A stretch of DNA of 51,966 nt from Desulfuromonadales bacterium (GTDB lineage Bacteria; Desulfobacterota; Desulfuromonadia; Desulfuromonadales; BM103). Below the pieces are notes generated by a model that was not told the DNA's origin, ran no database searches, and saw nothing but the letters and a program-made list of their open reading frames with translations. Position 1 is the first letter of the stretch. Each line of letters opens with the position of its first letter. The translations under genes and the position numbers were made by a program. Below are positions 1-51,966 of the stretch, one piece after another. The DNA is taken from contig JAQYVY010000026.1 in the NCBI GenBank assembly GCA_030145195.1, forward strand, positions 1 through 51,966. Direction: 5' to 3'.

Positions 1-140
1 ATGCCTGGTTGGGCAACCTTAAAAACGTTGATCTGGTGCAGGAGTTTGGTGGCGATGGCGGCTTCTGGAGCGCGTTCGCCGATGGGATTGATGTGATTAA
101 GGTTGATGACGGGCGATTGCTGGTACGTTTGAAAGAGTAG
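1..140 (+). CDS. C-terminal end of an unidentified protein (5' end outside window)
   Basis: A reading frame runs in from before the window and stops at TAG 138-140, giving 45 residues ending in LLVRLKE. The fragment has balanced composition with alternating hydrophobic and acidic residues, as in a folded domain, and no cysteines or membrane segment. I do not recognise the family. It converges with the histidine kinase gene at 203; the 62 bases between them show no strong terminator. The competing frame starting at base 1 stops sooner and reads as out-of-frame sequence. Confidence 0.5.
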   Translation, partial: AWLGNLKNVDLVQEFGGDGGFWSAFADGIDVIKVDDGRLLVRLKE

Positions 141-202
141 CCCGGGATTTAACGCGGAGACGCTTCGAACGCAGAAAAAAGTTGTTCAGACTTTTGCCTT
201 TG

Positions 203-2083
203 TCAGGCTGCTGGGTTAGGCAGATTGAAAGTGACGGTCGTTCCGACCCCCTCAGTGCTGTCAACTCGGATTTTACCACCGTGAGCTTCGATGATGTGTT
301 TGACAATGCTCATCCCCAAGCCAAGACCTGGTGCCAGATTGCTGCTAGCATTTGCACGGTAGAACTTGTCAAAGATGCGATTCAACTGCTCTTGACTCAT
401 TCCGATTCCCTGATCACTGATTGCAATTTGCCATCCCTCCGGCTGCAAGCTCCCTGTTAAGACTATTTCGCTTCCTTTGGGTGAGTACTTTACCGCATTA
501 CTTAATAAATTTTCGAGAACTTGACAGATGCGCTGGCGATCAATGAAGAGTTTGGTCTCTTTAATTTCGTCTGAAAGTTCGAGTCGGAAACAATGCCTTG
601 AATCATGAAGTTGGTAGAATTCAATGGTCTTATCGATCAGATCAAGGGGGCTGGTTTTTTGTAAATCCAGAGGGAGAGGCTGCCCACTCTCGATACGACT
701 GACATTCAGGACGTCATCAATAATCCGATTCAGAGCGTCCCCTCGACTTAAAATTTCATGAAGAAAATCTCTCTTCTTCTCTTCAGAAAGTTGGTTGGTG
801 TGGCCGACAGTGTTGAGAATGAGTTCCGTATAGCCAATTATGGCCGTCAGTGGGGTGCGTAGTTCATGGGCTGCGATCGAGATGAAGTCACTCTTCATCT
901 GATCCATTTCGATCAAGGCTCGTTCTGCCTCCTTTTCCGTGGTGATGTCACGGGTTGTAATCAGAATGCAGGGTTCCTCTTTGATGGTGATAAGCCGGGC
1001 CGAAACAAGAGCTGTCCTAACCTGACCGCCTACGGCGTTAAAGTCGGCTTCAAGATTTTTGATTTCACCATGGGTTTGTAATTGCTCGCGGAAGGTCTCT
1101 CTTAATCCCTTGTCTTGCCAAAGGTTGAGTTGCTCAGAGTTGTGACCAACTGCCTCAAGACGTGTAATCCCTGTTGCTTGCACGAATGCAGTATTGACAT
1201 CTATTATCGAACCGTCTTCAAGCTTTGCAAGAATTACTGGGTCAGGGTTTGTCTCAAAGGCGTTACGGAAGTATTCCTCTCTCTCACGTAATGCATTTTC
1301 AACCTGTTTTTCTTTCGTGATATCCTGAAAGGTGATCACTCGGGCCTTCCGGCCCTTGTAGCTGATATTCTTACCTCTTATCGAGAGAGGATAGGTACTT
1401 CCATCTTTTCGAACACCCTCAACTTCATATTTCTCGGAATAACCAGCTTTTATTTTTTTAATAGCGATTTCGAGAAAATCTGGGGCAATGAGCTTAAGGC
1501 CATCCATGCCAACAAGTTCTTCGTTAGTAAAGCCCGTTATGTCGGACAGACCCTGATTACAATCCAGTATCAACCCGCCGTCATGTATGATCACACCACC
1601 CAAAGATGCATCATGAAGCGCCCTGAATCGCTCTTCACTCTCTTTCAGTAATTTCTGGGATAACTCATATTCTTTGATCTTGTCCTGTAGCTTTTTATGG
1701 GTTTCAATGCGCTCGGTTAAATCACGAATGGCTCCGAGAAACCCAAGCAGTTCTCCGTTTTCGCCTTTAACCTGCGTGCCGAGAGTCTCTCCAGGGAAAA
1801 GAGTTCCGTCTTTTCGGCGGTATTCATTCTCATAAACAGTTTTGCTGTTCAAGGTCGTCTCGTTGTACCTGGTTTTTCCTTGATTGAAATAGCTCTCAGG
1901 GTTTGCATAAATGATTTGTGTCGTTCTTCCCGACACTTCCTCAAGGTGATAACCAAAAGTCTTGGTAAAGGCAGGGTTAACGAGAACGATTTGTCTTTTG
2001 GCATCAGTAAAGACGATAGCGTCTGTAATAGAGTTAAAGATGGCCTCAAATTCAGCCTTGAATTGTGTTTGTTGACCAGACAT
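203..2083 (-). CDS. Multi-PAS sensor histidine kinase
   Basis: This 626-residue protein has no obvious membrane segment and is probably a cytoplasmic sensor. Three PAS domains are visible at roughly residues 8-125, 149-260 and 267-385, each ending in a PAC-like stretch such as DITKEKQ. A HisKA domain follows with the phospho-accepting His406 in AAHELRTPLTA. The C-terminal ATPase domain has the N box (NLLSNAVKYS), the G1 box (DQGIGM), the F box and the GLGLGMSIVKHI G2 box. The PAS signal is unknown. The start at 2083 lies 93 bases after the STAS-like gene on the same strand, so the two are probably one transcript under the riboswitch at 2616-2698. No response regulator is adjacent. Confidence 0.93.
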   Translation of the reverse strand: MSGQQTQFKAEFEAIFNSITDAIVFTDAKRQIVLVNPAFTKTFGYHLEEVSGRTTQIIYANPESYFNQGKTRYNETTLNSKTVYENEYRRKDGTLFPGETLGTQVKGENGELLGFLGAIRDLTERIETHKKLQDKIKEYELSQKLLKESEERFRALHDASLGGVIIHDGGLILDCNQGLSDITGFTNEELVGMDGLKLIAPDFLEIAIKKIKAGYSEKYEVEGVRKDGSTYPLSIRGKNISYKGRKARVITFQDITKEKQVENALREREEYFRNAFETNPDPVILAKLEDGSIIDVNTAFVQATGITRLEAVGHNSEQLNLWQDKGLRETFREQLQTHGEIKNLEADFNAVGGQVRTALVSARLITIKEEPCILITTRDITTEKEAERALIEMDQMKSDFISIAAHELRTPLTAIIGYTELILNTVGHTNQLSEEKKRDFLHEILSRGDALNRIIDDVLNVSRIESGQPLPLDLQKTSPLDLIDKTIEFYQLHDSRHCFRLELSDEIKETKLFIDRQRICQVLENLLSNAVKYSPKGSEIVLTGSLQPEGWQIAISDQGIGMSQEQLNRIFDKFYRANASSNLAPGLGLGMSIVKHIIEAHGGKIRVDSTEGVGTTVTFNLPNPAA

Positions 2084-2176
2084 TCTATTTCCCCTTATGT
2101 GACCCTTCAGAACAAAATTCCAAAGCTTGTGGATTGCTTGCAGCAGTCTGTTGCCACGATCTACACAGGAAGCGAT

Positions 2177-2536
2177 CTAGTCTTGTAGCAGATAGTTGAT
2201 GGCTTCTTCTTTGCAGTCAAATAGCTTGAAATCTCTTTTGCTGAAAATGCTTATTGCAGTGATCACGACTTTATATAGTCCTTTGATACCAACAACAGCA
2301 GCTTTATTGACATAGGGACTGTTGCCTTTAGTCAGGTCTTTCAATTTATCGACGAGTGCAAGATCGAATTTACCTTTTTCGACAATTGTCAGGGTTTTAA
2401 CCGAACCTTCCGGGCGTTGACGAACCTGCCTTGCACATTCATCAATCAAAGGAACCGCTTCTTTAATGTCTTCGTAGGCAAAGTTGAGAATGAAAATTTC
2501 ACTGCCGAACTCTGTGGTAAAGCATGCGTTGTTCAT
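2177..2536 (-). CDS. Small STAS/SpoIIAA-like protein
   Basis: A 119-residue soluble protein starting at MNNACF. I chose this ATG because AGGTGGG lies just upstream; an open extension to 2575 would translate through the terminator hairpin and is unlikely. The pattern of short strands, a helix near EAVPLIDECARQ, the central KAAVVGIKGLYKVV segment and the final FDCKEEAINYLLQD matches the SpoIIAA-like (STAS/SEC14) fold of small regulators. No catalytic residues are evident. It is the first gene after the riboswitch and precedes a PAS kinase, which suggests a regulatory partner role. The family call comes from pattern recognition only. Confidence 0.7.
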   Translation of the reverse strand: MNNACFTTEFGSEIFILNFAYEDIKEAVPLIDECARQVRQRPEGSVKTLTIVEKGKFDLALVDKLKDLTKGNSPYVNKAAVVGIKGLYKVVITAISIFSKRDFKLFDCKEEAINYLLQD

Positions 2537-2558
2537 AATCCCACCTGTTGAAAATAAA

Positions 2559-2590
2559 AAAATCCACCCAAGCATATGAAGGTGGATTTG
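2559..2590 (-). terminator. Intrinsic terminator acting as riboswitch expression platform
   Basis: A 9-bp perfect stem (2560-2568 with 2581-2589, AAATCCACC arms) with a 12-base loop is followed on the minus strand by seven T and then ATTTT. It lies between the GEMM-I aptamer and the ribosome site of the STAS-like gene, the usual position for a transcription-terminating expression platform. Confidence 0.8.
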
Positions 2591-2615
2591 AGAGGCCTTT
2601 TTCAGACATCTCTCC

Positions 2616-2698
2616 CTCTTCGGTGGCTGGGCTGTCTCATGGTAGAGACCCCTGGCTGTGCGTCCTCAGGTCACCCTGAGTTTGCTATTGTCCAAGAG
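2616..2698 (-). promoter_or_regulatory. GEMM-I riboswitch, cGAMP-type (GEMM-Ib) signature
   Basis: The minus strand shows a closing CTCTT/AAGAG stem, then AATAGCAAAC, a 6-bp stem CTCAGG/CCTGAG capped by a GTGA GNRA tetraloop, the near-invariant GACGCACAGCC (consensus GACGCAAAGCC), a second stem GTCTC/GAGAC at 2634-2649 and a distal AGCC. These are the parts of the GEMM-I aptamer in order. The base directly before GCAAAC (position 2686) is A. In Vc2 numbering this is position 20, which is G in c-di-GMP aptamers and A in the Geobacter cGAMP-responsive class. The aptamer feeds into the terminator at 2559-2590. Ligand choice is inferred from one base. Confidence 0.88.
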
Positions 2699-2922
2699 CT
2701 AGAACTATATTATTTTAAAGGTAACTCAATAACCGTGTGTTACGCAAGAGGACGGAAATTATAATGTATTCATCCCGTTGGTGGCATGGGAGAATGGAGT
2801 CATCACAGAGAAACCGATAAGAGCGAATTGCTAAACTTTGGAGTGAGTGGCATTTCACTCTTGATGAGACGAAAATCTACGTCTTATTGAACCCCATCAG
2901 TTGGACTTTTTTAGTGGCTGAA

Positions 2923-3019
2923 TATACTCCAATATCCCATGGGCTTTACGGTCGTCTTTTTGGTTTCTATCGGGGGCTGTGAACCCGATTGTTGCTGTAA
3001 ATATGGAGCCTGGAGTATA
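2923..3019. other. Long inverted repeat in a gene-free stretch (2699-3213)
   Basis: Perfect 9-bp inverted ends (TATACTCCA at 2923-2931, TGGAGTATA at 3011-3019) enclose about 80 bases, including an inner ATCGGG/CCCGAT hairpin. This could be a structured RNA or a small palindromic element; I match it to no known family. The rest of 2699-3213 holds no convincing gene, only the promoter regions of the two divergent operons. Confidence 0.4.
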
Positions 3020-3213
3020 ATTAAAAGGACTTGCATGATTTTATCCATAACTGCTGGCTGTTTTGTTTTTCAACTCATGTCGCTTCAAATTTCGTGATGG
3101 TCATATATTTTACAAAATAAACGAAGCGTCGGTTGCCTTCTACCAGGATAGGATTAAAGTTTAACTAAGATTTTATGTGTCTTCTCCTTAATCTTTAAAA
3201 GGAGGACTCTATC

Positions 3214-3675
3214 ATGTCGATGTATTCTTTTTCAAAGCTCTCATATAAATTTCGCATACATCTGCTTCTTTTTGTGACCAGCCTGATGTTGATCATTATC
3301 TCGGTTTTGAATAAAACGCCCACTCGCCTGGTGGCTGAGAATTCCATGGCGGCGGCAGTACATTTCCTTTATCTTGTCGATACTGAGGAATACACCAAGA
3401 GCTGGGAGGTCTCGGCAGATATTTTAAAAAAGATGCTCACTAAAAAGGCCTGGAACGAACAAATCGCCAAAATCAGGTCTTTCTATGGGCCGATTTTGGA
3501 AAGGCGGCATAAAGATATTGTTTACACTGATTCCGCAGATAGTGTTCCCGATGGCAGGTACGTCATTTTGACGTTCATCTCAAAGTTCGAATCCAGAGAT
3601 TATGCAATTGAAACGATTACCCTGATGCTTGGCGCTGATAACCTGTGGAAGGTTGCGGGTTACTTTGTTCGGTGA
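3214..3675 (+). CDS. DUF4019-type membrane-anchored or secreted protein
   Basis: A 153-residue protein with an N-terminal hydrophobic segment (about residues 15-31, LLLFVTSLMLIIISVL) that could be a signal anchor, followed by a compact domain. The pattern AAAVHFLYLVDTEEYTKSW, then a helix, RSFYGPILERR and a closing strand ending WKVAGYFVR fits the DUF4019 family of unknown function. AAGGAGG about ten bases before the ATG supports the start. It begins a run with the YcxB-like and DUF1232-like genes, all small and membrane-associated. Function is unknown. Confidence 0.75.
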   Translation: MSMYSFSKLSYKFRIHLLLFVTSLMLIIISVLNKTPTRLVAENSMAAAVHFLYLVDTEEYTKSWEVSADILKKMLTKKAWNEQIAKIRSFYGPILERRHKDIVYTDSADSVPDGRYVILTFISKFESRDYAIETITLMLGADNLWKVAGYFVR

Positions 3676-3703
3676 ATTTCCATTTAAAGGAAAATTAAAG
3701 CTT

Positions 3704-4201
3704 TTGTCTGATCCCGTTTTCGTTAAATTCCAACTCACCAGAGAACTTTGGCGTCAATTTTACCAAGCTCATTATTCTGCCGATCACTCCCTGAAAGTTC
3801 GCTATCTCTGGGGAGCAACCTGCATTATTATCGGATCTTTCGGTTTGGGTGGCCTGCTGGAGTCGAAGCTTGTTGCTGTGCTGTTGCTGGTGACTGGATT
3901 CTATGGAGTCTTGTCAAAGCAGATTTTTGTGGTTAAATCGGTCAAAAGTGCCTGCAAGCATCCTTTTTACAACAAAGAATTGATGGTGGCGATTTCAGCT
4001 GGAGAGATTGCGGTGCGGAGTGAGGGCAGTGGTTACAGCCAACCCTGGGACAACTTTATCGGCTATCGTAAACTCAAACCAGGCTTTGCTTTTTACCACG
4101 ACCGCCGCTCTTTCTTTTTTCTCCCTGGGACGGCTATGACTGAAGAAAAGGAAGCGCGTCTTATGCAAATTCTTGAGTCGGTTGCTGTGCCGAAGTTGTG
4201 A
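3704..4201 (+). CDS. YcxB-like membrane protein
   Basis: The proposed start is TTG 3704, about 13 bases after AAAGG, giving 166 residues; the frame is open further upstream, but an ATG at 3629 would overlap the preceding gene by 47 bases. Two adjacent hydrophobic segments (about residues 32-70, rich in G, L and V) precede a cytoplasmic-type C-terminal domain with a PWDNFIGYRKLKPGFAFY stretch and strands ending FFFLPG, typical of the YcxB-like C-terminal domain of unknown function. It sits between two other small membrane-protein genes on the same strand. The start is uncertain and the family call is moderate. Confidence 0.65.
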   Translation: MSDPVFVKFQLTRELWRQFYQAHYSADHSLKVRYLWGATCIIIGSFGLGGLLESKLVAVLLLVTGFYGVLSKQIFVVKSVKSACKHPFYNKELMVAISAGEIAVRSEGSGYSQPWDNFIGYRKLKPGFAFYHDRRSFFFLPGTAMTEEKEARLMQILESVAVPKL

Positions 4202-4208
4202 GGTGTCG

Positions 4209-4433
4209 ATGAAGAAAATTGGAGTCTTTGCTCTGGGAATCATTTCTGTCCTCTATATCTTGAATCCGGGGGCAGGTTTTTTTGAGCTTATCCCTGACAA
4301 CCTGCCATTGATTGGTAACCTTGATGAAGCTGCCGCGGTTGCACTGTTGTTGATGTGTTTGAAGTATTTCGGCCTTGATCTGCCGAATATCTTTGGTCGA
4401 AAAGAATCCAAAGATAAAACCATCAACCTTTAA
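4209..4433 (+). CDS. Small DUF1232-like membrane protein
   Basis: A 74-residue protein beginning MKKIGVFALG, with GTGAGGT just upstream of the ATG and seven bases after the preceding stop, so probably co-translated. The core resembles the DUF1232 (YkvA) motif: a hydrophobic lead, IPDNLPLIGNLDEAAAV and a second hydrophobic helix LLLMCLKYFGLDL. The family's usual IPD-x-x-P-x-x-G-x-x-D pattern is recognisable. The role is unknown. The C-terminus is short and basic. Confidence 0.65.
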   Translation: MKKIGVFALGIISVLYILNPGAGFFELIPDNLPLIGNLDEAAAVALLLMCLKYFGLDLPNIFGRKESKDKTINL

Positions 4434-4465
4434 TTTCGGTCTTGTGACCTGGATAAAGATTGTGT

Positions 4466-4588
4466 TGGCCACTAAGACACGAAGGCACCAAGAGGACCAA
4501 TCAAGGAATATAAAGCTCAATCTTGATATTCTGTGGTGTTCAGGAAAAGGCCATTGATCTCTCCGTGTCTTAGTGACTTTGTGGCTCG
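4466..4588. repeat. Dispersed palindromic repeat, family B (CCACTAAGACACGAAGGCACC type)
   Basis: The left arm GGCCACTAAGACACGAAGGC and the right arm CCGTGTCTTAGTGACTTTGT are imperfect inverted complements around an AT-rich centre. Related copies occur at 16148-16297, 32822-32899 and 33199-33327. No coding capacity is seen. It lies between the DUF1232-like and rhodanese genes. Confidence 0.75.
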
Positions 4589-4641
4589 CTTTTTTGCAGG
4601 GATAAATTCCATTTGTCTATTCACAACTTATAGGAGGGCCC

Positions 4642-5037
4642 ATGGAACGGAAAGTTGGATATAAAGAGTTGGTGGCTCAAGCTGAGGCGAAGATTGAAAC
4701 GATCAGCGTTGCCGAGGCCCTTGAGGCTTACGGTCGTGACGATGTTGTTTTTGTTGATTTGCGCGATGTCCGTGAGTTGAAAAGGGAAGGCAAGATCTCA
4801 GGTGCTTTTCATGCGCCCAGAGGACTTCTCGAGTTTTGGATCGATCCGGATAGCCCCTATCACAATCCTGTTTTTGCCAAAGATAAGCGTTTTATCTTCT
4901 ATTGCAACCTGGGCTGGCGTTCTGCACTGGCGGCAGATATTGCTCAGCAGATGGGTCTCAAAAAAGTCTGCCATATTAATGGTGGCTTTGATGCCTGGAA
5001 GAGTGCAGGTGGGTCGGTTGAGGAAATGCGTAAATAG
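4642..5037 (+). CDS. Rhodanese-domain sulfurtransferase
   Basis: A 131-residue single-domain rhodanese with TAGGAGGG before the ATG. Family landmarks are the early VFVDLRDVRE strand and loop, GKISGAFHAPRG, and the active-site loop YCNLGWRS with catalytic Cys88, which would carry the persulfide. The closing HINGGFDAWKSAGG is the usual C-terminal rhodanese motif. It is probably cytoplasmic, as no signal peptide is seen. The sulfur donor and acceptor cannot be told from sequence. It stands alone between two repeats. Confidence 0.9.
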   Translation: MERKVGYKELVAQAEAKIETISVAEALEAYGRDDVVFVDLRDVRELKREGKISGAFHAPRGLLEFWIDPDSPYHNPVFAKDKRFIFYCNLGWRSALAADIAQQMGLKKVCHINGGFDAWKSAGGSVEEMRK

Positions 5038-5091
5038 GCATCTGTTGGCCTGAACAATTAAGAAATGTTACTCCTTTGAGGTCATTACTCT

Positions 5092-5115
5092 CTGCGACTT
5101 CGCGTCTTTGCGTTA
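5092..5115. repeat. Fragment of dispersed repeat, family A (GCGTCTTTGCGTTAA type)
   Basis: The short stretch CTGCGACTTCGCGTCTTTGCG followed by TTAA matches one arm of the family A palindromes at 6638-6873, 30601-30710 and 32258-32368. The partner arm is not present, so this looks like a partial copy. Confidence 0.55.
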
Positions 5116-5203
5116 ATATATGGTTTAAGTTGTCTCTGCCTTTGTTGGGGTTGTCGCTCCGTAAAAGCACCACTGCTTTATTCCCCTCTATTCATCTCAA
5201 AAC

Positions 5204-6589
5204 TTAACCCCCAACATTCCCCTCTATCTCTCTGTGTCCAATTTTCCATAGTCTGGTTCCGAGCAGCACGGCAGCAATGCTGAGACCAATCAGCAAGCTG
5301 ATCCAGAAACCTTTGGCCCCCATCGGGTCGCCCCAAAAATCGGTTAAAGCCAAGCTGTAGCCAAGTGGCAACCCGACCCCCCAGTAGGCGATGGCGCTCA
5401 TCAATAGCGGTACGCGCGTATCCTTATAGCCACGCAGCGCCGCTGCCGCTCCGATCTGGAAGGCGTCAGAGAACTGGTAGAGCGCGTTCAGGTAAAGCAA
5501 GCTGACGGCGATTGCGATAACCTCGGGATCGCGCGTGTAAATCTCGGCAATATCTTCAGCAAAGACCAAGGTCAGCAGCGCGGTTACCAGAGCAATCGAA
5601 GTGTTTAGCAACAGTCCTGCCTTGCTGGTTAAATAAGCGCGGTCATAGCGCTGTTTGCCGATGGCATGGCCAACGCGAATGGTGATGGCGCTGGCGATGC
5701 TTAACGGGATCATGAAAATCAATGATGAATAGTTCAAGGTCACTTGGTGTGAGGCAACCGTGAGCGCTCCCAGCGGTGCCAAAAACAAGGCAATCAGGGC
5801 AAAGATACTGGCTTCGATCAGCAGAGCTAGACCGATCGGTAGCCCCAGTCGGATGATTTGTGTTGCCCCTTCGGTGCCGCGTTGCTTGGCGAGATCGAAG
5901 AAGTGAGTCATCCGGTATTTTCTGATCCGCCAGATGGTCAACAGCATACAGCCGCACATGAACCAGAGGCTGAGTGATGAGGCCCAGCCGCAACCGACCC
6001 CACCCATCGCTGGCAGTCCCAGCTTGCCATAAATGAAAACATAATTGGCGGCCACATTCACTGGAATGCTGGCCAGCCCGATGAGCATACTCGGACGTAC
6101 CAAGCCGAGCCCTTCACTTAAGTTGCGCAAGAGAAAGAACATGGCGAGCGCCGGCATCCCCCAGGAGATAGCTTTAAGGTAGTCGGCAGCGATGGTCGCT
6201 ATCTGCGGGTCAACTTCCATCCAGGTAAAAACCAACCCGGCACTGCGTAAGAGTAGAATAGCGATCAATACCAGCGGCAGCGCTACGATAATACCACGGC
6301 GGGCCAGCGGGCCGGTTTCGTCAGTCTTGCCCGCGCCATGCAGCTGCGCGACCATCGGCGTAATTGCGAGTAGCACTCCGTAGAGAAAAAGAAACACCGG
6401 TCCCCAGATGCTGCCACCGACCGCCACCCCCGCCAGGTCGGTCGCGCTCACTCGGCCGGCCATTACTGTGTCGGTAAAGGCCAGCGCCTGCTGCGATAGT
6501 TGTGCTGCCAGAATCGGTGCCGCCAGAGGGATCAGCAGGCGCACTTCGGTCTGTAGTAACTTGAATTTATTGTGATTGGCGTTGGTCAT
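5204..6589 (-). CDS. MATE family multidrug/metabolite exporter
   Basis: A 461-residue inner-membrane protein with about twelve hydrophobic segments arranged as two similar halves, the size usual for NorM-type MATE transporters. Family features include LAAPILAAQLSQQALAFTDT at the start, the following VMAGRVS turn, and the second-half LIEASIFALIALFLAPLGA with ASHQVTLN. MATE proteins export cationic drugs or metabolites in exchange for Na+ or H+; the substrate here is unknown. The gene stands alone with a weak ribosome site. Repeats lie on both sides. Confidence 0.92.
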   Translation of the reverse strand: MTNANHNKFKLLQTEVRLLIPLAAPILAAQLSQQALAFTDTVMAGRVSATDLAGVAVGGSIWGPVFLFLYGVLLAITPMVAQLHGAGKTDETGPLARRGIIVALPLVLIAILLLRSAGLVFTWMEVDPQIATIAADYLKAISWGMPALAMFFLLRNLSEGLGLVRPSMLIGLASIPVNVAANYVFIYGKLGLPAMGGVGCGWASSLSLWFMCGCMLLTIWRIRKYRMTHFFDLAKQRGTEGATQIIRLGLPIGLALLIEASIFALIALFLAPLGALTVASHQVTLNYSSLIFMIPLSIASAITIRVGHAIGKQRYDRAYLTSKAGLLLNTSIALVTALLTLVFAEDIAEIYTRDPEVIAIAVSLLYLNALYQFSDAFQIGAAAALRGYKDTRVPLLMSAIAYWGVGLPLGYSLALTDFWGDPMGAKGFWISLLIGLSIAAVLLGTRLWKIGHREIEGNVGG

Positions 6590-6637
6590 CGGGGCTCAGT
6601 GATCGTTATATGTAATCGATATAAAAACTGTAGGAAC

Positions 6638-6873
6638 TTAACGCAAAGACGCAAAGACGCAAAGGTTAAACGCAACCGGTAAATATTAAGTTCTGAATGG
6701 TTAGAAACATTACCCGCTGCATCATTGTTGTTTTTTGGGGAAACATTGAGTTGTTGATTGGTTTTAAAACTTATATTTGAACCTATGATTATAGATTCTT
6801 TGTTTAACGCTCCGAGAAGGCTGTTTTGGGTAAAGATATCAAGCTTTTGCGCCTTTGCGCCTTTGCGTTAAAA
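6638..6873. repeat. Family A palindromic repeat with long centre (in gap 6590-6948)
   Basis: The left arm, TTAACGCAAAGACGCAAAGA from 6638, and the right arm, GCGCCTTTGCGCCTTTGCGT at about 6849-6868 followed by TAAAA, are inverted complements about 170 bases apart. The heptamer-like unit CAAAGACG is repeated in tandem in each arm. No gene is seen in the gap. Confidence 0.7.
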
Positions 6874-6948
6874 GGGCCTTGAGCTGTTATGGACTTTGTT
6901 GGGAATGACACGGCGAAGCTTTGATTCCTTATCTTAATGCTGTTTATG

Positions 6949-8667
6949 TCAGCGCAAATAAGCCTCGGTCACATAGCGACGCATCATGACGTGAGTGTTG
7001 AAGTAGTAGGCGTTTTTGCCAATAGCGTTCTTCATTACCTGAATCCAGCCATCCTGGTCACTGTAATAGAGCGGGATAATCGTCTTCTCCAGTTTGGCGT
7101 AAAGATCCTCGACGTCTTCGTCAGTGTGATTAACGTCTTCGTTGGTCGTGGTCTCGGTCGGCGGCGGCCCGATAGACCAGCCGGTGATACCTTCGATGTG
7201 ACCTTCGATCCACCAGCCGTCAAGTACGCTGAAGTTTGGCACACCGTTCAGAGCGGCTTTCATGCCGCTGGTCCCTGATGCTTCAAGCGGGCGCAACGGA
7301 TTGTTCAACCAGAGATCAACCCCCGGAATCAGTCGACTGGCCACGTCCATATTGTAGTTGGGCAGATAAACAATCTTCAGTTTGTCACCGAAAAACTCCT
7401 TCTGTTTTCTGATCTCCTGAATCATGCGTTTGCCATGCTCATCTTGTGGATGTGCCTTGCCAGCAAACACGAGTTGCAATTTGCCGCCGCCGATTTTCAG
7501 CAGATGCTCAGTGTCGGTGAAGATCATGTTGGCGCGTTTGTACGCGGTCGCTCTGCGGGCGAAACCAATGGTTAGAATATCGGGGTCAAACTGTTCGCCG
7601 GTCACCTCTTCGATATATTGCAGCAGGTAAGCCTTGGCTCCAGCATGGGCGTCCCAGATCTCTTGATCCGGAATGTTGTCGACTCGAACCAGCAGCTCCG
7701 GTTCGTTGGCCCAGCTCGGCAGGTATTCATCGAACAGGTTCATCATGTAGGGAGAGGCCCAGGTGAAAGGATGGATGCCGTTAGTGATGGCATGAATTTC
7801 GAAGCCGGGGAAGAGCGCCTGTGAGACTTCACCGTGTTTTTTTGCGACACCGTTGACAAAGTGTGAAAGGTTCAGGGCCAAAAGCGTCATGTTAAGTTTA
7901 TCTTTGCCACCCAGTTCTTGTAGCAAAGCTATAGGGATGACATCACCCAATACTCTTTTGACCATGTCGTAGGGGAAGCTGTCATGCCCGGCTTCTACCG
8001 GTGTATGGGTGGTGAATACGCACTTCTCTTGAACGCTTGGGGTGTTCCACGAAGCTCGCTCATCCCAGGTGTCCTCTACGGGACGTCGGTGATGGTTGAG
8101 CAGTTCCAGCGTCAGGAGGCTGGCGTGGCCCTCATTGAGATGATACTTGCGGACCTGAAAGCCCAGAACCTGCAGTAGCCGGGCCCCGCCAATGCCGAGA
8201 ACAATCTCCTGCTTCAGGCGATATTCTTTGTCGCCGCCGTAAAGATGGTCGGTGATTTTACGATCTTCGGGGTTGTTGCCAGGGATGTCGGTGTCAAGAA
8301 AGAGCACCGGCAGCGTCCCGCCCGTAGGACTATTGACGCGATAGAGCCAAGCCTGAACCTTGACATCGCGGTCTTCTATGGTCACCAGGGTTTTTCTTGG
8401 CAACAACTCAAGCAGCTCTTCCGGTTGCCAATCTACAGAGCTCTCCTCCTGCCAACCATCACTGGAAAAGCTCTGGCGGAAATAGCCCTTACGGCTGATC
8501 AAGGTGATTGCGACCATAGGCAATTTGAGGTCGGCGGCACTTTTGATTGTATCGCCAGCCAGAACGCCGAGACCGCCGCTGTAGGTCGGTATTTCCGTGG
8601 TTAACCCGATTTCCATGGAGAAGTAAGCGATACGCGGTATTTCAGTGAAAAGCCTCCAGTCGGTCAT
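6949..8667 (-). CDS. glgP: Alpha-glucan (glycogen) phosphorylase, short GT35 type
   Basis: The enzyme releases glucose-1-phosphate from glycogen or maltodextrin using pyridoxal phosphate. The 572-residue length fits the shorter GT35 subgroup rather than the ~800-residue classical enzyme. Visible motifs are IAYFSMEIGL near the N-terminus, HLNEGHASLL, THTPVEAGHD, GFARRATAYKRA and ASGTSGMKAALNG, where Lys470 is the expected PLP-binding lysine. I chose ATG 8667 because GAGGTGA sits seven bases upstream; an in-frame ATG at 8691 lacks such a site. The gene is isolated, with no other glycogen genes in view. Confidence 0.93.
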   Translation of the reverse strand: MTDWRLFTEIPRIAYFSMEIGLTTEIPTYSGGLGVLAGDTIKSAADLKLPMVAITLISRKGYFRQSFSSDGWQEESSVDWQPEELLELLPRKTLVTIEDRDVKVQAWLYRVNSPTGGTLPVLFLDTDIPGNNPEDRKITDHLYGGDKEYRLKQEIVLGIGGARLLQVLGFQVRKYHLNEGHASLLTLELLNHHRRPVEDTWDERASWNTPSVQEKCVFTTHTPVEAGHDSFPYDMVKRVLGDVIPIALLQELGGKDKLNMTLLALNLSHFVNGVAKKHGEVSQALFPGFEIHAITNGIHPFTWASPYMMNLFDEYLPSWANEPELLVRVDNIPDQEIWDAHAGAKAYLLQYIEEVTGEQFDPDILTIGFARRATAYKRANMIFTDTEHLLKIGGGKLQLVFAGKAHPQDEHGKRMIQEIRKQKEFFGDKLKIVYLPNYNMDVASRLIPGVDLWLNNPLRPLEASGTSGMKAALNGVPNFSVLDGWWIEGHIEGITGWSIGPPPTETTTNEDVNHTDEDVEDLYAKLEKTIIPLYYSDQDGWIQVMKNAIGKNAYYFNTHVMMRRYVTEAYLR

Positions 8668-8989
8668 GGGGTCACCTCGCTCTCGGGCCATTTACATTAC
8701 ATGCTTACAGAGGATAAATGAGTGAAATCTCATATCTAGAAATAATAACACATTCTAACTAAAATCCACTTTATCTCCAAAGAAGATATTGTGACCCGCC
8801 TATAGCAGGAATTGCTTGCAATATATTGTTAGTTATGAAAATAGTGAGTCGTTATGTGTAGAGGCTTGAGAAGAGTTACAGGGCAATTTAACGCTTTGTT
8901 TTTGTTGGATACTTGTCCTTCTCTTCGGGCCTACAGTCAGCGTACCGATCGATGCTTTCGACTCATCCTTCAAAGGGATCTGCCGTTCT
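8668..8989. other. Intergenic region between divergent glgP and gspA-like genes
   Basis: This AT-rich stretch contains no convincing gene, repeat or terminator. It should hold the promoters of the two divergent transcripts. AAAGGGA at about 8970 is the likely ribosome site for the downstream gene. Confidence 0.5.
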
Positions 8990-10561
8990 ATGTATGAAAC
9001 TTTTTTTTCCTTCGCTGAAAAGCCTTTTACGCTGACCCCCAATCCGCGTTTTCTGTTCCTGAGTCATACCCACAATGAAGTTTATGCCCATCTCCTTTAC
9101 GGCATCGATAACCGGGTCGGTTTTATTGAGGTAACAGGTGAGGTTGGCACCGGTAAGACCACGATTTTGCGGACTTTGTTATCGCGTCTAGATGACAGTA
9201 AGTATCGGGTTGCTTTCATTTTTAACCCGAAGTTGCGTGCCACTGAGTTGCTGCAGGTGATTAATCGCGAATTCGGTCTGGTTGATTCTGGAGCTGGCGC
9301 GCCGGAGCTGATCGCTGCTCTCAATGACTTCCTGCTTGAGGAAAACCGCGCAGGTCGGACGCCGGTGTTGGTGATTGACGAGGCGCAAAATCTGTCCGGG
9401 GAAGTTTTAGAGCAGATTCGCTTACTTTCAAACCTTGAGACCGAAACCGACAAGCTTATTCAGATTGTCCTGGTCGGTCAGCCTGAGCTGAGACAGCACT
9501 TGAATGATCATAGCCTGCGTCAGTTTAATCAGCGCATTGCTGTGCGTTGCCGCTTGTTGCCGCTAAATCGAGAGGAAACCTCAGCTTACATTTCGAATCG
9601 GCTCAAAGTCGCGGGCGGTTCGGATCATGGTGTGTTCTCACCGGGGTCTGTGGCCAGGATTTTTCAATGCTCTGGTGGGATTCCGCGCCGGATCAACCTG
9701 ATCTGCGATCGGGCTCTGTTGATCGCTTATACTGAAGAACAGCATCGCGTTACCGCTGCTCATGTCAAACAATCAGTACAGGAAATAGACGGTACGACAA
9801 ACAGTTCGATCATGTCCTTGTCTCCCTGGACGCTGGCGGCTTCTGCTGCGGCGCTTATTGTGCTTCTGGCCTCGGGTGTTTATCTCTTGCCGGGTGTAAT
9901 CAATAATCCTTCAGCCGTTTCTGCCGCACCGCCTGATGCTTCACCCAAAATCACGAGTCAGGCTCCCCAGGTTTCCGGTGTTGTTGCCAGTTGCAATGCG
10001 ATCTTTGAACTTTGGGGCAGCTCTTTGCTGTCAGCTGGGACTCTTGCTGCCGGCTTCGATTTCGATTACGAGTTTGCCGCCCGCGATCTTGATCTGCTTC
10101 GTTTACGTGGCTCTTTTGCCGACTTGCAGCGCTTGAACATGCCGTTGCTGATTCCGTTGTCAGAAGAGCAGGGTGGTGGCTATCTTGCCGTGACCGGGAA
10201 AACCCCTGCCGGTGACTGGAGAGTCGCTCCAGCCTACTTGGGGCGAGATCACCTGAACGCTGATGAATTGAGTGCTCTCGGCATGCGCATTGCGCTGGTG
10301 CCGTGGAAGGACTTTGCCTCGATCGGCTATGTCTCTATTCCAGGGACCACCGGTGAAAAGGTGCGTCGGTTGCAGTTCTTGCTCGGTTTGACCGGTTGCC
10401 TGGAGGTCCCGACCACTGGTCGTTACGATGCGACGACCATAGAGTGCATCAAGAGGTTTCAGCGAGATCACGGTCTGGTTATTGATGGGCTGGTCGGGCC
10501 GAGAACGTTGATGTTGATTTATCAGGCTGCTGGCAATTATGACACCCCACACTTCTCTTGA
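8990..10561 (+). CDS. gspA: GspA/ExeA-like AAA ATPase with peptidoglycan-binding domain
   Basis: A 523-residue inner-membrane ATPase. The N-terminal AAA domain opens with the typical YETFFSFAEKPFTLTPNPRFLF, and has Walker A GEVGTGKTT (Lys56) and Walker B VLVIDEAQN. One membrane segment lies at about 278-300 (LAASAAALIVLLASGVYLL), followed by a periplasmic region and a C-terminal PF01471-type peptidoglycan-binding domain (KVRRLQFLLG to DGLVGPRTL). In type II secretion, ExeA with ExeB helps the secretin assemble through peptidoglycan. Here only the A/B pair is present, followed 15 bases later by the B partner, so a role in another secretin or pilus system is equally possible. Confidence 0.88.
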   Translation: MYETFFSFAEKPFTLTPNPRFLFLSHTHNEVYAHLLYGIDNRVGFIEVTGEVGTGKTTILRTLLSRLDDSKYRVAFIFNPKLRATELLQVINREFGLVDSGAGAPELIAALNDFLLEENRAGRTPVLVIDEAQNLSGEVLEQIRLLSNLETETDKLIQIVLVGQPELRQHLNDHSLRQFNQRIAVRCRLLPLNREETSAYISNRLKVAGGSDHGVFSPGSVARIFQCSGGIPRRINLICDRALLIAYTEEQHRVTAAHVKQSVQEIDGTTNSSIMSLSPWTLAASAAALIVLLASGVYLLPGVINNPSAVSAAPPDASPKITSQAPQVSGVVASCNAIFELWGSSLLSAGTLAAGFDFDYEFAARDLDLLRLRGSFADLQRLNMPLLIPLSEEQGGGYLAVTGKTPAGDWRVAPAYLGRDHLNADELSALGMRIALVPWKDFASIGYVSIPGTTGEKVRRLQFLLGLTGCLEVPTTGRYDATTIECIKRFQRDHGLVIDGLVGPRTLMLIYQAAGNYDTPHFS

Positions 10562-10576
10562 ATTTTCTGGTGCAAA

Positions 10577-11284
10577 ATGAGCTCTATTGTTAAAGCAATC
10601 AAGAAGCGCGATGAGGTGACCCCGCCGTCTGTGGCGAATCTCGCTACCCCGGTGCAAAAAAGTCCCCCCTCTAGGCGGACTTTTGTCCCGCTCCTGGCGG
10701 GTGTTGTCGTTGGTGGGGTTCTGGTGGTCGGTTTTCTTGCGTGGCAAGAGGGTCGCGGTGACTCTATCGTGCCGATTGAATCTCCTACGATTGTTCCCGC
10801 GCAAGTGGCCATGAGCCCGGCGCAGCCTGCTCCTCCGGCTCCTGTGATTGAACCCGTCGCCAAGGATCCTGCTGTTGTGGCTGCTCCTGCGGAAATCGTG
10901 GTCGTTGTCATGAATGAACCTGAGCCCCGCAGTGCTACAGAAGAAAAGATCCTGACGGTGGTAACAGAACAAGCGGTGCCACTGAAAACAGCTTTGCCCG
11001 CAGTGATTCCGAAAGTCTCACCGGCAACAGAACCTCTGGTTGTCAGCACCGAGCCTGAGCCTGCTTTTACAACGATCTTGCCTGATGGGGTTGAACTGAA
11101 AGTGACGGAGATTTTCTTTCAGGATGGAGCTGGCAACAGTATGGCCATAATCAACGACTTGCCAGTTATGGAGGGGACGGCTATAGAAACAGCCATGGTC
11201 GAGGAGATTGCTTCCGACCATGTGCGGTTTTTGATCTCTGGAAAAGTTTATATCGTCAAGTCAAGTCTGCCGCCAGCGCAATAG
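10577..11284 (+). CDS. gspB: GspB-like protein, partner of GspA
   Basis: A 235-residue protein with a short cytoplasmic N-terminus, one membrane segment (about residues 37-56, FVPLLAGVVVGGVLVVGFLAW), a long Pro/Ala/Val-rich periplasmic linker and a small C-terminal domain (LPDGVELKVTEIFF to YIVKSSLPP). This layout and the C-terminal motif, with INDLPVMEG, match GspB/ExeB (PF16537-type). It follows the ATPase by 15 bases and the two probably form one operon ending at the palindrome at 11356-11385. The linker is compositionally biased and should evolve fast. Confidence 0.85.
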   Translation: MSSIVKAIKKRDEVTPPSVANLATPVQKSPPSRRTFVPLLAGVVVGGVLVVGFLAWQEGRGDSIVPIESPTIVPAQVAMSPAQPAPPAPVIEPVAKDPAVVAAPAEIVVVVMNEPEPRSATEEKILTVVTEQAVPLKTALPAVIPKVSPATEPLVVSTEPEPAFTTILPDGVELKVTEIFFQDGAGNSMAIINDLPVMEGTAIETAMVEEIASDHVRFLISGKVYIVKSSLPPAQ

Positions 11285-11355
11285 CTCAAGATTGTACTGT
11301 CTGCTCTCCTTTGTTTCCCCCCGATCTTCCTGCCAATTGACATGCATGAAATGCT

Positions 11356-11385
11356 ATTCGAGGGCTGCCTTGGCAGCCCTCGAAT
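11356..11385. terminator. Perfect 14-bp palindromic hairpin between convergent genes
   Basis: ATTCGAGGGCTGCC and its exact complement are separated by two bases. It lies between the stops of gspB (plus) and the small lipoprotein (minus). There is no T-run on either side, so it may act as a bidirectional block or a processing hairpin rather than a classical terminator. Confidence 0.6.
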
Positions 11386-11392
11386 GCGTACT

Positions 11393-11527
11393 TTAAGGTT
11401 GATAATCAAACTCATGGCCACAGGCCGGACACTTGGTTGTTGCTGTTGCGCTTGTGCCGGTTGTTGCACAGGCCGTCAGAGTTAGAGCAAAAAAGGCGAT
11501 AATCAGAAATGTCAGAAACGGTTTCAT
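11393..11527 (-). CDS. 44-residue lipoprotein with a CPxCGH zinc knuckle
   Basis: A small frame begins MKPFLTFLIIAFFALTLTAC and ends CPACGHEFDYQP. It has a basic N-terminus, a hydrophobic core and a lipobox LTAC, so Cys20 should be lipidated after signal peptidase II cleavage. The mature peptide is only 25 residues: a Thr/Ala linker and a C-terminal CPACGH that could bind one metal ion. AGAGGA lies about eight bases before the ATG. I know no named family. It lies on the same strand as, and about 500 bases downstream of, the cysteine-rich operon at 12013-15903. Confidence 0.65.
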   Translation of the reverse strand: MKPFLTFLIIAFFALTLTACATTGTSATATTKCPACGHEFDYQP

Positions 11528-12012
11528 TGGTATGTCCTCTCATGTGAAGGCGTTCGTTGTTGGTATCCTTGCGACGGGGCAGTGCTGTTTTTTATCTGTT
11601 TGCTGGCTCACTGTCTCCCTTGTCGCGACCCTGATGACAATCATGCCATGGGGTGTCTCTGCTTGAGTGAGTACGACGTACACTTATAAGTGGTTCCTCT
11701 ATTTAACTTCTCGCGACAATGTCCTTTTTTAAAAGTCATATCTTGTTTAATACAAGTGCTATGCCAAGATTTAAAACCCATTAAATACAATTATTTAATA
11801 GCTTTTTCGGGTTGTTGTCCTGGACTTCGTTGTGGAATATTCAACAGGATATGTTGGTTATCCCACAAAGGGTTGTGTGCAGAAGTGGGTAGGCAGAGAT
11901 CATGTCATGATTCTAAAGTGATGTTGATTCTCTGGAAAAGGGCGTTTGAGGTTGGCACATGACGTGGTTCGGGCATTTGATCGGGGGTAAGGTGAAGTTA
12001 GCGTTTCACGCA
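11528..12012. other. Gene-free stretch of 485 bases
   Basis: No frame here has both a ribosome site and protein-like composition. The middle (about 11690-11820) is very AT-rich and may hold the promoter of the small lipoprotein. I see no repeat family member and no clear terminator for the operon that ends at 12013. Confidence 0.45.
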
Positions 12013-12321
12013 TCAACGTCTCGCGACGCCGCATTTTGGACAATATTCCCAGCGCTCATACAGTGTGGCAACGCATGAAGCACAGCAGTTTTCCGGCGTC
12101 TTGTTTTTGTGGTACCGATGCGTCATCAGCAAGACGCAACCGGCAATCAGGTTCGCTCCAATCAGAGCCCAACCCAACCCGGGAATCTGGAGTAAGCTGA
12201 CGACCTGACAGTGGACGCAAGAGACGTTCCAGGCATTGACGATGAGTATGAGCACGACCACGGGTAGGCACCCAAGTATGATCCCGGAGCAACGTTTTGG
12301 TTTGCTTAAAGAGAAATTCAT
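12013..12321 (-). CDS. Small two-helix membrane protein with C-terminal zinc ribbon
   Basis: A 102-residue protein starting MNFSLSKPKR at an ATGA overlap with the stop of the gene before it, so translation is probably coupled. Two hydrophobic segments (about 13-32 and 50-68) precede a C-terminal zinc ribbon CASC...CPKCG; the loop between the helices has CVHC. It is the last gene of the leftward metal-linked operon. The function is unknown; the ribbon could bind metal or a partner protein. Confidence 0.75.
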   Translation of the reverse strand: MNFSLSKPKRCSGIILGCLPVVVLILIVNAWNVSCVHCQVVSLLQIPGLGWALIGANLIAGCVLLMTHRYHKNKTPENCCASCVATLYERWEYCPKCGVARR

Positions 12322-12575
12322 GCAGAAACATCCTTCTTGGGCTGGCCGCACCAGGGACAATATTGTAGCCAGAGATCATAGATTTTGTCGCAACTCTTGC
12401 AGGAGGCCCGAAGCATCGACCGGCAATGCGGGCAGACTAGCCAGCCCGATTCAACCCTCTCGGCGCAATCCGGACAGGAACCGGTTAAAGGTGCCGCCGG
12501 GGTCACGGGTTTGACGAATTCCATGCAGATATAGTAGCAGATAACCACCAAACTGAAGATGAAGATCATAAACAT
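12318..12575 (-). CDS. Membrane-anchored double zinc-ribbon protein
   Basis: An 85-residue protein starting MFMIFIFSLVV, with GTGAGGT six bases before the ATG; a GTG at 12587 is a weaker alternative. One N-terminal hydrophobic anchor is followed by two zinc-ribbon halves, CPDC/CPHC and CKSC/CPWC, a double zinc ribbon. It begins nine bases past the stop of the ABC ATPase and overlaps the next gene. No enzymatic motif is seen. In this context it may buffer or sense the transported metal, which is inference. Confidence 0.78.
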   Translation of the reverse strand: MFMIFIFSLVVICYYICMEFVKPVTPAAPLTGSCPDCAERVESGWLVCPHCRSMLRASCKSCDKIYDLWLQYCPWCGQPKKDVSA

Positions 12576-12583
12576 GTTTGACC

Positions 12584-13291
12584 TCACATGGCTTTAGGAA
12601 GATTGCCCGGGCGTTGGTCGCTGTCTTCAGCGAGGGCACCATCACGCAGGACTACGGTTCGATCAAACCATCTCTGGTTGTCGCGATTGTGCGTGACCAT
12701 GACGATGGTCTGGCCTTCCTGGTGTAGCTCAGACAAAAGATTCATCACCTGCAGACTGGTGGCTGAATCGAGGCTGCCGGTCGGCTCATCAGCCAGCAAC
12801 AGTGGTGGTTGGTTAACCAGGGCTCTGGCGATAGCAACGCGCTCCTGTTCTCCGCCGGACAATTGTTGCGGCAGGTGCCGCAAGCGGTCCAACAGGCCGA
12901 CCCGGTCGAGGATTGCGCTGGCGCGACGCTGCTTTTCCGCTGAGGTGAGTTTTGACACGACCAGTGGCAACATGACGTTTTCCAATGCGGTCAGGTAAGG
13001 GATCAGATTGTGCGACTGGAAGATAAAACCAAGGTATTCGCGCCTGAAGTCAGACAGCTTCTCTACTGAAAGGCTGTAGACATCGATCCCGTCAATTTCG
13101 ATCCGGCCAGAGGTCGGGTGGCTCAGACCGCCGAGAACACTCAATAGGGTGCTCTTGCCGCTCCCGGATGGACCCATAATGCCGAGGAAGTTGCCTTCCT
13201 CAATCTTCAAGGACAGCGCTTGCAGGGCGGCGACACAGTCGGCTCCGTTCATGTAGTGTTTTGTTACATCATTAACGTTAATAAGATTCAT
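12584..13291 (-). CDS. ABC transporter ATPase, LolD/MacB type
   Basis: A 235-residue ATPase with Walker A GPSGSGKST, the Q-loop region FIFQSHNLIPYLTALENV, signature LSGGEQERVAIARAL, Walker B LLLADEPTGSLD and the switch histidine in MVTHNRD. The ENV and DEPTGSLDS motifs are typical of the MacB/LolD/FtsE group, which works with four-helix FtsX-like permeases. Its partner is the permease 12 bases upstream (13304-14461). This class usually drives periplasmic mechanochemistry rather than solute import. Confidence in the biochemical class is high; the substrate is unknown. Confidence 0.93.
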   Translation of the reverse strand: MNLINVNDVTKHYMNGADCVAALQALSLKIEEGNFLGIMGPSGSGKSTLLSVLGGLSHPTSGRIEIDGIDVYSLSVEKLSDFRREYLGFIFQSHNLIPYLTALENVMLPLVVSKLTSAEKQRRASAILDRVGLLDRLRHLPQQLSGGEQERVAIARALVNQPPLLLADEPTGSLDSATSLQVMNLLSELHQEGQTIVMVTHNRDNQRWFDRTVVLRDGALAEDSDQRPGNLPKAM

Positions 13292-13303
13292 GGCGTATCC
13301 TGC

Positions 13304-14461
13304 TTAAAGGGCTCTGAGAGCTTCACTTGGATCTAGACGACTGGCGCGCAGTGCCGGTTGCAAGGCTGCCAGCAGACCGACGATAATGGCCGCAATCACG
13401 GCTCCGGCGGCGAGCGTTGGGTTCCATTGCCAGCTAGCCTCTCCGCTGCCAAGCAAGGGCAGGGCGACAATGGTTGCCACCGCACCGACCAGGTAACCCA
13501 GCACCCCGGCCAGAGAGCTCACGATCCCGGCTTCCATCAAGATCAGGCGCAACACATGACTCCGGCGATAGCCGATCGCGCGATAGATGCCGATCTCTCT
13601 GGTGCGTTCGCTGATCGAGCCCATCATGGTCACGAACACCAACAGGGCACCGATAATGACCACGGTTACGGCAACACCCCAGGCGAACAGGCGAAACTGG
13701 TCAAGCGCATGCATCCTAGTCTTGACGACCTGTTGGACCGCTTGCACATCAACTCCCGGTAAGACCGTTTGTAATTGAGCCACCATATCGTTGACGGGAC
13801 AGTCGTGGCAGAGCGCCGCGATCTCGACCATGCTGACAAGCCCTGGCTTGCCGAGAAGGGCCTGGGCGATCGGCAGAGAGGTGATCAATAGCTGGTCGTC
13901 TTGAGAACCGGTCTTGCCCAGCAAACCGACCACGGTGAAGGTTTCACCTTGAACCACCAGAGTGTCGCCCATCTTCAGACCAAGCCGCATGGCGACTTCA
14001 TGTCCGGCCACCAGCTCGTGTCCTTCTTTAACGGGTCGGCCGTCGATTGACCACCAGCGTTTCAGGCCGAACTCGATTTCTGGATCAACACCCATCAACA
14101 GGATACTCTGGCCTTCAAGCTGAACCGCACCAAGCACCTTGGGGGCTATGGCGGCGACGTTGCGCCGGTTGGGGATGTCGTCGATTTTGCTCAAACTTTC
14201 CTGAGCAATCTCTTGTGCGACCAGGTTGACGCCGCCCAGATTGATGCCGCCGTAGTTGAGTGCCAGTTGCTCATTGTGCGGTGTGATGATGATGTTGGCA
14301 CCAAAGTTCTCGAGCTCGTGTTGGGCTTTGCGGCCAAGTGCGTCGGTGAGCGACAACAACGTGACCACAGTCGCTACGCCGATCAGCAAACCGGTCAGAA
14401 GAAACGCGGCCCGACCTTTGCGGCGGCGAAGGTTATGCATAACGATATGTTCCAGGCGCAT
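13304..14461 (-). CDS. FtsX/MacB-like ABC permease with a periplasmic CHDC motif
   Basis: A 385-residue permease: one membrane helix near the N-terminus (about 18-40), a large extracytoplasmic MacB-type domain (about 45-265), then three helices near the C-terminus, with the family's EIGIYRAIGYRR coupling segment. The extracytoplasmic domain contains CHDC, a metal- or disulfide-capable motif not usual in MacB. A good ribosome site (AAGGA) precedes the ATG, ten bases after the DUF2318 gene. Similar permeases accompany DUF2318 proteins in Ftr1/P19-type iron systems (established for Campylobacter-type loci), but no Ftr1 or P19 gene is present here. Confidence 0.9.
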   Translation of the reverse strand: MRLEHIVMHNLRRRKGRAAFLLTGLLIGVATVVTLLSLTDALGRKAQHELENFGANIIITPHNEQLALNYGGINLGGVNLVAQEIAQESLSKIDDIPNRRNVAAIAPKVLGAVQLEGQSILLMGVDPEIEFGLKRWWSIDGRPVKEGHELVAGHEVAMRLGLKMGDTLVVQGETFTVVGLLGKTGSQDDQLLITSLPIAQALLGKPGLVSMVEIAALCHDCPVNDMVAQLQTVLPGVDVQAVQQVVKTRMHALDQFRLFAWGVAVTVVIIGALLVFVTMMGSISERTREIGIYRAIGYRRSHVLRLILMEAGIVSSLAGVLGYLVGAVATIVALPLLGSGEASWQWNPTLAAGAVIAAIIVGLLAALQPALRASRLDPSEALRAL

Positions 14462-14471
14462 CGCGAAGTCC

Positions 14472-14996
14472 TTAGTTGACGGCGGCGGTGAAGTAGTTCG
14501 CGCCGCGCTCTATGTCGTTTGCCGAAATGATAATGTCCTGACCAACCTTCTGTCGATCGAGGGGCGCTGGATTACAGCCACCTTTGAGCACATTGACCAT
14601 ATCGGTACGAAAATGTTGGTCACAGTTGTTGCAGACCATGTCCTCACCTTCCTGACGGTAACCTTTGCGTGCTTTGTAACAGACATCGCAGGTATCGAAC
14701 GCCGCCCGGATGACGCCGTCGTGGCTTTGAACCAGGAAGAAATCAACCTCTGCGGTTTTGCCCTGGAAGCGGTAGAAGCGGGCTTTGCCGTCAGCCAACT
14801 CGGCAGCTGGAAAGTGCAGTGCGCCGTCTTGACCGGCGGTCACCTGCTGGTGGCCATACGACGGCTGCGCCAGATATAGCCAGCCGCCAGCTCCGGCGGC
14901 AACGGCAATGACCAGCAGGATTGCTGGGATAAGCCACTTTTTGCCGGTTGTTGGTTCGCTTTGAAATTGTTCGCGCTTGTTTTGACGATCACTCAT
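14472..14996 (-). CDS. DUF2318 family membrane-anchored metal-site protein
   Basis: A 174-residue protein with one N-terminal membrane helix (about 22-42) and an extracytoplasmic domain. The C-terminal part carries CDVCYKARKGYRQEGEDMVC then NNCD and GGCNP, the cysteine pattern of DUF2318, a family often described as Fe-S-containing and found with FtsX-like ABC transporters near iron uptake genes. AAGGAG precedes the ATG by eight bases. It lies 49 bases after the HMA-domain gene and ten before the permease. The metal is inferred from family and neighbours only. Confidence 0.87.
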   Translation of the reverse strand: MSDRQNKREQFQSEPTTGKKWLIPAILLVIAVAAGAGGWLYLAQPSYGHQQVTAGQDGALHFPAAELADGKARFYRFQGKTAEVDFFLVQSHDGVIRAAFDTCDVCYKARKGYRQEGEDMVCNNCDQHFRTDMVNVLKGGCNPAPLDRQKVGQDIIISANDIERGANYFTAAVN

Positions 14997-15045
14997 CTGT
15001 TTTGCTCCTTAACGTATTGCTGGAAGTTCTCTTTAGCTCTATGGT

Positions 15046-15903
15046 TTAACCGCAACAACTGCAGCCGCTTCCGCCTTGTTTGAGGTCTTTTAGGCGGGGA
15101 TCAAAGATCGCAATGTCGGCACTCTTTTCCAGGGTGCCATACCAGTCCTGGAACTGTGATTGCTGCGTCTGCGGATCTTTGCTGCCAGCAAAGACGTTTT
15201 GGTCAAGGTTTTGGCTAATAATCATGTCTTCCCGCAAGAGCTCTTTGAATCGCTCTATGCTTCCGTAACGGTCAGTCATGACCTGTTCAAAGCCCTGATG
15301 TCTCTGTGTAAGCTCGTTTAAGCGCAGATCAACTTCACCGTTTTGGATAATGATGTTGTTTGCTTCTGCGGCCGTCAGCAATAGCTCGCGTTGTAACAGC
15401 TCTTGCCAGACCTTTTGCAATACTTCGCTTTGTTGACTCGGAGCTAATGGTTCGTTGCCGGTCTGTTGTTGAACAAGTAAGTCAAAATCATCCCTGGCAA
15501 TGAGCCGCCCGCCGATGCGAGCGATGTACTTCTGTCCGAGTTGTGCTTCTTCGTTGCGCAGTGCCAGGTACTCCTCGGGAGAAAGCTCCAGACGGACTTT
15601 GGCTGGATAGCCAGCAGTCGCTATGGCCTCAGCGATTGCCTGACTATCAATTTTCGCCGGGTCGAAAGTAACCCTGCCGATGTTTCTGGTCAGGTTGACA
15701 TTAACCGTTCCGACGCCATCCAGGGGGGCGAGTGCCGTCTCAATGTTGCCAACGCAAGAGCCGCAGGTCATTTTCCCAATCTGGTATTCAACCAGTGCTG
15801 CTGTTGCCGGATTGACCCCGGATGGTTTCAAAAACCAGACTGTTGCGATCACGCTCAGCATGGTCACGCCGATCAGAAGATAATTTTTCGTACCTAAGTT
15901 CAT
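15046..15903 (-). CDS. Membrane-anchored HMA-domain protein fused to a SurA-like helical domain
   Basis: A 285-residue protein. An N-terminal hydrophobic anchor (about 8-26) is followed by a heavy-metal-associated domain with MTCGSC (about residues 45-50) and the typical ATAGYPAKV end near 100. A helical region (about 120-250) resembles the N-terminal chaperone part of SurA-type foldases, without a visible PPIase domain, and the protein ends GSGCSCCG, a likely soft-metal ligand cluster. ATG 15903 is preferred, with AAAGGAC nine bases upstream; a GTG at 15909 is too close to that site. It heads the operon and is divergent from the CusCBA-type operon. Confidence 0.8.
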   Translation of the reverse strand: MNLGTKNYLLIGVTMLSVIATVWFLKPSGVNPATAALVEYQIGKMTCGSCVGNIETALAPLDGVGTVNVNLTRNIGRVTFDPAKIDSQAIAEAIATAGYPAKVRLELSPEEYLALRNEEAQLGQKYIARIGGRLIARDDFDLLVQQQTGNEPLAPSQQSEVLQKVWQELLQRELLLTAAEANNIIIQNGEVDLRLNELTQRHQGFEQVMTDRYGSIERFKELLREDMIISQNLDQNVFAGSKDPQTQQSQFQDWYGTLEKSADIAIFDPRLKDLKQGGSGCSCCG

Positions 15904-16613
15904 GTTCACCGTCCTTTTAGTTTGATGAATGATGTTTGGGTAGACGCAATCATGACTCTATCTATCACATTTTGTGCCAAGAATAAGACAGTGCCATAAG
16001 TTTATATAATCATTGATAATAGAAGCATATTTTTGTGTATTAAGATGACGCTAAAGCGAGCCAGACGTAGAATATTCCACACCTTGTTGAAGGTTATTCT
16101 GCAATTGAGTGCGTTGGCCTTTGTGGTAGTCAGGGGAGGGCAGCCATAATAAAGATTGTGTCGGCCACTAAGACACGAAGCCACCAAGAGGGCTGATTAA
16201 GAGAACAACCAAACCTCCCTATCTTGATAATCTGAATGCTTTTGAACATGACCAAGGTTCTCTTCTTGCCTTTGCGTCTTGGTGGCTAAGCCTATTTAGG
16301 TTGTTGTCTGTTTCAAAAAAGAGCCTTCAGCAGCACTGATTAAGATTTTTAACAACGACTCAACTGATTGTCCGACAGGAGTGCTAGAACTCGCCCAGGG
16401 CGATATTAATAGGATTTGTGGTAAGGTTTTTAGTAATTTATTACAGGTGTGTAATATCCTACAAACGGCTGTTGAATATTCCGCATTTAGAATAAATGGT
16501 TTTTCGCATTAACAGGCAAGTGACTGGTTTTTAAGCGTAATATTTTTTGGCACAGATGGTGTAAACAATTCTATTGAAGTGTAAAGATATAAAACTGAAA
16601 GAAGAAAGAGCCT
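15904..16613. other. Divergent intergenic region between metal operons
   Basis: This 710-base gap should hold the promoters of both metal operons. It contains the family B repeat at 16148-16297 and otherwise AT-rich sequence (about 15950-16060 and 16430-16610) without a convincing gene. I could not identify a metalloregulator operator by eye, and no metalloregulator gene is adjacent. Confidence 0.5.
16148..16297. repeat. Dispersed palindromic repeat, family B
   Basis: The left arm GGCCACTAAGACACGAAGCC from about 16163 and the right arm GCGTCTTGGTGGCTAAGCC near 16274-16292 are inverted complements. The first 40 bases are nearly identical to the copy at 4453-4500, including the lead-in AAAGATTGTGT. 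Confidence 0.75.
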
Positions 16614-17909
16614 ATGTTATCAAAACAACTATTTATGACTATCGTCCTTTTCTGTTCATGCCTCAGCGTTGCCTGGGCCGAGCAAGCATCGCTTGATCAT
16701 ATGGTCGCGGAGGCTTTGAGTCACAATCCCGAGCTGGCTGCGGCACAAGCGCGCTGGGAACAATTTAAGTACAAAGTTCCCCAGGCCAACAGTCTCGATG
16801 ACCCGATGCTCTCTTTCTCCTTTTCGAACTACCCGACGGATACCTATTCGAGCGACGAAACGCCCATGACGGGCAATGAACTTCGGCTTGCTCAAAAATT
16901 CCCCTATCCCGGAAAACTTGCTGCACGCGAAGATCTGGCGAAGGAAAAGGCGGCCTGGTACAAGGCGGTTTATCTGGATGGTCGTTATCAGCTTGCCCGT
17001 AAAGTCAAGGAAGCCTGGTACCGTCTCTATTTTCAGGATCGTGCCATTGCCGTGGTTGAGCGCAACCTGGCTTTGACTGATCAAGTCATTCGTTTAACGG
17101 AAACCCGCTATGAAGTCGGGGAGGGCTTGCAGCAAGATGTGTTGAAGGCTCAGGTCAGTCGCTCAAAATTGCTCGACAAGTTAATCCAGCTCAAGCAGCA
17201 ACGGGTATCAGCTTTGGCGGACTTGAACACTCAACTCAATCGTGCGACCACAACTCCGGTCTCTCCCCCGGAAGAGCTTGACTGGGTCGAGGTTGATCTC
17301 TCTCTGGAGGGCTTGCAGGAGGCCGCTGAAAGTCAGCGTCCGATCTATAACGCTTATCGTTCCCTGGCAAAGCGTTTCCAGGCTGAACGCCGTGTCGCCG
17401 AGCTGAATTACAGACCTGATTTCACCTTCTGGGCTGGCTATCGTTTCCGCGATGATGATTTGCCCGATCAAGGCACCGATTTTGTCAGCGCCGGGGTGAG
17501 CTTCAACCTGCCGATTTATCAAGCTAAGCGTGATGCTGCAGTCGCCGAGGCGCAAGCCGGGTTACGGACTGCCCAGCGTCAATTTGAAGATTTTCGCAGT
17601 AAAGTACATTTCAAGATCCATGATGCGTTCAGTCGCATGCAACAAAAGCAGGAACAGGCGCAGCTCTACCGTGAAGGCCTTGTTCCGCAGGCTGCTCAAG
17701 CCTTTAATGCTGCCATGAGCGCTTATCAGGTCGGTAAAGTCGAGTTTCTGACGCTGCTGGATGCTCTGATGAAACTTTATAATTACGAAATTGATTATTA
17801 CCGCTATCAATCTGAATATCTGCGTAGCGTGGCAAGTCTGGAAGCAGAAGCGGGGGTTGCCCTGATCGGTGCTGAGCTGCCAGGCGCGGGGCTTGATGAA
17901 CAACGTTAG
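16614..17909 (+). CDS. cusC: TolC/CusC-family outer-membrane efflux channel
   Basis: A 431-residue protein with a cleavable signal peptide (cut near AWA-EQA, about residue 22) and the repeated long amphipathic helices of the OEP/TolC family. Family motifs include ALSHNPELAAAQARWEQ, KFPYPGKLAAREDLAKEKA and TRYEVGEGLQQDVLKAQ with its counterpart AYQVGKVEFLTLLDA in the second repeat. It would form the outer-membrane tunnel of the tripartite pump whose adaptor and transporter genes follow. The ribosome site is a loose purine-rich stretch (GAAAGAAGAAAGAG). There is no lipobox, unlike E. coli CusC. Confidence 0.9.
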   Translation: MLSKQLFMTIVLFCSCLSVAWAEQASLDHMVAEALSHNPELAAAQARWEQFKYKVPQANSLDDPMLSFSFSNYPTDTYSSDETPMTGNELRLAQKFPYPGKLAAREDLAKEKAAWYKAVYLDGRYQLARKVKEAWYRLYFQDRAIAVVERNLALTDQVIRLTETRYEVGEGLQQDVLKAQVSRSKLLDKLIQLKQQRVSALADLNTQLNRATTTPVSPPEELDWVEVDLSLEGLQEAAESQRPIYNAYRSLAKRFQAERRVAELNYRPDFTFWAGYRFRDDDLPDQGTDFVSAGVSFNLPIYQAKRDAAVAEAQAGLRTAQRQFEDFRSKVHFKIHDAFSRMQQKQEQAQLYREGLVPQAAQAFNAAMSAYQVGKVEFLTLLDALMKLYNYEIDYYRYQSEYLRSVASLEAEAGVALIGAELPGAGLDEQR

Positions 17910-17957
17910 TTTTTGGGATCGGATTTACCGTTCCAAACGCATTTGAGGAAACACAAC

Positions 17958-19496
17958 ATGAAGAAGCGCTTGATTTTGATAACAATTGTTGCTGGTGCAC
18001 TCATGATTGGGTTGCTCAGCCTGGATCAGGATGGACATAACCATCCACAGCAGAGCCTCTCCACGATCATCGGCCCTGCCCATGCTGAAGCTGCCGAACA
18101 GAAATACACCTGTGGTATGCATCCGATGATTATTACCGATGAGCCTGGCCTCTGCCCGATCTGCAACATGGATTTAACGCCACTTAAAACGCAAACGGGC
18201 GGTGCTGACGTTAAGACGACGGGTGAACGCAAGATTAAGTACTGGGCGGCCCCAATGGATCCAACATATATTCGTGATGAGCCGGGCAAGTCGCCGATGG
18301 GGATGGATCTCGTGCCGGTCTACGAAGATGAGTCGGCTTCAGGGTCGATTATCTCTATTGATCCGGTGACCTCGCAGAATATGGGCGTCCGGATGGCTCT
18401 GGTCACACGTAAAGACTTGAGTCGCACGGTGAGGACGGTGGGGCTGGTCGGTTACGAAGAGCCGAAGCAGTTTTCCGTCAACAGCAAGATTGACGGCTGG
18501 GTTGAACGCCTCTATGTCAACGAAACCGGACAGTTCGTCAAGAAAGGCTCAGCGCTGCTGGAAATTTACAGCCCAGCCTTGGTGAGCGCCCAGGAAGAAT
18601 TTCTGCTGGCTCGCAACAACAGCCTGTCGCTGGCTAAATCACCTTTTCCCTCAATTGCCGACGGGGCCAAGCGTTTGCTCGACTCTTCCCGCCGCAGGTT
18701 AAAGCTCTGGGACATCAGCAACCGTCAGATTGATCGTCTGGAGAAGAACGGGGAGGTGGCCAAGACGTTGACCCTTTATGCCCCCTATGATGGCGTCGTG
18801 ACCATGAAGATGGTGCGTGAAGGGCAGTTTATCAAGAGCGGTGTTGAGTTGTTGATGCTCTCTGATATCTCCAAAGTATGGGTCTTTGCCGACATTTATG
18901 AGTATGAGATCCCCTTGGTCAAGGTGGGCCAGAAGGCCCTGATTCACCTACCTTATGTCGGCAGTGAACCGATCGAGAGTGTAGTCAGCTATATCTATCC
19001 CTTTATTGAGCCCAAAACGCGCACCGTTAAAGCTCGTTTCGACATCGACAACCCTGACTTCAATTTGAAGCCGGACATGTATGTCAACGTGCGGCTAGAA
19101 ACCGCTCCGGTTGTGAATGCATTGTCGATCCCTAGCGAGGCGGTTCTCTATTCGGGCGAGAAGCAGACCGTTTTCGTTGCCCTTGGTGATGGCAAATTTG
19201 AACCTCGTCTGGTTAAAACCGGCCTGCAAAGTGATGCTGGTGACATTGAAATTGTCCAGGGCCTGCTCGAAGGTGAGCATGTGGTGACCAGCGCCCAGTT
19301 CATGCTTGATTCGGAGAGTAAACTCCGGGAAGCCATTCAGAAAATGCTCAACCCGGAACCACCCCCGGCGGCTGAACATTCTCATGCCGGTCATGATATG
19401 AGCAGGCAGGAAGATGATATGTCGGATCTCTTCGCCGACGAGGATGAGAGCGAACAGGAATCGATCGATGACTTGTTCGAAGATGATGAAAAGTGA
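17958..19496 (+). CDS. cusB: CusB-type periplasmic adaptor with two heavy-metal-binding modules
   Basis: A 512-residue membrane-fusion protein starting MKKRLILITIV, with GAGGAAA upstream of the ATG. After an N-terminal hydrophobic segment come two short heavy-metal-binding modules: YTCGMHPMIITDEPGLCPIC with Met-rich ends, and a second, YWAAPMDPTYIRDEPGKSPM, that has lost its cysteines but keeps methionines. Then follow the hairpin, lipoyl and beta-barrel regions usual for adaptors (YGVV/GQF, VLMLSDISKVWVFADIYE). The C-terminus has His- and Met-containing and acidic stretches. It links the CusA pump to the outer-membrane channel and may hand over Cu(I)/Ag(I). Confidence 0.92.
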   Translation: MKKRLILITIVAGALMIGLLSLDQDGHNHPQQSLSTIIGPAHAEAAEQKYTCGMHPMIITDEPGLCPICNMDLTPLKTQTGGADVKTTGERKIKYWAAPMDPTYIRDEPGKSPMGMDLVPVYEDESASGSIISIDPVTSQNMGVRMALVTRKDLSRTVRTVGLVGYEEPKQFSVNSKIDGWVERLYVNETGQFVKKGSALLEIYSPALVSAQEEFLLARNNSLSLAKSPFPSIADGAKRLLDSSRRRLKLWDISNRQIDRLEKNGEVAKTLTLYAPYDGVVTMKMVREGQFIKSGVELLMLSDISKVWVFADIYEYEIPLVKVGQKALIHLPYVGSEPIESVVSYIYPFIEPKTRTVKARFDIDNPDFNLKPDMYVNVRLETAPVVNALSIPSEAVLYSGEKQTVFVALGDGKFEPRLVKTGLQSDAGDIEIVQGLLEGEHVVTSAQFMLDSESKLREAIQKMLNPEPPPAAEHSHAGHDMSRQEDDMSDLFADEDESEQESIDDLFEDDEK

Positions 19497-19554
19497 AAAG
19501 TGAAAAAGCAGTTATCTGTCAGCGTTTTGCGTTTCACCTTTAATGGAATAAATT

Positions 19555-22500
19555 ATGCTTGAACATGTCATAGACTGGTCCATAAAGAACAAATTCCTTG
19601 TCGTCATGATGACAGTTTTTATTGTCATCGGCGGCACTTATACGATGATCAATACGCCGATTGATGCGATCCCGGATCTATCAGACGTTCAGGTGATTAT
19701 CTTTACCGAGTTTCCAGGTCAAGCTCCTCAAGTCATTGAAGACCAGATTACTTATCCGTTAACGACACAGATGCTGGCGGTTCCCGGGGCGAAGACCGTG
19801 CGCGGGTATTCGTTCTTTGGTCTGTCCTTTGTCTACATTATTTTCGACGATGGGACCGATCTCTACTGGGCCCGGTCGCGGGTCCTTGAATACCTGAACT
19901 ATGCAGCGGGCCGCTTGCCTCCGGGAGTCACTCCAAGCCTTGGCCCCGATGCCACCGGTGTCGGCTGGGTCTATGAGTATGTTCTGGAGAGTGAAAACCA
20001 CGACCTTCAGGAACTTCGGGCGATGCAGGACTGGTTTTTGCGCTACGAACTGACCAGCGTTCAGGGGGTTGCCGAAGTCGCCGCTATCGGTGGTTACGTC
20101 AAGCAGTACCAGGTTGAAGTCGATCCCGACCAGTTGCTGGCCTACCATCTCACTATTCCGCAAATCAGAAAAGCGATTCAGCGCTCCAATAACGACGTTG
20201 GCGGGCGGTTGGTGGAGATGGCCGAGACCGAATTCATGGTCCGCGGCTTGGGCTATCTGCAGTCAATTCAAGACATTGAGAGCGTGGTTGTTGGTACCGA
20301 CAGTCGTGGTACGCCGATTCAGGTGCGCGACCTGGCCCGGGTGACTATCGGTCCGGAATTACGCCGTGGCCTGGCCGATCTGGACGGTGAAGGTGAGGTG
20401 GTTGGCGGAATCGTGATTATGCGGGTCGGTGAGAACGCTTTGGACACGATTGCAGCGGTTAAAGCCAAGCTGGAACAGCTCAAACAGGGCCTTCCCGAGG
20501 GTGTTAAGATCAAAACGGTCTACGATCGATCCGGACTGATCGAGCGGGCGGTTGATACTCTTACCGAGAAGTTGATTGAGGAAAGCATCATTGTGGCGAT
20601 CGTCACCGCCCTGTTCCTGTTTCACTTTTCCAGCGCCTTAGTGGCGATTGTGACGTTGCCGATTGCCATCCTGATTGCCTTTATCATCATGTATTTCCAG
20701 GGCATCAACGCCAATATCATGAGTCTGGGAGGGATTGCGATTGCCATCGGTGCCATGATCGACGCGGCGATTATCATGATTGAGAATGCCCATAAGCATC
20801 TCGAGCGCGACCGTGGTAAGAAACCGCACTGGGAGATTATTGCCACGTCCGCCAAAGAGGTTGGGCCAGCGCTCTTCTATTCGCTGCTGGTTATCACCGT
20901 GTCGTTCTTCCCGGTCTTCACTCTTGGCGAACAGTCGGGCCGGATGTTCAAACCGCTGGCTTACACCAAGACCTATGCCATGGCGGGCGCGGCCCTGCTT
21001 TCGGTCACCCTGGTGCCGGTGCTGATGGGTTGGTTCATCCGCGGCAAGATTCCTGATGAAAATAAAAATCCGATCAACCGGATCATGATCCGGCTTTATC
21101 ATCCGGTGGTCGACTTTGTCCTCAAGTGGCGCTGGTCGGTTTTGATCGTTGCGCTACTGATTACCTTGACCAGTATTATTCCGCTGAAGAAGATGGGCAG
21201 CGAATTTATGCCGCCGCTCTACGAAGGCGATCTGCTCTATATGCCGACGACGCTGCCGGGGATTTCGATCACCAAGGCGAAGGAGTTGTTGCAACAGACC
21301 GACCGCATTATTCGTCAGTTCCCAGAAGTGGAACGGGTCTTTGGCAAGGTTGGTCGCGCTGAAACCGCCACCGATCCGGCGCCTTTGTCCATGCTGGAAA
21401 CCACCATTACGCTTAAACCTGAAGACGAGTGGCGCAAGGTTCCGAGAGAACGGTTCTATAGCGCTTGGTCCGAGACTTGGGAAGTGTTGAAAAAGCCGTT
21501 GCGTTGGGTCTGGCCGGAAGAGACGACGATCACCGTCAAGGAATTAAAGACCGAACTGAATAATGCGATTCAGTTCCCCGGATTGACCAATGCCTGGACC
21601 ATGCCGATCAAAACCCGAATCGATATGTTGGCGACCGGAATAAAGACCCCGGTTGGCATCAAGATCATGGGCGATGACCTGGAGATATTGTCGGCACTCG
21701 GTGAAGAGATCGAGGCGATCGTCAGGGAAATCCCTGGAACGCTGAGTGCGTTTTCCGAGCGGGTCGTCGGTGGTAATTATCTGGATTTTGACATCGACCG
21801 TGAAGCCGTGGCGCGTTACGGCCTGACCGTTGGCGATGTTCAGGACATCGTTAAGAGTGCCATCGGCGGCATGAACGTCACGCAGACGGTTGAGGGCCTG
21901 GAGCGCTATTCGGTCAATATCCGCTATCAGCGCGACTATCGCAACGATCTGCAGGCGCTGGAACGCGTGCTGGTGCCAATCGCCGGCGGCAAACATATCC
22001 CGATCTCCCAGGTCGCGAAAATCAGTATCAAGAAAGGACCTCCTGGGATCAAGAGTGAGAACGCCCGGCGCACCGCGTGGATTTATGTCGATCTCAAGGA
22101 TATTGATGTCGGCACCTATGTTGCCAACGCTCAGAAAGTCATTGCTGAAAAAATCACGCTGCCAGTAGGCTACAACATAATCTGGAGTGGACAGTACGAA
22201 TACATGCAGGCGGCGGAGGCAAAATTGCGGGTGGTTATTCCGCTGACCTTGTTGATCATACTCGTGATCATTTACATGAATACCAAGAGCCTGATCAAAA
22301 CCGGGATCATTTTGCTGGCGTTGCCGCTCTCTTTGGTTGGCTGCTTCTGGTTCCTTTATTTGCTTGGCTACAACACCTCTGTCGCAGTCTGGGTCGGGGT
22401 CATCGCCCTGGCCGGAATTTCGGCCGAAACCGGAGTGGTCATGTTGCTCTATCTCGACCTGGCCTATGAGCTCTGGGTGAAAAACGGGAGGATGAACAAC

Positions 22501-22779
22501 TTCGGCGATTTGACCCAGGCGATCCACCATGGAGCCGTCAAACGTATTCGACCTAAGGTTATGACTATTTGCGTCATTATTGCCGGTCTGGTGCCGATCA
22601 TGTGGAGCCACGGTGCCGGGGCCGATGTTATGAAACGCATTGCCGCGCCGATGGTGGGCGGGGTCGTCACCTCCGGCTTGATGGAGTTGCTGGTTTTCCC
22701 GGTTATCTATTTCATGTGGCGAGGTCATAAGTTGAAAAAGACCATGGAGCCGACGTCCGCGGACGAACTTCACGAATAG
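19555..22779 (+). CDS. cusA: CusA-type heavy-metal RND transporter
   Basis: A 1074-residue inner-membrane proton-driven pump of the HME-RND family with about twelve membrane helices and two large periplasmic loops. The three methionines that bind Cu(I)/Ag(I) in E. coli CusA (573, 623, 672) appear conserved as Met563 in LLYMPTTLPG, Met613 in PLSMLETT and Met691 in RIDMLATG. This alignment is from memory but the surrounding motifs match closely. It therefore reads as a Cu/Ag rather than Zn/Co/Cd exporter. It follows the adaptor by 58 bases and shares the operon with the channel and the Met/His-rich protein. Confidence 0.94.
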   Translation: MLEHVIDWSIKNKFLVVMMTVFIVIGGTYTMINTPIDAIPDLSDVQVIIFTEFPGQAPQVIEDQITYPLTTQMLAVPGAKTVRGYSFFGLSFVYIIFDDGTDLYWARSRVLEYLNYAAGRLPPGVTPSLGPDATGVGWVYEYVLESENHDLQELRAMQDWFLRYELTSVQGVAEVAAIGGYVKQYQVEVDPDQLLAYHLTIPQIRKAIQRSNNDVGGRLVEMAETEFMVRGLGYLQSIQDIESVVVGTDSRGTPIQVRDLARVTIGPELRRGLADLDGEGEVVGGIVIMRVGENALDTIAAVKAKLEQLKQGLPEGVKIKTVYDRSGLIERAVDTLTEKLIEESIIVAIVTALFLFHFSSALVAIVTLPIAILIAFIIMYFQGINANIMSLGGIAIAIGAMIDAAIIMIENAHKHLERDRGKKPHWEIIATSAKEVGPALFYSLLVITVSFFPVFTLGEQSGRMFKPLAYTKTYAMAGAALLSVTLVPVLMGWFIRGKIPDENKNPINRIMIRLYHPVVDFVLKWRWSVLIVALLITLTSIIPLKKMGSEFMPPLYEGDLLYMPTTLPGISITKAKELLQQTDRIIRQFPEVERVFGKVGRAETATDPAPLSMLETTITLKPEDEWRKVPRERFYSAWSETWEVLKKPLRWVWPEETTITVKELKTELNNAIQFPGLTNAWTMPIKTRIDMLATGIKTPVGIKIMGDDLEILSALGEEIEAIVREIPGTLSAFSERVVGGNYLDFDIDREAVARYGLTVGDVQDIVKSAIGGMNVTQTVEGLERYSVNIRYQRDYRNDLQALERVLVPIAGGKHIPISQVAKISIKKGPPGIKSENARRTAWIYVDLKDIDVGTYVANAQKVIAEKITLPVGYNIIWSGQYEYMQAAEAKLRVVIPLTLLIILVIIYMNTKSLIKTGIILLALPLSLVGCFWFLYLLGYNTSVAVWVGVIALAGISAETGVVMLLYLDLAYELWVKNGRMNNFGDLTQAIHHGAVKRIRPKVMTICVIIAGLVPIMWSHGAGADVMKRIAAPMVGGVVTSGLMELLVFPVIYFMWRGHKLKKTMEPTSADELHE

Positions 22780-22843
22780 GTATTGAATCAATATTCTGAA
22801 TCAGCTGCATGCTGATCAACCACAACCAAAAGGAGTAACAATT

Positions 22844-23545
22844 ATGAAACGTTTTATGATCGCACTGATGGCATTGGTATTCGCTATGGGCATGCCCATG
22901 ATCGCTGTCGCTATGAGTCACGGAGACCATGCAGACCCTGCTGATAACGGCAAGGCGATGGCTGAAGAGATGAAACAACAAGGAGACATGCAGCCTGCTG
23001 ATCATGACATGCACACAGGTCACGGTCTGGAGATGGCCGAGGAGATGAAGCAGCATGGTGACATGGAACATGCCGATGAGGGGATGCATGAAGGTCACGA
23101 TATGGGCAAAGATCACGATATGAAAATGGACCATGCTAAGGAAATGTCACATGACATGCATGACGGCCATGACGGCCATGATATGGCGGGAGATGCAGGT
23201 GGTTTCGCTGAAATTGGCCAAGATACGCAAGCAGGTGTGGTTGCTACGGTCAAGGTCAAGACTTATGACGCAGAGACTCTGGCCACCATGGCAAAGATGG
23301 GCATGAATGCGACTCATCACGTGATGGTCTTCTTTGCTGACGAAAAGAGTGGTGAAGACGTTGTCGACGGCAAGGTCGCGCTCAAGGTGAAGGGGCCGGA
23401 TGCTAAGTCAGTCATGTTGATGCAGATGGGCACAGGCTTCGGTGGTGACGTCTCACTGGAAGAGGGCATGTATACATTTGAAATAGGAACCAAGCTGGCC
23501 GATGGTGAGAAACGTAAGTTCGAAGTCGGTTTTCACAACATGTAA
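22844..23545 (+). CDS. Secreted Met/His/Asp-rich protein, probable copper buffer
   Basis: A 233-residue protein with a signal peptide (about residues 1-24) and AAAAGGAGT before the ATG. Residues about 25-125 are a low-complexity region packed with Met, His and Asp (repeats such as HDGHDGHDM), containing a visible internal duplication of MAEEMKQxGDM. A small globular domain follows (about 125-233, GGFAEIGQDTQAG to EVGFHNM) whose family I do not recognise. Such Met/His stretches bind Cu(I)/Ag(I), and the place at the end of a Cus operon fits periplasmic sequestration. The C-terminal domain may be a beta-sandwich. The exact role is inference. Confidence 0.8.
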   Translation: MKRFMIALMALVFAMGMPMIAVAMSHGDHADPADNGKAMAEEMKQQGDMQPADHDMHTGHGLEMAEEMKQHGDMEHADEGMHEGHDMGKDHDMKMDHAKEMSHDMHDGHDGHDMAGDAGGFAEIGQDTQAGVVATVKVKTYDAETLATMAKMGMNATHHVMVFFADEKSGEDVVDGKVALKVKGPDAKSVMLMQMGTGFGGDVSLEEGMYTFEIGTKLADGEKRKFEVGFHNM

Positions 23546-23584
23546 CTCGCAGCCACGGTCAAACGTGGAAACAGTTTGATCATT

Positions 23585-23612
23585 AAGGGCCGCGATTGTC
23601 GCGGCCCTTTTT
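23585..23612 (+). terminator. Rho-independent terminator of the Cus-type operon
   Basis: The arms AAGGGCCGCGA (23585-23595) and TCGCGGCCCTT (23599-23609) pair perfectly over 11 bp around a three-base loop and run into five T. It lies 40 bases past the stop of the Met/His-rich gene. Confidence 0.9.
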
Positions 23613-23804
23613 GGGTTCGAAGATGGATTTGCGGGCGTGGTGGAATGCGCTAAAGCAGTAAATCAGGAGTGTACCCTTGGGCTGTCACATACAAGTTTGT
23701 AGGGAAAGAACTGGTCAAATCCGGATTATCCCCCGTTTTCGAAAGTATCGTTTCGTCTGATTTTTATGCTTCAGCTCGTTTGTGCAAGGTTTGCCCTTAA
23801 GTTC

Positions 23805-24440
23805 TCATGAACGAAAAGTCTCTGACCAGACAGTCAACCCCTGCATGATCATTTCAATCGAATAGGTTCCAACCACCAGCGCGGTCACCCGGCCCATCAC
23901 CTCGACATAGCGTTCAATGAGTTTCTCGTTGCGTGGCCGGACGAAATCGTGAATTCTTTTAAGGAAGAGCATGGTGGTGACGGTAATGGCTATGGTCAAT
24001 GTAATGCACGCAAAGGAAAGCCCGGGGGAAAGCTGGGTTCCCGCGAGGATACTGGCGCTGACGGTGCCGGGGCCGATCATAATCGGTAGGGCTATGGAGC
24101 CAGCAATGTGTTCCGGGGCCCCTCTCATCTTTTGCAGGGCTTTCGGCCCCGAGAAGACAAACTGAATGCCGATCAGAAGAAAAATAATCCCGCCGAAGAT
24201 CTGAAACGAGGCAAAACGAGCCTGCAGGATATCGGTGAACATCTGTTCGCCGACCCAAGCGAACACGACAAAGACCGCTCCGCTGATGATGCCAGCCCGG
24301 ATCATGATTTTGCTGAAGGTCGCAAAATCCATATCCTGAACCAGATCAATCAGATAGATAATCAGCAGAAACGGGTTGAGCAGCATCAGCAACAGGGTGG
24401 CTGAGCTGATGAATTGGTGGGTTGTCTCCGGCATTATCAT
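23805..24440 (-). CDS. MarC family integral membrane protein
   Basis: A 211-residue protein with six hydrophobic helices. Family signatures are LLLMLLNPFLLIIYL near the N-terminus, FGGIIFLLIGIQFVFSG and IALPIMIGPGTVSASI. MarC (UPF0056) proteins are of uncertain function, and older links to multiple antibiotic resistance were not upheld. It starts at an ATGA overlap with the ablB stop, so it is probably translated from the abl transcript. A transport role connected to osmolytes is possible but not shown. Confidence 0.88.
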   Translation of the reverse strand: MIMPETTHQFISSATLLLMLLNPFLLIIYLIDLVQDMDFATFSKIMIRAGIISGAVFVVFAWVGEQMFTDILQARFASFQIFGGIIFLLIGIQFVFSGPKALQKMRGAPEHIAGSIALPIMIGPGTVSASILAGTQLSPGLSFACITLTIAITVTTMLFLKRIHDFVRPRNEKLIERYVEVMGRVTALVVGTYSIEMIMQGLTVWSETFRS

Positions 24441-25273
24441 GGCAAGGTCTTGTGCCAGACATTCATACTTTCAAGCTCTCCCGAAATCTGGGTGTTATGG
24501 GTCAGGGTGCCGCTGAAGGTGTAGCCCTGCTTGGCAAAGGTAATGTTCATCCCGTACGAATAGGCCCGGGCGATGGTGTAAGCTGTCTGGATGCCGCGCT
24601 TGGTTGAGGCTTCTTCGAGTTGGGCGAGCAGGTAGCTGGCCAGCCCTTTAGAACGGTACTCCGGCAGGGTGGCAAAATCGGTCATTTCGGCGTTCTGGCC
24701 ATGGAGGTCTGTTTCTGCTGAGGCCAGGGCAACGAGGGTGTTCTGGTTCCAGAGACCGTAATAAAAGACATGGCTTTCCATGGTTTCTATCAGGTACCCC
24801 GGATTGTGGATGGGGAACGGGTAGCTGGCAAAGACCTTCCGGTAAAGCTCGGCCATCTGCTCGGCGTCCTGCGGTTCGGTGGGCCGACAGACCAGGGGCT
24901 CTTCCAGCATCGGTATCTCCCCCAGCGACAGTTTTTCGATAGCCGCCTCAAGGGCTTTTTCCACCAGTTCCGGGTTTTTTTCGATCTTTCGCTCGGGGCA
25001 AAGATACTTCCCCATGAAGAACACGCCCTCTTCGCCGCCGTAAAAGCCCGGAATGTCGGCTTCGGCCTGATACTGATTGCTGGCAAACAGCGCTTCGGCC
25101 TGAGCTGGTACCTTGGCAAAAATTTTCGTGTATCCCTCGGTGACGGCGAGGCTATCGAGGTGCGTCAATACTTCGGGAAGGTCATCAAGAGAGAGGCTCA
25201 TCAGGTAAGCCCGATTGCTGTGCTTGCCGTGTTGAATCAATGAACTTCCAAATGTCTCTATGCGATCATTCAT
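24437..25273 (-). CDS. ablB: Beta-lysine N6-acetyltransferase
   Basis: A 278-residue GNAT-fold acetyltransferase. With lysine 2,3-aminomutase it makes N-epsilon-acetyl-beta-lysine, a compatible solute of methanogens and some anaerobic bacteria, by acetylating beta-lysine from acetyl-CoA. The N-terminal half ([32 protein letters not shown]) is specific to AblB, and the C-terminal GNAT part has [16 protein letters not shown] as its acetyl-CoA-binding loop and [14 protein letters not shown] near the end. It overlaps ablA by eight bases and marC by four, a tightly coupled operon. Confidence 0.93.
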
Positions 25274-26585
25274 CGTTGCGTCGCTCCATTCTGTCGTTGT
25301 TTTCAGGGGTCAGGGAGATGGTCTCATTGCTGTCCGATAGCAGCATTTCGATGCCGGTGGCGAGACATTCCTCGGCATCTTCAAGATTGAGCTGTAGCTG
25401 GCAATCGTCGCAGTTGCGGTCGCAGAAGTTCGACTGGTAATTTTCCGGCTCCTGATAGGTGGTAATAACCCCTTCGTAGTTACGCAGGACCACCTTGTTG
25501 GTTGAAAGGGAGATCAGGTAGTTGGGCGTCAGCGGGATCTTGCCGCCACCACCAGGGGCGTCGATGACGTAGGTCGGAACGGAAAAGCCGCTGGTGTGGC
25601 CGATCAGGCTTTCCATGATCTCGATTCCCTTGCCGACCGGGGTGCGAAAGTGGGTCAGCCCTTCGGAAAGGTCACACTGATACAGGTAATAGGGACGCAC
25701 TCGGTTTTCCACCAGCTTGTGAATCAGGGATTTAATGATTCGTGGGCAGTCGTTAATACCGGCCAACAGCACCGTCTGGTTGCCCAGAGGGATGCCCGCG
25801 TCGGCGAGCATACGCAGCGCGGCCTTGGACGAGGAGGTCATCTCCCGGGGGTGGTTGAAGTGGGTATTGATCCACAGCGGATGGTGTTTCTTCAGCATCG
25901 TGACCAGTTCATCGGTGATCCTGTAAGGAAGCACCACCGGCATGCGGGTGCCGATGCGGATCACCTGCACATGCGGAATTTTGCGCAACTCTGTGAGAAT
26001 CCAGTCAAGGTAATCATCGCTAAGCATTAAGGGATCACCCCCCGAAAGAAGGACGTCGCGCACCTCCGGGGTCTGGCGGATGTACTCTAATCCCTCTCGG
26101 ATCGCCTCTTTGCCGGGGATGGAGTCAACGTCACCGACCTTGCGTTTGCGGGTGCAGTGGCGGCAGTACATCGAGCAGACGTTGCTAACCTGGAACAGCA
26201 CTCGATCGGGGTAGCGATGGGTGATCACTCCCGCTACCGGGCTGTCTTTGTCCTCGGCCAACGGGTCGACCATGTCGCGCCGGTCAATGACCAGTTCCTC
26301 CGGGGAAGGAAAGGCCTGCCGAAAGACCGGGCCGTTGCGCCAGTCTTCGATGTCGATCAGAGACAGATAGTACGGGGTAATTGAGAGGGGAAAGGTCTCC
26401 AGGGTCTGCTCGAGCTTTTCCCGTTCATCCGGCGTAAACTTGATTCCCAGTAGCAACTCGACGGTATCAATGTTCTGGATGGAATTTTTGAGTTGCCACT
26501 TCCAGTCTTTCCATTTCGACAGAGGAACGTCTTCGGGGCAAATCTTGTCGGCGAGTTCCTGTTGATTGGTGTTGTAGATTGTCAT
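25266..26585 (-). CDS. ablA: Lysine 2,3-aminomutase
   Basis: A 439-residue radical SAM enzyme that converts L-lysine to beta-lysine using S-adenosylmethionine, a [4Fe-4S] cluster and PLP. The cluster motif [16 protein letters not shown] (CxxxCxxC) lies near residues 135-150. Downstream come [10 protein letters not shown] and the PLP-lysine region around [15 protein letters not shown], and a C-terminal [12 protein letters not shown] cysteine group. The length suits the AblA/KamA family. GAGG precedes the ATG by about 11 bases. It is the first gene of the ablA-ablB-marC run, and the neighbouring marR-type gene is transcribed the same way. Confidence 0.95.
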
Positions 26586-26871
26586 AATTTAAAAAACCTC
26601 GTTGTTTTTTTTGAATTTGAAGCATAGTGGCTAAACGTCAGCCTTTATAAATAGTTGTTGGTGTTCATGTTTAACCTGCACTCTAACGGTCGTCGTTTCC
26701 CCGTTACTGTCCCCCTGTTTCTCGCGTGGCGATTTTGTCCTTGATTCTCTGCAGTTTGGACAATGCTTAGCAAGTGTCGCCGGTATTGAACGGGCTTTGT
26801 CAGGAGACTCCTTTTGTACCGGGGGTTGGAGCGGTCGCAGTCATGTAAACGCAGGCCTGAGGCGAAGGACT

Positions 26872-27492
26872 TCAGCGGGTGTCGGTGGTCGAGGACTTCA
26901 TGGCCGAAGCCTCTGAAATCTGGCCGGTTACCAGGATCGGGGCGGCCTCGATCTTGCGAGCCGATATCAGGTCGACGACCTTTTCGAGAGCCTGGGTGAT
27001 GGAGATCTGTTCAAATTCCGGCAGCTCCTTCAGCCCCTCCGACAATGTGGCCTGAAGAGGGGATGGGGCCTTCTCGGCCAGCTTCAGGCCAGCTTCAGTC
27101 AATGTAGTTAGAACTTGCCGTCGGTCTACGACGCTGCGGTTGCGCACCAGCAAACCCTTTTCTTCGAGACGGTCGACGATGCCGACCATGGTGCTAGGGC
27201 TCAGGTAACTATGTTTCGCCAGGGCGGTGATGGTCAGTGGCCCGTTCTCATGCAGGACCAGCAGACTGTCGAGCTGGGGGCCGGTGATTTGGAAATCCCG
27301 CGCGAGCTTGCGCGAATGGATTTCGATGCTTTGGATAATTCGTCTCAACGACTGAAAAATTCGCAGATCATAGCTGGCTTCGGGGATTGGTGGCGGTGCG
27401 GTGAGCGACTCGATCGTCGGTGGTCGCGATGAATATTCAGCGTTGATGGCGGTTTTCAGCGGAAGCTGATGGCTTGTCTTGTCAGCAGGCAT
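26872..27492 (-). CDS. MarR family transcriptional regulator
   Basis: A 206-residue regulator. A Pro/Ser-rich N-terminal extension of about 40 residues precedes the winged helix: LDSLLVLHENGPLTITALAKHSYLSPSTMVGIVDRLEEKGLLVRNRSVVDRRQ has the MarR recognition helix and the DRR wing tip. The C-terminal tail beyond about residue 180 is not typical of the family. AAGGA lies ten bases before the ATG. A near-perfect 27-bp palindrome just below its promoter suggests autorepression. It could also act on ablAB downstream, but no matching palindrome is seen there. The ligand is unknown. Confidence 0.9.
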   Translation of the reverse strand: MPADKTSHQLPLKTAINAEYSSRPPTIESLTAPPPIPEASYDLRIFQSLRRIIQSIEIHSRKLARDFQITGPQLDSLLVLHENGPLTITALAKHSYLSPSTMVGIVDRLEEKGLLVRNRSVVDRRQVLTTLTEAGLKLAEKAPSPLQATLSEGLKELPEFEQISITQALEKVVDLISARKIEAAPILVTGQISEASAMKSSTTDTR

Positions 27493-27553
27493 AATCGGTT
27501 AGGTCCTTGGCAGTATGCAGTGGCGTGGTTTCTGATCTGTTTTGGTTGTCTGG

Positions 27554-27580
27554 TTCGTGTTGAAATCATTTCTACACGAA
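27554..27580. promoter_or_regulatory. 27-bp palindromic operator, probable MarR autoregulatory site
   Basis: TTCGTGT at 27554-27560 and ACACGAA at 27574-27580 flank GAAAT-C-ATTTC, so the whole is symmetric except for one pair (positions 27561/27573) and the centre. It lies just downstream of the -10 of the marR-type gene, covering the expected transcript start, where a repressor would block transcription. Confidence 0.75.
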
Positions 27581-27583
27581 TGA

Positions 27584-27613
27584 TTTGTACCATAATGATA
27601 AGCCGGGTGTCAA
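27584..27613 (-). promoter_or_regulatory. Sigma-70 promoter of the marR-type gene
   Basis: On the minus strand TTGACA (27613-27608) and TACAAA (27589-27584) are 18 bases apart. The -35 is a perfect match and the -10 matches four of six. The palindromic operator begins four bases further on. Confidence 0.6.
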
Positions 27614-27810
27614 TTTTCATCCGAAACAGGAGGTTGTAATTGTAAAGCTGGGACGTAATACCTATTCTAATGTTTATATACGCAATACGGAGAGTGCTGA
27701 ACATTTCCTCACCACCGCCGCTCAATAACTGCACAACCCTTAAGCACAAAGATCGGTCACTCTTTCTGCCGAAGTACATAAGTCACTGTAAATAAACACA
27801 TTCTAGTTGT

Positions 27811-27826
27811 TGGCACGGCTAGTGCT
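27811..27826 (+). promoter_or_regulatory. Sigma-54 promoter of the nif operon
   Basis: TGGCAC (27811-27816), five bases, then GTGCT. The invariant GG and GC are ten bases apart, as sigma-54 (RpoN) requires, and only one base of the -12 element departs from consensus. No clear NifA-type TGT-N10-ACA enhancer was found upstream, which fits Geobacter, where other enhancer-binding proteins act on nif genes. Confidence 0.85.
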
Positions 27827-27843
27827 AACACTAAACTGTGAAA

Positions 27844-27965
27844 CACAAAAAGTGCATGGTGCAAAGCACCTTTTGTGATCTCAAAATACTCAACACGCCG
27901 CTGTGTTGATCAATTGGCGATGAAGCCCGCATAAGACAATTTTGTCTTTCCTGTGGGCTTTTTTA
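27844..27965 (+). promoter_or_regulatory. nifH leader: hexaloop hairpins overlapping a terminator (ANTAR-type antitermination)
   Basis: After the promoter comes a hairpin (CACAAAA/TTTTGTG with inner GGTGC/GCACC, 27844-27877). Then P1, TCAACAC/GTGTTGA (27890-27909), has hexaloop GCCGCT, and P2, GGC/GCC (27916-27927), has hexaloop GATGAA. P2 shares bases with the 5' arm (AAGCCC, 27923-27928) of a terminator whose 3' arm GGGCTT (27955-27960) ends in six T. ANTAR proteins bind paired hexaloops with purine 1 and G4, stabilising P2 against the terminator. Loop position 4 is G in both; position 1 is G rather than the usual A. The factor would be a GnfR-like protein encoded elsewhere. Confidence 0.78.
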
Positions 27966-28000
27966 GTTTATGCCTGGATGAACAGGCCAAGAACATATTT

Positions 28001-28070
28001 GCGGCGCAATGATTGCGCCGCTGGGCATTGACGCCCTATCCGGATTGTTCGGGTAGGGCGTCGTTCGTTT
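28001..28070 (+). terminator. Second hairpin pair and terminator in the nifH leader
   Basis: A perfect 10-bp palindrome, GCGGCGCAAT/ATTGCGCCGC with a one-base centre (28001-28021), is followed by GACGCCCTA/TAGGGCGTC (28030-28062), a 9-bp stem running into a T-rich stretch. This makes the nifH leader about 350 bases long with two terminator-like structures before the ribosome site at 28171. Confidence 0.65.
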
Positions 28071-28139
28071 TGTGTATCAAATTCTTTTTTGGACGAATCA
28101 AAGGCGATGCCGCCACGAGAAAGAACGGGATGCACGTAA

Positions 28140-29063
<924 letters not shown>

Positions 29064-29067
29064 AATC

Positions 29068-29133
29068 CGGCACGAGGAACGCGGCACGAGGGAAAGATCT
29101 TCGCGTCCCGCGTCTCGCGCCCCGCGTCCCTAA
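29068..29133. repeat. GC-rich inverted repeat between nifH and nifD
   Basis: GGCACGAGGAACGCGGCACG near 29073 and the CGCGTCCCGCGTCTCGCGCC stretch near 29103 are imperfect inverted complements. It looks like another small intergenic palindromic element, different in sequence from families A and B. Confidence 0.5.
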
Positions 29134-29151
29134 AATATCGGGAGAAATTAC

Positions 29152-30594
29152 ATGGCAGAAAGAAAGCCCATCGCGGGCGTTACCATAGAAAAGACTGAAA
29201 AAATGATCGCTGATACCCTGGCAGAAATGCCGGAGAAGGCAGCGAAGAAAAGGGCGCCGCACCTTGGTGCCAATGAGCCGAGCGCTTCGCCCTGTGCGGT
29301 CAAGTCCAACAAGAAAGTTGTGCCCGGCATAATGAGCCAGCGTGGCTGTGCTTACGCTGGTGCCAAAGGGGTGGTCTGGGGTCCGATCCGCGACATGATC
29401 CATGTCTCCCATGGCCCGGTTGGTTGTGGGGTTTACAGCTGGGGTACCCGGCGCAACCTGATGCAGGGCATTCCCGGTGTCACCTCGTTCCCGATGGACT
29501 TCACCAGCGACTTCCAGGAACGCGACATTGTTTATGGTGGCGACCTGAAACTGGAGAAGCTGTTACGCGAGGCCGATGAACTCTTCCCGCTCAACAAAGG
29601 GATGTCGGTTCTCTCCGAGTGCCCGGTTGGGTTAATTGGTGACGATATTAATGCGGTCGCCAAGAAGATGGAGAATGAACTCGACAAGTTGGTCGTGCCC
29701 TGTAACTGCGAAGGTTTTCGTGGCGTCTCTCAGTCGTTCGGTCACCACATCTCCAATGACTCGATCCGTGACCACATCATCGGTAAGTTTAAGTTCAAGG
29801 AAGAGGCGGGTCCCTACGATGTCGCCCTGATCGGCGACTACAACATCGGCGGTGACGTTTGGGCTGCCAAGCCGATCCTGGAAGAGATTGGCCTCAACGT
29901 CAAATCGGTCTGGACCGGCGACGGTGAAGTCGAAAAAATCGCTGCCACTCACTCGGTCAAACTCAACCTGATCCATTGCTACCGTTCGATGAACTACATG
30001 TGCAAGGTGATGGAAGAGAAATGGAACATTCCATGGTTGGAGTACAACTTCTTTGGCCCGACCAAGATCGAAGAGAGCCTGCGCGCCATCGGTGAGCAGT
30101 TCGATGACAAGATCAGGAAGAATGTTGAAAAGGTGATCAAGAAGTACAAGCCGGTTATGAAGGAAGTGACCGACGAGTACAAACCACGCCTTGAAGGCAA
30201 AACCGCCATGCTGTTTGTCGGTGGTCTGCGCCCGCGTCATACCATCGGCGCTTACGAAGATCTCGGCATCCAGATCACCGGCGCCGGTTACGAGTTTGCC
30301 CATCAGGATGACTACGACCGTACTGCCCCCGAGATGGCCAAGGGCACCTTGATCTACGACGACGTCTCCGAGTTCGAACTGGAAAAATTCGTCGAAGAAC
30401 TCAAGCCTGACCTGGTTGGCAGCGGCATCAAGGAGAAATATGTCTTCCAGAAGGCCGGCATTCCTTTCCGCCAGATGCACAGCTGGGATTACTCGGGACC
30501 GTATCACGGCTATGAAGGTTTCAAGATCTTCGCCCGCGATATCGACATGGCGATTAACAGTCCGACCTGGGGTCTGGTCAAATCGCCATTTTAA
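29152..30594 (+). CDS. nifD: Nitrogenase molybdenum-iron protein alpha chain
   Basis: A 480-residue subunit that holds FeMo-cofactor, where N2 is reduced. P-cluster cysteines are seen in [18 protein letters not shown] and [11 protein letters not shown]. FeMo-cofactor ligands are the cysteine in [11 protein letters not shown] and the histidine in [15 protein letters not shown]. These match Mo-type NifD rather than the VnfD or AnfD forms, which carry different surrounding residues. GGGAG precedes the ATG. The gene follows nifH by 88 bases and precedes nifK with a family A repeat between. Confidence 0.97.
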
Positions 30595-30600
30595 AAACTG

Positions 30601-30710
30601 GGTTAACGCAAAGGCGCAAAGACGCTAAGGGTAAAAGCAAAAATTCGTAGAGTTAAGTCTTTTCTTTGCGACTTAGCGTCTTTAGTGAGTAACGCGAACG
30701 AGCGTTAAAG
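30601..30710. repeat. Family A palindromic repeat between nifD and nifK
   Basis: It starts TTAACGCAAAGGCGCAAAGA, has an AT-rich middle and ends with TTGCGACTTAGCGTCTTTAG then ...AGCGTTAAA, the inverted complement. It is about 80% identical by eye to the copy at 32258-32368, including a shared AACGCGAACGAGCG-like tail. Confidence 0.8.
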
Positions 30711-30728
30711 TGATTTAAGGAGAAAATC

Positions 30729-32195
30729 ATGAGTGCAGCAGAAGCAGCCGTAAAATTCGTGACCGAGACCCCGGTAGAAGAGATCGAGCGGGTCAAGGCA
30801 TGGATCAATACCGAAGACTATAAAGAGAAGAACTTTGAACGGACCTCCCTGGTTGTCAACCCGGCCCATGCTTGCCAACCACTTGGTGCGCAGATGGTGG
30901 CTACTGGATTTGAGGGTGCTTTGCCTTTTATCCATGGTTCCCAGGGATGTGCATCCTATTTTCGCAGTACCTTTAGTCGTCATTATCGTGAGCCGGCGGC
31001 AGCGACCTGTGATGCCATGACCGAGGACGGTGCCGTGTTTGGCGGTCAGAACAACCTGTTCGAAGGTTTAGAGAACGCCTACACCCTGTACAAACCGAAG
31101 ATGATCCCGATTTTTACTACCTGCATGCCCGAGGTTATCGGTGACGATCTTAATGCTTACACTAAGAACGCCAAACAGCAGGGGTTTATCCCCGAAGATC
31201 TGCCGACCCCCTACGCGAATACCCCAAGTTTCAACGGCTCGCACATCCACGGTTACGACGCCATGCTGAAGAGCATTCTGCGGACCCTAACCGAGGGGCA
31301 GAAGGTCGAGGGTAAGTGTACCGGCAAGTTGAACATTATTCCCGGCTTCGACGGCAACGTCGGCAACCTGCGCGAGTACAAGCGCATCCTCGAACTGATG
31401 GGCATCCCTTACACCATGCTGGCCGATGTCTCCGATGTCTTTGACTCGGGTTGCGACGGCGAATACAAGCTCTATCCGGGTGGGACAAAAATGGAAGATG
31501 CCGCTGAATCGATCAACGGCAAGGCAACCATCTCGATGCAGAAATATTCTACAGTCACCACCATGAAATGGATCGAATCTGAATACGATGGTGCCAAGGC
31601 TATTCTGCCGCTGCCGTTCGGTGTCAAAAAGACGGACGAAATGTTGCTGAAGCTCTCCGAGCTTTTCGAGAAACCGATCCCTGCAGAGCTCAAGGCCGAA
31701 CGCGCTCGCGCGGTTGATGCCATGACCGATGCTCATCAGTACCTGCATGGCCGCAAGTTTGCCATCGCTGGTGATCCGGACTACCTGCTCGGCATCGTTT
31801 CCTTTCTGCTTGAGATGGGTGCCCACCCCTGGCATATCCTCTGCTCCCGCTCAACCAAGAAGTTCCAGAAGGAGATGCAGGCGCTGCTCGACACCTCGGT
31901 TTTCGGTGAAGGTTGCTCAATCTACATTAACAAAGACCTCTGGCACATGCGCAGTCTGCTGATGACTGATCCGGTTGACGGCATTATCGGCGACACCCAC
32001 GCCAAGTGGGCTGCTCGCGACGCCAAGATTCCACTCTTCCGTATCGGCTTCCCGATCATCGACCGGGTTAACCTGCACCGCACACCGGTGGTTGGTTACA
32101 ACGGCGCGATCAGCATGCTGAGCATGCTCGCCAACAAGTTTTTGGATATAAAAGACGAGACGTGTGAGGACCAGTGGTTTGAGATGATGCGCTGA
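30729..32195 (+). CDS. nifK: Nitrogenase molybdenum-iron protein beta chain
   Basis: A 488-residue partner of NifD in the alpha2-beta2 MoFe protein, sharing the P-cluster. Its cysteine ligands lie in NPAHACQPLGA, HGSQGCASYFRS and FTTCMPEVIGDD. The RSTFSRHYREPAAATCDAMTEDGAVFGGQNNL stretch is diagnostic in pattern for NifK (key residues H-Y-R-E-P). The start has TAAGGAG nine bases upstream. The length is in the shorter NifK class, which lacks the long N-terminal extension of the Azotobacter protein. Confidence 0.97.
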   Translation: MSAAEAAVKFVTETPVEEIERVKAWINTEDYKEKNFERTSLVVNPAHACQPLGAQMVATGFEGALPFIHGSQGCASYFRSTFSRHYREPAAATCDAMTEDGAVFGGQNNLFEGLENAYTLYKPKMIPIFTTCMPEVIGDDLNAYTKNAKQQGFIPEDLPTPYANTPSFNGSHIHGYDAMLKSILRTLTEGQKVEGKCTGKLNIIPGFDGNVGNLREYKRILELMGIPYTMLADVSDVFDSGCDGEYKLYPGGTKMEDAAESINGKATISMQKYSTVTTMKWIESEYDGAKAILPLPFGVKKTDEMLLKLSELFEKPIPAELKAERARAVDAMTDAHQYLHGRKFAIAGDPDYLLGIVSFLLEMGAHPWHILCSRSTKKFQKEMQALLDTSVFGEGCSIYINKDLWHMRSLLMTDPVDGIIGDTHAKWAARDAKIPLFRIGFPIIDRVNLHRTPVVGYNGAISMLSMLANKFLDIKDETCEDQWFEMMR

Positions 32196-32257
32196 TTTAC
32201 GGCTGGGAGCGGCCCATTCCGCAAATCGGGCGTAATTAATCAATGATAAGAACCAGC

Positions 32258-32368
32258 TTAACGCAAAGGCGCAAAGACGCTAAGGGTTAAAACAAAAACA
32301 AGATGTTTGGATTTAAGAATTTTCTTTGCGTCTTTGCGTCTTAAGTGAGCAAAGCGAACGGGCGTTAA
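32258..32368. repeat. Family A palindromic repeat after nifK
   Basis: It starts TTAACGCAAAGGCGCAAAGA and returns as TTTGCGTCTTTGCGTCTTAA then ...GGGCGTTAAAT. It is a close relative of 30601-30710, in the same orientation. Confidence 0.8.
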
Positions 32369-32434
32369 ATAGGTTTTATGATCTTAACCAGACGTTTTGA
32401 AATCGTCAGCAATCAACAGAAGAAAGGCTTAAGT

Positions 32435-32812
32435 ATGAAAGTCGCATTTGCCAGTACCGACAAGGTGCATATCGATGAACATTTCGGCCATGCCGAGGAG
32501 TTTTATATTTGGGAGATTGGTCCTGATGCGGCCGAGTTTTCCGGGGTGGTTCAAGTCAAGGCCGAAGAAGGCTATACCGATGACAAGATCGAAGCCCGCT
32601 GCGCCGGTCTTGAGGATTGTGCGCTGGTTTATGTCGCCCAGATTGGTGGTCCTGCCGCGGCGCGCCTAGTGCAGAAAAAGATTCACCCGATCAAGAGCAA
32701 GGAGTGTGAACCGATCAGCGTGGTGGTCAAAAAGCTGCAGGAAGTCCTTAAAGGCAATCCGCCGCCGTGGCTTCGTAAAGCGATGTTGAAGGGTGAAAGA
32801 CCGAACCTTTAA
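32435..32812 (+). CDS. nifX: NifX-like dinitrogenase cofactor-binding protein
   Basis: A 125-residue protein beginning MKVAFASTDKVHIDEHFGHA, with AGAAAGG upstream of this ATG; an upstream ATG at 32378 lacks a ribosome site and lies in the tail of the repeat. The DEHFGHAEEFYIWEI motif and the following strands mark the NifX/NafY/NifB-C-terminal fold, which binds FeMo-cofactor or its precursor NifB-co during cofactor assembly. It follows nifK and precedes the ferredoxin. A second paralogue sits at 33343. Which of the two is the true NifX cannot be told. Confidence 0.88.
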   Translation: MKVAFASTDKVHIDEHFGHAEEFYIWEIGPDAAEFSGVVQVKAEEGYTDDKIEARCAGLEDCALVYVAQIGGPAAARLVQKKIHPIKSKECEPISVVVKKLQEVLKGNPPPWLRKAMLKGERPNL

Positions 32813-32821
32813 TCGAGAGAA

Positions 32822-32899
32822 ATTGCCACGAAGACACAAAGACATGAAAACTGACAAATTCTTTAAAATTTCTTTGTGACTTGGTGTCTTAGTGGCCAA
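32822..32899. repeat. Family B palindromic repeat after nifX
   Basis: GCCACGAAGACACAAAGACA at the left and TTTGTGACTTGGTGTCTTAG then TGGCC at the right pair as an imperfect long hairpin with a short centre. It is the shortest complete copy in the window. Confidence 0.75.
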
Positions 32900-32917
32900 A
32901 AGCTAAGGAGAACAGAA

Positions 32918-33187
32918 ATGGCTTTACTGACAGGAAAAACCTTTGGCGGATCAGACTGGACGCCGACCTTTGTCATGAGCATCGATACAGAGAAATGCAT
33001 CGGTTGCGGGCGCTGCTTCAAGTCGTGTGCACGCAAGGTGTTTATGCCCGAAGACCTGGTGGACGAGGAGACCGATTCAACACGCATGATCATGACTATC
33101 GCTAACCAAAGCAATTGCATCGGCTGTGCTGGTTGTGGTGTTGCCTGCCCGAAGAAGTGCTTTACGTTCAAAACTATGGAAGTCTGA
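32918..33187 (+). CDS. fdxB: Nif-specific 2[4Fe-4S] ferredoxin (ferredoxin III, FdxB-like)
   Basis: An 89-residue ferredoxin beginning MALLTGKTFGG, with TAAGGAG just before the ATG. Two cluster motifs are clear: CIGCGRCFKSC, and after a short insert CIGCAGCGVACPKKC, with the long gap between them that marks the nitrogen-fixation ferredoxin III group. Members are thought to supply electrons for nitrogenase or for cofactor assembly enzymes such as NifB. It is flanked by NifX-like genes and precedes nifB, which supports an assembly role. Confidence 0.9.
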   Translation: MALLTGKTFGGSDWTPTFVMSIDTEKCIGCGRCFKSCARKVFMPEDLVDEETDSTRMIMTIANQSNCIGCAGCGVACPKKCFTFKTMEV

Positions 33188-33198
33188 TTGATGACCAC

Positions 33199-33327
33199 AG
33201 CGCCACGAAGACACAAAGGCACGGAGAACAACAACACAAAGGTAATAGGTTGTTATGTTTCTGAGCTCTTGAACGTTAAAGTTTGTTTCCTTGGTTTTCT
33301 TTGTGTCTTTGTGCCTTTGTGGCCGTT
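33199..33327. repeat. Family B palindromic repeat between ferredoxin and second nifX-like gene
   Basis: The left arm GCCACGAAGACACAAAGGCA and the right arm TTTGTGTCTTTGTGCCTTTG then TGGC are inverted complements around an 80-base AT-rich centre. Confidence 0.8.
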
Positions 33328-33342
33328 TTCAAGGAGTTAGAT

Positions 33343-33726
33343 ATGTTAATCGCCGTCGCATCAAAAACCGGCACCGAGGTTGATCAGCACTTCGGCCACG
33401 CCGAGAAATTTCGCATCTTCAAGTACCATAAGGGCGCGCCGGTGCAAGTGGCAGAGGTTGAGGTCGAGAAGTACTGCTCTTTCGATCCGGACCATCCTTT
33501 CCGTCATGCGCAATTCAACGGCATCGTCGAGGCGCTCAAGGATTGCAAGGCTGTGGTTACAGCTATGATCGGAGAAATGCCGAAGCAGGAACTTGAGAAA
33601 GCCGGGCTCAAGGTGATCAGTACCACGGGTTCGATCGAGCCGGCGTTGAAGCTGGCGCACGATGCGGTTTGTCAATGTTCCTGCGGGGGGGATAATCGGG
33701 TCGACAAGAGCTGTCAGTACCAATAG
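33343..33726 (+). CDS. Second NifX-like protein with a cysteine-rich tail
   Basis: A 127-residue protein beginning MLIAVASKTGTEVDQHFGHA, with CAAGGAG before the ATG. The DQHFGHAEKFRIF motif and length place it in the NifX/NafY family with the gene at 32435, but it differs by carrying an inner YCSFDPDHPFRH and a C-terminal CQCSCGG...C. These may help bind an Fe-S cofactor precursor. Similar domains are fused to the end of NifB in other bacteria, while the NifB here lacks one, so this protein may supply it separately (inference). Confidence 0.82.
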   Translation: MLIAVASKTGTEVDQHFGHAEKFRIFKYHKGAPVQVAEVEVEKYCSFDPDHPFRHAQFNGIVEALKDCKAVVTAMIGEMPKQELEKAGLKVISTTGSIEPALKLAHDAVCQCSCGGDNRVDKSCQYQ

Positions 33727-33757
33727 AGGGTTCCCCGAGATCAGAATAAATTAAGTC

Positions 33758-33832
33758 GCGATACAAGGTCGTATCGCACCATGAAGATGGCAATGAAGCC
33801 CCAGGAGTATCAACTCTTGTGGGCTTTTTTTA
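33758..33832 (+). promoter_or_regulatory. nifB leader: second ANTAR-type antitermination element
   Basis: P1 is GCGATAC/GTATCGC (33758-33777) with hexaloop AAGGTC. P2 is GGC/GCC (33789-33800) with hexaloop AATGAA. Both loops have A1 and G4, the pattern known for ANTAR-bound RNA. P2 overlaps the AAGCCC arm of a terminator with inner GAGT/ACTC and closing GGGCTT plus T-run (33821-33832). The terminator and P2 closely resemble those before nifH. No sigma-54 promoter was found just upstream, so it may act within the operon. Confidence 0.82.
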
Positions 33833-33920
33833 TAACAAAAAGAACCAAGGCGTTTCTCACGCACCAGAAGTAGGCGCCTCCAGGCGAAGCTCGCAAAGTC
33901 AGTCAAAAGCAATGAGTAGG

Positions 33921-34013
33921 GGGCTGTCCAGGCAATTAACGGGGCTGTCCCTGACAAACATAAAGTCAAAGTCTGGGACAGCCCCCTTAACACCGGGGAC
34001 AGTCCCTTAAAGG
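33921..34013. repeat. GGGGCTGTCCC-type inverted repeats before nifB
   Basis: Copies of GGGGCTGTCC (about 33922 and 33942) face GGGACAGCCCC (about 33977) and GGGGACAGTCCC (about 33994). Related inverted copies flank 47557-47625. Such motifs often accompany REP/RAYT-type elements; no transposase is present. Confidence 0.65.
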
Positions 34014-34022
34014 AGAAAGACC

Positions 34023-34883
34023 ATGGCCACAGGCTGCCCGATGATGAAAATGCAGAAACAGACCGATCACCCTTGCTTCGGCGGCGATCACTCCAATACC
34101 GGGCGCATCCACCTGCCGGTCGCTCCGGGCTGCAATATCAAGTGCGGTTTTTGTGAGCGGCGCTTCGATTGTGCTAACGAGACCCGCCCTGGTGTCACCA
34201 GTAAAGTGCTGACGCCGCAGCAGGCCCTGGAACGGGTCAAGCTGGTCCGTCATCATCCTAAGGTTGGCAGCAAACTGAAAGTTGTCGGTATTGCTGGCCC
34301 TGGTGATCCTCTGGCGAATCCAAATACCTTCAAGACGTTCGAACTGGTTAAAAAGGAATTCCCTGAGATGCACCTTTGTCTCTCCACCAACGGCTTGTTG
34401 TTGACTGAGAACCTTGATCGCCTGGTCAGGCTGGGTGTGCATAGCGTCACCGTGACTATCAATGCTCTGACCCCGGAAACTGGAGCCAAGGTCTATGAAT
34501 GGATTCGCTATGGAGGGGTTAAGTTCGATGGCGAAGAGGGTGCCGCCTTGCTACTGAAACGCCAGCTGGACGGAGTTCGGTATGCCTCGGCCGTCGGCAT
34601 GATGGTCAAGATAAACTCCGTCTATATCCCTGGGGTTAATGATCACGAGACTCTTGATCTTGCGGTCAAAGTGCGCGATCTGGGTGCTGATGTCATGAAC
34701 ATCATCCCGATGATCCCACTCGGTATCTTCAAAGATCTGCAGCCGCCTTCTGATGTGGTGATGGAGATGGTGCGCAACCAGGCTGAGCTTATCCTTTCCC
34801 AGGCCCGTCACTGTAAGCAGTGCCGCGCCGATGCGGTTGGCCTGATTGGTCAGGATCTGGATCTGGATGCGCTGAGTGCTTAA
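34023..34883 (+). CDS. nifB: NifB, FeMo-cofactor core (NifB-co) synthase, short form
   Basis: A 286-residue radical SAM enzyme that fuses two [4Fe-4S] clusters and inserts carbide to make NifB-co. The SAM cluster motif is Cys37, Cys41 and Cys44 in CNIKCGFCERRFDC. Further ligands are in HPCFGGDHS near the N-terminus and HCKQCRADAVG near the C-terminus, and VGIAGPGDPLAN is the SAM-binding GxGxP region. It is the short form lacking the C-terminal NifX-like domain; two separate NifX-like genes lie just upstream. AAAGGAG precedes the ATG. Confidence 0.95.
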   Translation: MATGCPMMKMQKQTDHPCFGGDHSNTGRIHLPVAPGCNIKCGFCERRFDCANETRPGVTSKVLTPQQALERVKLVRHHPKVGSKLKVVGIAGPGDPLANPNTFKTFELVKKEFPEMHLCLSTNGLLLTENLDRLVRLGVHSVTVTINALTPETGAKVYEWIRYGGVKFDGEEGAALLLKRQLDGVRYASAVGMMVKINSVYIPGVNDHETLDLAVKVRDLGADVMNIIPMIPLGIFKDLQPPSDVVMEMVRNQAELILSQARHCKQCRADAVGLIGQDLDLDALSA

Positions 34884-34901
34884 AGCGCTAGCTGTAGTGC
34901 T

Positions 34902-34946
34902 GTGAGCTATAAGCTTTAAAGTAAAATCTTACAGCTTATGGCTTTA
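34902..34946. repeat. AGCTATAAGCTT-type palindromic repeat
   Basis: GAGCTATAAGCTTTAAAG and CTTACAGCTTATGGCTT pair imperfectly around AAAAT. It lies between nifB and the TSUP gene. No T-run follows, so it reads as a repeat rather than a terminator. Confidence 0.5.
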
Positions 34947-34967
34947 TATCAACAAAGGTGATTGACC

Positions 34968-35705
34968 ATGACCCCAGAGCTAATTCCATTCCTTGCTGTT
35001 TGTATCTTTATCGTCGCCCTGATGTATGCCAGCGTTGGTCACGGCGGTGCCTCCGGCTACTTGGCCATCATGGCGCTATTCAGTCTGCATCCCGAGGCGC
35101 TCAAGCCCACGGCTCTGATGCTTAATATCGTGGTTGCCGGGGTTGGCACCTACCTTTACTGTAGTGCCGGACAGTTCTCCTGGCGGGTCTTCTGGCCGTT
35201 TGTGATCACCTCGATTCCGGCCAGTTTTATCGGTGGATATTTCAGCCTGCCTCCAGAACTTTATCGTCCGGCGCTCGGCCTGGTCCTGCTTTTTGCCGCG
35301 TGGCGACTTTTTGTACGTCGGGGTCATGTGGACGGAAAGGTTTGCCCACCAAGCATTAACATCGCCATGTTGGTCGGCGCAGGCCTCGGCTTCGCCTCCG
35401 GTTTGATCGGTGTCGGCGGCGGCATCTTTTTGAGTCCGTTGATGATCCTGTTCGGTTGGGCGCGGGTGCGCGAAGTTTCGGGCATCGCCGCCCTGTTTAT
35501 TCTGGTGAATTCGATTTCCGGTCTGCTGGGTCACATGAGCAGTCTGCAATATGTTCCAGAGTACGCGCCTTTGCTCGCTGGTGTCGCCTTGATCGGTGGC
35601 TCCATCGGTGCGTTGTGCGGGAGTCGACACCTGCCGGTGGCAACCATTCTCAAGGCGATGTCGTTTATGCTGGTGCTCGCCGGGGGGAAGATGTTTCTGA
35701 TTTGA
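34968..35705 (+). CDS. TauE/SafE (TSUP) family membrane transporter
   Basis: A 245-residue inner-membrane protein with seven or eight hydrophobic helices in two halves. Family signatures are YASVGHGGASGYLAIMAL near the N-terminus and GLGFASGLIGVGGGIFLSP in the second half. TSUP proteins move sulfur-containing anions such as sulfite, sulfoacetate or thiosulfate; the substrate here is unknown. AAAGGTG lies eight bases before the ATG, so the in-frame TTG at 34962 is rejected. It lies 84 bases after nifB, across a repeat, and could be read through from the nif operon. Confidence 0.87.
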   Translation: MTPELIPFLAVCIFIVALMYASVGHGGASGYLAIMALFSLHPEALKPTALMLNIVVAGVGTYLYCSAGQFSWRVFWPFVITSIPASFIGGYFSLPPELYRPALGLVLLFAAWRLFVRRGHVDGKVCPPSINIAMLVGAGLGFASGLIGVGGGIFLSPLMILFGWARVREVSGIAALFILVNSISGLLGHMSSLQYVPEYAPLLAGVALIGGSIGALCGSRHLPVATILKAMSFMLVLAGGKMFLI

Positions 35706-35900
35706 GTGAACTGGTTGCAAATTCGCCTGTTTGGCCCATATCTCAGTTCATTTTCAACTAAAAGCTACGGCTATTACTCTCAAATGTGCTAAAGTGATTT
35801 TTCAAGCATCACCGTTTTCGCTTCGGCACTGATGGTCCGACAGGCTGCTAGAGGTAAAAAGAAGCAACACCGTTTATTTAATTGGGGATTGATAACTGAG

Positions 35901-35935
35901 GAGCTACCAAAGCTGGGTAGCTCTTTACTTTTTTG
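35901..35935 (+). terminator. Terminator just upstream of the SRAP gene
   Basis: GAGCTACC/GGTAGCTC, an 8-bp stem with a seven-base loop (35901-35923), is followed by TTTACTTTTTT. It ends only 14 bases before the SRAP start codon. It may end readthrough from the TSUP gene or attenuate the SRAP gene from its own leader. Confidence 0.7.
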
Positions 35936-35948
35936 CGAAGGTTCAAAC

Positions 35949-36617
35949 ATGTGTGAACGTATCTCAACAGCTGGCATATCAGCAGACTCCTTAAAAACTC
36001 ACTTCGATATAGACAGTGAATTTCCTTTTACACTGAGCTACAACGTTGTGCCTACGCTCCAAATACCCGCCATCATTGAACAGAACAATAGCCGAAAACT
36101 TGAACCTTTCAGATGGGGACTCATCCCTCACTGGGTCAAAGATAAAAACATAATAGCTACTGCCTTTAATGCTCGCGCAGAAACCCTTACACAAAAGCCA
36201 CTCTTTCGAGACTCAATCAAATCCAAAAGATGTCTCGTCCTTGCCTCCGGCTATTACGAATGGCAGAAGCAGGGCGGAAAAAAACAGCCCTACTACATCT
36301 ATAGAGCAGATAAACGACCTCTGGCCTTTGCTGGCCTGTGGGATGTCTGGGAAGACATGATTACGGGTGAGGCTATAGAGAGCTGCACTATCATCACTGT
36401 CGCCGCTACGCAGCAGATGAAACAAATCCATGCGCGTATGCCTGTTGTTTTAGAGAGTGAGATCTATGATACCTGGCTTGACCCTGAGTTTAACGAGACC
36501 GACGTATTGCAGGACCTCTTGATTGCACCTAAGGAAGATGTGCTAGAGATGCATCCGGTGTCGAGTTATGTGAGCAATTTAAGGAATGATGGCGAGGAGT
36601 GTATAGAGAGGCTGTAA
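35949..36617 (+). CDS. SOS-response-associated peptidase (SRAP; YedK/HMCES type)
   Basis: A 222-residue protein that shields abasic sites in single-stranded DNA by forming a thiazolidine link through its N-terminal cysteine. The start is set by this chemistry: MCERIS puts Cys2 at the new N-terminus after Met removal, and GAAGG lies upstream. The NARAETL motif (Asn and Glu of the active site), LASGYYEWQ and IHARMPVVL (catalytic His) are present. The coding sequence is clearly richer in A and T than its neighbours, which suggests transfer. It sits just outside the left end of the putative island. Confidence 0.92.
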   Translation: MCERISTAGISADSLKTHFDIDSEFPFTLSYNVVPTLQIPAIIEQNNSRKLEPFRWGLIPHWVKDKNIIATAFNARAETLTQKPLFRDSIKSKRCLVLASGYYEWQKQGGKKQPYYIYRADKRPLAFAGLWDVWEDMITGEAIESCTIITVAATQQMKQIHARMPVVLESEIYDTWLDPEFNETDVLQDLLIAPKEDVLEMHPVSSYVSNLRNDGEECIERL

Positions 36618-36803
36618 GTCAGGGCTCGCTCTGTACAAACCTCAATTTCTTTGTGGAATGGATTGGAGCCTGGGGTCAAGTGCACTTGGTCGCCCCCTGT
36701 GACCGAAGAGTTGCGGAGCCTGTGGAAGATACATAGATGGTGTCTAAGAATCGAGGGCGAGTTAAGAGACAAAAAACACCCTATACGCAACCGACAAAAA
36801 GTT

Positions 36804-36835
36804 AAGGCTCAGAATCTTGGATGATTCTGAGCCTT
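36804..36835 (-). terminator. Terminator, probably the original tRNA-Leu terminator displaced by insertion
   Basis: AAGGCTCAGAATC and GATTCTGAGCCTT form a perfect 13-bp stem with a six-base loop. On the minus strand it is followed by TTAACTTTTTG. It lies ten bases past a 20-base copy of the tRNA-Leu 3' end, the same layout as the tRNA and terminator at 48912-49037. Confidence 0.75.
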
Positions 36836-36845
36836 TATCGTCTAT

Positions 36846-36865
36846 TGGTGCCGAAGGCGAGACTC
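36846..36865 (-). other. Attachment-site-like copy of the tRNA-Leu 3' end
   Basis: These 20 bases are identical, and in the same orientation, to 48951-48970, the last 20 bases of tRNA-Leu including its encoded CCA. The match stops sharply on both sides. A displaced tRNA 3' end is the usual footprint of integration by a tyrosine recombinase at a tRNA gene. Confidence 0.7.
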
Positions 36866-36895
36866 TGAAGGCGTTATTGCCGAGGCACTGGAGCC

Positions 36896-37130
36896 TTAGA
36901 ATGGTAAGTCGATAACGATGGGTTGGTATTGGCTCTCATACGTTTGAAAGAGGTATTCAGTAAGCTCTTTAATACACAAAACTATGGCCAATAGGGTTCG
37001 ATCCTTGGTGGCTTTTCTTGTAATGCAGGGTCAGTAAGGATTTCGCTTTTCTGCCAATTCCACACCTTCCAAACAATGCAGGAGTATAAATAAGAAACCA
37101 TTTTCCTTGGCCTCAACTGTATACCCCCTG
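36896..37130 (-). pseudogene. Decayed coding fragments at the island's left edge
   Basis: On the minus strand about 38 codons read without a stop to TAA 36896-36898 and end in YQPIVIDLPF, which looks like a real protein C-terminus. Upstream, protein-like stretches continue in different frames (for example VEAKENGFLF and KVWNWQKSEIL), as if one or more genes had been broken by frameshifts and deletions. I cannot name the original gene. Confidence 0.35.
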
Positions 37131-37181
37131 TTGGTCGAACTCGTTGTGAAGCGAGAATGTTTACCTGCGATTTAAACAGAA

Positions 37182-37427
37182 TTAATCACTGAAGCGGGCT
37201 GGTTGCTTACAGAGGGCCTTGGAATTACGGCGTACCCCACTTAAGACGCTGCCTTGCATGTCGAGCAGGATGCGCTTGAGGTACTTCGGTTCGATCGGCT
37301 TAATACTAAGGCATTTGGCGCCGCGTTCTGTTAGAGCGAATCGCTGTGGATGTTTGTTGGGGGCGATGATACGGTTACTGTTGTTGGTCAGTACCTCCAG
37401 GTTGGTGTTTTTGCCTCCGAGCCTAAA
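37182..37427 (-). pseudogene. Truncated C-terminal gene fragment, unidentified
   Basis: An 81-codon open stretch on the minus strand ends at TAA 37182-37184. It reads as protein-like sequence, with TNNSNRIIAPNKHPQRFALT and YLKRILLDMQGSV followed by SGVRRNSKA. It has no start codon before the in-frame TGA at 37428, so the 5' part is lost. The RFALTERG piece recalls winged-helix proteins, but this is weak. It lies in the 1.1-kb gap between the SRAP and kinase genes. Confidence 0.4.
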
Positions 37428-37659
37428 TCAGCATACTCGTCTTATTCTGCGCATGGTACAACCCCTCGCCATCACCCGACAGTTGTCCTTCTCCCTATTG
37501 TTCAATGATCTCATCTAGCTGCGCAAGGATGGCTGCGGAAAATGGTAGCCAAAAGCTTCTTTTTTTGCTAAAACGGCTGGATTAATCTAGAACCGTGTTA
37601 TTTTTTCTTAATTATGACAGTCTCGGCCATGTGAGTAAATGTTAATAAAGCGCCATTTA

Positions 37660-37675
37660 TGGCATGAAAAGGGCA
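37660..37675 (+). promoter_or_regulatory. Candidate sigma-54 promoter of the signalling cluster
   Basis: TGGCAT, five bases, then GGGCA, with the GG and GC ten bases apart. The -24 element is good and the -12 keeps only GC. The cluster encodes a sigma-54-dependent response regulator as its second gene, so self-activation is plausible. Confidence 0.45.
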
Positions 37676-37700
37676 TAATTAAACAATGTAACAGTATTTT

Positions 37701-37740
37701 GGCACTCAGGGGAGTGCCTGAATCAAGCGCCCCTCCTTTT
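37701..37740 (+). promoter_or_regulatory. Leader with two mutually exclusive hairpins
   Basis: GGCACTC/GAGTGCC (37701-37718) shares bases with an alternative stem, AGGGG-A-GTG with GCG-CCCCT (37708-37734), which runs into CC and five T. Only one can form, the layout of an attenuator. A close copy of the sequence downstream of it recurs at 47176-47275. Confidence 0.4.
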
Positions 37741-37774
37741 TCATTTTTCAAAGAGCATACTCAGCAGTAATTTC

Positions 37775-40700
37775 ATGAATGAAGTTCCTAAAAAACAGAG
37801 TGCAGGTGCCTTGTCGGGCACGACCATATTGGTAGTCGATGATTCCGAAATTGTCTCTACGCTCATCTGCAGCACCCTTGATACCCTGGGTTATGACGTT
37901 GAGGTGGTTGGCTGCGGTCAGGAGGCACTCGATTGGCTACAGACTGTGGAACCGGATCTGCTGCTACTCGACTACAGCCTGCCCGATTTCAATGGCAATG
38001 TCCTGATCAAACGCCTGGCCGAGCAGGGAAGAACGATCCCCTTCATTATTATCACCGGCCACGGCGACGAGAATATCGCAGTGGACATGATGAAGCTGGG
38101 CGCCATCGACTACCTGATCAAGGACGCGGTGTTCATGGAACTGTTGCCGGCGGTTGTCGAGCAGACCTTGCAGTCGCTGCACAACCAGCGACGACTGCTG
38201 GCCACCGAAGCTGAGCTGCAGATAGCCAAGCAGGAACTGGATTTCAAGGAGAACCGTTTTTTAGAACTTTTCAGCCATATGTCGAGTGGTGTGGCGGTTT
38301 ATGAGGCGGTCGATGACGGTGCCGATTTCGTCATTGTCGATCTCAATGCGGCGGCTGAACGGATCGACAATGTCGTCCGCGATGAGCTGGTCGGGCACCG
38401 CCTGAGCAAGGCCTTTCCTGCTGCCGAAGATTTCGGTTTGGTTTCGGCTCTTCGCAGAGCCTGGCAAAGTGGAGAGGAACAGAATTTGCCCACGTCCTTC
38501 TTCCGGGATGGGCGTATCGAAGGTTGGCGGGAGAACCGTATCTACCGTCTGTCGACGGGTGAGGTGGTGGCCGTCTATGACGATGTTACCGAGAAGAGGC
38601 GAGCCGAGCAAGAAGCCCTGGAAAGCCAGCGCCGGTTAGAAACCTTGATGGCGAATATTCCTGGCATGGTCTATCGCTGTCGCAATAACAACGCCTGGAT
38701 CATGGAGTTCGTCAGCGTAGGATGCCGCGATCTTCTTGGCTGTGCTCCCGAGGATCTGATAGGTGGTGATGGGGTCAACTACGGTGACCTCATCCATCCT
38801 GATGATCGAAACTTTGTCTGCCAGCAGGTACGGAAGGCGGTCGGGATGCAGAGATCCTTCACTATCGAGTATCGTATCCGCGGCCTCGATGGCCTGGAGC
38901 GCTGGGTATGGGAGCAGGGGCGATTTGTGCACGGACCAGACGGCTCTCAGAAGGCTTTGGAAGGCTTGGTGCTCGACATTTCTGAGCGCAAGAGGACAGA
39001 GTTCGAAGTTTCCCGAAGCGAGGTCTACGCGGCTCTGCTCGCCGAGGTCTCAGGCCGCTTCGTTACCTTGCCGATCCGAGAGACCGACCGAGCTATCGAG
39101 CAAGCTTTGCGACAACTTGGGGAAATGCTTGATGTGGCCTGCTGCTTCGTCGCGCTCTATCAGGAGGATTTTTCCGTTTTCAGCCAGACTCATGAGTGGT
39201 GCGCTCCAGGAGTCTCGTCACTGCAAGCGCAGAGGACGATGGTGCCGGTTGAAAACGTGCCATGGGCAACAGAAAAACTACTTAACCGTGAGATGTTGAG
39301 CATCCCCAACATCTCACGATTACCGAAAGAAGCAAGTCGGGAACGGGAGCGTTGGCGGAAGCTGGGGGTCGTCGCCTTTCTGGCGGCACCGATTCGAGCG
39401 GCCGGTGTAATGGTTGGTCTGCTGGGGATTGACTGCCAGGCAGAAGCGCGCGATTGGGACAGGGGGGAGGTGCTCCTGGTTCAAACAATTGCTGAGGTTA
39501 TTGGCAGTGCTCTTGATAGCCAGAGGTCTGATCGCCTGCTGCGCGAGAGCGAGGAGCGATTGTCTCTGGCGGTGGAATCTTCCCACGAGGGGGTCTGGGA
39601 CTGGGACCTGAAATCCGGTGAGCTGTTTTTAAGCTCGGGCTACTTCGCTATGCTCGGTTATGAACTGGATGAACTGCCCATGACTCTTACCACCTTCGAA
39701 CAGCTTCTGCATCCCGAGGAGAGGGAGGCGGTCATGGCTCGAATCCTCGAGTTGTCTGTTTCCGGTGAGTCGTTCGATCTGGATTTCCGCATGCAGACCA
39801 AGGGTGGCAGCCATGCCTACATCCTTTGCCGGGGTAAGGGGGTGGCTTTTAACGAAGAAGGGCGTCCGACCCGATTGTTGGGTACCCATATCGACGTCAG
39901 CGATCGCCTTCACTATGAGAATCAGGTGCTTAAAGTAGCCGAGGGGGTTTCGGCGACCACTGGTGATAGCTTCTTCCTCTCTCTGGTTAAAAATCTTGCT
40001 GAGGTGCTTGGAGCCACGCTGGTCAGTGTTTCAGAGAAACTGCCCGATACTCAGGATCGTATGCGGGTAATCGCCCTTCATGACAGTGGCGGAGAGATGG
40101 GCGGCTTCGAGTACCAGTTGACAGGGGCCCCCTTTGAACTTCTAGCTCGTGAGGGGCCGGTAACGATGACCGAGGGGGTCAAGAGGCAATTACCTCGATT
40201 CGCCATGCTCGAAGACAGGTTATTCGAGGGGTTTGTCGGTACCCCGATTGTCGAATCGACGGGAGAAGTCATCGGCACCCTTTGTGCGTATTTCGAACAT
40301 TCACTGAAGAATCCGAAGACGGACGCGTCGATGCTGCATATCTTTGCGGTGCGGGCGGCGGCGGAGTTGGAGCGGCAACGGCGGGAAGAGGAGTTGTGGC
40401 AGGAACGAACCCGCTATAAGGAGCTCTACCAGCAGTTCCAGGCTATCCTTGAAGGCATCCCAGAGCAGATCAGTTTGCTCTCCCCCGCGAAAGAGGTGCT
40501 GTGGAGCAATCAGAAAGGAGCGATGCCCGGAGAGGCGAAAAATAAGATTGTCGGACGCCGTCACTGCTTTGAATATTCTGATGAGAAGATTCCCTTTTGC
40601 GGCGATTGCTCTGCGGCGCGGGCCTTTGCTACCGGTGAAAAGCAGGAGGCTTTGCTGCGCACCGGCGAGCGGGCCTACGGAGTGAAATTCTTCCCTTTGA

Positions 40701-41548
40701 AGGATGAGCAGGGGAAGGTCCACAGTGTCATTTCCCTGGCCAGCGACATCACTGAGAAGAGGCGCCTGCAGGAAGAGGAGGCGCGGGCTAGTCGTCTCGC
40801 TTACCTGGGGGAGGTAGCCGCCGGAGTCGCACACGAAATCAACAATCCCAATGCCCTTATCTTGCTCAATGCCTCGCTGTTAAAGGATATTATGGCGACC
40901 GTTCTGCCGATGCTCAGGGAGCGTTTCCAGGGAGAGGGCGACTTTATGCTTGGGAAGATGCCTTATTCGCGCATGGCAGAGGAACTACCCAAGCTACAAG
41001 GTGAAGTCCTCGATTCTGCCGAAAAGATCAACGATATCGTTGCGGGAATGCGCGATTTCGTCAACCAGGGCGAACTTGTGGCCGCGACAGATCTGGACCT
41101 CAACGAGGTGGTTGAGAAAAGCCTTCGTATCGCCAGGAAGACAAACCCTGAAAAATCGATCGATTCTTTTCTGGAGAGGGTCTTGCCGACAGTCAGGGGG
41201 AGCAGCCAGCAGCTTGAGCAGGTGCTGATCAACCTGCTTCAGAATGGCGTCGAGGCCTTAAATGGCGAGTCCGGCAAGGTCTCCCTCTCTACTGGATGCA
41301 GCGATGATGGCTCCATCGTTTTTGTCGAGGTTTGTGATGATGGTTGCGGCATGTCGGAGGAGAGTCTGACGAGAGTCACAGAACCCTTCTTCTCCACCAA
41401 GAGAGAAGTAGGAGGTACCGGTCTGGGGCTTTCCATTTCAGACCGCATTGTCAAGGCTCATCAGGGAACCCTGAAGTTCTTTTCTTCACTGGGCCAGGGG
41501 ACGCGGGTGCTACTTGAACTTCCCCTCTCCGGTAGGAGTGACAAATGA
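37775..41548 (+). CDS. Hybrid sensor kinase: receiver, PAS and GAF array, HisKA, ATPase
   Basis: A 1257-residue soluble kinase. An N-terminal receiver (about 15-130) has the phospho-acceptor Asp66 in LLLLDYSLPD. Then follow PAS-like domains at about 150-275 and 285-410, a GAF domain (about 420-585), a PAS/PAC domain (about 595-715), a second GAF-like region (about 720-865) and a PAS-like domain (about 880-1000) with CFEYSDEKIPFCGDC, a possible metal or redox site. HisKA has His1020 in GVAHEINNPNA, and the ATPase has N, G1 (DDGCGM) and GTGLGLSIS boxes. The NNPNA form of the H box is NtrB/ZraS-like. It overlaps the NtrC-type regulator by four bases, its likely partner. The ribosome site is weak. 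Confidence 0.93.
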   Translation: MNEVPKKQSAGALSGTTILVVDDSEIVSTLICSTLDTLGYDVEVVGCGQEALDWLQTVEPDLLLLDYSLPDFNGNVLIKRLAEQGRTIPFIIITGHGDENIAVDMMKLGAIDYLIKDAVFMELLPAVVEQTLQSLHNQRRLLATEAELQIAKQELDFKENRFLELFSHMSSGVAVYEAVDDGADFVIVDLNAAAERIDNVVRDELVGHRLSKAFPAAEDFGLVSALRRAWQSGEEQNLPTSFFRDGRIEGWRENRIYRLSTGEVVAVYDDVTEKRRAEQEALESQRRLETLMANIPGMVYRCRNNNAWIMEFVSVGCRDLLGCAPEDLIGGDGVNYGDLIHPDDRNFVCQQVRKAVGMQRSFTIEYRIRGLDGLERWVWEQGRFVHGPDGSQKALEGLVLDISERKRTEFEVSRSEVYAALLAEVSGRFVTLPIRETDRAIEQALRQLGEMLDVACCFVALYQEDFSVFSQTHEWCAPGVSSLQAQRTMVPVENVPWATEKLLNREMLSIPNISRLPKEASRERERWRKLGVVAFLAAPIRAAGVMVGLLGIDCQAEARDWDRGEVLLVQTIAEVIGSALDSQRSDRLLRESEERLSLAVESSHEGVWDWDLKSGELFLSSGYFAMLGYELDELPMTLTTFEQLLHPEEREAVMARILELSVSGESFDLDFRMQTKGGSHAYILCRGKGVAFNEEGRPTRLLGTHIDVSDRLHYENQVLKVAEGVSATTGDSFFLSLVKNLAEVLGATLVSVSEKLPDTQDRMRVIALHDSGGEMGGFEYQLTGAPFELLAREGPVTMTEGVKRQLPRFAMLEDRLFEGFVGTPIVESTGEVIGTLCAYFEHSLKNPKTDASMLHIFAVRAAAELERQRREEELWQERTRYKELYQQFQAILEGIPEQISLLSPAKEVLWSNQKGAMPGEAKNKIVGRRHCFEYSDEKIPFCGDCSAARAFATGEKQEALLRTGERAYGVKFFPLKDEQGKVHSVISLASDITEKRRLQEEEARASRLAYLGEVAAGVAHEINNPNALILLNASLLKDIMATVLPMLRERFQGEGDFMLGKMPYSRMAEELPKLQGEVLDSAEKINDIVAGMRDFVNQGELVAATDLDLNEVVEKSLRIARKTNPEKSIDSFLERVLPTVRGSSQQLEQVLINLLQNGVEALNGESGKVSLSTGCSDDGSIVFVEVCDDGCGMSEESLTRVTEPFFSTKREVGGTGLGLSISDRIVKAHQGTLKFFSSLGQGTRVLLELPLSGRSDK

Positions 41549-42963
41549 CAGAAAAACTGAACCCGGCATATTCCATTCTGATGGTTGACGACGAGGAGAG
41601 CTGGCTGCATCGACTGGCCTTTACCCTGGAATATGAGGCTGGACTCAACAATGTCATCCGCTGCAGCGACAGTCGCAGGGTGCTGGAAATCTTACAGGAG
41701 CAGACGGTGAGCCTGGTTCTGCTTGACCTTACTATGCCGTATGTAGGCGGACAGGAGCTCCTTGAGCAGTTGGTAGTGGAACATCCTCAGGTGCCGGTGA
41801 TTATTCTCAGCGGTCTCAACCAGATCAGCACCGCTGTCGAGTGTGTCAAGACCGGCGCCTTTGACTATTTCATTAAGACCGAAAAGCAGCAGCGGCTGCT
41901 AAACGGTATAAATCGAGCTTTGGCATTTTCCGAGCTACAACAACAGAACCTGCAGCTCAAGGGTTGCCTTCTGTACGGTAAACTGAAGCAGCCTGAGGCC
42001 TTCAGTGAGATAATCTCTTGCGACAGCCGCATGCAGGCAATCTTTAGTTATTTGGAGGCGATCGCTAGCAGCCCCGAGCCGATTCTGATCACTGGTGAGA
42101 GTGGTGTTGGCAAGGAGTTGATCGCTCGGTCGATCCACCAAGTGCACGACTCGCAATCTCCCTTCGTTGCCCTGAACGCCGCTGGCCTGGACGACAACAC
42201 ATTCTCCGACACCCTTTTCGGCCATGTCAGCGGCGCCTTCACTGGCGCCAGTCGGGCACGCCTCGGCCTCATTGAGAAGGCGGCCGGAGGTATCCTGTTC
42301 CTCGACGAGATCGGCGACCTCTCGTTCCTCTCACAGGTGAAGCTGCTGCGCTTCCTGCAGGAAGGGGAGTACTACCCTTTGGGCAGCGACACAGCCAGGC
42401 GAGTCGATCTGCGCATCGTCTTTGCTACCAATCACGATCTGGAGCAAAAGCAGTTAGATGGTTCTTTCCGCCGGGATCTCTATTACCGGCTTTGCTCCCA
42501 CCATGTTCACCTTCCTCCACTGCGTGAGCGCCGGAAGGATCTCCCTCTGCTGCTGGACTACTATGTCGGTGAGGCGGCTAGGCAACTCGGCAAAAAGAAA
42601 CCTGTCTACCCGAGGGAGTTGGAGAAACTGCTGGCTGTTCACGACTTCCCCGGCAACATCCGTGAGCTGCGGGGAATCATCTTCGATGCTCTCAGCACCC
42701 ACAGGGGCGGCACGCTCTCCCTCGACCATTTCCGCCAGGTGCTTGGTTCGAAAAGGACAGCAAGCGCGGCCGCAGATGCAGGCTGTCAGGCCGAGCCGGA
42801 ATCGCCCTTCTCATCACTCGACCCCTTTCCCACCCTCACCGAGTCGACCGAAATGATTGTAGCCGAAGCTCTCCGCCGGGCGGATAACAACCAAGGCATT
42901 GCCGCTGGCATGCTCGGAATTACCCGCCAAGCACTCAACAAGCGCATCAACAGTAAGAAGTAG
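41545..42963 (+). CDS. Sigma-54-dependent response regulator (NtrC family)
   Basis: A 472-residue regulator with three domains: receiver (about 8-125, phospho-Asp in LVLLDLTMPYVGG), sigma-54 AAA+ activator (about 150-390) and a Fis-type helix-turn-helix at the end (NNQGIAAGMLGITRQALNKR). The AAA domain has Walker A GESGVGKE, the sigma-54-contacting GAFTGA loop, Walker B GGILFLDEIGD and arginine-finger region FRRDLYYRL. It overlaps the kinase gene at ATGA, so the pair is coupled. It should activate sigma-54 promoters, possibly the one at 37660. A hairpin at 42973-43017 follows. Confidence 0.95.
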   Translation: MTEKLNPAYSILMVDDEESWLHRLAFTLEYEAGLNNVIRCSDSRRVLEILQEQTVSLVLLDLTMPYVGGQELLEQLVVEHPQVPVIILSGLNQISTAVECVKTGAFDYFIKTEKQQRLLNGINRALAFSELQQQNLQLKGCLLYGKLKQPEAFSEIISCDSRMQAIFSYLEAIASSPEPILITGESGVGKELIARSIHQVHDSQSPFVALNAAGLDDNTFSDTLFGHVSGAFTGASRARLGLIEKAAGGILFLDEIGDLSFLSQVKLLRFLQEGEYYPLGSDTARRVDLRIVFATNHDLEQKQLDGSFRRDLYYRLCSHHVHLPPLRERRKDLPLLLDYYVGEAARQLGKKKPVYPRELEKLLAVHDFPGNIRELRGIIFDALSTHRGGTLSLDHFRQVLGSKRTASAAADAGCQAEPESPFSSLDPFPTLTESTEMIVAEALRRADNNQGIAAGMLGITRQALNKRINSKK

Positions 42964-42972
42964 CTCTCGTTT

Positions 42973-43017
42973 GCCCCTGCAACTCTGGTTGCGCCCGCAA
43001 TGTTTTTTGCAGGGGCG
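42973..43017 (+). terminator. Hairpin after the NtrC-type gene
   Basis: GCCCCTGCAA (42973-42982) pairs with TTGCAGGGGC (43008-43017) over 10 bp. The loop holds a second smaller stem and a run of six T. It may end or reduce transcription before the first cheY. Confidence 0.55.
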
Positions 43018-43227
43018 GGCATAGCCCTTGGTTACTACGCTAGACACCTAGTTTCCTAGTCATCCTGTCAACTTATGTTGCACCCTATTTCTGATAGCCG
43101 TTCTCAACTTTAAACAAAGAAACTCCGCAATCTCATTGGGTTGCGGATGTTTAGTGTTTTTGGCATTGCCCTTGCTCTTCTCGATCAAGGCTTGAAAACC
43201 TCGGTTGATATCAAAAGGATTAGGGAA

Positions 43228-43593
43228 ATGGTCCCAAAAATTCTCGTGGCAGAGGACTCTGTCAACGTTAGAAAGCTGCTGTGTGTCGTTCTGCAGGGTG
43301 CCGGTTATGAGGTGATGGAGGCCGGAGACGGGCAGGAAGCGCTCGACAACATCTCAAGGTTCACCTACGACATGCTGATTACCGATCTGAACATGCCGAG
43401 GCTTGACGGCATTGGGCTAATCCGGAAGGTACGCAAATCCGTTAGGAGTCGATTCCTGCCGATCATCATGCTCACCGGAGAGGTTCAGAATGAGAAGCAG
43501 GTCGAGGCCATGGTGGCGGGTGCCTCCGAATGGCTCGCCAAGCCATTCAAGGTGGATCAGTTGTTGGCAAAGGTGCACACCGCACTGGCGTAA
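43228..43593 (+). CDS. cheY: CheY-like single-domain response regulator (first copy)
   Basis: A 121-residue receiver beginning MVPKILVAEDSVNVRKLL, with TTAGGGAA before this ATG; the frame is open further upstream without a ribosome site. The acidic pocket (AED), the phospho-Asp in MLITDLNMPRLDG, the Thr in IIMLTGE and the Lys in WLAKPFK are all present. It resembles the second CheY at 46706 (shared DLNMP-LDG-GLI-KVR pattern). It lacks an output domain, so it should act on a motor, kinase or other partner. The MCP gene follows 69 bases later. Confidence 0.9.
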   Translation: MVPKILVAEDSVNVRKLLCVVLQGAGYEVMEAGDGQEALDNISRFTYDMLITDLNMPRLDGIGLIRKVRKSVRSRFLPIIMLTGEVQNEKQVEAMVAGASEWLAKPFKVDQLLAKVHTALA

Positions 43594-43662
43594 TTGCTTT
43601 TAACTAACAGAGCTTGGGGCAGCTTGTTGTCCGTTTTATTTACTTAAAAAGGAGTGAAGGTT

Positions 43663-45828
43663 GTGAAAATGAACTTAGGGGCACAGATCGGACTGGGGTT
43701 CGGCTCACTGATCGCCATCGCGGCGGTTCTCGGGATGATGGCGGTGTACAACATGCAGGCGGTCGAGGACCAGTCGAGCGTGCTAGCCAAGGAGCACATC
43801 CCAAATTCCACCTTAGCCAGCACGGTGGCCATAGACAGTCTGAATACCATGCTCGATGTTACCGACTACACCTATACCGGTGACCAGAAAAATCTCGAGG
43901 AAGGCCAGATGCATCTGGCGAAGGTCAAAAAGTCCTTGAAGGAGTCCCTTGAGCTGACCAGCCGCTCTACGGAACTGCAGCACCAGAAGGGGGAGCTTGA
44001 GCTGGCGAGCACCAAGGTGGATAAGTATGAAGAATTGCTCGACCAGGGGGTTGCCGCCAAGAAGGCCTACGATGGCTACTACAACGAACTGGTCGCTGTC
44101 GGCGGCGAGTTCCTTCGTGAGGCGGAAGCCTACATAGCCGATCAGGACCAGCATCTCCAGTCGGAGCTGGGGCAGGAGGTTTCGGCGCAGTTACTTAGCG
44201 ACCGGGTTGCCAAAGTCAAGCAAGGTAACCGCCTGCTTGACTTGGGGCGGGCTGGCCGCATGGCAGTTTTGAGGACCATGGCGATGCGTGACGCTAAGTA
44301 CATTAAGGAAGCACAAGGGCATTTCCGGGAGATGCTCGAGGTCAGCAGCAACCTGAAGGCCGGAGCCACCAGAGCGCAGGTTCAGGCTCGTTTGGGAGAG
44401 ATCGATGATTATCTGCAGCGCTACCTGACCGGCCTTGATGGCCTTCACTCAAGCATGACAGATATTCAGACGTTGGAAGAGCAGCGGGACGTTCTCGGTG
44501 CGGCAGTGGTTGAGTCGGCGATGGCGGCGGTCAGTGCCAGTATGGAAGCCACCGAAAATGTGGCAGATAACGCCATGAGCTCGCTGTCCACGGCATCGAT
44601 GGTGATGATCATCGGCCTGCTCATCGCCCTGCTGGTAGGTGTCTTCATTGCCGTTTTTATCACCCGCTCCATTACCCGCCCAATCGCTCTCGGAGTCAAT
44701 CTCGCCGAGAGAATTGCTCAAGGCGATTTCACGCAGAGACTGAATCTCAAGCGTGCCGACGAAATCGGGCAGTTAGGCAAATCACTCGATGTTATGTCTG
44801 ATGTACTCGCCAGTCAGGTCAAAGTGGCAGAGGAGATTGCCCGAGGGAATCTCAAGGTAGAAGTAACGCCCGCTTCAGACAGAGATCAGTTGGGCAATGC
44901 AATGCAAAGTATGGTGTTCAAGCTGCGCGAAATTATGGGCCAAGTTCGTAGTGCGGTCGAGAATGTCTCATCAGGATCCCAGGCAATGAGTGCCTCGTCT
45001 GAAGAGATGTCTCAAGGTGCGAGCGAGCAGGCGGCAGCGGCTGAAGAAGCATCATCAAGCGTTGAACAGATGACTGCGAACATCCGTCAGAATGCCGACA
45101 ACGCACTTGAAACAGAGAAAATTGCGACATCGGCAGCATCAGACGCCGAAGATGGTGGTAACGCTGTTACGGCTACCGTCGGTGCGATGAAGGAGATTGC
45201 TCAAAAAATCACGATTATTGAGGAGATTTCGCGCCAAACCAATCTGCTGGCCTTGAATGCGGCCATCGAAGCCGCCCGCGCTGGTGATCACGGTAAGGGT
45301 TTTGCTGTGGTGGCGGCTGAAGTGCGTAAACTGGCAGAACGTAGCCAGAAGGCCGCAGGAGAGATCAATGACCTTTCAACCAACAGTGTCGCGGTGGCTG
45401 AGAAGGCAGGTTCATTACTCGCCACGTTGGTGCCAAACATCCAAAAGACTGCTGAGCTGGTGCAGGAAATTAGTGCGGCCAGCAGGGAGCAGGACGCTGG
45501 TGCAGATCAGATCAATAAAAGTATTCAGCAGCTTGATGCGGTCATTCAGCAGAATGCTTCTGCTTCCGAGGAGATGGCCAGTACAGCAGAGGAACTTTCC
45601 AGCCAATCGGAACAGCTTGCTGAAATGGTCAGTTTTTTTGTGATGAATGAAACTTCTTTAAGTAATCGTCATCACAAGCCATTAGCATCGAAGTCTACTG
45701 CAGAGATAAGTCAGCCTCAACTTGTTCATTCCAAGGGTTTGGGAGCAGGTGATAGGAACTCTGCCAATGAAGACACTGAATTTCGGGGCAAGCAAGATGC
45801 CATGGATAATGAATTTGAAACGTATTAA
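43663..45828 (+). CDS. Methyl-accepting chemotaxis protein
   Basis: A 721-residue membrane receptor. Helix 1 (about 6-28) and helix 2 (about 308-332) bracket a roughly 280-residue, mostly helical periplasmic domain, long enough for a bimodular (HBM-like) sensor. HAMP follows (about 333-385), then methylation helices and the signalling tip ([20 protein letters not shown], about 520-540). No CheR-binding pentapeptide ends the protein. GTG 43663 fits best with AAAAGGAG eight bases upstream; GTG 43654 overlaps that site and ATG 43669 is a further option. CheW follows 12 bases after its stop. Confidence 0.94.
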
Positions 45829-45840
45829 AGGGGGGGGGAG

Positions 45841-46389
45841 ATGACGTCAATCAATACTGAGATCAAGCAGTTTGTTACTTTCCAGTTGGGAGAGGAAGTT
45901 TTCGGAGTTGAGGTCAACCGAACTCGCGAGATCCTCAGCCTGATTCCAGTGACGAGTGTGCCGCAAACACCAGACTATATGATCGGGGTGATTAACCTGC
46001 GCGGACAAGTTGTGCCGGTGATCGATATGCGCTTGAAGCTGGGTCTGCCAGCAGGAGAAGAGACTCAGGATACTTGCATAATAGTCATGGAGGTGCAGGT
46101 CGAGGATGAGACTCTGGTGGTTGGTGCGCGGGCCGATGCCGTGCGTGAAGTACTTGAAATCAATCGTGACCAGATCGAGCCACCGCCGCGCTTAGGAACC
46201 AAACTGAAGGCTGAGTTTATTGAGGGGATGGGAAAGGTTGATGACCAGTTTTTGATCCTGCTAAATGTCGATCATGTGTTCAGTAGCGATGAGATCGCCC
46301 TGGTTCAAGACATCAGCGGGGGTGAAGTCGATGAGATAGAGCAAGAAGAAGAGAGTGTGGAGGCAGTTCTTAATGATCAAATACGGTGA
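45841..46389 (+). CDS. cheW: CheW chemotaxis coupling protein with acidic tail
   Basis: A 182-residue adaptor linking MCPs to CheA. The two SH3-like subdomains are recognisable by FQLGEEVFGVEVNRTREI, the MIGVINLRGQVVPVIDMRL core and ILLNVDHVF near the end. The last 25 residues are an acidic extension (DEIEQEEESVEAVL) not usual in CheW. A run of G (GGGGGGGAG) just before the ATG is the ribosome site. It is directly downstream of the MCP. No cheA is in the window, so the array kinase must come from elsewhere. Its 3' end overlaps a small gene. Confidence 0.94.
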   Translation: MTSINTEIKQFVTFQLGEEVFGVEVNRTREILSLIPVTSVPQTPDYMIGVINLRGQVVPVIDMRLKLGLPAGEETQDTCIIVMEVQVEDETLVVGARADAVREVLEINRDQIEPPPRLGTKLKAEFIEGMGKVDDQFLILLNVDHVFSSDEIALVQDISGGEVDEIEQEEESVEAVLNDQIR

Positions 46390-46534
46390 CAAGGTTTTAA
46401 TCAGGGATCAAACCAAACTCGAGGGGACGACAGGATTAGTCCTAAAGGTTTCAAGTGATCAAGTTGCCGATGTCCTCCTTGACAAAGCAATCATCTACTC
46501 TGCGAAAATGGAAAATTTGGAGCTGATATCGTAA
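46373..46534 (+). CDS. Overlooked 53-residue protein overlapping the cheW 3' end
   Basis: A small frame starts at ATG 46373, 17 bases inside cheW, with GGAGG nine bases upstream, and ends at TAA 46532. It encodes MIKYGDKVLIRDQTKLEGTT followed by a GLVLKVSSDQVADVLLDK stretch and ends MENLELIS. The YGDKVLIRD...GTTGLVLKV pattern resembles a small SH3/KOW-like barrel, but I do not recognise a family. The overlap and strong ribosome site suggest translational coupling to CheW. It could be a partner of the MCP-CheW unit (inference). Confidence 0.7.
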   Translation: MIKYGDKVLIRDQTKLEGTTGLVLKVSSDQVADVLLDKAIIYSAKMENLELIS

Positions 46535-46705
46535 CTTAACACGTGATCCCTCCCACACACCGTTTAAACCGCTATCCGTCCATTCGCTGTTGGCTAGTCG
46601 TAACTACCAAGCAGCACGTTTTAATGCTCAACAAGTAGGGCAATAAGCGCCAGCAGTATCGTAAGGCTGATCAATACAGTCTTTTCGAGACGAAAGGAAT
46701 TGAAT

Positions 46706-47074
46706 ATGAAACGAATTATGACTGTCGATGATTCAGCAACGGTCAGGCAGGTTTTGAATATGACACTTACCGGTGCTGGTTATGATGTCGTAGAAGCCAT
46801 GAATGGCGAAGATGCACTGCATAAATTGGCAGATCAGTCTGTCGACGTCCTTGTCACCGATCTGAATATGCCGAAACTCGACGGTGTGGGTTTGATCAAA
46901 AAGGTCAGAAGTATTGCTGGAAACCGGTTTATGCCGATCATTATGTTGACCACAGAATCTCAATCTGAGAAAAAGCAAGAGGGGAAAAATGCAGGGGCGT
47001 CCGGTTGGATAACCAAGCCATTCAAACCAGAGCAATTGTTATCGATAGTGCGCATGATCTGTCCAGCCACATAG
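46706..47074 (+). CDS. cheY: CheY-like single-domain response regulator (second copy)
   Basis: A 122-residue receiver beginning MKRIMTVDDSATVRQVLNMT, with GAAAGGA before the ATG. The phospho-Asp lies in VLVTDLNMPKLDG, the Thr in IIMLTTE and the Lys in WITKPFK. It is the chemotaxis type of CheY, close in pattern to the copy at 43228. It comes 171 bases after the small 53-residue gene, with no obvious promoter between, and is followed by a strong terminator at 47152. Confidence 0.92.
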   Translation: MKRIMTVDDSATVRQVLNMTLTGAGYDVVEAMNGEDALHKLADQSVDVLVTDLNMPKLDGVGLIKKVRSIAGNRFMPIIMLTTESQSEKKQEGKNAGASGWITKPFKPEQLLSIVRMICPAT

Positions 47075-47151
47075 CCTTGTGATTATGTCTATACGTATTC
47101 ACCTATAGAGATCTGATTCTTTGCCGCACCGAAATATTTGATTGTGGAGAG

Positions 47152-47182
47152 GGGGGCGCCCCGTTGAGCGCCCCCTTTCTTT
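47152..47182 (+). terminator. Rho-independent terminator of the chemotaxis cluster
   Basis: GGGGGCGC (47152-47159) pairs with GCGCCCCC (47168-47175), 8 bp around an eight-base loop, followed by TTTCTTTTT. Confidence 0.85.
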
Positions 47183-47219
47183 TTGCATTTTTCCAAAGAG
47201 CATGCAAAGCAGTAATTGA

Positions 47220-47303
47220 ATGAATGAGGTTCCTGAAAAAAAGAGTGCAGGTGCTTTGTCGGGCACGAACATGATAAAGGGGCCTGTTAGGGATTTTGTG
47301 TAA
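47220..47303 (+). pseudogene. Remnant of a second copy of the hybrid-kinase start
   Basis: From about 47176 to 47275 the sequence is roughly 85% identical by eye to the leader and first 20 codons of the kinase at 37775 (about 37737-37832). The remnant encodes MNEVPEKKSAGALSGTNM and then diverges, stopping after 27 codons, against MNEVPKKQSAGALSGTTI in the intact gene. It is a duplication scar rather than a working gene. Confidence 0.8.
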
Positions 47304-47703
47304 ACGACCTCTCGGTTAATACGTCGGCATCCGTTTTTGATGCGTTATCGGCAATAGAAAAACCGTGAGTCTTTCTGGGATGTTTCCCTCTGGTTGGAAA
47401 AATGGAATGAGTGGGCTTGTCGAGTTAAGATAACAATCGATCCCGCTATCACTATCAACCCTTAAGACGCTATGTAAAGCGGACACAAGGGAATGTGGCG
47501 CTAGTTTAAGGGTTTGTAGCATGCAAATCTCAGCAAAACCTGGACTGTCGCCGCATTGGGGCTGTCCCATGGTTTTGCGGCGTTAATCAGCACAGTTCCA
47601 AAACCGTAAATCAAGGGACAGCCCCGATTTACTCCATACGGTAGATAACCACAAACCAGCGCCATTCCGGACACTAAGGTGGAATTGGCCGTTGGTCGGT
47701 GGG
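47304..47703. other. Gene-free stretch with a GGGGCTGTCCC repeat
   Basis: No frame here looks like a real protein. The region holds the repeat at 47557-47625 and otherwise unremarkable sequence between the kinase remnant and the convergent GGDEF gene. Confidence 0.5.
47557..47625. repeat. GGGGCTGTCCC inverted repeat
   Basis: TGGGGCTGTCCC (47557-47568) faces GGGACAGCCCC (47615-47625), with an inner GGTTTTG/CAAAACC-like pairing. It is the same family as 33921-34013. Confidence 0.7.
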
Positions 47704-48714
47704 TTATATGGGTGTTTGTCTGTCACCTGCGACAGGGGCTGCAATCACACTTTGATTGCGGCCAGAATCTTTAGCCTGATAGAGCGCGTCATCCGCCATG
47801 GCGATCACTTGGGAAGATGAGAGCTTGCGGCTCGGTATAACGCTGGCGATACCGATACTGACCGTGATTATGGGGGCTACGGGTGATTCGTTGTGTGGTA
47901 TCTCCAACTTTTTGACCCGGTTATGAAAAGCTATTGCCAGCTCCCTGGCTCCGTTAATGTCTGTATCGGGAAGAATCGCAATAAATTCTTCACCGCCGTA
48001 ACGGGCCAAAAGGTCCCCTCCTCGACAGAGTGCGCTCTGTAGCGCCATCGATACTTTCTGAAGGCAAACATCGCCTTCAAGGTGGCCGTAGTAATCGTTG
48101 TACCTTTTGAAATGATCGATATCGATCATGATCACTGAAAAAGGCTTTTGCCCGCGTTGTTCGCGCATCCATTCACGCGTTATAAATTCATTGAAAGACC
48201 GTCGATTCGCCAGGCCGGTCAAACTGTCGGTTGTCGAAAGTTTTTCCAACTCCAGATTCATTTCGGCCAGCCGCTCATTGAGTATTAACAACTCCATTTC
48301 ACGGGCTTTGCGGCGATTCATCTCTTTTTTGAGGCGAAGGGCGGAACGTACTCTTGCCAGCAGTTCCGTGTGGTTTGGCGGTTTGGTGATGTAGTCAGTG
48401 GCACCAGCAGCGAATGCTGAGTCTAGCCCGTCAAGATGGTCGGCGCCACTGATAATGATGATTGGGACCTCACCAAAAAAGGCGTGCGCAGAGAATTCTC
48501 GACAGGAATCGATACCACTCTTGCCCGGCAGATTGATATCCAGCAGGATCAAATCCAGATCGGTTGATGTTTCGTCTGTCTCATAGAACCCAATCGACTG
48601 ATAGGCCTCTTCAACTGAGTTGCAAAGAATCAGGTCAGTGAAGCCGGCCTCAATGAGCAAGTCACCAATAAAGGTTCGGGAGGTCAGGGAATCGTCAACA
48701 ATCAAAATACTCAT
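47704..48714 (-). CDS. Response regulator with GGDEF diguanylate cyclase domain
   Basis: A 336-residue protein: receiver (about 1-120, phospho-Asp in DLILLDINLPGKSG), a coiled-coil linker (about 130-165) and a GGDEF domain. The catalytic motif is GGEEF in ARYGGEEFIA. The inhibitory RxxD site precedes it by five residues (RGGD). The guanine-contacting Asn and Asp in FKRYNDYYGHLEGD are both canonical, so it should make c-di-GMP rather than cGAMP. ATG 48714 has GGTGGTG upstream; a frame extension to 48759 lacks such a site. It lies inside the putative island next to the tRNA end. Confidence 0.94.
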   Translation of the reverse strand: MSILIVDDSLTSRTFIGDLLIEAGFTDLILCNSVEEAYQSIGFYETDETSTDLDLILLDINLPGKSGIDSCREFSAHAFFGEVPIIIISGADHLDGLDSAFAAGATDYITKPPNHTELLARVRSALRLKKEMNRRKAREMELLILNERLAEMNLELEKLSTTDSLTGLANRRSFNEFITREWMREQRGQKPFSVIMIDIDHFKRYNDYYGHLEGDVCLQKVSMALQSALCRGGDLLARYGGEEFIAILPDTDINGARELAIAFHNRVKKLEIPHNESPVAPIITVSIGIASVIPSRKLSSSQVIAMADDALYQAKDSGRNQSVIAAPVAGDRQTPI

Positions 48715-48911
48715 GTCACCACCGTAAAGAAGCCAATGCTGATATTCTTGTTCTCTCAATAATATCGTAATCGTTGGAAAGTGAAAGCTCTTGAATTGAG
48801 AACACGAAAAAGGAGGAGGGCGAAGAGTTCGGGAAAACTAACTTATAGACATACTAAGCTGTTCTTGCCAGGTTTGTGTGACAAGGGAAGAATCAGGCAT
48901 GTGAAAATTAA

Positions 48912-48941
48912 AAACCCGATCATATTTCTATGATCGGGTTT
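48912..48941 (-). terminator. Terminator downstream of tRNA-Leu
   Basis: AAACCCGATCATA and TATGATCGGGTTT form a perfect 13-bp stem with a four-base loop, and the minus strand continues into TTAATTTT. It lies ten bases past the tRNA 3' end. Confidence 0.88.
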
Positions 48942-48950
48942 CTTGTTGTC

Positions 48951-49037
48951 TGGTGCCGAAGGCGAGACTCGAACTCGCACGTCCTTTCGAACACACGCCC
49001 CTCAAGCGTGCGTGTCTACCAATTCCACCACTTCGGC
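48951..49037 (-). tRNA. tRNA-Leu (anticodon GAG)
   Basis: The minus strand folds as a class II tRNA of 87 bases: acceptor GCCGAAG/CTTCGGC, D arm GTGGAATTGGTAGACAC, anticodon stem CACGC/GCGTG with loop TTGAGGG (anticodon GAG), a long variable arm, T arm GCGAGTTCGAGTCTCGC and an encoded CCA. The last 20 bases are duplicated at 36846-36865. Confidence 0.96.
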
Positions 49038-49089
49038 AAGCGATGTATTTATACTGATATGATGTGGCGCTGTCAATAAAATTGACGCA

Positions 49090-49425
49090 CTATTTTGTGT
49101 CTTCTGCAGGTGGTGCTGGAGGCGTATCCAGAACCGGCATGGCAGCGGGTGCTGAGATCGGTGAAACATGTTCGGGCATGATACTGGTCGCACCGGGCTG
49201 GCTCCAGAAAATAGCCAGGGCCAGGCTGGTCAGCATGAAGATGACTGCCACTCCGGTGGTCATCTTGCTGAGGAAGGATTGTCCGCCGGAGGCACCGAAA
49301 ATGGTGTTGCTGCCGCCTGCGCCAAATGCGGCACCGACTTCTGCCCCTTTGCCGCCCTGAATCAGGACAATACCAATGAGAGCCAGACAAATCAGAATGT
49401 GTAAAACCAAAAGCAGAGTGTTCAT
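49090..49425 (-). CDS. secG: SecG, preprotein translocase subunit
   Basis: A 111-residue inner-membrane protein with two helices (about 3-22 and 53-72) joined by the family's Gly-rich cytoplasmic loop, here VLIQGGKGAEVGAAFGAGGS then TIFGASGGQSFL. SecG assists SecYEG-mediated export. The C-terminal tail is Pro/Ala-rich and likely unstructured. It lies between tpiA and tRNA-Leu, an order (tpi-secG-tRNA) common in bacteria. Confidence 0.95.
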   Translation of the reverse strand: MNTLLLVLHILICLALIGIVLIQGGKGAEVGAAFGAGGSNTIFGASGGQSFLSKMTTGVAVIFMLTSLALAIFWSQPGATSIMPEHVSPISAPAAMPVLDTPPAPPAEDTK

Positions 49426-49502
49426 AGATTCACCTTAAAGTTGTTCTTAATGTTTTTCAAGAGCGGCACTCTAGCACATTAATATTAGCAGTAAAAGCAT
49501 AA

Positions 49503-50261
49503 TTACACTTTTTCGAAATTCACGATCCTGGCAAAATCTGCCGCCTTGAGGCTGGCACCACCGACCAGTGCGCCATCGACATCAGGCTGAGTCATCAGGC
49601 CATCGACGTTGCCCGGTTTGACGCTGCCGCCATAGAGAATCCGGGTCGCATCAGCAACTTTTGGGTTGTAGAGTTCTTTCACCAGGGCGCGGATGAAGGC
49701 GTGTGCTTCCTGTGCCTGCTCATCACTTGCGGTGACGCCGGTACCGATGGCCCAGATCGGCTCGTAGGCGATGACGACATTTGACATCTGCTCGGTACTC
49801 AAGTTTTTCAGACCCAATCGTACCTGATGTCGCAGGACATCAAACATCTGGTCACTTTCGCGTTCTTCGAGGGTTTCGCCAATACAAAAGATGGTTCCTA
49901 ACCCGGCATCAGCCAGGGCGCGAGCCTTGGCGTTGATGAAATCGTTAGTCTCGCCAAAAATTTGGCGTCGCTCAGAATGTCCGATAATGACGTAATGGCA
50001 GCCAACGTCTTTGAGAAACAGGGGGGAGACTTCGCCAGTGAATGCACCCTGAGGCTCAGGGTAGCAGTTCTGGGCCGCCAGTTTGATATTGCTGCCTGAG
50101 AGAATTTCAGCAACCTTGCTCAAGGCGGTAAAGACCGGGGCAACCACAATTTCAACGTCCTGGTTCGAGGCGACAGCGGGAATTATTTCAGAAACCAGGC
50201 CGCAGGCTTCATCTAGAGTTTTGTGTAGCTTCCAGTTTCCTGCGATCATGGGCTTGCGCAT
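49503..50261 (-). CDS. tpiA: Triosephosphate isomerase
   Basis: A 252-residue TIM barrel interconverting dihydroxyacetone phosphate and glyceraldehyde-3-phosphate. Catalytic residues are the Lys in AGNWKLHK, the His in IIGHSERR and the Glu in AYEPIWAIGTG; the phosphate loop ILYGGSVKPGN is present. The ATG at 50261 has AAGGAG upstream, so an extension to 50279 is rejected. It follows pgk by about 110 bases on the same strand. Confidence 0.97.
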   Translation of the reverse strand: MRKPMIAGNWKLHKTLDEACGLVSEIIPAVASNQDVEIVVAPVFTALSKVAEILSGSNIKLAAQNCYPEPQGAFTGEVSPLFLKDVGCHYVIIGHSERRQIFGETNDFINAKARALADAGLGTIFCIGETLEERESDQMFDVLRHQVRLGLKNLSTEQMSNVVIAYEPIWAIGTGVTASDEQAQEAHAFIRALVKELYNPKVADATRILYGGSVKPGNVDGLMTQPDVDGALVGGASLKAADFARIVNFEKV

Positions 50262-50373
50262 AAGGGGCTCCTTGAGCAATTCAATGTGTTGTCTTGAGAA
50301 ATTATAACCAAACGATAATCATAAGTTTGCGTTAAAACTTTAAAGTCTTGGCACTGGTTGTCTCATTGTGGCT

Positions 50374-51567
50374 TTAGGGTGCATCCGTTAAGGCGGCCAG
50401 CCCCGGCAGCGTTTTCCCTTCAAGAAACTCCAGGGATGCGCCACCACCGGTTGAGATATGGGTCATCTGAGATTCAACCCCGGCCTTTCTGACCGCGGCT
50501 ACTGAATCGCCACCGCCGACAATCGAACGAGCCTGTGATTTAGCCAGGGTTTTAGCCAGCGACATTGTCCCTTTGGAAAAGGCCTCGAATTCAAAGACGC
50601 CCATGGGGCCATTCCAGAGCACCATGCGAGCATTGCGCAGCACGCCGGCGTAGGTGGCGATGGTTGCCGGGCCAATATCGAGAGCCATCCAGTCGTCGGG
50701 AAAGTTGGCGTCGCTGCAGACTTTATGCTCGGCATCGGCGCTGAATTCTGCGGCTACCACGTGGTCTTGTGGCAACAACAAGGTTACGCCTTTATCTTTG
50801 GCCATCTGAAGCAGTTTTCCGGCCAGTTCAATGCGATCTTCTTCAACCAGCGACTTGCCGACAGGACGACCCTTGGCACGCAAAAAGGTGTACGCCATGC
50901 CACCGCCAATAATCAGGGTATCAACCTTGTCCATCAGGTTCTCAATGACCGCAATCTTGTCGCTGACCTTGGCGCCGCCGATCACTGCGACAAACGGGTG
51001 GTCTGGATAAGCCAACGCTTGTCCAAGATATTTAATCTCTTTTTCCAACAGGAAACCAGCGGCAGCAGGTTGTAAATATCGAGCGACCCCTTCGGTCGAA
51101 GCATGAGCGCGGTGAGCCGTACCGAATGCGTTGTTGACATAAATGTCAGCATTGGCGGCCAGCTCTTTCGCAAACGCCGGGTCGTTTTTGGTCTCGCCAG
51201 CATGAAAGCGCACGTTTTCCAACAGCAGCACGTCGCCATCCCGCATCTGATCGATCATCCGTTTGACATCCGGGCCGATGCAGTCGGTTGCCATCTTGAC
51301 CGCCTTGCCGAGATGTTCAGCGAGGCAAGAGGCAACTGAGGCCAGGGTGAATTTAGGGTCCGGCCCGTTTTTCGGTCGACCCAGGTGGGAGGCCAGGATC
51401 AGACGCCCACCATTGTTGATGATGTGACGGATGGTTGGCATCGAAGCTTTGATGCGCGTGTCATCGCTGACGTGATTGGTGTCGTCAAGCGGAACATTAA
51501 AGTCAACGCGGCACAGGACACGCTTGCCCTGAAAATCGATATCTCTAATGGAGAGTTTATGTAACAT
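50374..51567 (-). CDS. pgk: Phosphoglycerate kinase
   Basis: A 397-residue glycolytic kinase transferring phosphate from 1,3-bisphosphoglycerate to ADP. Diagnostic stretches are KRVLCRVDFNVPLDD, HLGRPKNGPDPKFTL, the hinge region VIGGAKVSDKI and the nucleotide site GNGPMGVFE-like WNGPMGVFEF with GGGDSVAAV near the C-terminus. It is the middle gene of the gap-pgk-tpiA set, separated from gap by a repeat and a terminator-like hairpin, so pgk may have its own promoter. Confidence 0.97.
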   Translation of the reverse strand: MLHKLSIRDIDFQGKRVLCRVDFNVPLDDTNHVSDDTRIKASMPTIRHIINNGGRLILASHLGRPKNGPDPKFTLASVASCLAEHLGKAVKMATDCIGPDVKRMIDQMRDGDVLLLENVRFHAGETKNDPAFAKELAANADIYVNNAFGTAHRAHASTEGVARYLQPAAAGFLLEKEIKYLGQALAYPDHPFVAVIGGAKVSDKIAVIENLMDKVDTLIIGGGMAYTFLRAKGRPVGKSLVEEDRIELAGKLLQMAKDKGVTLLLPQDHVVAAEFSADAEHKVCSDANFPDDWMALDIGPATIATYAGVLRNARMVLWNGPMGVFEFEAFSKGTMSLAKTLAKSQARSIVGGGDSVAAVRKAGVESQMTHISTGGGASLEFLEGKTLPGLAALTDAP

Positions 51568-51625
51568 TTTCGTCCTCGAAAAAGCGTAGATTTGATAACG
51601 AAGAATAAGACCGTAAATAAAAAAC

Positions 51626-51734
51626 TAACGCAATGACACCGAGAAAAGCCAAGAAAACCACGACGGGTGGAGTTTCTCTCTTCGCAACTGGATCCCTTTG
51701 CGAGCTTGCTTTTGCACTTTGAGACATTGCGTTA
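51626..51734. repeat. Inverted repeat with TAACGCAATG ends between gap and pgk
   Basis: TAACGCAATG (51626-51635) and CATTGCGTTA (51725-51734) are exact inverted complements 89 bases apart. The ends recall the TTAACGCAAAG ends of family A, so this may be a diverged member. Confidence 0.55.
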
Positions 51735-51761
51735 AAGTTTACCGCTTTTTTTTATAAGGAA

Positions 51762-51786
51762 AAGGGCAGGTTTTTAACCTGCCCTT
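51762..51786 (-). terminator. Terminator downstream of gap
   Basis: AAGGGCAGGT and ACCTGCCCTT form a perfect 10-bp stem with a five-base loop, ten bases past the gap stop. The minus strand runs into TTTTCCTTATAAAAAA. Confidence 0.85.
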
Positions 51787-51795
51787 CGAAATATC

Positions 51796-51966
51796 CTATA
51801 AAGACTTGGTCATCAGCTTGGCCAGATCGACCACGCGGTTTGAATAACCCCATTCGTTATCGTACCAGCTCATGACTTTAACCATGGTGCCGCCAATGAC
51901 GGTAGTGGTTGCAGCGTCAACGGTCGATGACGACGGGTTGCCGTTGAAGTCGCAGGAGACCAGTGG
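51796..51966 (-). CDS. gap: Glyceraldehyde-3-phosphate dehydrogenase, C-terminal part
   Basis: The last 56 residues of a GAPDH whose start lies beyond the window. [20 protein letters not shown], then the conserved [15 protein letters not shown] near the C-terminus, identify the family without doubt. It is upstream of pgk and tpiA on the same strand, the standard lower-glycolysis cluster. The terminator at 51762 lies between it and pgk. Confidence 0.96.

Follow-up and report, generated by a model that had tools for sequence, protein, structure and literature searches.

The described cGAMP riboswitches raise the expression of surface and electron-transfer genes (PMC6456294, PMC9262584; these and the other papers cited here are represented by excerpts), and in Geobacter they are reported to act on genes for cytochromes, pili and polysaccharides (PMC6456294). 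The pilM riboswitch, which responds to cGAMP, is an ON switch because its aptamer and terminator are mutually exclusive, whereas in the Cd1 riboswitch, an OFF switch, the aptamer and terminator are able to form together, in competition with an antiterminator (PMC9262584). For Gmet_0970, a figure legend states that replacing A by G at nucleotide 20 shifted selectivity from cGAMP to c-di-GMP, and one Geobacter riboswitch is described as responsive to both ligands (PMC6456294). In the crystallised cGAMP riboswitch, P1 spans G1–G8 and J1/2 spans A9–A14, and the ligand pocket is composed of G8, A9, A11, A12, A14, C15, G40, A41, A42 and C75 (PMC6274999).

Here we describe a riboswitch in a 51,966-nt contig of a Desulfuromonadales bacterium. 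This whole stretch of DNA is referred to as the window; it is contig C71 of the genome, which totals 3.4 Mb over 100 contigs. Judged by its sequence, the riboswitch belongs to an already known class: it is an A-class (cGAMP) GEMM-I element, placed in the leader of a putative sensor-kinase operon that encodes a STAS-like protein and a PAS histidine kinase.

Aptamer architecture and selectivity base

The aptamer lies on the minus strand (2619–2696) and is matched by the Rfam model for GEMM-I (c-di-GMP-I/cGAMP) riboswitches, RF01051, over model positions 1–87 of 87. The match (2696–2619) scores 51.8 bits, well above the gathering score of 35, with an E-value of 2.5e-7 for this search; the related model RF03167 gives 51.6 bits, under its own cut-off of 59. 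Above its cut-off, RF01051 finds seven aptamers in the window genome and none in the 14 control genomes. P2 with its GNRA loop (GUGA), P3, the J2/3 A and P1 are all found, together with GACGCACAGCC, so that the alignment and the sequence bear out the full set of GEMM-I parts listed by the initial annotation, and the covariance-model search it had proposed came out in its favour. The 5′ strand of P1 (2692–2698, minus strand, from folds) pairs with a 3′ strand, GAAGAG, and the helix contains one G·G mismatch (2693 with 2621).

The base preceding the inner P2 pair of the transcript is an A (2686, minus strand), which we take to be the equivalent of Vc2 G20, as the initial annotation had done when it assigned the aptamer to the A type. 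By spacing, this base corresponds to A14 of the crystallised cGAMP riboswitch in the numbering of the PMC6274999 excerpt. Counted likewise, the window pocket consists of G8, A9, A11, A12, A14, G15, C40, A41, C42 and C77, in agreement with that structure at 7 of 10 positions; the C15–G40 pair is replaced by G15–C40, and A42 by C. At the level of sequence, a real GEMM-I aptamer with an A at the cGAMP-class position is confirmed, and we predict with good confidence that the ligand is cGAMP.

Reading the same position in the other aptamers of the genome gives an A in three (L002, L006 and the window aptamer, L005) and a G in four (L001, L003, L004 and L007). One of the G-type aptamers, L004 (G000:C60:7520-7598), has a 3′ strand that by eye doubles as the 5′ arm of a terminator, which is the ON layout; the window genome may therefore hold both layouts. 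The number of RF01051 matches is larger in three genomes of one family (38 in G015, 27 in G016 and 36 in G017) than the seven of the window genome.

Candidate cGAMP synthases

The mark of Hypr enzymes is Ser348, and natural Ser/Thr enzymes are stated to have GGDE[F/Y] exclusively in the excerpt of PMC6456294; an active GGDDF enzyme, GSU1937, is described in that of PMC8835794. The GGDEF protein encoded inside the window has the canonical motifs GHLEGD and GGEEF, as the initial annotation had stated when it placed the synthase elsewhere and called for a genome-wide search for Hypr GGDEF genes. That search gives 18 GGDEF matches, some of them fragments, and 3 of the 18 carry a serine for the canonical aspartate. 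These are L039 (receiver-GGDEF; GHLVGS, GGDEF), L041 (GAF-GGDEF; GHLVGS, GGDEF) and L045 (GYAKGS, GGDDF), all on contigs other than the window. Among solved structures, L039 and L041 both match 6d9m best, and this protein too contains GHLVGS. L039 resembles GacA, a cGAMP synthase of G. sulfurreducens, in combining a receiver domain with a serine GGDEF, and L045 resembles GSU1937, a cGAMP synthase of the same species, in combining the serine with GGDDF (both known systems as described in excerpts). Unlike GacA and GSU1937, the three proteins are candidate synthases by sequence.

The leader and the downstream genes

Downstream of the aptamer, the leader (minus strand throughout) contains a spacer hairpin (2590–2614), an intrinsic terminator (2551–2589) and a ribosome-binding-site-like AGGTGGG (2540–2546). 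The 3′ strand of P1 and the CCACC that precedes it (2616–2626) are common to the aptamer and a predicted antiterminator, whose core is the spacer hairpin; both assignments come from folds and a 22-row alignment. The terminator, identified from sequence and folds, consists of a stem-loop (2589–2560) and a U run to 2551, and is joined to the aptamer as originally described. It is not among the calls of a simple terminator scan of the window, because its loop of 10 exceeds the scan's loop limit of 8. Upstream of the leader, a promoter-like site (2758–2787, minus strand) carries 10 of 12 consensus bases, which is weak, as six such sites occur in the window against 4.9 expected from shuffles. The ribosome-binding-site region AGGTGGGATT (2537–2546) resembles the 3′ arm of the terminator, GGGTGGATTT (2560–2569), so that, once read-through has occurred, the terminator 5′ arm could occlude the ribosome-binding site as well.

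The two genes behind the riboswitch are those of the initial annotation, a STAS-fold protein followed by a PAS histidine kinase. The STAS/SpoIIAA-like protein (2177–2536, minus strand, 119 aa, from Pfam and predicted fold) starts at 2536; the mechanical ORF start, 2575, falls inside the terminator. The SpoIIAA-like family PF11964 scores 21.5 bits against it, under the cut-off of 25, and a search of solved structures with the protein returned no significant match. Its structural model, built from 16 sequences, has a mean pLDDT of 84.4. The ten best PDB chains are all SpoIIAA-like, STAS or Thermotoga TM1081 (TM 0.57–0.66, E 0.002 or worse) and include 2q3l, described as SpoIIAA-like; none of the solved folds matches at E ≤ 0.001. 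On the strength of this model, the protein is predicted to have the STAS fold. The kinase (203–2083, minus strand, 626 aa, from ORF and Pfam) contains three PAS stretches, HisKA and HATPase_c, and ends 203 bases from the contig edge. It is separated from the STAS gene by 93 nt, a gap across which the two genes are presumably co-transcribed.

The kinase as the apparent conserved partner

Of the 277 genomes of the class, 32 contain STAS homologues, the window genome included. We scanned the STAS loci of 29 of the 31 other genomes with Rfam, using an upstream flank of up to 1.5 kb (137 nt only in L094), and found no GEMM-I upstream of any homologue (0/29). A paralogue in the window genome, which lies by eye behind a hypE-like gene (L026), is likewise without GEMM-I upstream. 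A conserved pairing of riboswitch and STAS gene was therefore rejected; the GEMM-I near the homologue in L012 (G133) lies ~960 nt downstream of it, and by reading has a G at the selectivity position. With no RNA upstream in any of the 29, the STAS gene does not appear to be what is conserved behind the riboswitch, a correction to the initial annotation, which had placed both genes under its control.

Kinase homologues are found in 80 of the 277 genomes at E 1e-60, and the 14 best loci in other genomes were scanned. GEMM-I is present in four of these, and in two (L100 of G013 and L103 of G017) it immediately precedes the kinase, in the same orientation. The two leaders are 82% (G013) and 78% (G017) identical to the window leader and have the same aptamer, the same selectivity A, the spacer hairpin and the terminator. 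The STAS gene is absent from both loci; among the three genomes with the shared leader, only in the window does it separate the leader from the kinase. The corresponding kinases share 54% and 49% identity with the window kinase and are without its first PAS domain. By score, the G013 kinase ranks first and the G017 kinase fourth of the 14. Between them lie the kinases of G015 and G016, which are 59–60% identical over ~375 residues only and have no GEMM-I in the locus. By its sequence, the shared leader links the kinases of one group in three genomes, and these occurrences uphold the association of riboswitch and kinase; of the two genes, the kinase rather than the STAS gene seems to be the conserved partner.

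A covariance model of the full leader was run against 136 genomes. Among the matches listed, its three source leaders are followed by one in G012 (103 bits) and then by matches of at most 93 bits; the genes behind three of the latter (L268, L269 and L270) are by eye not kinases. In the G012 leader, AA replaces the two pocket Cs. This diverged leader (L172/L267, G012:C72:46663-46812) precedes a PAS-GAF kinase and has an interrupted U run; its sequence is perhaps that of a decaying riboswitch.

Predicted sign of control

The terminator of the window leader begins 33 nt past the second pocket C and does not overlap the aptamer. It can coexist with P1, whereas P1 and the extended hairpin cannot. 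In the RNAalifold consensus of the three leaders, the 3′ strand of P1 pairs with the 5′ arm of the terminator through the spacer hairpin, a pairing that would correspond to an antiterminator of the Cd1 type. One pair of this extended hairpin changes from A–U to G–C in G013, at the expense of a pair in the terminator of that leader. The consensus also pairs CCACC with the terminator 3′ arm, an interaction that we consider doubtful: its probability is at most 0.08 in each single leader, and two of its pairs are broken in 9 and 5 of 22 leaders.

Folding of nascent RNA that lacks the terminator 3′ arm gives the extended hairpin a probability of 0.99 in the window, 0.75 in G013 and 0.98 in G017. 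P1 dominates the nascent window RNA up to column 119 (0.90–0.93), and from column 126 the hairpin reaches 0.99 and P1 falls to 0.01. At every length tried, P1 without ligand stays at or below 0.13 in G013 and 0.19 in G017. The probability of the terminator at full length is 0.74 in G013, 0.34 in the window and 0.02 in G017. It rises to 0.999–1.0 when the aptamer is forced, a result that follows from the topology.

Alignment of 22 leaders, fitted to the structure model, shows the pairing of GAAG with CUUC in 97.7% of cases, with little variation. The next helix is paired in 80.8%, with both-side changes in two of its three pairs, and the spacer hairpin has both-side changes in all eight pairs, on 6 to 12 of the 22 rows with letters. 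In slid controls the fraction of paired cells does not exceed 47.7%.

Across the class, 118 A-type leaders were classified by terminator position: it is apart from the aptamer in 95, overlaps it in 8, and was not found in 15. At the nascent stage, the antiterminator has a probability of at least 0.5 in 70 of the 95 leaders with a separate terminator (mean 0.73, shuffles 0.46), and 24 of the 95 beat all 20 of their shuffles, with 4.5 expected. In the G-type set, 11 of 13 reach 0.5 and 7 of 13 beat all shuffles. The full-length effect is small: only 18 of 95 leaders reach 0.5, the mean is 0.18 against 0.09, and 37 of 95 lie above the control mean. The nascent-stage test is the stronger of the two. 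In a duplex-energy test, 14 of the 95 fall below 0.05 (4.75 expected). The number of shuffled arms, out of 20, that pair as well as the leader's own is 5 for the window, 14 for G013 and 1 for G017.

Taken together with the absence of a pilM-type exclusion between terminator and aptamer in the window leader, this layout suggests, by sequence and by analogy, that of Cd1 (OFF) and is unlike that of pilM (ON). Because a separate terminator would compete with a hairpin that joins the P1 3′ strand to the 5′ arm of the terminator, as in Cd1, we lean slightly towards OFF over ON and predict that ligand turns the operon off, a prediction for which the window leader by itself gives weak support. In the model, the ligand would be able to lock P1 once RNA polymerase leaves the aptamer. 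With 3′,3′-cGAMP bound, P1 would stay closed, the terminator would form and transcription would end. Without ligand, the P1 3′ strand would join the terminator 5′ arm in the extended hairpin, the terminator would be hindered and the kinase would be made. We regard this model as a whole, an A-class riboswitch in which cGAMP closes P1 and terminator formation turns the operon off, as evenly poised.

Alternative readings

The opposite sign is the one published: the described switches of G. sulfurreducens and G. metallireducens are ON (excerpts of PMC6456294 and PMC9262584), and cGAMP might turn the window operon on as well, through an unrecognised antiterminator or through the ribosome-binding site that resembles the terminator 3′ arm. 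Pairing is possible between AGGTGGGATT, the ribosome-binding-site region, and AAATCCACC, and in the minimum-energy fold of a longer leader the 3′ part of the aptamer pairs with this region. Against this, the terminator begins 33 nt past the second pocket C and is able to coexist with P1, and no ligand-created pairing that blocks the terminator was found in the window leader. We therefore judge an ON switch to be rather unlikely and retain OFF as the preferred sign.

The ligand and the target can also be read differently. A promiscuous aptamer, or one that binds c-di-GMP rather than cGAMP in the cell, would fit the canonical GGDEF proteins of the genome, one of them inside the window, the Geobacter riboswitch sensitive to both ligands (excerpt of PMC6456294), and the G15–C40 pair and C42 by which the pocket departs from the crystallised cGAMP riboswitch (PMC6274999). 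The selectivity A is nevertheless common to the window, G013 and G017 leaders, and the genome encodes three serine-type GGDEF proteins; we consider this reading unlikely and cGAMP the probable ligand. It is more improbable still that the riboswitch serves the STAS gene in the window and that the kinase is transcribed separately. In favour of this reading, the STAS gene comes first in line, with a good ribosome-binding site, and the kinase is set off from it by 93 nt; however, none of the 29 scanned STAS homologues in other genomes has the RNA upstream, and two kinase homologues carry the leader without a STAS gene.

Targets of A-type aptamers across the class

A-type aptamers were collected with the pattern AGCAAAN{12,20}GACGCANAGCC, which misses variants, including the G013 and G017 leaders. 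The pattern occurs in 86 of the 277 genomes, and its reversed control gives 5 among the matches listed. Of the 133 distinct aptamers (window genome included), 129 have a nearby ORF. Pfam domains in 128 ORFs behind A-type aptamers include GGDEF (12), Response_reg (12), EAL (9), HisKA (6), CheW (3), Cytochrome_C7 (3) and MCPsignal (2), in a tally in which families overlap, the 25 commonest out of 157 families are counted and the choice of ORF is mechanical. Kinase domains are found behind A-type aptamers in G002, G012, G015, G016, G017 and G088. By sequence, A-type aptamers of this class repeatedly have signalling genes as their targets, so the sensor-kinase target is not exceptional. The initial annotation had singled out the target as unusual in lying outside electron transfer; a sensor kinase does follow the riboswitch, but signalling targets recur (Response_reg 12 and HisKA 6, against Cytochrome_C7 3).

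Three very similar A-type leaders are present in G015 and G017 (L124:1488-1630, L184:2412-2554 and L262:98-240). The first two precede similar 132-aa proteins, that of L124 without a Pfam match. The window also contains short repeats (4470–4575, 5085–5116, 6638–6669 and 6846–6871), made up of an inverted pair (CACTAAGACACGAAGG...) and of TTAACGCAAAGACGCAAAG units that occur in either orientation; similar units gave rise to spurious hits of the aptamer pattern in other genomes.

Among the entries listed, our literature search showed no printed cGAMP OFF switch and no kinase or STAS target; this is no proof of absence, and the target lists of two 2015 cGAMP-riboswitch papers fall outside the comparison. 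Riboswitches are mentioned in excerpts of three genome papers (PMC3543383, PMC2996986, PMC4914508), with neither a kinase nor a STAS gene as target.

DISCUSSION

That cGAMP-class riboswitches are commonly OFF switches across the class, with one conserved group shutting off a PAS sensor kinase when cGAMP rises, is a possibility that we put forward tentatively. If true, cGAMP would act with opposite signs on some surface genes and on some sensory proteins, and two-component signalling would be reset through RNA by a single second messenger. Retention of an A-type aptamer ahead of a sensor kinase, combined with an OFF layout, would demonstrate that cGAMP alters what the cell senses, in the direction opposite to that of the described switches. 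OFF wiring of a cGAMP-class aptamer would be new, if shown. With a separate terminator in 95 of the 118 A-type leaders sampled, it should not be taken for granted that cGAMP control has the sign seen in Geobacter.

The closest known systems are the GEMM-Ib riboswitches of Geobacter (pilM, Gmet_0970 and pgcA), which share with the window a GEMM-I aptamer with the selectivity A, a downstream terminator and a serine-type GGDEF in the genome. The differences lie in layout and target. In pilM the terminator is mutually exclusive with the aptamer (PMC9262584, excerpt), whereas the two are separate in the window; the reported Geobacter targets are cytochrome, pilus and polysaccharide genes (PMC6456294, excerpt), and the window has a sensor kinase in their place. 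In layout the locus appears closer to Cd1 of Clostridioides difficile, a c-di-GMP-I riboswitch whose aptamer and terminator likewise can coexist (PMC9262584, excerpt) and whose competing antiterminator has a predicted counterpart in the window. Cd1, however, binds c-di-GMP and serves flagellar genes, whereas the window aptamer, by its selectivity base, is of the A class.
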